Below, in pieces: positions 1 to 32,038 of a stretch of 32,038 nucleotides of DNA (positions within the stretch are counted from its first letter, which is position 1; every line of letters starts with the position of its first letter). This DNA comes from an uncultured Saprospiraceae bacterium (GTDB lineage Bacteria > Bacteroidota > Bacteroidia > Chitinophagales > Saprospiraceae), in assembly GCA_937924145.1 (NCBI GenBank), contig CALDTJ010000471.1, positions 1 to 32,038 of the forward strand, in the 5' to 3' direction. The notes below the pieces were generated by a model. It worked only from the letters and a program-made list of their open reading frames with translations. It was not told where the DNA came from and did no database searches. Made by a program: the position numbers and the translations under genes.

Positions 1-179
1 ATTTGTTCCATTTCTTCATCGACAAAACCCAACAAATCGAAGTATATCGAATCAATATACTTACTAGAAATTGAAGTTTTTTGTGTGTTGGAATTTGTTA
101 GAAATATATTTTTTATTTTTTCTCCTTTATTTTTTTTATCACAAACTTTTGTAGGAATATTTAAGTTAATATTAGGCAT
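1..179 (-). CDS. Partial hypothetical protein, N-terminus only
   Basis: An ATG at 179 opens a minus-strand frame that runs off the left edge with no stop, giving 59 residues beginning MPNINLNIPTKVCDKKNKGE. The peptide is hydrophilic and rich in Lys and Asn, and its codons are the AT-ending ones used by neighbouring genes. I do not recognise the family. The same DNA is also open on the plus strand (stop at 220-222), but that reading is hydrophobic, has no start codon in the window and looks like an antisense shadow. By position the gene belongs to the integrase-bearing element on the left. Confidence 0.5.
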   Translation of the reverse strand, partial: MPNINLNIPTKVCDKKNKGEKIKNIFLTNSNTQKTSISSKYIDSIYFDLLGFVDEEMEQ

Positions 180-220
180 AGTTTTAAATTTGACGGGTAC
201 TAATTCCGTTGAAGGATTAT

Positions 221-251
221 GAGGGTAGTAAAGTAACTACCCTCTTTTTTT
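221..251 (+). terminator. Intrinsic terminator reading rightward
   Basis: GAGGGTAGT (221-229) pairs perfectly with ACTACCCTC (236-244) across a 6-nt loop and is followed by seven T. The T tract is on the plus strand, while every recognisable gene nearby is on the minus strand, so the terminated transcript is unidentified. Confidence 0.7.
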
Positions 252-277
252 GCATAGTTTTCTAATAGTAGCTAAGT

Positions 278-412
278 CTATCTATTTACTTTTTTGCACT
301 TCTTTTCTAAAGCAGTCAGATTTCCATCTATTTTATTTAGGAGAAAATTTGCTCTCTGAATTAAATCTTTTATAGACATTCCTTGAAACTTTTCATTATC
401 AGAAACATTCAT
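278..412 (-). CDS. Small hypothetical protein, 44 aa
   Basis: An ATG at 412 and a TAG at 278-280 enclose 44 codons, starting MNVSDNEKFQGMSIKDLIQR. The C-terminal half alternates hydrophobic and charged residues (IKDLIQRANFLLNKIDGN) and ends in a lysine-rich tail, as expected of one amphipathic helix or short coiled coil. A second ATG at residue 12 could be the true start. It lies on the same strand as the integrase operon and has the same general shape as the 39-residue protein at 618-737. No family is recognised. Its size makes it uncertain, but its composition is protein-like. Confidence 0.45.
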   Translation of the reverse strand: MNVSDNEKFQGMSIKDLIQRANFLLNKIDGNLTALEKKCKKVNR

Positions 413-617
413 AACACTTCATTTTTTGATTTTGAAAAAATAGTGCTATGTTTCAAAAATTTTGATTAATAATTTTTGTTGTAAATGATTGATTTTGAGT
501 AATTTGGAAAAATAATTAATAATCAATAATTAATAAACAAAGCAATAGATTACTGTAACAAAAAGTAGTATCACTTTTTGCCTAAGTTTTTCAATAGTAT
601 GTATTGTTAGTCTTGTG

Positions 618-737
618 CTATCTTTTCTCCCTCATGCTCTCTAGTTCAGCTCTGATTTTCAATAGGCGAGATATTATTTCCTGCTTTGTAATTGCTAGGT
701 TGCTTTTAGCTGTCTTTTTTGCTAATTTTGCACTCAT
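618..737 (-). CDS. Small hypothetical protein, 39 aa
   Basis: An ATG at 737 and a TAG at 618-620 give a 39-residue basic protein. Its N-terminus is lysine-rich (MSAKLAKKTAKSN), followed by a predicted amphipathic helix (TKQEIISRLLKIRAELESM). It may be a small DNA-binding or accessory protein of the mobile element, but no family can be named. It lies on the same strand as the helix-turn-helix gene to its right (862-1071), separated by about 124 bp that hold a rightward terminator. Confidence 0.45.
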   Translation of the reverse strand: MSAKLAKKTAKSNLAITKQEIISRLLKIRAELESMREKR

Positions 738-835
738 GTTTGTTGAATTTTTATGATTAAAAAATAAAATGAAAACGGGCATATCTTTAGAGGACGTTTT
801 ACGTCTCTAACTAAAATTCGAATCTAATTTATGAG

Positions 836-863
836 CGCATCACTCCAATGATGCGTTTTTTTT
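836..863 (+). terminator. Intrinsic terminator reading rightward
   Basis: CGCATCA (836-842) pairs with TGATGCG (849-855) over a 6-nt loop and is followed by eight T (856-863). These T residues abut the stop codon of the minus-strand helix-turn-helix gene, so the hairpin cannot terminate that gene. Upstream on the plus strand are a 13-codon ORF (769-810, MKTGISLEDVLRL) and a bulged hairpin (AGAGGACGT with ACGTCTCT, 789-808). Together they suggest a short rightward transcript. Confidence 0.65.
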
Positions 864-1071
864 ATGCCGCTTGCTTATTTTGGTTTTCTTCTTTTCCTGC
901 CTCAATTTGTAAAGCTATTTCAGAATATTTATAATACTTCCTACCATAGAAGTCATAGGCAGTCAAAATACCCTTTTTACGCATTCTTGTAATAGTGCGG
1001 GGATGGAGTCCAAGAAGTTTGGCTACTTCTTTCCCTGTCAAAATTTCTTTTTGAACTGTTTTTTCAATCAT
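862..1071 (-). CDS. Helix-turn-helix (excisionase-like) DNA-binding protein
   Basis: The 69-residue protein contains a MerR-like winged helix-turn-helix of the HTH_17/excisionase type. LTGKEVAKLLGLHPRTITRM (about residues 11-30) forms the two helices, and the wing follows in GILTAYDFYGRKYYKYSEI. Such proteins next to tyrosine recombinases usually act as recombination directionality factors or as regulators of the element. It lies 143 bp downstream of the 294-residue gene and has its own candidate promoter at 1135-1166, which overlaps the 30-bp-period repeats. The excisionase role is inferred from size and context; a plain repressor is equally possible. Confidence 0.8.
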   Translation of the reverse strand: MIEKTVQKEILTGKEVAKLLGLHPRTITRMRKKGILTAYDFYGRKYYKYSEIALQIEAGKEENQNKQAA

Positions 1072-1134
1072 ATTTATTAATTTAATAATTAAAAATGTAC
1101 CCTTGAATTACGGGCTTGTCTATCTATGTCGGTG

Positions 1135-1166
1135 CAATTATAACATAAATGTTTTCATTGTGCAAA
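1135..1166 (-). promoter_or_regulatory. Candidate Bacteroidota-type promoter of the HTH gene
   Basis: On the minus strand TTTG (1166-1163) is followed after exactly 20 nt by TATAATTG (1142-1135). This fits the Bacteroidota pattern TTTG-N19/21-TAnnTTTG with one mismatch in the -7 box. The HTH gene starts at 1071. The -33 element lies inside the right-hand part of the inverted repeat 1147-1171 and inside one copy of the 24-bp direct repeat. Confidence 0.5.
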
Positions 1167-1210
1167 CATTTTAAATAAAAGATTGCATCGTGCAAACATT
1201 TTAAGTAAAA
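1147..1210. repeat. 30-bp-period direct repeat and overlapping inverted repeat
   Basis: Two copies of a 24-bp sequence containing GTGCAAACATTTTAA lie at 1157-1180 and 1187-1210. They differ at two positions and are spaced exactly 30 bp apart. Copy one also forms an inverted repeat with its left flank, AAATGTTT (1147-1154) against AAACATTT (1164-1171). The array fills the gap between the 294-residue gene and the HTH gene and overlaps the HTH promoter. It is a plausible operator or set of arm-type binding sites. Confidence 0.65.
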
Positions 1211-1214
1211 AAAA

Positions 1215-2099
1215 CTATTTCGTATGAAAAAATTGATTAAAATAGCTAGAAGGACTATTAATGATGCTCTCTATTCTTATCACTTGGTTAGGTAAAAGAT
1301 AAAACTCTTCAGCAGTAAATCGAATACTATCCCCCTCTTCAAATTCCATATAAATATTTTTTAAATCTTTTCCTCCCGACTCAATTCTAGCAATTGCAGT
1401 TTCTATCGCAAAATTCAAAACTTCTTTTGCTGAGGCATACTTCCAATCATAAATAGTTATTTCATTAGGCAAAAAATGAGTTAAAAGTAATAGAGACTTG
1501 AGATTTTTTGGCAATTTTATTTCTTTATCCCCATTTAATTTATTTGCCAAACTAATTTTAGAAAAAGGGTTTGTTTCTACTACTATTTTAGCATAATCAT
1601 CCTTTCCAAAATATGAAACATATAGATTATCAAGATTTGACGTAAGAGATACACCACATTCAAGAGCCACAGGAATTTCATAGCTACTTATTCGCTCTGC
1701 TATTCCATTCAAATTAAAACTATCTCCCTTCTTTTCAATTTCGGCTCTAACAACCCTCTCTATTAGTCGTTTCTTCTTAGCTATTGCATCTTTATATTTA
1801 TAATTCTCTACTCCATTTATTTCAGACTCTAAAGGAAATAATATAGTACTATAATCTTGATTCGGCAGGATTAATTTAAACTGGGTATTTTTCCTATTAT
1901 ATGTAACTCTGACATAAACAGGATACAATTCTATTCCCCCCTCTTCATTAGAATCTGATGGTAAAACTAGCTTTACTTTGTTAAATTTATTGACATGAAT
2001 TTCAGTTGAACCCAAATTGCCATTATTCTGAAACAAAAACCTAGATTTCCTTTCTTTATTGAGGTAGAATTTTACTGTTATTTTTTTTTCTTTAGCCAT
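1215..2099 (-). CDS. Hypothetical protein of the integrase operon, 294 aa
   Basis: This gene starts 5 bp after the integrase stop codon on the same strand, so the two are probably co-transcribed and may be translationally coupled. The stretch at about residues 56-80 (ELYPVYVRVTYNRKNTQF) resembles the arm-binding N-terminal strand of Bacteroidota tyrosine recombinases, which typically reads like YPIYLRI. No catalytic domain follows: there is no Arg...HxxR...Tyr set. A central basic helix (KYKDAIAKKKRLIERVVRAE) follows, and the rest is a mixed alpha/beta sequence I do not recognise. There is no signal peptide or membrane segment. The resemblance to an integrase arm domain was judged by eye, so the role (accessory recombination factor or unrelated cargo) is open. 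Confidence 0.7.
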   Translation of the reverse strand: MAKEKKITVKFYLNKERKSRFLFQNNGNLGSTEIHVNKFNKVKLVLPSDSNEEGGIELYPVYVRVTYNRKNTQFKLILPNQDYSTILFPLESEINGVENYKYKDAIAKKKRLIERVVRAEIEKKGDSFNLNGIAERISSYEIPVALECGVSLTSNLDNLYVSYFGKDDYAKIVVETNPFSKISLANKLNGDKEIKLPKNLKSLLLLTHFLPNEITIYDWKYASAKEVLNFAIETAIARIESGGKDLKNIYMEFEEGDSIRFTAEEFYLLPNQVIRIESIINSPSSYFNQFFHTK

Positions 2100-2104
2100 C
2101 TAAT

Positions 2105-3376
2105 TTACCAGTTTATATTCGCTTTTTTCAATTCCTTAATAATAGCCTCGTCACTCTGATTTACATATTTCATAGTAGTTCTAATATCAGAATGTTGTAG
2201 TAATTTTTGAACGGTTGACAAAGGGATATTAAAGTCTTTTGACATAATATTTGTAAAGCTCCTACGCCCAATGTGGGTAGTCATATTCTTAGTGATTCCT
2301 GCCCTTTCTGCTATTACTTTCAGAGGTTTATTCACCTTTTGATTACTCCGACCAAAGAAGGGTATCTTATCAAATTCTAGACTTCTATCTGCCTCTTTTT
2401 CTCTAGTATCGAGTAAGTCCTTAAATAATTGTTCTGGCTTAGTCAGTCCATCTTTATTTTTTGGACCAAGTAACCACAACGGCAAAAATATCCGCTTACT
2501 GGACTTTTCACTTTTTAGCTTTAGAATTAATAAACCGTCTTTGGTTTCTTTGATATGCTCTGGAGCTAAAGTATTGGTATCACTAAACCTAAGACCACAA
2601 TACAGGCAAATCAAAATAAATTGCTGTACCCGGTGCAAGCTTTTTTCCTTTTCCGGGAATGCTAATTGCTCGATGCGCTGCAACTCTTCTAGCGTTAAAA
2701 ATTCTCGCTTTATATTTTCGTCTCGTTCCCGTTTTAACTTGAAATCATCATAAGGATTAACCTTGGTCAGTTTTTCTGTCCTAGCCTTATTAATAAAGGC
2801 TTTAATAGTTTTATGATAATTGTGGATAGTATTTTGAGAAGACACTCTTTTTCTCAAAAATCGGTCATACTTTTTTATGAATCTTAAATCTAATTCATCT
2901 AGATAAACCTCCTTATTATTATTGAACTCTTTAAAAAAGGTATTAAGGTGTGTTTTATGCGTTTTGACCGTATTCTTTTTTGAATCTGGGCTATCAATCT
3001 CGTTTTGCAATTCATCATAACAGAATTCCTTAAAACTATGGTATTCCTTATGTTCCTTGCTCTGAAATTCTCTGATATGTTGCACCGAAAAACTACCATG
3101 ACGGTTTATCATTTTATTTTCAAAGTCTTGCAACTCAAAAAGTAAACCGTATAGCTTTTTATTATAGGTCAATGCGTTTGGATGGTCAAGATGAACACGC
3201 TTATGCTCATTGTCCCAATGCTCTGGAAGTACTCTTATGTTAGTGGAAATAAATTTGGGATAAGAACCCTTCTGGTAAGCTCTGATTTCTACAGATTTTT
3301 CTCGTATGCTGTTGGTTCTTTTCAATCTATTAAATACGAAGGCGTATTTGATTTTAGGTAATGTCATTGTCATCAT
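2105..3376 (-). CDS. Tyrosine recombinase (integrase) of a mobile element
   Basis: Site-specific recombinase that would integrate and excise the element by tyrosine-mediated strand exchange. From the ATG at 3376 it has 423 residues; upstream in-frame extension is possible only from a TTG at 3415. The N-terminal half holds a Bacteroidota arm-type domain (IRAYQKGSYPKFISTNIRVL) and a SAM-like core-binding domain (about 105-210). The catalytic domain is complete: Arg263 in CGLRFSD, Lys291 in the beta-hairpin, His368-x-x-Arg371 in HIGRRSF, His395 in LLQHSD, and the nucleophile Tyr404 in TTMKYV. It lies 211 bp from the 3' end of tRNA-Gln, with a repeat-rich region between, as expected of an element integrated at a tRNA. 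It heads the minus-strand operon with the 294-residue gene. Confidence 0.93.
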   Translation of the reverse strand: MMTMTLPKIKYAFVFNRLKRTNSIREKSVEIRAYQKGSYPKFISTNIRVLPEHWDNEHKRVHLDHPNALTYNKKLYGLLFELQDFENKMINRHGSFSVQHIREFQSKEHKEYHSFKEFCYDELQNEIDSPDSKKNTVKTHKTHLNTFFKEFNNNKEVYLDELDLRFIKKYDRFLRKRVSSQNTIHNYHKTIKAFINKARTEKLTKVNPYDDFKLKRERDENIKREFLTLEELQRIEQLAFPEKEKSLHRVQQFILICLYCGLRFSDTNTLAPEHIKETKDGLLILKLKSEKSSKRIFLPLWLLGPKNKDGLTKPEQLFKDLLDTREKEADRSLEFDKIPFFGRSNQKVNKPLKVIAERAGITKNMTTHIGRRSFTNIMSKDFNIPLSTVQKLLQHSDIRTTMKYVNQSDEAIIKELKKANINW

Positions 3377-3429
3377 GTTTATATCTGCTTTAAAGTAAAA
3401 TAAAACTTTTGACAAAGACAGAAAAGCAC

Positions 3430-3586
3430 GTGATACAAAGAATGATACAAAATGACGGTATAAACAAGTTAAGTCCGTTTGTCTTGCTATGTCGTATCAT
3501 GACCACTAAACGGACTTAACTCATTGATACATAATATTTTAAAGAACTGATTTGTCACACTATGTCCATAAATGACGGTGACTTTG
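3430..3586. other. Probable attachment-site region between integrase and tRNA-Gln
   Basis: The region holds TGATACAAA twice with a 12-bp period (3431-3439, 3443-3451), a further TGATACAT (3525-3532) and the motif inverted at 3494-3499. AAATGACGGT occurs as a direct repeat at 3450-3459 and 3570-3579, and there is a perfect 13-bp inverted repeat (listed separately). No gene is visible. Repeats of this kind beside an integrase and a tRNA 3' end are typical of recombinase arm and core sites. The crossover point itself cannot be placed without the other end of the element. Confidence 0.55.
3468..3520. repeat. Perfect 13-bp inverted repeat upstream of the integrase
   Basis: GTTAAGTCCGTTT (3468-3480) is repeated in inverse as AAACGGACTTAAC (3508-3520) with a 27-bp spacer that contains an inverted TGATAC motif. 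There is no T tract, so it is not an ordinary terminator. It could bind the recombinase or an autoregulator, since it lies upstream of the integrase gene. Confidence 0.8.
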
Positions 3587-3658
3587 TTGACCTACAAGGA
3601 CTCGAACCTTGAATGCCAGAACCAAAAACTGGTGTGTTACCGATTACACCATAGGTCA
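3587..3658 (-). tRNA. tRNA-Gln (anticodon UUG)
   Basis: The reverse complement folds into a full cloverleaf of 72 nt. It has a 7-bp acceptor stem (TGACCTA with TAGGTCA), a 4-bp D stem (GTGT/ACAC), an anticodon loop TTTTGGT with anticodon TTG, variable loop CATT, and a T arm CAAGG-TTCGAGT-CCTTG. The discriminator is A and CCA is not encoded. The top of the anticodon stem is a T-T mismatch (31-39). The layout of the anticodon and variable regions matches bacterial glutamine tRNAs. Its 3' end faces the integrase, so it is the probable integration site. Confidence 0.93.
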
Positions 3659-3748
3659 ATAACCACACTTAATTACTTAAGCGACCGCAAAGTTATAACA
3701 TTTTTTCTTTTAAGTAAAGTCCTAAGGCAAAATATTATAAAAAAAAAT

Positions 3749-5281
3749 TTATACTTCAAAAACTCTCGCAAAATAACTGCCTACTTCTTCTACGATGACT
3801 CGCTTATCTCCTTCGACTTCTACACCTGCAATAATCTTTGCCAAACGCTTTTTATATTCTAGTTGCATAGCTCTTCCGATCTGAATCCTTTGTGCTTGTG
3901 GAGAACCTGCACCGTGCATACTTTCCGTCAAGTAACCAACAGCATTTCTTCCAAGCGTCATATTTTCGATCAAACGCAAAATCCTCATCCGATCTTCTGT
4001 TTTCACACTTGCCTTTCCACGTAGATATTTTTTGATTAATCCTCCAATTTCAGGATGATTCAATTCTTGCTCAGAAGGCATCGTCGCAACTAAACCTCCA
4101 CCTAGATCTTGAGCTAGACGGCCAATTTCATAAGGCAATTTAGTTACATGGTGTTTACAAACATTCGCAATCATACTATCACAAATGTAAGCACCTGATT
4201 TAGTAGCATATCCTTGATGTGAAGCAGCAATTCCAGTTGCATAAATCGTTTCATTTAAATGCGTCATTTCGACCAACTTATCTTTGATATGAGATGCTTT
4301 TGGAATACCATTCATATCTGCAATGTTAGCCGCAGCACCAATCAAAACATCGCCCACTCCACTTTTACATACATAACTCCTTCTATGATAAGCCGTGAAT
4401 CGCTCTACTAGCATGGCCGCAAAATCAAATTCCCCATCCATAAAAATATACTTATTGGGAATAAAAACATCTTCAAAAATGACCATTGCCTCTTGTCCTC
4501 CATATTTCGCATTTCCAACATCAATATCCCCTTCTTCCATACTTCTGGTATCACAAGATTGGCGACCGTAGATATAAGTAATGCCCTTAGCGTCTACTGG
4601 TACAGCTCCCGTAATCGCATAAGCCTTATCCCCTTCTCCCAAACGCATAGTCGGCATGATAATCATCCAGTGCGAATTAATACAGCCCGTTTGATGCGCT
4701 TTCGCACCACTCACATAAACGCCTTCCGACGTTCGTTTAGTGACGTGAACAAACATATCTGGGTCTTCTTGCTGATGAGGCGGCAAACTTCGATCTCCCT
4801 TCACATCGGTCATTGCTCCACCTACTACATAATTATACTGATGCATTAAGGTCAAAAAACCTTTAAGTCTTTCATGATAATTCGTCCCATATTTTTCATC
4901 AATTTCAAAACTGACAGAATAAAGGGAATTAAAAGCATCCATCCCCACACAACGTTGAAAACAAGTACCTGTAATTTGACCTAGTTTCCGTTGCATTTTA
5001 TTCTGCAACACCAGTTGCTTAGTATCTGTACAAATATTCAAAAAGCGGCTAACTGGTTCTCCTGTAAATGGAGAAATGACAGATGCTAACTCTGGAGCAT
5101 GTACCGCTAATTCATAAGTTTCGGCAATAGCATTAATAGAAGGTCGAATCATTGGATGCTCAACATAATCCGCTACTTTTTCTCCAAAGAGGTAAATCTT
5201 TAAATCTCTTCCTCTAAGAGAATTAATATAAGATTCACCATCAGTAATTTTAATAGGCGTTCCGCTTGTTGTGGTATTCAT
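3749..5281 (-). CDS. 4-hydroxybutyryl-CoA dehydratase-like flavoprotein (4-HPA hydroxylase superfamily)
   Basis: The 510-residue protein belongs to the 4-hydroxyphenylacetate 3-hydroxylase/4-hydroxybutyryl-CoA dehydratase superfamily. In the dehydratase (AbfD), which interconverts 4-hydroxybutyryl-CoA and crotonyl-CoA, a [4Fe-4S] cluster is held by three Cys and one His. Here CFQRC supplies Cys107 and Cys111, and HRRSYVC supplies His299 and Cys305, which fits the dehydratase/vinylacetyl-CoA isomerase branch rather than plain monooxygenases. The ATG at 5281 is chosen because the seven-codon upstream extension needs a TTG at 5302 and enters a palindrome. The neighbours do not include a CoA transferase or a 4-hydroxybutyrate dehydrogenase, so the pathway is not shown here. 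The call rests on motif recall, not alignment. Confidence 0.85.
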   Translation of the reverse strand: MNTTTSGTPIKITDGESYINSLRGRDLKIYLFGEKVADYVEHPMIRPSINAIAETYELAVHAPELASVISPFTGEPVSRFLNICTDTKQLVLQNKMQRKLGQITGTCFQRCVGMDAFNSLYSVSFEIDEKYGTNYHERLKGFLTLMHQYNYVVGGAMTDVKGDRSLPPHQQEDPDMFVHVTKRTSEGVYVSGAKAHQTGCINSHWMIIMPTMRLGEGDKAYAITGAVPVDAKGITYIYGRQSCDTRSMEEGDIDVGNAKYGGQEAMVIFEDVFIPNKYIFMDGEFDFAAMLVERFTAYHRRSYVCKSGVGDVLIGAAANIADMNGIPKASHIKDKLVEMTHLNETIYATGIAASHQGYATKSGAYICDSMIANVCKHHVTKLPYEIGRLAQDLGGGLVATMPSEQELNHPEIGGLIKKYLRGKASVKTEDRMRILRLIENMTLGRNAVGYLTESMHGAGSPQAQRIQIGRAMQLEYKKRLAKIIAGVEVEGDKRVIVEEVGSYFARVFEV

Positions 5282-5304
5282 GTATATGTATTGAGAAGTC
5301 AAAA

Positions 5305-5354
5305 GTCAGAACGTCCCGATAGCGATCAAGATAATTTTCGGGCTGACCTCTGAC
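5305..5354. repeat. Imperfect intergenic palindrome
   Basis: The outer arms GTCAGA (5305-5310) and TCTGAC (5349-5354) enclose inner arms CCCGA (5315-5319) and TCGGG (5338-5342). It lies in the 95-bp gap between the patatin-like gene and the dehydratase-like gene, both on the minus strand. No T tract follows on either strand, so it looks more like a REP-type element or leader structure than a terminator. Confidence 0.5.
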
Positions 5355-5376
5355 AATGAAATGGTCTGTAAATGTA

Positions 5377-7632
5377 CTATTTTATAGTAATCGGTGTGTT
5401 TTTGATGTGTAAAATATCTATTAATTCCTCTAAGTTTTCTTGGTTCTCCTCTAAATAGAAGGCATTTAAAATATCTTGTTTCTCTCGTTCTGTCAGGTGG
5501 TAAGTCATTGAAGCTTTCTTGTTCTTCTTTGTTGGTTGGTAAGAAAAGCGGATAACATCAAAATTTTTCTCTCCTAATATGTCAAAAATAAATCCTAAGC
5601 TAGTATCATGTTCAAATTCTTGTAGACTCAATAATTTACTAGCAATCCCTAATGGATTAAAAATACTACCAATTAGACCATCTTGGTCGCTAGAAGAAAC
5701 TTTGTCCCCTTCTTTAGTATCAATTTGTACCAGTACTACCCCACTTGTATTTTTTAATATCCAATCTTTGAATACGTGAATAAAACGAGTAGCAGAGGTG
5801 ATACCATGATTATCTCTAAAACCTGCGTCTAAAACCTCAATTTCTGGCATACTAGGCAAGTGTACATTTGGCAAAATATACGGATAAGTCGCATTCATCC
5901 GAAGTGCTGTCGTAAACTTCATATTCATAGCATCTTGCTCTTCAAACATTTTTCCAAAATCTACCGCATCTGCTTTTACCGTATTTCTTTTACTATCAGC
6001 AACAGGGGTCTTCGTCATATAAGACACACCTTGAGGAGAAATCACCATCCGACGACCATCATTCACAATAGAAGGCGTAATAAAAAGCATTGGGACAACC
6101 GCACGTTGCTCAGGTATTTTATAAGCACTAATCGTCTTATCTAAATAGCCATGCGTATTTTCATTAAACTGCTTTTCAAAAATATATCCTCGATCTTTAT
6201 GGTATTTATGGCCTCCAGATTCAAATGTTGCCCAAGGCAAAAAGAGGTCATTGGCAACAATCGTAAACATAATCGAATTCAATAAATCGGTGGAAATATC
6301 TTCTATATATTGATTGTCATAAACATCCAATTCTCTTCCCAATGCTTTTTGCAAATAGATTTCTCGCATATAAGCCGCTCCCAACATGCCACCTGATGCA
6401 CCTGAGATCAACGAGGTATGTTCCATCAATTCTCCTCCCAAAGCCTTGTCCACTTGCTGTATGACTTGGGTTGTCCAAGTAGCCGCTTTCATACCTCCTC
6501 CACTCACACAAAGTAGCACCATTTTAGGTTTTCGCTCTGCTTGTTTTTCCTTCCAATTATTTAAAATAGCAATCGTATTTTTTTTATCGGGAGTCGTATA
6601 TTTTGGAAAGCTTTGGATGTCTAAAACTTCTGTATCGTAAGTTGCTTTTTGCAATTCATAATTTAGTCCATAGGCTCTATTTTCATGACTAAAAAACTCG
6701 TATTTAGTCAGTTGTTGAACACCTGCTAAAAGCAGTAAAATAATCGTCATTCGCCACTTACCAAACCAGAAGGTTACCGCCCCCGTCAAGGCAATCAACA
6801 TACTCCCTAAGATAAAAACACTAGACGCTGCGGGCAATCGAAAATTAGGGTTATCAATTAATAAACCTAACAGAATTAATAAGAAAAAGCCAAATAGTTG
6901 AACCACTAAAATATTCAAGTGGTTTTGCTTAAACACCTTAAATAATGTCTCTTTATCATAGTGAGTCACACTTCTTACCAACATCGGGCGAAGATTAGTA
7001 GAAAGATAGGTTTTCACCTTCCATTGGGTCCGATTCTCTCTGATTGAGTCAATATTAATATAAGGTCGCCCAGGTGCTAGTTGTCCCGTCAAATTAGGTG
7101 GAGCTTCTCTGGATTTTTCAAAGTGTAAAATATCCTTATTCGTAAATTCGAAGTATAAAGCTAGTAATGAAATTAGGAGAAGGTTACCCAATAAAAAACC
7201 ACCACAATTCCACATAATATTTTCGAAAGACTGTAATTCATAATAGCCTTGAAAATAAACGATATGACAAAAATAGAAGACGAAAAAAGAAAATGGGATA
7301 ACAAAATTATTGATACAAAACTTTGTAAAAGGTTTTGCCATCGTAGCAATGAAAGGGAAACGGTGCGCATCTAACAAATAGGTCGTCAAGTTCCATGACA
7401 TCATAAAAGCACCAAACCAAAAACCTACAATAAAAAAACTAGTGAAATTTATATTACCTAAATACTCTGGAGAAAGAAATAAATACTTGATACCAAAAAT
7501 ATTCCCAATATGACCTGTAATAAACAAAGCGAGTAATATCCAAGTAAAGATCAATATCAAATTACTCCTAAAATGCAGAATGAGCAATTGGAAAGGAAAA
7601 GAATAATAGATATTTTTAAATAGTTTACCCAT
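5377..7632 (-). CDS. Membrane-anchored patatin-like phospholipase
   Basis: A 751-residue protein in two parts. Residues 1-310 carry about seven hydrophobic segments (roughly 24-45, 62-80, 107-130, 145-162, 238-260, 270-290, 294-306). Residues from about 365 form a patatin-type alpha/beta hydrolase: the oxyanion motif SGGGMKAATW (about 377-386), nucleophile elbow GASGG with Ser413, and catalytic Asp602 in VLDAGFRDNHG. The Ser-Asp dyad is complete, so lipid acyl hydrolase activity is likely, though the substrate is unknown. The catalytic domain probably lies on one face of the inner membrane; which face cannot be decided here. The ATG at 7632 is the natural start. The next gene on the strand begins 95 bp downstream. 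Confidence 0.85.
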   Translation of the reverse strand: MGKLFKNIYYSFPFQLLILHFRSNLILIFTWILLALFITGHIGNIFGIKYLFLSPEYLGNINFTSFFIVGFWFGAFMMSWNLTTYLLDAHRFPFIATMAKPFTKFCINNFVIPFSFFVFYFCHIVYFQGYYELQSFENIMWNCGGFLLGNLLLISLLALYFEFTNKDILHFEKSREAPPNLTGQLAPGRPYINIDSIRENRTQWKVKTYLSTNLRPMLVRSVTHYDKETLFKVFKQNHLNILVVQLFGFFLLILLGLLIDNPNFRLPAASSVFILGSMLIALTGAVTFWFGKWRMTIILLLLAGVQQLTKYEFFSHENRAYGLNYELQKATYDTEVLDIQSFPKYTTPDKKNTIAILNNWKEKQAERKPKMVLLCVSGGGMKAATWTTQVIQQVDKALGGELMEHTSLISGASGGMLGAAYMREIYLQKALGRELDVYDNQYIEDISTDLLNSIMFTIVANDLFLPWATFESGGHKYHKDRGYIFEKQFNENTHGYLDKTISAYKIPEQRAVVPMLFITPSIVNDGRRMVISPQGVSYMTKTPVADSKRNTVKADAVDFGKMFEEQDAMNMKFTTALRMNATYPYILPNVHLPSMPEIEVLDAGFRDNHGITSATRFIHVFKDWILKNTSGVVLVQIDTKEGDKVSSSDQDGLIGSIFNPLGIASKLLSLQEFEHDTSLGFIFDILGEKNFDVIRFSYQPTKKNKKASMTYHLTEREKQDILNAFYLEENQENLEELIDILHIKNTPITIK

Positions 7633-7916
7633 TGGGAGGTGTAGAAGATTTTAGTCAAGAATAGTTAAATGGATATAAAAAATAAAAGCTAGCGAATCTT
7701 AAGTTTATCTAATTACCACACAGATTCTATTCCACACGGATTTTCGTAGTTTATTTTCTTCTCTACCAAAATATAGTTTTAACTAGAACTGTATTACGCT
7801 CAATTTAGTTGCTTATAAACTTTTATGCAATCCCCTGTTCTAGTTAATTCTATTAATCAACGAATTAACAATTTTACCATTTTTAATAGAAAGGAAAAAG
7901 AGCAGCGTAGAAAATA
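7633..7916. other. Intergenic region with one long inverted repeat
   Basis: No convincing gene is present. An 11-bp inverted repeat, TTAACTAGAAC (7779-7789) and GTTCTAGTTAA (7837-7847), has a 47-bp spacer. A 30-codon plus-strand ORF (7825-7917) ends just at the following terminator; its composition is unremarkable and I do not count it as a gene. The promoter of the patatin-like gene must lie here, but no clear consensus is visible. Confidence 0.4.
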
Positions 7917-7969
7917 AAAACGGTAAGACTCAGAACTGTCAAAAAGCAAATTCCAAACCTTACCGTTTT
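7917..7969 (-). terminator. Terminator of the TraB/GumN gene
   Basis: AAAACGGTAAG (7917-7927) and CTTACCGTTTT (7959-7969) form a perfect 11-bp stem. Read leftward the stem ends in TTTTTATTTT. It begins 25 nt after the stop codon of the gene at 7994-8950. The loop of 31 nt is long. Confidence 0.65.
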
Positions 7970-7993
7970 ACAAAGAATTATAGCTGCTATATT

Positions 7994-8950
7994 TTATAGC
8001 TTACGCGAATTCATTGGCGTCAAAGTAAATCCTTCTGCTTTTAATAAATTCACCACACCGTTATTTCCACCTAAGTGTCCTGCTCCTACGGCAAAAAAGG
8101 TAACTTGCTCTTTCATCATTTTTTGCATCACAGGAATCCAGTTTTTATTTCTACCAACTAATAAAAGATCTTCATATTGTCCAATCCCTTCTTCATCGGC
8201 AGCAAACATTTTCATCATTCCTTTAAGGTCTTGATTTTTATACAATTTGACCATTTCGTCTAGTTGATCGCTACTTGAATCTTCTACTTTGATACTCTCA
8301 TAAAGCATTTCTGCTTGAGCGGAATAAGGAATACTATCAAACATACTCATCTGGTACTCAGCTGTTTCCAAACCGCCCATTGATTTTTCCTTACCTTTTG
8401 CCATTTCCATGAATTCCATTTCATAGCTCATCATCTCACCTGTGTTCAGGCCGCCACCGCCAGTCATATCCATAGAGCCGAAGACTGATAAGAACATAGG
8501 TTTGATGCGCTCCATCATTTGCCACATAAAGGAATTCATGCCCATTTCTTCAAAGTGCGTCTGAACCTCTTTGTAACGTTCTTCATCTAATAAATCACTC
8601 AAGGTCTGTCCATCCGTCATAAATGCTTTCATCATCAAACCCATTTGTGCCCCCATGTCCATCATATCTTCCATGTTGATTTCGAAAGTGACTTTCTCAC
8701 TTTTGTCAAAAGCAACCTTAGTTTGATCGGTTAAAAAATAATCATCTTTGGCAATCAAGTGAATCGTGCCATATAAGTAGGAAGTATCTTCTAGTCCATT
8801 CCCACTAATTGCCCAAAGTAAGGAATTAGCAATTGGTTTGGCATCAACTGTTTTTTCAACTGCCTTTTCCATTTGCGGCTTTGCCTCCTGTGCAGTTAGC
8901 GTACCGAATCCAATGAAAAAGAAAAAAATAGATTTTAATAAAAACTTCAT
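7994..8950 (-). CDS. TraB/GumN-family protein, unusually methionine-rich
   Basis: The 318-residue protein has a signal peptide (MKFLLKSIFFFFIGFGTLTA) and the hallmarks of the TraB/GumN (Tiki-like) family. These are the N-terminal motif YLYGTIHLI with His64, the strand VTFEINM with Glu90, the conserved Arg267 in GRNKNW and the C-terminal motif FFAVGAGHLGG with His292. The family includes metal-dependent proteases, so the likely role is a periplasmic or outer-membrane hydrolase; the substrate is unknown. Thirty-five residues (11%) are methionine, clustered between about 93 and 203 in MxxM-like runs. It is a single gene with its own terminator and is divergent from the GntP-type transporter. Confidence 0.85.
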   Translation of the reverse strand: MKFLLKSIFFFFIGFGTLTAQEAKPQMEKAVEKTVDAKPIANSLLWAISGNGLEDTSYLYGTIHLIAKDDYFLTDQTKVAFDKSEKVTFEINMEDMMDMGAQMGLMMKAFMTDGQTLSDLLDEERYKEVQTHFEEMGMNSFMWQMMERIKPMFLSVFGSMDMTGGGGLNTGEMMSYEMEFMEMAKGKEKSMGGLETAEYQMSMFDSIPYSAQAEMLYESIKVEDSSSDQLDEMVKLYKNQDLKGMMKMFAADEEGIGQYEDLLLVGRNKNWIPVMQKMMKEQVTFFAVGAGHLGGNNGVVNLLKAEGFTLTPMNSRKL

Positions 8951-9033
8951 TTATTGTTTTTTTATCGACAACTGAAATCGTCGGAAGTAATTTAAGCGGC
9001 GAAATGTCGCCAAAACTTTCAGCCTTTAGACGC

Positions 9034-9041
9034 CAAAGATA
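9034..9041 (-). promoter_or_regulatory. Possible -7 box for the TraB/GumN gene
   Basis: Read leftward, 9041-9034 is TATCTTTG, an exact match to the Bacteroidota -7 motif TAnnTTTG, 84 nt before the start codon at 8950. No clear TTG -33 box lies at the right distance. A short hairpin, GGCGA (8998-9002) with TCGCC (9007-9011), would sit in the leader. Confidence 0.4.
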
Positions 9042-9177
9042 GTACCTAAGGTTCTAAAGAGAATCCTAAAATTGTAAGAATGGTTTAAATTTTGACGCAT
9101 TTTAGACGCTTTATGCTAAATCATTTCTATATTTCGCAGATTTCTCTTTGTTCTACTCTTTAAATAACGAAAAACGT

Positions 9178-10497
9178 ATGCCATTAATTACTATCGCACT
9201 TGGAATTGCTGTCTTATTAATTTTAATTATCGGACTTCGTTTTAATGCTTTTATTGCTTTAATCATCGTTTCCCTAGGAATTGGCGTTGCTTTAGGTATG
9301 CCCATTACCGATGTGATTGAATCTATAAAAAAGGGCGTTGGTGGTACTTTAGGTTATTTAGCTTTGATATTGGGCTTTGGAGCAATGTTGGGTGCATTGA
9401 TTGCAGAAAGTGGAGCTGCACAAAATATTACGACTAAGTTAATTGAGAAATTTGGGGTTAAAAATATTCATTGGGCAGTGATTTTGACGGGATTTATAGT
9501 CGGTGTCCCTATGTTTTATTCTGTTGGTTTTATCATGTTGATTCCTATTATTTTTTCAATTGCACAATCTACTAGATTACCAATTTTATATGTAGGTATT
9601 CCAATGGTAGCCTCTTTATCTGTTACACATGGTTTTTTACCTCCACACCCAGCGCCAACAGCTATCGCAGTTATTTATGGTGCAGATATTTCGTTGACTT
9701 TATTATACGGAATCATCTTAGCCATTCCTACTATTATCCTAGCAGGACCTATTTTTGGTAGCACTTTAAGAAATTTTAAAACGAAAGAACAACCCAAAGA
9801 TTTATTCCCCCTAAAAGAAATCCCAGCAGACCAACTACCTTCCTTAGGTATCAGTATTTTGACTGCTTTAATTCCTGTTTTATTAATGGCTGCATCAGCT
9901 ATTGCCAAGTTGACTTTACCAGAAGAAAATACCGTTTATCAAGTGCTTAATTTTTTAGGAGATCCAGTAATTGCCATTTTATTAGCAGTATTGGTTGCCA
10001 TTTATACTTTGGGAATTAATACAGGAAAAACCATGAAAGAGGTGATGGATAGTTTAGCTGAATCAGTAAAAATTATTGCTATGATTCTGTTAATTATCGG
10101 TGCGGGTGGAGCATTCAAACAAGTTTTGGTGGATAGTGGTACAGGAGATTACATTACTGATTTGATGGTTGGTTCTAATTTTTCACCTTTGCTTTTAGCA
10201 TGGTGTATTGCTGCTGCGTTGAGGGTTGCATTAGGTTCTGCGACCGTGGCAGCATTGACTGCGGGAGGGATAGTTGCCCCTTTAGTTGGTGCCACTGATG
10301 TAAATGCCGAGTTATTGGTTTTGGCGACAGGCGCAGGAAGTTTAACGCTATCTCATGTCAATGATACTGGTTTTTGGTTGTTTAAAGAATATTTCAATTT
10401 AACTATTGGCGAGACGCTACGATCTTGGACAGCTATGGAAACCATTGTTTCTATTGTTGGATTAATTGGGTGTTTTGTTTTAGATATGTTTGTGTAA
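9178..10497 (+). CDS. GntP-family gluconate/organic acid:H+ symporter
   Basis: The 439-residue, very hydrophobic protein starts at the ATG at 9178; an in-frame TTG at 9148 gives a longer but less likely frame. It has about twelve predicted membrane segments and family-typical stretches: GLRFNAFIALIIVSLGIG near the N-terminus, HGFLPPHPAPTAIA in the middle, and LSHVNDTGFWLFKEYF near the C-terminus. GntP proteins import gluconate and related sugar acids or hydroxy acids with protons across the inner membrane. No gluconate kinase is visible, so the substrate is not fixed. The next gene (a periplasmic amidohydrolase) is on the same strand, but a large palindrome lies between, so a common operon is doubtful. 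Confidence 0.88.
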   Translation: MPLITIALGIAVLLILIIGLRFNAFIALIIVSLGIGVALGMPITDVIESIKKGVGGTLGYLALILGFGAMLGALIAESGAAQNITTKLIEKFGVKNIHWAVILTGFIVGVPMFYSVGFIMLIPIIFSIAQSTRLPILYVGIPMVASLSVTHGFLPPHPAPTAIAVIYGADISLTLLYGIILAIPTIILAGPIFGSTLRNFKTKEQPKDLFPLKEIPADQLPSLGISILTALIPVLLMAASAIAKLTLPEENTVYQVLNFLGDPVIAILLAVLVAIYTLGINTGKTMKEVMDSLAESVKIIAMILLIIGAGGAFKQVLVDSGTGDYITDLMVGSNFSPLLLAWCIAAALRVALGSATVAALTAGGIVAPLVGATDVNAELLVLATGAGSLTLSHVNDTGFWLFKEYFNLTIGETLRSWTAMETIVSIVGLIGCFVLDMFV

Positions 10498-10533
10498 CTT
10501 CGGTTAATATACAACCGCTTAAGATGTTTTTTC

Positions 10534-10725
10534 ACCACATAGTAAAAGCACATAGTTCACAATAGTTTTCTAAGCTAGATGTTGACCGAGCAGTAGCATT
10601 TTTGCTAAGCTAGATTCTGATACAAATTTATTATAAGTCTAGCTTAGCAGAATGCTACTGCTCGAAATTGTCAAAGCTACTGCTCGAACTATGTGCTCTA
10701 TGTGTCAACTATGTGACTATGTGGT
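10534..10725. repeat. Large nested palindrome (192 bp), MITE-like
   Basis: The outer arms ACCACATAGT/ACTATGTGGT (10534-10543, 10716-10725) enclose CACATAGTTC/GAACTATGTG (10549-10558, 10686-10695). Inside lies a long stem: CGAGCAGTAGCAT plus GCTAAGCTAGA (10587-10614) against TCTAGCTTAGC plus ATGCTACTGCTCG (10638-10664), with one internal mismatch. GCTACTGCTCGAA is also repeated directly at 10654 and 10676. It fills most of the 294-bp gap between the transporter and the amidohydrolase. No target-site duplication is seen. A second small hairpin (GGGCA/TGCCC, 10746-10758) lies just before the next gene. Confidence 0.8.
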
Positions 10726-10791
10726 AAAATCAATTGCATAAAATAGGGCAAGTTGCCCCACTAAATAATCCATTATAAAAATTGAAGTCTT

Positions 10792-12396
10792 ATGAAAAAA
10801 CTACTCCTATTATTATTTATTGCAGCGAACATAACTTCCTGCGCCACTGCTCAAAAAATGAGTCCCGCTGATAAAAAATTAGCAGACCTAAAAAAAGAAG
10901 CAGCAAAAAAGATTGACCAAAAGGCAAAAATGGCACAAGTCATGGTCGATAAAGTTTTCAGTTTTGCAGAACTAGGTTTTCAAGAAGAAGAAACTTCGAA
11001 ATATTTGACAAGTATTCTAAAAGAAAATGGTTTTGAGATTGAAGAAGGCATCTCTGGTATTCCTACCGCATGGTGGGCAAAATGGGGAAGTGGCAAACCA
11101 GTCATCGCTATAGGCAGTGATTTAGATTGTATTCCAAAAGCATCTCAAAAACCGGGTGTGGCTTATCACGACCCAATCGTAGATGGAGCACCAGGACATG
11201 GCGAAGGGCATAATTCGGGAACACCTTTAAATATTTTGGCAGCGTTGACGGTTAAAGAAATCATGGAAAGAGAAGGGATGTCTGGTACTTTGATTTTATG
11301 GCCTGGGGTCGCAGAAGAATTAGTTGGTACCAAAGCATTTTATACGAGAGACGGTTATTTTGACGAAGTGGATATTTCTATTTTCACGCACGTTAGTAGC
11401 AATTTATCGGTTTCCTATGGACAAGCTAGAGGAACAGGTTTGATCTCTGTACAATACGAATTTGAAGGAGAGGCAGCACACGCAGCGGGTTCACCTTGGA
11501 GAGGAAGAAGTGCTGCGGATGCGGTAGAATTAATGAACATTGGTTGGCAGTATCAAAGAGAGCATTTAGACCCACTACATCGTTCTCATAGTGTGATAAA
11601 CAATGGTGGTGACCAACCAAATGTAGTACCATCCAAAGCATCTATTTGGTATTATTTCCGACATGTAACTTATCCAAAAATTATGGATGTTTATGGTCGT
11701 GCCAATAAGATTGCGGAAGGTGCAGCTTTGATGACCAATACCAAAATGAGTAAAAAAGTATTGGGATCTGCTTGGCCTCGACACTTTAATAAAGTAATTG
11801 CGGAGACCATGTATCAGAATATTAGAGAAGTCGGTTTGCCAGAATGGAGTGCTGCGGATCAAACTTTAGCAAGAGCTGTTCAGAAAGAGGTCAACTCTGT
11901 TAGAGATACAAATGGTTTAAAAACCAAACTAGATACGATTGGCTTGCCTTCTACTAGATTTGTCAGTGGTGGTTCAGACGACATTGGTGATATTTCTTGG
12001 AAATTACCGACCGTCACGATGCGTTTTCCTTCTAATATTCCAGGATTACAAGGGCACCATTGGTCTAATGCTATTGCAATGGCAACGCCAATTGCGCATA
12101 AAGGAGTAGTCGCAGGGGCCAAAGCAGAGGCTATGACTTTATTAGATTTCTTGATGAAACCAGAATTGGTAGAACAAGCTTGGCAGTATTTCCGAGAAGA
12201 ACAAGGCATGGTTCAAGAATATAAGCCAATGATTACAGAAGACGATACGCCTGCTATTTACTTGAATAAAGAAATTGTGGAAGAATTCCGTCCTCAATTA
12301 GAGCCGTTTTATTATGATGAAACAAAGTATGATTCTTATATGGAGCAATTAGGAATTAAGTATCCGACACTTCGAACAGAGGATAAAAAAGAGTAG
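10792..12396 (+). CDS. M20-family amidohydrolase lipoprotein (AbgB-like)
   Basis: A 534-residue secreted metallohydrolase with a lipoprotein signal (MKKLLLLLFIAANITSC, acylated Cys17). The body follows the M20D/AbgB plan: an aminoacylase-like fold with metal-binding stretches SDLDCIPKA, GHGEGHNSGT, GVAEELVGTKAF and FTHVSSN. The dimerisation/lid segment is EGEAAHAAGSPWRGRSA, and a late His is in GLQGHHWSN. Relatives such as p-aminobenzoyl-glutamate hydrolase subunit B cleave N-acyl or peptide-like bonds; the true substrate is unknown. It is followed by a clear terminator at 12486, so it is probably monocistronic. Confidence 0.88.
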   Translation: MKKLLLLLFIAANITSCATAQKMSPADKKLADLKKEAAKKIDQKAKMAQVMVDKVFSFAELGFQEEETSKYLTSILKENGFEIEEGISGIPTAWWAKWGSGKPVIAIGSDLDCIPKASQKPGVAYHDPIVDGAPGHGEGHNSGTPLNILAALTVKEIMEREGMSGTLILWPGVAEELVGTKAFYTRDGYFDEVDISIFTHVSSNLSVSYGQARGTGLISVQYEFEGEAAHAAGSPWRGRSAADAVELMNIGWQYQREHLDPLHRSHSVINNGGDQPNVVPSKASIWYYFRHVTYPKIMDVYGRANKIAEGAALMTNTKMSKKVLGSAWPRHFNKVIAETMYQNIREVGLPEWSAADQTLARAVQKEVNSVRDTNGLKTKLDTIGLPSTRFVSGGSDDIGDISWKLPTVTMRFPSNIPGLQGHHWSNAIAMATPIAHKGVVAGAKAEAMTLLDFLMKPELVEQAWQYFREEQGMVQEYKPMITEDDTPAIYLNKEIVEEFRPQLEPFYYDETKYDSYMEQLGIKYPTLRTEDKKE

Positions 12397-12485
12397 TAAT
12401 AGACAAATGATTTTCTATCTTAGAACAAAGTGTATTGTAGCTTTGAATAAAAAAGATAGTATTTTCGTTTTATAAACGAATACCT

Positions 12486-12521
12486 AACGCCCCATGGTTT
12501 TCAAAAATCATGGGGCGTTTT
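12486..12521 (+). terminator. Terminator of the amidohydrolase gene
   Basis: AACGCCCCATG (12486-12496) pairs perfectly over 11 bp with CATGGGGCGTT (12509-12519), followed by TTTTAATT. It lies about 90 bp after the amidohydrolase stop and 16 bp before the next start codon. Confidence 0.85.
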
Positions 12522-12536
12522 AATTAAAGATTTTTT

Positions 12537-13148
12537 ATGAAAAAGATATTAGTAGGCATTGCTTTAATACTCTTCTTTGGAGCAGGTATTTTTCTAACAA
12601 AAAAATACTACACTTGGAATGATATACAGGTAAAAGAACAATCAGATGTTTTACTAGAACGAGTTAAAAATGTCTACAAATTAGTAACCGTTGAAGGGCA
12701 TCTTTCTGAAGTTTATAGCTATGAAGATTATTGGGGATATGACTTTAGCCCGTTTCGCAAGAAAGCATTAATTCGGGTTAAGGCTAAGGTATCTATTGGT
12801 TATGATTTGGATGAAATGGAGATTACAGCATTGCCAGAAGAAAAGAAAATAGTCATCAGTCAATTACCTGAACCGAGCATTATTTCCATTGACCACACTT
12901 TGGATTATTATGATATTACCCAAGGCACTTTTAATTCTTTTACAAAAGAAGATTATAATAAATTGAATGCGAATGCTAAAGAGTTTATAGTGCAAAAAGC
13001 TAATGAAAGTGAATTATTAGATACCGCTAAAAAACAAGGAAATCAAGCAGTAGAAATGATGAAATTTATGGTTGAGAACGCGGGTTGGAAATTAGAGTAT
13101 AAACAGGATTTAGTGAATCAAACTACCTTAGATAGGATACTTAAATAG
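12537..13148 (+). CDS. DUF4230 family protein
   Basis: The 203-residue protein has a single N-terminal membrane segment (residues 5-24) and a DUF4230-type body. Features of that family are a conserved GHLSEVYSYEDYWGYD stretch, the beta strands KALIRVKAKVSIGYDL, the motif LPEPSIISIDH (about 116-126), and a helical C-terminus ending in a hydrophobic strand. It is probably anchored in the inner membrane with the domain outside. No biochemical function is established for the family as far as I know. It converges with the lipid A deacylase-like gene; a palindromic repeat separates their ends. Confidence 0.8.
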   Translation: MKKILVGIALILFFGAGIFLTKKYYTWNDIQVKEQSDVLLERVKNVYKLVTVEGHLSEVYSYEDYWGYDFSPFRKKALIRVKAKVSIGYDLDEMEITALPEEKKIVISQLPEPSIISIDHTLDYYDITQGTFNSFTKEDYNKLNANAKEFIVQKANESELLDTAKKQGNQAVEMMKFMVENAGWKLEYKQDLVNQTTLDRILK

Positions 13149-13150
13149 CC

Positions 13151-13205
13151 GTAGTACCAAGCTCTGCTTGGCTTAATAAATTCACCAAGCAGAGCTTGGC
13201 GCTAC
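13151..13205. repeat. REP-like nested palindrome, copy 1
   Basis: CCAAGCTCTGCTTGG (13157-13171) is inverted as CCAAGCAGAGCTTGG (13185-13199), and each arm is itself nearly palindromic. Outer GTAG/CTAC completes the stem. The right end overlaps the stop codon of the gene at 13202-13783. A close relative lies at 14559-14612. No T tract follows. Confidence 0.85.
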
Positions 13206-13783
13206 ATTCCCCAAAAAACACCTACCATCAAAAACAAATTATCAATCCCAATATTAGGAGATTGAAAACCAGCATTAGAAATATGTCTAAATCGAGTTTT
13301 AACACTAATACCTAGTCGCTCTCCAATTTTTTGATAATAACCAATTTCAAAATTATCAGAAAAAATAAAGCCTTTGGCTTGCATCGCTGTTTCTAAGGAT
13401 AAATAATGTGGGCCAGCGCTTATAGATGCCGAAAAGCTACTATTTTTAGAAAGTGGTAAGAAATATTGAAAACCTACATTTACACCAAATTCAAAAGTTG
13501 TGGGAAATGATCTAGGTGGGTTACTTAAGACAAATTGAGGTTCTGCAAAAACTTTGAAATGACCTTTCTTTTTAGTCGAAAAGTGATAGATAGGAAATCT
13601 TGCAGTTACAAAAAGTGGCGTATAATTATAGCCTTCTGGCAGTTTTTCATGAATGATTGAATAACCAATTGCTACTTCCTTTAATTTTTCATCCCCAATT
13701 GACTGCCCAAATAAAAAAAGAGGGAATGAACTAAGCAGTATAAAAACATAATTCATTCCCTCTTTTTTAAATTTTGATATCAT
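13202..13783 (-). CDS. PagL-like lipid A deacylase (acyloxyacyl hydrolase)
   Basis: The 193-residue outer-membrane beta-barrel has a signal sequence (about 10-27, ending FLFGQ). Its C-terminal motif RFRHISNAGFQSPNIGIDN matches the active-site stretch of PagL, which removes the 3-O-linked acyl chain of lipid A at the outer membrane. The His167-x-Ser169 pair is present; where PagL has its third catalytic residue, a Glu twelve residues after the Ser, this protein has Asp181. Two starts are possible: the ATG at 13783 or residue 10 (ATG at 13756), which gives the cleaner signal peptide. A 17-bp perfect inverted repeat covers codons 6-23. It follows the cohesin gene by 9 bp. Confidence 0.75.
   Translation of the reverse strand: MISKFKKEGMNYVFILLSSFPLFLFGQSIGDEKLKEVAIGYSIIHEKLPEGYNYTPLFVTARFPIYHFSTKKKGHFKVFAEPQFVLSNPPRSFPTTFEFGVNVGFQYFLPLSKNSSFSASISAGPHYLSLETAMQAKGFIFSDNFEIGYYQKIGERLGISVKTRFRHISNAGFQSPNIGIDNLFLMVGVFWGM
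13714..13768 (-). terminator. Terminator-type hairpin inside the deacylase coding start
   Basis: AAAAAAGAGGGAATGAA and its perfect inverse (13714-13730 and 13752-13768) form a 17-bp stem with a 21-nt loop and U-rich ends on both strands. Read leftward it begins 25 nt after the stop codon of the crystallin/cohesin gene, the normal place for that gene's terminator. It also encodes the signal peptide of the next gene and holds one candidate start codon (13754-13756) in the stem. Confidence 0.75.
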
Positions 13784-13792
13784 AGATAATTA

Positions 13793-14539
13793 TTACTTCA
13801 AAGTAACCGATCCATTTACTTTATTGAAATAAACAGGTGTCCCGTCAGCCTTCATAATTTCAGTGACAATTGGCTTACCAGAAAAACGAATTCTAGATTT
13901 TTCAGCATTCTCTCCAATTACTCTAAAAACAACTTGGTAAATATTTGTCCCACTAGGTAAGCTTACCCCCTGTACAGATTGATCGTACCAAGCCATTAAA
14001 AGATTACCTTTTCTGATTTCTTTTAAACCAAAATTCTCCAGACTTAAATCCTTCAGTTTAATATTCTGAACTTTTTCAAATTGCAAAACAGCAGGATCAA
14101 AATTCATACTATATTGCATAGAAACAATATTTTCAAAATCACTGATATTTACATCCACAAAAATCAAATCCCCTTTTCTTCCTACCTCATCAGAAGCGCC
14201 AATAGCAAACCCCGGTTGAGTTCCTACACTACCACAAGCTACTTTTAAGGAATATGCTCCAGACTTATTGATACTAGGATTATTTTTCGCAAATCGCTTT
14301 GCGGCTCCTTGCATATTCGGGCTATCATAAACTTTCACATCACATCCTCTAGGGACTCTTAAGCCCGCTAAAGTTCCTAAGCCTCTTTTTTTCAATTGCT
14401 CATGAACATACTTTCCAGGCTTTAATTCAACTCCTTGTCCGCTAAAACCTGCTTGCCCAAATGCTTTTACTTGTGCTTGTGCATTGGTAAAAAGAAAACA
14501 GGCTATAAAAAACGAAAATGTAACTTTTAATAATTTCAT
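13793..14539 (-). CDS. Secreted beta/gamma-crystallin-like plus cohesin-domain protein
   Basis: The 248-residue protein begins with a signal peptide (cleavage probably after TNAQA, residue 22). Residues 25-105 resemble a beta/gamma-crystallin-type module: GFSGQGVELKPGKYVHEQL, LAGLRVPRGCDVKVYDSPNM and an AYSLKVAC closing strand. Residues about 112-248 look like a cohesin domain (GRKGDLIFVDVNISDFENIV, then QYSMNFDPAVLQFEKV, then a strand-rich end). Cohesins in cellulosome proteins bind dockerins; in Bacteroidota they often occur alone in secreted proteins of unknown role. No dockerin is seen in the window. The domain calls are by sequence pattern. It is transcribed toward the deacylase-like gene 9 bp away. 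Confidence 0.72.
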   Translation of the reverse strand: MKLLKVTFSFFIACFLFTNAQAQVKAFGQAGFSGQGVELKPGKYVHEQLKKRGLGTLAGLRVPRGCDVKVYDSPNMQGAAKRFAKNNPSINKSGAYSLKVACGSVGTQPGFAIGASDEVGRKGDLIFVDVNISDFENIVSMQYSMNFDPAVLQFEKVQNIKLKDLSLENFGLKEIRKGNLLMAWYDQSVQGVSLPSGTNIYQVVFRVIGENAEKSRIRFSGKPIVTEIMKADGTPVYFNKVNGSVTLK

Positions 14540-14558
14540 TGGATTAAATTGTTTTTAA

Positions 14559-14612
14559 GTAGTGCCAAGCGCTGCTTGGTATGAATACAAACCAAGCAGA
14601 ACTTGGTACTAC
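14559..14612. repeat. REP-like nested palindrome, copy 2
   Basis: GTAGTGCCAAGCGCTGCTTGGT (split here as GTAGTG at 14559 and CCAAGCGCTGCTTGGT to 14580) faces ACCAAGCAGAACTTGG plus TACTAC (14591-14612). The arms share the CCAAGC...GCTTGG core and the GTAGT/CTAC ends with copy 1 at 13151-13205. The two copies flank the crystallin/cohesin and deacylase genes. Confidence 0.85.
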
Positions 14613-14684
14613 AAAAATAACGGCATTTTAACCAAAAAAGATACACTCTTTCTGTTAAGCATATTTTAAAGTCTCGGTTCTAAT

Positions 14685-15317
14685 TTACAACTCCGTAATT
14701 CTGATATTTCTCCATTTTACTTTAATTCCTCCGCCATCATGTATTTGCAAGGCAATCTGTCCCATAGCAGCACCAATTTTTTCGTCTTTTAAAGTAATCA
14801 TCTCCTGCCCATTGACCCAAGTAGTGACGACATCTCCCATTGCTTTAATGCGCATCGTATTCCACTCGCCCATTTTTAAGGCTTTATCTTTTGCTGGATC
14901 TGGTTTGATTAACCAACCACGACCATAAGATTCGTAAATACCACCTGTACTGTGGTTCGGAGGGGCTACTTCTGCTTGCCAACCTGTGATTTTAGTTCCT
15001 TCGATAGACGAGCGAAAGAATACCCCACTATTTCCATTTGCCTCTTGTTGAAACTCTAAGGTTAAGTCAAAATCCTTAAAAGTTCTTTCAGTTGCCAAAT
15101 AACCATATTGCTTATCTGGGCCACTTTCACATACTAGCAGGCCATCTTTTACATACCATTTTTCTGTACCATAGATTTCCCAACCAGCTAAATCTTTTCC
15201 ATTAAAAAGAGAAGAAGAACCATTTTGTCCATCTTTACCACCCAAGGCAGTATTTTTAACAGAGCAATTGGTTAGGCACAAAACAATTATTAAAAGCGTT
15301 AAAATTCTTGATATCAT
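14685..15317 (-). CDS. DUF1080 (3-keto-disaccharide hydrolase domain) lipoprotein
   Basis: The 210-residue lipoprotein (lipobox ending at Cys18 in CLTNCSV) carries one DUF1080 domain. It opens with SLFNGKDLAGWEIYG, followed by the conserved strands WYVKDGLLVCE, FDLTLEFQQEANGNSGVFFRS, and ends with IALQIHDGGGIKVKWRNIRI. Domains of this family are concanavalin-like beta sandwiches; some members hydrolyse 3-keto-disaccharides or other glycosides. It starts 2 bp after the stop of the next DUF1080 gene, so the pair is one operon. Sugar substrate and exact activity are not visible in the sequence. Confidence 0.88.
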   Translation of the reverse strand: MISRILTLLIIVLCLTNCSVKNTALGGKDGQNGSSSLFNGKDLAGWEIYGTEKWYVKDGLLVCESGPDKQYGYLATERTFKDFDLTLEFQQEANGNSGVFFRSSIEGTKITGWQAEVAPPNHSTGGIYESYGRGWLIKPDPAKDKALKMGEWNTMRIKAMGDVVTTWVNGQEMITLKDEKIGAAMGQIALQIHDGGGIKVKWRNIRITEL

Positions 15318-15319
15318 AA

Positions 15320-16087
15320 CTATAATTTTTTGATTTTAATATTTCTAAATTTAATGTCATTCCCCCAGCCTTGTAGTCCAATATGACCAGACGGTTTTGC
15401 AGCAAAAATAGCTTTGTTAAAAGTTGTACTAGCGACTCGTTCTTTCCAATCTGGAGAATTCCAATCGTATTCAATGCACATTTTTCCATTCAACCAGTGC
15501 TCTACATGACCTTTTTCAACTTTAATTCTAGCTGTATACCATTTTTCTTTCATTATAGCAGGGTTGATAATACCATCGTATAAATTGAATGCATCACCCG
15601 TTAGATGTTTGTGCATATAATCTGCACCTTGCGTATTTATATAAGTAGCATTGTCTACCAATTGATATTCTGGCGCACTTTGATATATGGGTTGGTCGGC
15701 TATTTCTTGTACGAAGTAAAAAATACCGCTATTAGCAGCCTCTGTTAACTTGAATTCTAAGGTGAAGTCGAAATCTTCGTATTGTTCTTTAGTGATTAAA
15801 TTGTCTTTTCCTCTACCTACAATTTCACCGTCAATTGCTTGCCAAGAAGTTGGCAATTCACCTCCCATGTTATACCCTTTCCATTTTTCCAAAGAACGTC
15901 CATCAAACAATAATTCCCAACCATCAGCTTTTTCTTTTTCTGTAATAGAATTGGTTAATTCTAATACTTCGATTGCTTTAGCTGGTTTTTCAATCTTTTT
16001 TTTAGTTGAGGTGGTTTCTGGTTGACCTTGACAGGCAATTAATAAGGAGGAGATAAAAAATAAGTAGGTTAAAAATTTATAGTTCAT
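15320..16087 (-). CDS. DUF1080 (3-keto-disaccharide hydrolase domain) lipoprotein
   Basis: From the ATG at 16087 the protein has 255 residues; an eight-codon extension to 16111 would need a TTG and spoils the signal sequence. MNYKFLTYLFFISSLLIAC gives a lipobox with Cys19. The DUF1080 domain spans about 55-255: GWELLFDGRSLEKWKGYNM, FDFTLEFKLTEAANSGIFYF, a loop with YQLVDN, and the end GHIGLQGWGNDIKFRNIKI. It is larger than its partner at 14685-15317 and first in the operon. It diverges from the MFS transporter gene across a 203-bp gap, which suggests joint use of a sugar. Confidence 0.88.
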   Translation of the reverse strand: MNYKFLTYLFFISSLLIACQGQPETTSTKKKIEKPAKAIEVLELTNSITEKEKADGWELLFDGRSLEKWKGYNMGGELPTSWQAIDGEIVGRGKDNLITKEQYEDFDFTLEFKLTEAANSGIFYFVQEIADQPIYQSAPEYQLVDNATYINTQGADYMHKHLTGDAFNLYDGIINPAIMKEKWYTARIKVEKGHVEHWLNGKMCIEYDWNSPDWKERVASTTFNKAIFAAKPSGHIGLQGWGNDIKFRNIKIKKL

Positions 16088-16208
16088 TATTTCTATTTTT
16101 AATAGGGACAAAAAGTATAGGAATTTTCTTAAAAAGTATTAGGCTTAGTGTCAAATGTACCCAAAGTTATTCAATAATTAAGATTTTTCGTTTTTTAGAA
16201 ATTAAAAT

Positions 16209-16239
16209 TTTGCAAACAATCCATTATTCCGTATCATTG
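16209..16239 (+). promoter_or_regulatory. Candidate promoter of the MFS transporter gene
   Basis: TTTG (16209-16212) is followed after 19 nt by TATCATTG (16232-16239), fitting the Bacteroidota pattern TTTG-N19/21-TAnnTTTG with one mismatch. Transcription from here excludes the upstream TTG start at 16210 and supports the ATG at 16291. Confidence 0.5.
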
Positions 16240-16290
16240 ACGGATACAAGATTTTTTAATCTATTTTCAAAACGAAAATCTAATTTAAAG

Positions 16291-17502
16291 ATGACAAACG
16301 AAAAAAAGCTATTTTATGGTAGTTGTTTTGCTTTAATTACAACTGCTTTATCTTTTAGTTTGAGGGCTGGAGTATTACCTCAAATACAAGACGAACTAGG
16401 GTTAACTGCCGAACAATTAGGGTACATTAATCAAATGTGGTTTCTTGGATTTCCAATTTCCATGGTCATTGGTGGATTGGTTTACCATATAGTTGGAGGA
16501 AAACGAATTATGCTATTTGCATTTTTTGCACACATGGTTGGTATTATCATGACTATATATTCTGGTAGCTATATGGCATTATTAGTCTCTACTTTACTAA
16601 TTGGTTTGGGAAATGGATGTACCGAGGCAGCATGTAATCCAATGATTGCAGACGCTTACGAAGGAAACATGATGAGTAAAATGATGAATCGTTTTCACAT
16701 GTGGTTTCCTGGAGGTATAGTAGTAGGTAGTTTATTATCAGAATTTATGACTTATGGCGGCGTTGGCTACCAAATGCAGTTAGCCGTGATGATTATTCCT
16801 ACCTTGATATATGCTTATTTATTTATTTCTTCTAATTGGCCAAAAGCTAAAGTGGCAGAAGCGGTATCTGTTTTAAGTAACTTTAAAGCAATGCTTTCTC
16901 CCTTATTTCTATTTATGGCGGCATGCATGGCGTTGACTGCTATTTCAGAATTTGGACCACAACAATGGTCTAGTCTAATATTATCTAAAAGTGGAGCGCA
17001 ACCAATGTTAATTCTTGCCTTAGTAACAGGTGTAATGGCAGTAGCTCGTTACTTTGGAGGAGAGATGGTGCATCAATTTAATACAACAGGAGTGTTATTG
17101 GGATCAGCTATTTTGGCGACACTAGGAGTCTTTTTATTAAGTACACAGACTGGCGCAATGGCATACGTTGCTGCTTTCATTTTTGCTTTAGGAGTAGCTT
17201 ATTTCTGGCCTAATATGATAGGGTTCGTTGCCGACTATATACCAGAAAGTGGTGCTTTAGGAATGTCCATAGTAGGCGCAGTGGGAATGTTTGCTAACTC
17301 AATCTTCCAACCTATTATCGGAGGCTGGATTGACAGAGATCAAGCTACTGCGGCAGCAGCAGGCCTAACAGGCGATGAATTAGAACTAGTAGCAGGACAG
17401 GCCACTTTGGGAACTATGGTTTCTTTCCCAGCAATATTAATTGTAGCATTTACGATTCTTTACTTCTGGATGAAAGGAAGAACGCCTGCTAGTTCACATT
17501 AA
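16291..17502 (+). CDS. MFS transporter, probably sugar-related
   Basis: The 403-residue protein starts at the ATG at 16291 and has about twelve membrane segments. Helix 1 contains FALITTALSFSLRAGVLPQI. A GGKRIM stretch lies in the loop between helices 2 and 3, where MFS proteins carry their signature. The acidic pair in GNGCTEAACNPMIADA lies in helix 4, and the C-terminal half contains GVAYFWPNMIGFVADY. Transporters of this shape are often found beside DUF1080 genes, and this one is divergent from two of them, so uptake of a keto-sugar or similar carbohydrate is a reasonable inference. The substrate is not proven. A bidirectional terminator follows at 17526. Confidence 0.85.
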   Translation: MTNEKKLFYGSCFALITTALSFSLRAGVLPQIQDELGLTAEQLGYINQMWFLGFPISMVIGGLVYHIVGGKRIMLFAFFAHMVGIIMTIYSGSYMALLVSTLLIGLGNGCTEAACNPMIADAYEGNMMSKMMNRFHMWFPGGIVVGSLLSEFMTYGGVGYQMQLAVMIIPTLIYAYLFISSNWPKAKVAEAVSVLSNFKAMLSPLFLFMAACMALTAISEFGPQQWSSLILSKSGAQPMLILALVTGVMAVARYFGGEMVHQFNTTGVLLGSAILATLGVFLLSTQTGAMAYVAAFIFALGVAYFWPNMIGFVADYIPESGALGMSIVGAVGMFANSIFQPIIGGWIDRDQATAAAAGLTGDELELVAGQATLGTMVSFPAILIVAFTILYFWMKGRTPASSH

Positions 17503-17525
17503 TAAAGACTAAAAGTTATTCAAAT

Positions 17526-17564
17526 AAAAAACCGACTTGATATGCATAATCAAGTCGGTTTTTT
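17526..17564. terminator. Bidirectional terminator between convergent genes
   Basis: AAAAAACCGACTTGAT (17526-17541) pairs perfectly over 16 bp with ATCAAGTCGGTTTTTT (17549-17564). It serves the MFS gene (ends 17502, plus) and the dehydrogenase gene (ends 17589, minus), since both strands leave a U tract. Confidence 0.92.
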
Positions 17565-17588
17565 ATTTCTAGAAATAGAATCAGTTGA

Positions 17589-18548
17589 TTAAACTTCCCC
17601 AAATTTAGCAATTAACTTCTCAGCTAATTCTAAACCAATATTTCTTTGTGCCTCTTGTGTAGATGCACCAATATGTGGAGAAACAGAAATTCGTGGGTGA
17701 TTTAATAAATCAGCTCTTGGTGTTGGTTCGTTTTCAAAAACGTCCAATCCTGCACCGCCAACTTTTCCACTTTCCAAAGCTGCTAAAAGTGCATCTTCAT
17801 CAATGGTTCCACCTCTAGCCGTATTTACTAAAACAACCCCATCTTTCATCTTTTCCATTTCTTCTTTACCTAAAAGCGCTTTGCCTAAAGAAGGAACGTG
17901 TAAAGAGATATAATCTGCTTTTGCTAACATTTCATCCATCTCAACCGTATCAATTTTCACAGATACCGTGATTTCTTTATTACCTTGGAAAGATAATTGG
18001 ATCGTTGCATCGTCTAACATCAAATCAACTGGCAAAACAGTCATTCCTAGCCCTAAACCGATTTTAGCAGTTTCTTGACCAATACGACCAAAACCAATAA
18101 TTCCTAATTTCTTACCTCTTAGTTCTTGACCTTTTGCGTAAGATTTCTTTAGCTTTTTGAATTCACTAGCTCCCTTTGCAGGCATTTCTCTATTTGACAA
18201 ATGCACAAATCGAGATAAGTTGAACATGTGTCCAAAAGCCAATTCTGCAACTGACTTAGAAGATGCAGCAGGCGTATTAATTACATCAATACCTTTTCCT
18301 CTAGCATGCTTCACATCAATATTATCCAATCCAACACCACCTCTACAGATAGCTTTTAAGTTAGGACATTTGTCAATTAAGGCAGTTCTTACCTTAGTAG
18401 CACTTCTTACACAGATAGCATCGTAGTTTGGTAATTTAGTTGGTAAGTCTTCTTGAGCAATCTTGTCCGTATCCACTTGGTAACCTGCCTCTTCTAAAAG
18501 CAATTGACCATCAGGATGAATTCCGTCGTTGATTAATATTCTAACCAT
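17589..18548 (-). CDS. serA: D-3-phosphoglycerate dehydrogenase-like 2-hydroxyacid dehydrogenase
   Basis: The 319-residue NAD-dependent D-2-hydroxyacid dehydrogenase has the SerA pattern: SATKVRTALIDKCPNLKAI, RGGVGLDNIDV, NAD-binding GFGRIG (152-157) with an acidic residue at the end of the second strand (VLPVDLM), Arg245 in NTARGGTIDE, Glu274 in FENEP and His292 in SPHIGAST. It would oxidise 3-phosphoglycerate, the first step of serine synthesis. It lacks the C-terminal ACT regulatory domain, as in short-type enzymes. No serC is nearby, so a related 2-hydroxyacid dehydrogenase cannot be excluded. It is transcribed alone toward a shared terminator. Confidence 0.88.
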   Translation of the reverse strand: MVRILINDGIHPDGQLLLEEAGYQVDTDKIAQEDLPTKLPNYDAICVRSATKVRTALIDKCPNLKAICRGGVGLDNIDVKHARGKGIDVINTPAASSKSVAELAFGHMFNLSRFVHLSNREMPAKGASEFKKLKKSYAKGQELRGKKLGIIGFGRIGQETAKIGLGLGMTVLPVDLMLDDATIQLSFQGNKEITVSVKIDTVEMDEMLAKADYISLHVPSLGKALLGKEEMEKMKDGVVLVNTARGGTIDEDALLAALESGKVGGAGLDVFENEPTPRADLLNHPRISVSPHIGASTQEAQRNIGLELAEKLIAKFGEV

Positions 18549-18650
18549 GATTTTTTATTTTTATAAACTTTTAAGAAGTTGTATTTAATTAAATTAAGCC
18601 GCAAAGTACGCTATAATTTAGGTCTAAATCCAGTAATTTATTTATGACAA

Positions 18651-18681
18651 AAGGTATATCAAAATTCGATTGATATACCTT
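18651..18681 (-). terminator. Terminator of the giant adhesin gene
   Basis: AAGGTATATCAA (18651-18662) pairs with TTGATATACCTT (18670-18681) over 12 bp with a 7-nt loop, and read leftward it continues with TT. It lies about 80 bp after the stop of the 18760-25044 gene, on its transcript. A shorter hairpin (ACCTG/CAGGT, 18744-18758) is immediately next to the stop codon. Confidence 0.65.
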
Positions 18682-18759
18682 CTATTTCAAAAAAGAATTT
18701 TATGCTATTCTTTTAAAATTTAACCAAAAATAATTTTATAACTACCTGAAAAACAGGTT

Positions 18760-21700
18760 TTAATTTTTAAAATAAAAAAGCTTTTCTCCAAAAGGCGGAT
18801 AATCGTCCACTATTATTTTTATGTAAAATATTCCACTAGCATAGCTAGATAAATCAATTTCTTGTTGAAAAGTCGTAATATTTCGTTTTTCTATTAAAAT
18901 CAATTCTTTCCCAATACCATCTAACAGAGAAATAGACACATCTACACTTTTAGCAAATTGAAGATCAAGAAAACTTATACTAGCCGTCGGATTTGGATAC
19001 AATTTAAAACTTTCTACTTCACTCAGTTCAACTATCGGATCACTAATATCTAAGGTTTGTTTTTGTCTTAATTCACATCCATTTTGATCTGTAACAATGA
19101 CATAATAATCTCCTAAAACAACTCCTGACACCACAGCATTCGTACCGATCACCCCATTATTCTCATTAAGCCACAGATAATTATATGGAGCCGTCCCTCC
19201 TATAATCGTGTCCACCCTTAAAGTCCCTCGATTAGACTGTTTATTAAAAGTAGAAGAAGTCTCAATACTATCAATCGTTAGTTCATTGGCAATCACCAAA
19301 TCATCCAGAATGACTTGACAATTATTGGCATCTTGAATAGTTACCCCATAATTTCCAGCAGCTAATCCATTGGCAGTATTCGTGGTAGAAATAATGATTC
19401 CCATTTCGTCTCGCCAAGTATAATTGTAAGAATTGGAAACACCACCAGAAACATCCAATCTGATAAAACCTTCACAATTAATTAAGTCGATTCTAGTACT
19501 ATCTACTTTGAGCAAAGGAGGAGATCGTAAAGTGATAGCATCCGTCATTTCAGCCCCATTGGCATCCGTTATGGTAACTGCATAATTACCTTGAGGCAAG
19601 TTGATCAAATTTTTAGTCGTATCACCTGTACTCCATAGATATTGATAAGGAGGTACTCCACAAATGACTTTCGCCTCTATAAAACCAGAATTATCATTAA
19701 AACAAGTCAAATCAGAAGTTAGTAAGTTGGCTTGTAAAGCTTCTACTTTGATGGCAATAGTCGTATCAAATCTTACCACACAGTTGTTCTGATCAGTAGC
19801 GGTCAAAGAATAATTACCAGGCAAAAGATTTTGTATAGATGCGGTAGTTGCACCATTATTCCAATCAAAAGTATAAGGGAATGTCCCTCCATCAAAATCA
19901 ATCATTATTTGCCCGCTATCATCCCCTACGCAGAGAGAGTCCGTAACAAAATTTGGTCTAATTTTAAAAGAATTGATAGGGGATAAAATCTCAGGGAATA
20001 ACTCTTCGCTTGACCAAGTACAGCCATTTGCATCTGTAACAGTTAAAGTATAGTTACCTGCAGTCAAATTGTCCACATCTTGAGTAGTTGCCCCATTGCT
20101 CCATAGATATTCATAAGGGGCCGTTCCTCCATTTGGTGTAATAAAAAATGCACCATTATTGTCATCAAAACAAGCTAATTCGTTGGTGAAATCATCTAAG
20201 CTAACAGAAATATCCCCTTCTGGCAATAAAGTCAAATCACCCAAATAACCCACACACAAATACTCATTGCTCTCATCCACCACACTCACATTATAAACAC
20301 CTTCACTCAATCCTTGTAGACTAGTCGAATCACCATCAATCACTTGGTCGCCATTATTCCAAAAATATTGATAAGTACCAAAACCGCCATTGACTTTGAT
20401 CGAAATTTCGCCATCATTGGTCCCTTCACAATTAGGATTATTCAAAGAAACCAGTTCAAGATCTAAACTGTCTTCTTCAAACTTAATTTCAAAAGATCGA
20501 ATCAATGTACACTCTGCACCGTCAGTAATAGAAACGGTATAAACGCCTGCATCCAAATCCGTTAAATCCTCGGTTAATAGTCCATTATTCCATTCAAAAT
20601 TAATCCCTCCTCTTCCTCCTGTCGCATTGATATCAATCAATCCATTTTCAGGATTAGAACAACTAACATCCCTAACTTCTGTCACCTCCAAATTAATTGG
20701 ACTAGAAGATTCGATATTAAAATTATAGGCAGGAGAGACACAGTTATTTACATCAATAATTTCTAGTTTATAATTTCCTCCATCAATATTTTGAAGAATT
20801 TCTCCCGCGGTTCTGACTATGCGATTATTTGGTAAGGTCCAGCTATAAGTATAAGGGGCAGTTCCACCTGAGATATTGGCAATCGCATTACCATCATTTT
20901 CACCAAAACAAGAAGGGGACTCTGCTAAGACCGTATCTATTTGCAAGAAATCTGGTTCAGTTATTTCAAAACTAGTATTCAAAACACAACCAATATTATC
21001 CATTATTTCTAGGTCATAATTACCTGCTGATAAAGTGGTATAATCGCTACTTAACCAAAAACCATTCAAATCATCAGCAATTAAGGTGCTATCCTGCCAA
21101 CGAAAAGAAAAACTATTTGCTCCTGCCGCTTCACTTTTTACTCGATAAAAGACCGATCCATTATTAGCATCTTTACATTGAATAGAATCAATGACTAAGA
21201 AATCTTCTATACTTACTAATTGCGGAGCCACCAATTGAGCAGTATCAGAAACAGAAATACAACCATTAGCATCTGTTACTTCGACAAAGTAATCCGTAGA
21301 ACTTAGGTTATCAATATTCGCGGTGGTGGCACCATTACTCCATGCATAATCGTAGGGGGCAACACCTCCATTTACAGTCGTTCCAAGCATACCATTCTCA
21401 ACACCCACACAAGTTGGTGCTTGTAAGGTTGAAAAAACAATATTCATTAACTCAGGGGCAGTTACGTTAATCGAATCAATTTGAAAATCACAATTATTTT
21501 CATCCGTAATCGTCACCTGATAGATGCCCGCACTAATTGAGGTCAGATTAGTCGTGGTTGCTCCATTACTCCATAAATATTGGTAAGTACCTGTTCCTCC
21601 ACTAACCACTAAATCAATTACCCCATCACTTATTTCTCTACACAAGGGCTGAGTAATAGTCGCTACGTCCGCTGTGATCGCCACAGGATCTACTAACGTT

Positions 21701-24700
21701 TCGCTACTAGTACTTTGGCAACCATTGGCATCCGTAACAGTTAGTGTATAAGTAGTCGCTTTTAGACCAAAAGCATTTTCAGTAGTTTGACTCAGGTCAT
21801 CATTCCATGCATAAGTGTATGGTGGAGTTCCGCCCGTAACAACTGCACTAATCTCTCCATCATCTTGTCCAAAACATTTTGGGTTTATAGGATTTAAGGT
21901 GATATTTAATTGAGGAGTTGGTTCAATAATTACCTGTTCTACAATGGAGCAATTTTTCGTGTCAGAGATGGTAACGTTATAAGTATTTGGCGATAAATTC
22001 TGCGGATTAGAAGTATTGGAAATTCCATTATCCCACGCAAAATTATAGTTACCTTCTATCGTCGGTGTCCCACCTGTAACTGCCAATTCTATTGCCCCAT
22101 CAGCCACATTTGCACAGCTTGGTGAGATCGCATTTTCGTTTAGAACAACTAGCATCTCGGGTTCGGTAATAACGATACTATCAATAGCACACGGAGCAAC
22201 ATTATCTGCATCAACAATCACCGAATAAACGCCGCCACTAAGTGCCGAAACATTTTGATTATTAGAAAAATCAGTTGTTCCATCACTCCATTGATAAGTT
22301 GGATTCACTAAACCACCTACATTTAAGGTGATTGTTCCATCACTTTGCCCAAAGCAAGTTACATCTGTAATTTCATTAATACCAAAATCAGGTCCATTCA
22401 CAACTTGCTGTGGAAGTGTTTTACTGCAACCAAAATTATCAGTCACGGTAATATTATAAGCACCTAATTCTAGATTTGAAATGGTATAATTATTAGTAGT
22501 AACATCATTTTCTATCCCTGAAACAGCCCCACTCCAATTATAATCATAAGGTGCCTGCCCATCTAAAGGATCGACTATTATAGCCCCATCTTCTTGACAA
22601 AAACTCGGCTCTTGAATATCAGTAACTTGAATGGAACTTATACTTGGTAAAGTGTGAATAACAATTCGATCCGTCGCTGAACAACCATTGGTTTGGGAAG
22701 TAACAGTCACATCAATCTCCTGTATAAAATCTTTACTCCGAGAAAAAATAATCGCTTCGTCACCTTGCGCCCCCGTACTCCACGTAAAATCGAATGGTCC
22801 TAGACCACCACCATTTTCTGTTGCTGTAATTAACTGAGGGTTACTTTGAAAACATAAATCCAATGTATCGCCTTGATTAATGGTAACGGAAGGGGTTGGT
22901 TGTTTAGAAAAAGATAGGGTCAATTCGTCAGTACACCCTGTAACGGATCTAGCTTGAATATAAAAAATCGAATCAGAAGAAATAGCAACTATTGGATTAG
23001 TAATTTGGGCATTAGCAGAATAAGAATCATTTGTAAAAAATAAAATAGTATCTGTAGCACTATTGGCATCTTGAATCACTAAAGTAGTTAAATCAAAAGC
23101 AGTATTTTCACAAACATTTTGATTACCAGAAGCATTAGTAATTTCTGGTTGAGGGTTGACAATCACCTCCACTGGAATAATATCACTTTCACAAGTCTGC
23201 CCTGAGAAGGTATTTGTTTCTTGGAAAAAATAAGTAGTCGTATCCGCTAATAAAGGGGTGATAAAAGTCATTCCTGAATCTAAAGGCATAGTCCCTGCCA
23301 TATTATCAAACCAATAAATTTTTCCTGCATTAGAAGGGTTAACTGTAATCATTGCCGTCTCTCCGCTACAAATTGGACTAACGGCAAATGTTGGATTAAA
23401 AATCACCTCATCATCCAAATCCCCATTACAATTTTCATCAATACCATTACAAGGAATTTCTACTGCATTTGGATTAATAGTAGCATCTGTATCATCACAA
23501 TCCAGTTTATTTGCCACGTAGCCCATAGGTTGAGCAGCAAAACAAACAGCAATAGAATCCATCGGATCTCCAAAGCCATCGTTATCCGTATCTGCATAAA
23601 AAATATCGCTCCCTTTCAATTGAGAACCATAAAAATTAATTCTATCTAATCCGATATCTCCTCTTACCCCAACTGCCGCTGAGATTCCACGAAAGCGAAA
23701 TTGTAAAACCATTCCATCATAAGCCGAAAGGTTAATGTATTGTCTAAACCATTCATTACCCTGATTTCCAGTCGCACTCCATAAGTTTACCCAATTTGTC
23801 CCATCAGTAGTAATTTCTAGAAACAAGCTATTAATATTATTACCAAACATGTGGTAGTAAAAAGACAAGTGACAAATGCCTGTACTTGCCTCCACCTGAA
23901 TACAGTCTGTCAATAAAATAGCTTCTTTATCTGGCCTACAAGAACTAGAGGATTCTAAATAGATATATTGACCATTCAAATTATCTGCATCATTACTTGG
24001 TCCAGTATTAGAACTGGCAGTTGAGCCACTATTAACAATCCAATCAATATCATCTGTTACTGAATTTTTCCAAACACCATCTACCGTTGGGCAATCAATA
24101 CAATCTCCACCATTTGAACCACAACCAACTTGATTATTAAAGTTCTCAGAAAGCGTCACTGGAGGCAATACACAATCTGTAGTAGCCGTAACTCTACAAG
24201 AATTATAAGCATAAGAAAAACCACTACAAATTTGTCGGACGTATATATCGTAAGCCGTCAATTGTTCAAGGTCAAATAAATCAAATTCCTCAACACAGTT
24301 TAAAACGACAACTTGACTATTAGGAGCGCCTGCGGTAGTTCCATTTCCTGGCGTAAATCCTTCGGGACCATATTCAACGACTACATTATTACATTGCCCA
24401 TTATTTATCCAACCTAGATCAATCGTTCTAGCCGTAATATTAAACGCTTCTAAATCTGTAGGAGCAGGACAGCCTAGCGGAATAAAAGATAATTCTACAA
24501 ATTCTAGAGAACCTATATCTCCAAATTTATCATCACAAACCTCCAATGTCCATATCGCATTAGGATTAAATGGAGTTGCTAGATTAAAATTTGAAAATGG
24601 TTCTTCGGGAATAAAAGTCCCTATGGTTTGTGTGCTAGAAGCAATATTTTTTACAGAATCTGTACTACAAGGAGTATTTGCCAATATAAAAGGTGTCGAA

Positions 24701-25044
24701 CAAGTAGTATCAAGAGGATCACCATAATGATCGCTCGCCCCACCTCTTTCACTAATTAATTTAACTTCTGTATTTCCATCAGGCGAGATCAAGGTAACTT
24801 GTAAATCATTTCGCCATCTATGATCAATAATCAATTTAATCTCATTTAGAAACACATCTTGACCTAATTGGCTACCAGGGGCATCACTAATGGGAATAGA
24901 TACCTGCACACAATTATTGTCAGGAATATTAATAGCTAAATTGCAATCTCCGTTATTTATGACCACTTGTCCACTTAGTATTGCGAAAGGGCAACACCAT
25001 AAGAACAAAAGTAAAATCGGTTTAAGAATACTCAATATTTTCAT
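18760..25044 (-). CDS. Giant SprB-repeat adhesin with T9SS sorting domain
   Basis: A cell-surface protein of 2,094 residues from the ATG at 25044 (10 more from 25074, which would start inside the upstream MITE). Order by pattern: signal peptide (ILKPILLLFLWCCPFAILSG); proprotein convertase P-type domain (about 30-195, with NLAINIPDNNCVQVSIPI and DHRWRNDLQVTLISPDG); fibronectin III-like strand set (about 200-290); MAM/jelly-roll domain (about 310-480); calcium-binding DTDNDGFGDP and CDDTDATINPNAVEIPCNGI (about 490-555); Ig/PKD-like region to about 800; about fifteen SprB repeats of 75-90 residues (about 800-2010), each with a Cys, a GG-x-PY-x-Y-x-W core and an x-ITDxNGC end; and a type A C-terminal sorting domain (FKLYPNPTASISFLDL). 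SprB is the gliding adhesin of Flavobacterium. This is likely a surface adhesin exported by T9SS; its ligand is unknown. Confidence 0.9.
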   Translation of the reverse strand: MKILSILKPILLLFLWCCPFAILSGQVVINNGDCNLAINIPDNNCVQVSIPISDAPGSQLGQDVFLNEIKLIIDHRWRNDLQVTLISPDGNTEVKLISERGGASDHYGDPLDTTCSTPFILANTPCSTDSVKNIASSTQTIGTFIPEEPFSNFNLATPFNPNAIWTLEVCDDKFGDIGSLEFVELSFIPLGCPAPTDLEAFNITARTIDLGWINNGQCNNVVVEYGPEGFTPGNGTTAGAPNSQVVVLNCVEEFDLFDLEQLTAYDIYVRQICSGFSYAYNSCRVTATTDCVLPPVTLSENFNNQVGCGSNGGDCIDCPTVDGVWKNSVTDDIDWIVNSGSTASSNTGPSNDADNLNGQYIYLESSSSCRPDKEAILLTDCIQVEASTGICHLSFYYHMFGNNINSLFLEITTDGTNWVNLWSATGNQGNEWFRQYINLSAYDGMVLQFRFRGISAAVGVRGDIGLDRINFYGSQLKGSDIFYADTDNDGFGDPMDSIAVCFAAQPMGYVANKLDCDDTDATINPNAVEIPCNGIDENCNGDLDDEVIFNPTFAVSPICSGETAMITVNPSNAGKIYWFDNMAGTMPLDSGMTFITPLLADTTTYFFQETNTFSGQTCESDIIPVEVIVNPQPEITNASGNQNVCENTAFDLTTLVIQDANSATDTILFFTNDSYSANAQITNPIVAISSDSIFYIQARSVTGCTDELTLSFSKQPTPSVTINQGDTLDLCFQSNPQLITATENGGGLGPFDFTWSTGAQGDEAIIFSRSKDFIQEIDVTVTSQTNGCSATDRIVIHTLPSISSIQVTDIQEPSFCQEDGAIIVDPLDGQAPYDYNWSGAVSGIENDVTTNNYTISNLELGAYNITVTDNFGCSKTLPQQVVNGPDFGINEITDVTCFGQSDGTITLNVGGLVNPTYQWSDGTTDFSNNQNVSALSGGVYSVIVDADNVAPCAIDSIVITEPEMLVVLNENAISPSCANVADGAIELAVTGGTPTIEGNYNFAWDNGISNTSNPQNLSPNTYNVTISDTKNCSIVEQVIIEPTPQLNITLNPINPKCFGQDDGEISAVVTGGTPPYTYAWNDDLSQTTENAFGLKATTYTLTVTDANGCQSTSSETLVDPVAITADVATITQPLCREISDGVIDLVVSGGTGTYQYLWSNGATTTNLTSISAGIYQVTITDENNCDFQIDSINVTAPELMNIVFSTLQAPTCVGVENGMLGTTVNGGVAPYDYAWSNGATTANIDNLSSTDYFVEVTDANGCISVSDTAQLVAPQLVSIEDFLVIDSIQCKDANNGSVFYRVKSEAAGANSFSFRWQDSTLIADDLNGFWLSSDYTTLSAGNYDLEIMDNIGCVLNTSFEITEPDFLQIDTVLAESPSCFGENDGNAIANISGGTAPYTYSWTLPNNRIVRTAGEILQNIDGGNYKLEIIDVNNCVSPAYNFNIESSSPINLEVTEVRDVSCSNPENGLIDINATGGRGGINFEWNNGLLTEDLTDLDAGVYTVSITDGAECTLIRSFEIKFEEDSLDLELVSLNNPNCEGTNDGEISIKVNGGFGTYQYFWNNGDQVIDGDSTSLQGLSEGVYNVSVVDESNEYLCVGYLGDLTLLPEGDISVSLDDFTNELACFDDNNGAFFITPNGGTAPYEYLWSNGATTQDVDNLTAGNYTLTVTDANGCTWSSEELFPEILSPINSFKIRPNFVTDSLCVGDDSGQIMIDFDGGTFPYTFDWNNGATTASIQNLLPGNYSLTATDQNNCVVRFDTTIAIKVEALQANLLTSDLTCFNDNSGFIEAKVICGVPPYQYLWSTGDTTKNLINLPQGNYAVTITDANGAEMTDAITLRSPPLLKVDSTRIDLINCEGFIRLDVSGGVSNSYNYTWRDEMGIIISTTNTANGLAAGNYGVTIQDANNCQVILDDLVIANELTIDSIETSSTFNKQSNRGTLRVDTIIGGTAPYNYLWLNENNGVIGTNAVVSGVVLGDYYVIVTDQNGCELRQKQTLDISDPIVELSEVESFKLYPNPTASISFLDLQFAKSVDVSISLLDGIGKELILIEKRNITTFQQEIDLSSYASGIFYIKIIVDDYPPFGEKLFYFKN

Positions 25045-25058
25045 AAAAGGTATTTCAG

Positions 25059-25166
25059 TATGCTGTGGGTGCATTTCATTTTTTCACTTTTTTTATTGAA
25101 CCCATCCTTAATCCTTCCCTTGAAAAAGGAAGGAATGGCGAAAAAATGAAATGCACCCTATGCTGT
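25059..25166. mobile_element. 92-bp MITE with 8-bp target duplication
   Basis: GGGTGCATTTCATTTTTTC (25067-25085) is repeated perfectly in inverse at 25140-25158, giving 19-bp terminal inverted repeats around a 92-bp element. A second hairpin, TCCTTCC/GGAAGGA, lies in its middle. TATGCTGT occurs directly on both sides (25059-25066 and 25159-25166), an 8-bp target-site duplication that shows insertion by a transposase acting in trans. No coding capacity. It sits 22 bp upstream of the adhesin start codon. The parental insertion sequence family is not identified. Confidence 0.88.
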
Positions 25167-25408
25167 TATTGCTATGGCAGAAAAAATCAATCCATAAATT
25201 ATTTTGGACAATCAAAGCCCTTTTTCTAATTGAAAATTATGGATATGAGGCAGTAAATCGTAAAGATAGGTAACTTGGAAGAATCTAAAATTTGAAGGAG
25301 TTGTAGCTCCTGTATTGTAAAAATATTAAAATATTGCCTTACTTCGCAATAGATTTGTGTCTATCGCTTATCAAAATCAAATTATTTTTATAAATCAATA
25401 ACGATATT
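25167..25408. other. Intergenic region between divergent genes
   Basis: With the MITE it separates the adhesin (minus) and the amidohydrolase lipoprotein (plus). No gene is visible. Read leftward, TATCTTTA (25268-25261) is a one-mismatch -7 box that could serve the adhesin. No firm promoter for the plus-strand gene is seen. Confidence 0.4.
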
Positions 25409-27118
25409 ATGAAGAATCGTATTCTATACCTATTCCTTTTTTTTAGCCTTTTTGCTTGCCAATCAGATCAAGAGCAGCCAATAGCGGATATGGTTTTAAT
25501 CAACGGGGAAATAGCTACTGTAGATAAAAAAAATCCTAACGTAGCTGCTTTAGCAATAAAAGCGGATAGAATTATCCAGTTGGGAACAAACGAAGAAATT
25601 CAAAAATTAGTTGGCGAAGAAACGAAGGTCGTTAACCTAAAAGGCAATTTTGCTATGCCTGGAATTATTGAAGGTCATGGTCACTTTTCGAGTATTGGCA
25701 CGACTCTACAAAACCTAAATTTTATCCGATCTAAAAGTTGGGATGATATTGTCGCCATGGTAGCTGAAAAAGCTAAAACGGCTAAACCAGGAGAATGGAT
25801 TACTGGTAGAGGCTGGCACCAAGAAAAATGGGATGGCGTGCTGGACAAACAAGTTTTAGGTTATCCTTATCATGATAAATTAAGTGAAGTTTCGCCTAAT
25901 AATCCAGTGATGTTACGTCATGCTAGTGGACATGGGTTGATTGCCAATGAAAAAGCAATGAGCGTTGCTGGTGTATCTAAAGAAACACCTAATCCTAATG
26001 GAGGAGAGATAGTTAGAGATTCGAGAGGCGAGGCAATTGGGGTTTTTGAAGAAACAGCTATGGGCGTTATTGGCAATGCTTATGACGAATATTTGGAAAC
26101 GTTATCAGAAGAAGATAAAACTAGAATTTGGTACGAAGGCATCGAATTAGCAGAAGCAGAATGTATTAAAAAAGGAATTACTTCTTTTCAAGATGCAGGT
26201 TCTACTTTTGTGGAAATTGATCGCTATAAAAAATTAGCAGAAGAAGGAGAGTTAGATTTACGACTTTGGGCAATGATTGGTAGCCGAGAAGATAATTTGG
26301 CAGAGAATCTTAAGAATTTTCCTATTCTCAACGCAGGTAATCACTTCTTTACTAGCCGAGCCATCAAAGGATATTTAGATGGCGCATTGGGTTCATTTGG
26401 TGCTTGGTTATTAGAATCTTATAATGACAAACCAGATTTTCATGGGCAGAATGTAACTCCAATTGAAGAAATAGAGCGGATTGCAGGTCTAGCAGCAAAA
26501 AATAAATTACAATATTGTGTGCATGCGATTGGAGATAGAGGCAATCGAGAAATGTTAGATTTATTTGAAAAAATATTCAAAACGATGCCCGACCAATCTG
26601 ACTTTCGTTGGAGAATTGAGCACTCCCAACATATCGATCCTACCGATATTCCACGTTTTGGACAACTAGGCGTTATAGCTGCGATGCAAGCCGTTCATTG
26701 TACTTCTGATTCACCGTTTGTAGTAAAAAGGTTAGGGGAACAAAGGGCAAGAGAAGGCGCCTATCCTTGGCGATCTTTATTAGACTCCGATGCAGTAGTA
26801 ACGAATGGAACAGATGCTCCAGTAGAAGATGTTGATCCTATCGAGAGTTTCTATGCCTCTGTTACTAGAAAGCGAGTTGGCTCTGATGTTGCTTTTTTTC
26901 CAGAACAATGCATGACTAGAGCAGAGGGACTGAAAGCATATACTTTGTCAAATGCTTATGCCGCTTTTGAAGAAAAAGATAAGGGATCTTTGGAAATTGG
27001 AAAGTTGGCAGATGTGACGGTTTTGTCTAAAAATTTACTGACTTGTGCAGATGATGAGATTATGGATACAGAAATCGTTTATACGATTATTGGGGGGAAA
27101 GTGAAGTATCAAAAGTAA
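25409..27118 (+). CDS. Amidohydrolase (YtcJ/amidohydrolase 3 family) lipoprotein
   Basis: The 569-residue metal-dependent hydrolase is exported as a lipoprotein (LFFSLFACQSD, Cys17). Motifs: EGHGHFSS with His90 and His92 for metal binding, KGYLDGALGSFGAWL, VHAIGDRGNREMLD with a further His, RIEHSQHIDPTDI, and TNGTDAPVEDVDP, the closing aspartate region. The C-terminal part (LEIGKLADVTVLSKNLLTC) matches the composite beta domain typical of amidohydrolases such as YtcJ and D-aminoacylase. Substrate unknown; an N-acyl or cyclic amide compound outside the cytoplasm is the usual suggestion. It converges with the ArgE-like gene, with a shared terminator-type hairpin. Confidence 0.88.
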   Translation: MKNRILYLFLFFSLFACQSDQEQPIADMVLINGEIATVDKKNPNVAALAIKADRIIQLGTNEEIQKLVGEETKVVNLKGNFAMPGIIEGHGHFSSIGTTLQNLNFIRSKSWDDIVAMVAEKAKTAKPGEWITGRGWHQEKWDGVLDKQVLGYPYHDKLSEVSPNNPVMLRHASGHGLIANEKAMSVAGVSKETPNPNGGEIVRDSRGEAIGVFEETAMGVIGNAYDEYLETLSEEDKTRIWYEGIELAEAECIKKGITSFQDAGSTFVEIDRYKKLAEEGELDLRLWAMIGSREDNLAENLKNFPILNAGNHFFTSRAIKGYLDGALGSFGAWLLESYNDKPDFHGQNVTPIEEIERIAGLAAKNKLQYCVHAIGDRGNREMLDLFEKIFKTMPDQSDFRWRIEHSQHIDPTDIPRFGQLGVIAAMQAVHCTSDSPFVVKRLGEQRAREGAYPWRSLLDSDAVVTNGTDAPVEDVDPIESFYASVTRKRVGSDVAFFPEQCMTRAEGLKAYTLSNAYAAFEEKDKGSLEIGKLADVTVLSKNLLTCADDEIMDTEIVYTIIGGKVKYQK

Positions 27119-27129
27119 TAGGTATTAGT

Positions 27130-27162
27130 AGTTGTTCCAGTCCGCAGTGGACTGGAACAACT
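27130..27162. terminator. Hairpin between convergent genes
   Basis: AGTTGTTCCAGTCC (27130-27143) pairs with GGACTGGAACAACT (27149-27162), a perfect 14-bp stem with a 5-nt loop. It separates the amidohydrolase (ends 27118) and ArgE-like gene (ends 27171). The T tract is short, so termination is likely but not certain. Confidence 0.7.
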
Positions 27163-27170
27163 TTACCATA

Positions 27171-28241
27171 CTACCTTAACTTCAAACCATCCAACAACTG
27201 CAAATAAATACCTATCCCCTCCTCAATTTCTTGTAAATAAATAAACTCATCGGCAGTATGAGATCGCTCCGATTTCCCACAACCAATTTTGATAGTCGTA
27301 AAAGGTAATAGAGCTTGATCCGAAAGGGTCGGTGATCCGTAGTAAGGTCTGTCCAATGCCAAACCTCTTTTGACTATTGGGTGGTCCAAACCAATTTTAG
27401 AAGAATTCAAACGAAAAGAACGGGCTTTTAAATTCGAGGTCGTATTTTTTTGTAAAAAATTAAAGACTTCCTCATTTCCATACTCTTCGTTTGTTCGGAT
27501 ATCAATCACAAATTTACAGCTATCAGGCACTACGTTATGCTGAGTTCCCGCTTGTATTTGGGACACTGTCATTTTCGTTTTACCCAAAACGTTAGATACT
27601 TTTTCAAATTCATGGTTTCTAATCCAATCAATATCCTTTAAAGCAATATAAATCGCATTGATTCCTTCTTCTCTAGCAGCATGACCCGACTTTCCTATCG
27701 CCTCTCCATCTACTACCATCAGTCCTTTTTCTGCAATTGCCATGCGCATTTGGGTAGGTTCACCGATGATACCTAGATCAATCGGAGCAATTTTGTCACG
27801 TACTACCGCAATTCCATTCGGCCCAGAAATTTCTTCTTCTGCCGAAGCAACAAAGATTAGGTTGTAACCTAAATCTTGGTGACTATACAAATGCATGAAA
27901 GTAGCTAATAGTGCCACTAAAGAACCACCGGCATCATTACTTCCCAAACCGTATAGCACTCCATTCGTAATTTCTGGATTAAATGGATCTTTGGTATAGC
28001 CACTTGCGGGTTTAACCGTATCGTGGTGAGAGTTTAATAAAATAGTTGGCTGCTGGGTTGACCATTTTTTAGAACGAGCAATGACATTATTACCAATTCG
28101 CTCCGTCGGAATACCTCTTTGTGAAAAAAAATAATCAATCAAGCCTGCGGTCTGATCTTCTTGGCGAGAAAAAGATTCGGTAGCAATCAGTTGAGTTAAT
28201 AAATTGATAGCGTCAGTAACTATATTTTTATCTACGAGCAT
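27171..28241 (-). CDS. M20 family deacylase (ArgE/N-succinylcitrulline desuccinylase-like)
   Basis: The 356-residue cytoplasmic metallohydrolase has the co-catalytic zinc site of M20 enzymes: His72-x-Asp74 in LLNSHHDTVKP, Asp103 in YGLGSNDAGGSLVA, the Glu pair in VASAEEEISG, GEPTQMRMAIAEKGL, and a late His in SERSHTADEF. In Bacteroidota, arginine synthesis uses succinylated or acetylated intermediates, and the enzyme that removes the acyl group from (succinyl)citrulline or acetylornithine looks like this one. No other arginine gene is in the window, so the pathway assignment is inference. It has no signal peptide. Confidence 0.85.
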   Translation of the reverse strand: MLVDKNIVTDAINLLTQLIATESFSRQEDQTAGLIDYFFSQRGIPTERIGNNVIARSKKWSTQQPTILLNSHHDTVKPASGYTKDPFNPEITNGVLYGLGSNDAGGSLVALLATFMHLYSHQDLGYNLIFVASAEEEISGPNGIAVVRDKIAPIDLGIIGEPTQMRMAIAEKGLMVVDGEAIGKSGHAAREEGINAIYIALKDIDWIRNHEFEKVSNVLGKTKMTVSQIQAGTQHNVVPDSCKFVIDIRTNEEYGNEEVFNFLQKNTTSNLKARSFRLNSSKIGLDHPIVKRGLALDRPYYGSPTLSDQALLPFTTIKIGCGKSERSHTADEFIYLQEIEEGIGIYLQLLDGLKLR

Positions 28242-28301
28242 AATTATTTTAAACTTCAGAATTCAATTCTATTAAAAACATAAAAGTACTTTTAATAAAG
28301 G

Positions 28302-28336
28302 AAAAATCCCTGTCTTCGGGGTGATGAAAACAGGGA
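28302..28336 (-). terminator. Terminator of the outer-membrane beta-barrel gene
   Basis: TCCCTGT (28307-28313) pairs with ACAGGGA (28330-28336) over a 16-nt loop. Read leftward five T follow (28306-28302). It lies 92 bp after the stop of the gene at 28428-29114. Confidence 0.6.
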
Positions 28337-28427
28337 CTAAAGTAACATTTGGTTTAATGCAAAAGGAGTTTTATTGATCGCAAAAGGGTTTTACTTTTAT
28401 AGCGATTTCTAAAATCTGGTCATTCTT

Positions 28428-29114
28428 TTATAAATTCATTTTATAGCCAACAGTCACACCAACGCCTCTATTCTTCAAATTCAAATCAACAACTGGCGCA
28501 TTGTATAAGTCTGAAAAACCGTGAACATAGCGAGCATCTGCAAAGAATTCTCCACCGCTTGTTTCATACGCCATACCAGCACCAACACTTGCACTTATTT
28601 CTAGCCTTTCGTAGTTTAAAGCATCTAAGTCAATATTGGTCTTAATAGGATTTATGTCAAATAAAAGATTCGCTCTAGTATCTAATTGACCATTTACAGC
28701 ATAACTTACAACTGGCCCAGCCGTCACATTAAATCTTAATCCTTCGGTTCCGAATTTATACTTAGCTAGTACCGGCACTTCTAAATAATTAATTTTTGTT
28801 CGAGCAGTAACACCTGCTGGGATTGGCAAGCCCCCTAAATTAATATTAATGCCTTCACTTACTTGAAATCCTTTTGTGGTGTATAATAATTCTGGTTGAA
28901 AAGAAAAATTTTCGCCCAAACCTATTTCTGCCACCAATCCATAAGTTGGAGAGGTTAAACCTTCTACATTTTGAGTCAATCCTTCCGCTGCGTCAGTCAC
29001 ATCTATGAAAGAAGTATAAACACCTGCTTTAGCACCCACAGAAACCTGTGCATAAGAAAAAGTAGCCGTTAATAATAAAGCTGCTATCGTTAATACATTT
29101 TGAATCCTTTTCAT
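28428..29114 (-). CDS. Outer-membrane beta-barrel protein (PorT/OMP_b-brl_2-like)
   Basis: From the ATG at 29114 the protein has 228 residues, with signal peptide MKRIQNVLTIAALLLTATFS ending YAQ. A longer frame from 29180 would use TTG and bury the signal. The body alternates short beta strands ending in aromatic residues (GAKAGVYTSF, FSFQPELLYTTKGFQV, INYLEVPVLAKYKF, FFADARYVHGF), the pattern of the eight-stranded Bacteroidota outer-membrane barrel family. It closes with GVTVGYKMNL. No specific function. It has its own leader palindrome at 29141-29163 and a terminator at 28302. Confidence 0.85.
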   Translation of the reverse strand: MKRIQNVLTIAALLLTATFSYAQVSVGAKAGVYTSFIDVTDAAEGLTQNVEGLTSPTYGLVAEIGLGENFSFQPELLYTTKGFQVSEGININLGGLPIPAGVTARTKINYLEVPVLAKYKFGTEGLRFNVTAGPVVSYAVNGQLDTRANLLFDINPIKTNIDLDALNYERLEISASVGAGMAYETSGGEFFADARYVHGFSDLYNAPVVDLNLKNRGVGVTVGYKMNL

Positions 29115-29140
29115 AATCGTTGAGATTTTCGTTACACAAT

Positions 29141-29163
29141 TACAGTAAAATAGCGTTACTGTA
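29141..29163. repeat. 8-bp palindrome in the barrel gene leader
   Basis: TACAGTAA (29141-29148) is inverted as TTACTGTA (29156-29163) with a 7-nt spacer, 27 bp upstream of the beta-barrel start codon. Read leftward, CATCTTTG lies further upstream as a one-mismatch -7 box, so the palindrome would lie in the untranslated leader. It could be an operator or an mRNA hairpin. Confidence 0.45.
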
Positions 29164-29316
29164 TTTTTATTATGTAGCAAAGATGTAGAGACAGGATGTT
29201 AATAGCAGTTAAGTGCTTGTTATAGATTTACTAAAGTATTATATGTTAAAGTGGTGCATTGGCAGAAATACCCAAATAAATGTTAAAGCTGTTAATTTGG
29301 TTAACGATTTGAAGGA

Positions 29317-29682
29317 TTATAACCCAGGAAAAAAGGCATCTTCGAAGTGTTTTATTTCAATTTTAGCCGCAGCAGGCATCAAAATTCCAATGATGTCAAA
29401 ACGAATTTCCCAAGTGTGGTTGATTTTTTGCATATAGGCAGTGGCAGCATCTTGCAACAATATCTTTTTTCGATTAGAGACAAAGGAGGCAGGTTCTCCA
29501 AAATAATTAGAGCTACGAGTTTTCACTTCTACAAAAACTAATACTTTTTGATCCTTTGCAATGATGTCTACTTCAGATCGGCGAAACCGCCAATTCGTTT
29601 CTAATATTTCGTACCCTTTCTCTTTTAGGTATTTTACAGCTAAATCTTCGCCTTTTTTTCCTGTTTTCAAATGTTTTGCCAT
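29317..29682 (-). CDS. yraN: UPF0102/YraN family endonuclease-fold protein
   Basis: The 121-residue protein matches YraN throughout: GKKGEDLAVKYLKEKGYEIL, NWRFRRSEVDIIAKD, then VLVFVEVKTRSSNYFG, the SEVD...EVK pattern of a restriction-endonuclease-like (Holliday junction resolvase type) fold. The family is widespread in bacteria and its cellular function is not well established. Length is normal for the family. It is a single minus-strand gene divergent from the OmpA-like gene. Confidence 0.92.
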   Translation of the reverse strand: MAKHLKTGKKGEDLAVKYLKEKGYEILETNWRFRRSEVDIIAKDQKVLVFVEVKTRSSNYFGEPASFVSNRKKILLQDAATAYMQKINHTWEIRFDIIGILMPAAAKIEIKHFEDAFFPGL

Positions 29683-29820
29683 AGTAGATTGGTATTTGTG
29701 TAAAATGGCTCACTAACTTATGGAATTCTTAACGCTTTTTCGCATAGTTTTTGTTTTAATATGAATTAAGTACAAGCGACTTATTGGGATTCAGAAATTA
29801 ATGTCCCCTTTTGTGATAAC

Positions 29821-29948
29821 GATATTTCAAGTCTCCAGACCTGCCCGCAAGCATTCAGGCGGACTTGAAATCAATATCAGCTGGTCTCCTGACCAGCATA
29901 GTCGTCAAGAGACGACCTTGATACGGGATTCAAGTCTGGACTTGAATC
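29821..29948. repeat. Cluster of four short palindromes
   Basis: The 324-bp gap 29683-30006 holds TTTCAAGTC/GACTTGAAA (29825-29833, 29862-29870), CTGGTC-TCCT-GACCAG (29881-29896), GTCGTC-AAGA-GACGAC (29901-29916) and GATTCAAGTC-TG-GACTTGAATC (29927-29948). The first and last share the TTCAAGTC core. No gene is supported on either strand. The cluster resembles a REP/BIME-type intergenic element; a structured leader for the following gene is an alternative. Confidence 0.7.
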
Positions 29949-30006
29949 ATCGAGTTTTAATATTAATGAATCATAGTCTATTTATTAGTCCGCTAAATCA
30001 CAGTCC

Positions 30007-31863
30007 ATGCGTTTTATCACTTTGCTCAGTTTCTTTTTACTTTTTGCAACCAATGCTTTTGGTCAAAAAGGTAAGGACTTAAAAAAGGCGAATCAGCTTT
30101 TTAAAGAGGATAAGTATGCCCTAGCGATTCCTTTTTATCAAAAGGTTTTGACCACTAAGCAAAATTTAAGCATCAAGAGCAAATTAGCTTATTGCTATAA
30201 AATCACGAATCAAATACCTGCAGCAGTTGAATTATATGAGGAAATTGTCGAAAGTGATAGAGCCAAAACTAAATCTTATTATCACTACGCAGAATGTTTG
30301 ATGAGTAGTGGTAAATATGATGCCGCCAAAAAGTGGTTTCAAGATTACGCAAAGATTGAAACAGACGATGAGACGGTTGACAGAATGATTGCCTCCTGTG
30401 ATTTTGCAAAGACAGTTCCTGCTTATTTCGGTCATGCTGTCATTAAAACTTTTGCTCAAAATTCAGAGGAAGACGATAATTCACCTGTTTTTTGGGATAA
30501 TGGAATTGTGTTTACTTCTGATAGAAAAGGGAAGGTAAAATTTTTGGATACCAAGTCTGGCGCAACTGATAGAAGTTATCTGCGATTGTATCATAGCGAA
30601 CAATTACCAGATGGTACTTTTGCTAAACCAAAAGAGTATATTTCTAAAATAAATGATGCTCGAAAAAATACAGGCATGGCGACTTTCAAAGCAGATGGTA
30701 CTGCTATGTATTTTACTCGAAATGGAAATTTTTTAAATCGGCAAAGCGCCTATTGTTTACAATTATTTGAGGCAGCATCGGACGATGGAAAAAGTTGGAG
30801 TAAGGTTGACCCCGTTTCTTTCTGCCGTAAGGAATCCAATTATATGCACCCTTCCGTTTCGCCTGATGGAAAATTACTATTCTTCGTTTCAGACAAAGCG
30901 GGTGGTTTAGGTGGTACAGATATTTATGTTTCTAAAAAAGAAAAAAAGAGGTGGAGCAAACCCGTAAATCTAGGTTCAAAAATTAATACGAACGGGCACG
31001 AAGGTTTTCCATTTATACACCAAAATGGGAAGTTATATTTCTGTTCAAAAGGGCATTTGGGACTAGGTGGCTTTGATATCTTTGTAACCGAACTGGACGA
31101 AAATGGAGAATGGACCACTCCTACTAATTTAGGTGGACCAATTAACAGCCCTTCGGATGATATTTCTATTTTTATTAGTGAAAACGAAGAACAAGGTTTA
31201 TTTACGTCTTCCAGAGAAGGTGGAGACGATGATATATTTTTAGTATCTTTTATACCTCAAGCAATTGCCGTTAATCAGGTGATAAAGCAAGAAACAAAAG
31301 AGTCAACGACTTCCTCACAAATACCTTCTATTGATAATGAAACGATTCCCGTATCTATAGAAATTGATGCTGAAAAGCCTGCTTGGAAACTACCAGATAA
31401 TAAAGAAATAGCTAAAGAAAAAATTCCAGAATTTAAAGAGAATGAGCCAAACGAAGAAGAGGTGATTACTAAAGAAGATTTTCTAAAAGCAGAAAATTTA
31501 GATAGGGATCATTACCATCTTCCGACCATACAATTTTTTGAAGGTGATTATTTTATTACTTTCAAAATTGCAAAAGAACTAGATCAGGTAGCTGATTTAT
31601 TAAAAAAACGACCCACCTTAAAAATAGAAATATCAACACATACTGCCAACTTGGGCAGTTTTGATGAAAAGATGGATTTGACGCAAAAACGAGCCGATGG
31701 TATATTGGATTATTTACAACGAAAAGGCATTGATAAAGAAAGAATTATCGCCAAAGGATATGGCGGACAGCAACCGCTGAATAAATGTTTACTGGATATT
31801 GATTGTTCTATCGAAGAACATTCGGTTAATGATCGGGTGGAGGTGACAGTTTTGTCCAAATAA
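30007..31863 (+). CDS. TPR / PD40 propeller / OmpA-type envelope protein (PorE-like)
   Basis: The 618-residue protein has a signal peptide (ending ATNAFGQ). TPR helices follow at about 25-125 (LFKEDKYALAIPFYQKVL; AVELYEEIVESDR; YHYAECLMSSGKYDAAKKWF). A PD40/WD40-like beta-propeller covers about 145-410 (MHPSVSPDGKLLFFVSDKAG, then GLGGFDIFVTELDENG). A charged linker spans about 410-500. The OmpA C-terminal peptidoglycan-binding domain is at about 505-618 (MDLTQKRADGILDYLQRKGI, then AKGYGGQQP). This order resembles PorE of the type IX secretion system and other Bacteroidota envelope anchors, though the regulatory domain of PorE is not evident. It probably links the outer membrane to peptidoglycan. 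Nearby gldG and the SprB-type adhesin fit a gliding/T9SS context. Confidence 0.87.
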   Translation: MRFITLLSFFLLFATNAFGQKGKDLKKANQLFKEDKYALAIPFYQKVLTTKQNLSIKSKLAYCYKITNQIPAAVELYEEIVESDRAKTKSYYHYAECLMSSGKYDAAKKWFQDYAKIETDDETVDRMIASCDFAKTVPAYFGHAVIKTFAQNSEEDDNSPVFWDNGIVFTSDRKGKVKFLDTKSGATDRSYLRLYHSEQLPDGTFAKPKEYISKINDARKNTGMATFKADGTAMYFTRNGNFLNRQSAYCLQLFEAASDDGKSWSKVDPVSFCRKESNYMHPSVSPDGKLLFFVSDKAGGLGGTDIYVSKKEKKRWSKPVNLGSKINTNGHEGFPFIHQNGKLYFCSKGHLGLGGFDIFVTELDENGEWTTPTNLGGPINSPSDDISIFISENEEQGLFTSSREGGDDDIFLVSFIPQAIAVNQVIKQETKESTTSSQIPSIDNETIPVSIEIDAEKPAWKLPDNKEIAKEKIPEFKENEPNEEEVITKEDFLKAENLDRDHYHLPTIQFFEGDYFITFKIAKELDQVADLLKKRPTLKIEISTHTANLGSFDEKMDLTQKRADGILDYLQRKGIDKERIIAKGYGGQQPLNKCLLDIDCSIEEHSVNDRVEVTVLSK

Positions 31864-31887
31864 TTCATACGAATAAACTGGTACGTG

Positions 31888-32038
31888 CTACATTGCATAC
31901 CGTCGCCGTCGCCAAAAATTATATCCAAACCCAAATAACCCTAAAAATACCAGCGGTAAAATAATATTAATCAATTGCCACTTAGTTTGCTCCAACTCAG
32001 CCTTTTGCTCATTCAACAACCGTAGTTTAATTTCCTTA
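31888..32038 (-). CDS. gldG: GldG-like gliding-associated ABC transporter component, C-terminal end
   Basis: A minus-strand frame enters from the right edge and stops at 31888-31890 (TAG). It encodes 49 residues of a C-terminus: a charged helix (KEIKLRLLNEQKAELEQTKW), one membrane segment (QLINIILPLVFLGLFGFGY) and an arginine-rich tail (WRRRRYAM). This matches the end of GldG, the protein that works with GldA and GldF in gliding of Flavobacterium-type bacteria. The upstream part lies outside the window, so the identification is by the tail alone. It converges with the OmpA-like gene, 24 bp away. Confidence 0.65.
   Translation of the reverse strand, partial: KEIKLRLLNEQKAELEQTKWQLINIILPLVFLGLFGFGYNFWRRRRYAM

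Follow-up and report, generated by a model that had tools for sequence, protein, structure and literature searches.

What is a short inverted-repeat element, flanked on both sides by the same 8 bp, doing directly ahead of the start codon of a very large adhesin gene? The question is raised by a 32,038-nt stretch of contig CALDTJ010000471.1 from an uncultured Saprospiraceae bacterium, referred to here as the window. The initial annotation of this DNA, made from the sequence alone, took the element for a complete MITE of recent insertion that probably forms part of, or displaces, the promoter or leader of the adhesin gene and could switch or tune its expression. Three matters are involved: whether the element is a MITE at all, what moves it, and what its position means for the adhesin and for promoters in general. 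The features on which the argument turns are collected in Table 1.

Table 1. Positions in the window of the element, its duplications and the neighbouring features.
Feature	Position	Strand	Basis or remark
SprB-repeat adhesin with type IX secretion sorting tail	18760–25044	-	PF13573, E 7.8e-108; PF18962, E 2.2e-14
Left 8-bp target duplication, TATGCTGT	25059–25066		Exact repeat of the right copy
MITE, 92 bp, non-coding, fold-back almost complete	25067–25158		Inverted-repeat search, BLAST, folding, comparison of copies
Left terminal inverted repeat, GGGTGCATTTCATTTTTTC	25067–25085	+	Equal end adjoins an ISKra4 transposase gene in G106
In-frame ATG from the element; adhesin frame 2,094 to 2,104 residues	25072–25074	-	ORF and start-region reading
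Right terminal inverted repeat, minus-strand copy of the left sequence	25140–25158	-	Comparison of the arms
Right 8-bp target duplication, TATGCTGT	25159–25166		Exact repeat of the left copy
Candidate adhesin promoter TTG-N21-TATTTTTA, a conserved promoter-like site lying upstream of the element	25318–25349	-	Equal spacing in G006, G007 and G004
Divergent amidohydrolase gene, PF07969	25409–27118	+	Profile match; anchor for finding orthologous intergenic regions

The element, its sister copies and its insertion site

The arms of the element are 19 nt long, 100% complementary and separated by 54 nt, and the exact duplication on either side bears out the complete MITE with perfect target duplication that had been proposed. 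Most of the marks by which MITEs are recognised are present: small size (92 bp), terminal inverted repeats (TIRs; 19/19), no coding capacity, a target-site duplication both here and, at 8 bp, at sister copies, and multiple dispersed copies in the own genome and in relatives. When the 19-mer end was searched with up to 3 mismatches, the window contained two matches, both of them ends of the element, with 0.04 expected, and none of the shuffled windows gave two. Taken as RNA, the 108-nt unit of element plus duplications has a predicted fold of -44.8 kcal/mol (z -8.1).

Lack of any other copy had been named as a result that would speak against a MITE. BLAST of the organism's own assembly (7.0 Mb, 654 contigs) with the element returned 23 matches, resolving into about 16 copies, which fall into size classes of 88–92 bp and 127–130 bp with like ends. 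Nine of the other copies keep 8-bp duplications, eight of them exact and one at 7/8; those read from the flanks include TATTTTAG (contig C87), CTTATTTT (C208), AATATTTT (C654), CTATTTTA (C467), TAGAATTT (C503) and TAAAAATT (C526). All 14 of the own-genome copies analysed are intergenic, nine of them between divergent genes. Because the other copies adjoin unrelated genes (among them those for NDK, CvpA, a PorP/SprF protein, SdpI and a nucleotidyl transferase), adhesins are no special target. The adhesin link looks incidental.

The longer size class (C467, C503, C526, C528, C511 and C137) carries an extra CCGTCCGCTTTGCGGGTCAGGAG...CTCC insert within the common ends. In addition, some longer intergenic palindromic repeats without these ends (C99:3471-3611, and others in G011 and G006) are similar to the inner palindrome ACCCATCC...CCTTCCCTTGAAAAAGGAAGG, and the interior of the MITE may, judging by this resemblance, be a captured intergenic repeat.

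At the insertion site, 22 bp separate the element from the adhesin ATG at 25044. The in-frame ATG at 25074 sits in the TIR, and the initial annotation was right to call the longer frame that begins there a product of the element. It adds ten residues, MHPQHTEIPF, after which the frame proceeds at 25044 with a normal signal-peptide-like start, MKILSILKPILLLFLW; since 25074, within the TIR, only prepends these residues to that start, 25044 is likely the real one. On C526, too, the SdpI-family neighbour apparently gains an upstream start codon (MKCTLK...) from its MITE copy, a parallel to the adhesin frame in the window.

A comparison with relatives that lack the element had been suggested, and three congeners (G006, G007 and G004) provide it. 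Their amidohydrolase orthologues are 84–87% identical, the adhesin is syntenic, and in all three (3/3) the intergenic region between the two genes is without the element; G006 keeps GGTATTTCAGTA right up to the insertion point. An exact single-copy TATGCTGT empty site was found in none of these three regions, because the congeners' intergenic sequence has diverged. Since the syntenic intergenic regions lack the element, the insertion between the SprB-type adhesin and amidohydrolase genes is taken to be later than the split from these sampled congeners, or else to have been lost from each. The window copy is a genuine, recent and ordinary MITE insertion directly 5′ of the gliding-type adhesin, as had been claimed.

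A family in Saprospiraceae and its probable mobiliser

A 30-mer scan of the contigs of a one-genome-per-species collection gave no match; the 20-mer end pattern, GGGTGYATTTCATTTTKTCG, then gave 98 stretches. Among the matches listed (80 of the 98), 79 titles name Saprospiraceae and one an unclassified Bacteroidia MAG. With at most one mismatch the 20-bp end is present in 19 of 298 Saprospiraceae genomes, and its reversed control in 0. The genomes richest in elements are G189, G246 and G313, which belong to one genus, and G021. In eight congeners of the window genome the 17-bp end has no exact counterpart, and neither the viral contigs nor the plasmids searched contain anything that truly matches the element or the IS end. 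The elements of the family are mostly 88–374 bp long and non-coding, with varied interiors under constant ends and with 8-bp duplications that include exact ones. The family is new, in that no description of it was found in the papers searched. G021 holds many elements of about 174 bp with asymmetric ends, GGGTGTATTTCATTTTGTCG and GGGTGCATTTCAAAATGTCG (L364-L442), and many of its contigs end about 121 bp inside such a copy.

Because the MITE itself encodes nothing, longer elements with equal ends were sought, and three genomes supplied informative cases. In G106, a transposase frame ends in TAA and is directly followed by CGAAAAAATGAATTGCACCC, which matches the MITE end in reverse complement at 19/20; the transposase, in two pieces, matches NF033572 (E 1.8e-18 and 3e-25). 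A contig of G154 has, as a right end, GGGGGCATTTCAAAATATCG followed by the decayed C-terminus of an ISKra4-type transposase (NF033572, E 6.2e-36), and two contigs of the same genome, read by eye, have the MITE end, here as a left end, followed by an ORF that starts MTKEEYLKLCE or MTKEEYMKLCE. G195 contains a 369-bp element with ends of equal kind that retains the first ~63 codons and the last 19 codons of the transposase, the N-terminal piece being 67% identical over 42 aa to the G106 protein; this internal deletion reads as an intermediate between IS and MITE. The pieces score 124, 67 and 89 bits against an NCBIfam cut-off of 205, which they miss because they are fragmentary. The genomes examined yielded no IS with these ends that is both complete and intact, the ISs of G106 and G154 being truncated or decayed, and around the TIR-like sites of the own genome, the loci covered there, no autonomous IS was found. 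The search for an autonomous IS with the same ends that had been suggested thus gave transposase-linked ends in two genomes. By sequence, the MITE is very probably mobilised by an ISKra4-family transposase.

Several other candidates were tried and rejected. IS1595 is not represented in the own genome, and elements of this type in the family Saprospiraceae end in GGTAACTATATA, GGCAATGACTAACC or similar; the ISL3 element of the own genome ends in GGTTCTTTGACAATTTTTGCAAA, unlike the MITE. A 921-bp TIR pair in G021 (L103), at first sight an autonomous IS, contains no frame long enough for a transposase and is read as a set of separate short elements, and the recurrent ORFs that adjoin TIRs are repeats or host genes, for example those for acyl-CoA dehydrogenase-like proteins. 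A GTGTGTATTTCAAAATGCAC repeat in G106 has no transposase within the stretch seen. The same genome has a repeat starting GTGTGTATTTCAAAATGCACAAAAAGGC at several contig ends (L308, L313, L318, L324 and L329), which probably marks another multi-copy mobile element. In G154 (L183:4150-4451), the ORF of one ISKra4-type copy seems, by eye, to be broken after some 15 codons, where a sequence starting GTAACTGTTTAGG sets in that may be an IS66-type end.

The proposed parentage agrees with what is known of the p-MULT elements, whose inverted repeats measure 18–39 bp and whose duplications are 8–9 bp (PMC3942029). The ISKra4 group (p-MULT 4) has repeats of 18–39 bp with a conserved terminal C and direct repeats of 8 or 9 bp; the MITE family has ends of 19–20 bp with GGG/CCC at their outer limits and duplications of 8 bp, and in relatives matching ends lie beside ISKra4-type transposase genes. 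Symmetric ends are also shared, and the flanks in the discovery set and in G189 and G313, though not those in G021 or of the window copy, point to the promoter-upstream insertion, with either end and at like geometry, that is reported for some members of the group (PMC3942029). Unlike that group, the window element has no transposase, and the promoters concerned are of the Bacteroidota -33/-7 type, with a box at only part of the insertions. TnGBS and ISLre2 (p-MULT 3) elements keep a set spacing to sigma-A promoters, inserting 15–17 bp upstream of the -35; they belong to Firmicutes, as ICEs and ISs whose insertion is oriented, whereas the MITE family is non-coding and may face the promoter with either end (PMC3942029). 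Among Bacteroidota, short non-coding TIR elements are also described from Cardinium, there credited to a parental IS, although that parent is IS982 (PMC9769881), and from Porphyromonas gingivalis (PMC4596501).

Two other accounts of the element's origin have to be weighed. A different transposase family (IS1595, ISL3, IS256 or another) with GG-starting ends and 8-bp duplications might move it, and the facts that IS1595-type elements within Saprospiraceae also make 8-bp duplications and that the ISKra4 copies found with MITE ends are all broken would suit such a view; however, the IS1595 and ISL3 elements that were found end differently, while the MITE ends adjoin ISKra4-type genes in two genomes and flank an internal deletion in a third, and we regard another mobiliser as very improbable. 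That the element is a static, REP-like palindromic repeat and no product of transposition can be given almost no credence: the likeness of its inner part (CCATCC..CCTTCCCTTGAAAAAGGAAGG) to longer intergenic palindromes has to contend with ends that are exact, with unrelated sequences duplicated over 8 bp at many sites, with interiors that vary under constant ends, and with ends linked to a transposase. With an ISKra4-family mobiliser preferred, the MITE would be non-autonomous and moved in trans by a Mutator-like DDE transposase that would recognise the ~20-bp ends GGGTGYATTTCATTTTTTCG and make the 8-bp duplication. Such an enzyme would favour AT-rich intergenic sites, often with a Bacteroidota -7 box 37–39 bp beyond the end of the element.

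Promoter positions and the adhesin leader

The sigma-A promoter of Bacteroidota consists of a -33 TTTG and a -7 TANNTTTG (PMC6847099, PMC9723704), and ISs of the ISKra4 group with near-symmetric repeats are reported to choose sites upstream of such promoters, which may lie beyond either end, the -35 being some 16 bp away (PMC3942029). In a discovery set of 210 non-redundant element ends read outward for TANNTTTG, the box starts 37–39 bp out at 11 ends, whereas in 1000 rotation controls the best-filled 3-bp window held at most 8 boxes, with a mean of 4.4. A -10-like box at this distance puts the -35/-33 near 15–16 bp, which matches the published value. The first independent set, 86 ends from G021, gave 1 such box against 0.29 expected and did not confirm the offset. 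A second set, made up of 79 ends from contigs of G189 and G313 that were fetched later and from which all earlier flanks had been removed, gave 9 against 0.61 expected (by our own arithmetic, a Poisson probability of ~2 in 10^8); these two genomes had supplied most of the discovery hits, such that the replication is one of new sites and not of new species. A -33 TTG is weakly enriched, being present at 13–17 bp in 6 of the 20 combined hits vs 24 of 270 others. The flanking sequences suggest that the family prefers sites a fixed distance upstream of promoters, a preference that recurred at new sites of two genomes but was not confirmed in G021. That an ISKra4-type transposase places Saprospiraceae MITEs in this way, with a constant spacing to the Bacteroidota sigma-A promoters downstream of them, is in our judgement rather likely.

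Since there is no TANNTTTG at 37–39 bp on either side of the window copy, this insertion is not demonstrably promoter-targeted. Both strands of the element were scanned and the -7 box is absent from it, while the one conserved promoter-like site of the adhesin, its best promoter candidate, lies upstream, with its -7 starting at 25325. Most likely, then, the element sits in the adhesin leader, between the conserved promoter-like site and the ATG; of the earlier alternative, promoter or leader, the leader half survives by inference and the promoter half is not supported. Across at least five congeners, a block around the candidate promoter, TTGTAAAAATATTAAAATATTGCCTTACTTCGCAA (25315-25349), stands out within the adhesin/amidohydrolase intergenic region by its strong conservation amid diverging surroundings. 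It also includes a small TTGC...GCAA dyad, and could serve either gene as a promoter or regulator site. As part of the leader, the element would add 100 nt and a strong hairpin ending 22 nt before the ATG, as well as its in-frame upstream ATG. The predicted fold of the 291-nt leader preserves the element hairpin and leaves the start region largely open. The effect on adhesin expression is probably neutral to mildly negative, and the strong hairpin may contribute to it.

Might the element nevertheless serve the adhesin as a regulatory module and switch or tune expression through its hairpin or mobility? Its nearness to the ATG, the strong hairpin, the upstream ATG that arises from it and the influence of leader structure on translation in F. 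johnsoniae (PMC6847099) would all fit, but other copies stand beside unrelated genes, the same adhesin is present in congeners that lack the element, the element brings no promoter, the start region is mostly unpaired in the predicted leader, and there is no sign of excision. A regulatory module is therefore unlikely, and the switching or tuning originally envisaged finds no support. Doubt of another kind concerns the family-level offset, which might be a mere consequence of an intergenic, AT-rich location, given that copies lie between genes and that G021 shows no clear peak. This is highly improbable: the peak is 3 bp wide, appears in the outward direction only, surpasses every one of the 1000 rotation controls and is seen again in fresh flanks, and the two N positions of the -7 box are never G in the 20 combined hits, as in the mapped F. 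johnsoniae promoters TAHHTTTG (PMC6847099). Taken together, a MITE mobilised by an ISKra4-family transposase, with a promoter preference at the level of the family, a likely leader position in the window and a probably neutral to mildly negative effect on the adhesin, is a reading that we hold with high confidence.

Overall, the family is of more interest than the copy in the window, in that its parent group can be named from relatives and the offset has held on fresh data from two genomes. Promoter-upstream targeting would be extended to non-coding elements and to the divergent promoter of Bacteroidota, and a direct test is opened of whether Mutator-like transposases locate promoters via RNA polymerase or sigma, or via DNA sequence. 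If the placement is as proposed, the transposase finds promoters even where their consensus is strongly unlike TTGACA/TATAAT, and the MITEs of Saprospiraceae would mark promoter positions across the genome and would time and again give rise to variation upstream of promoters.
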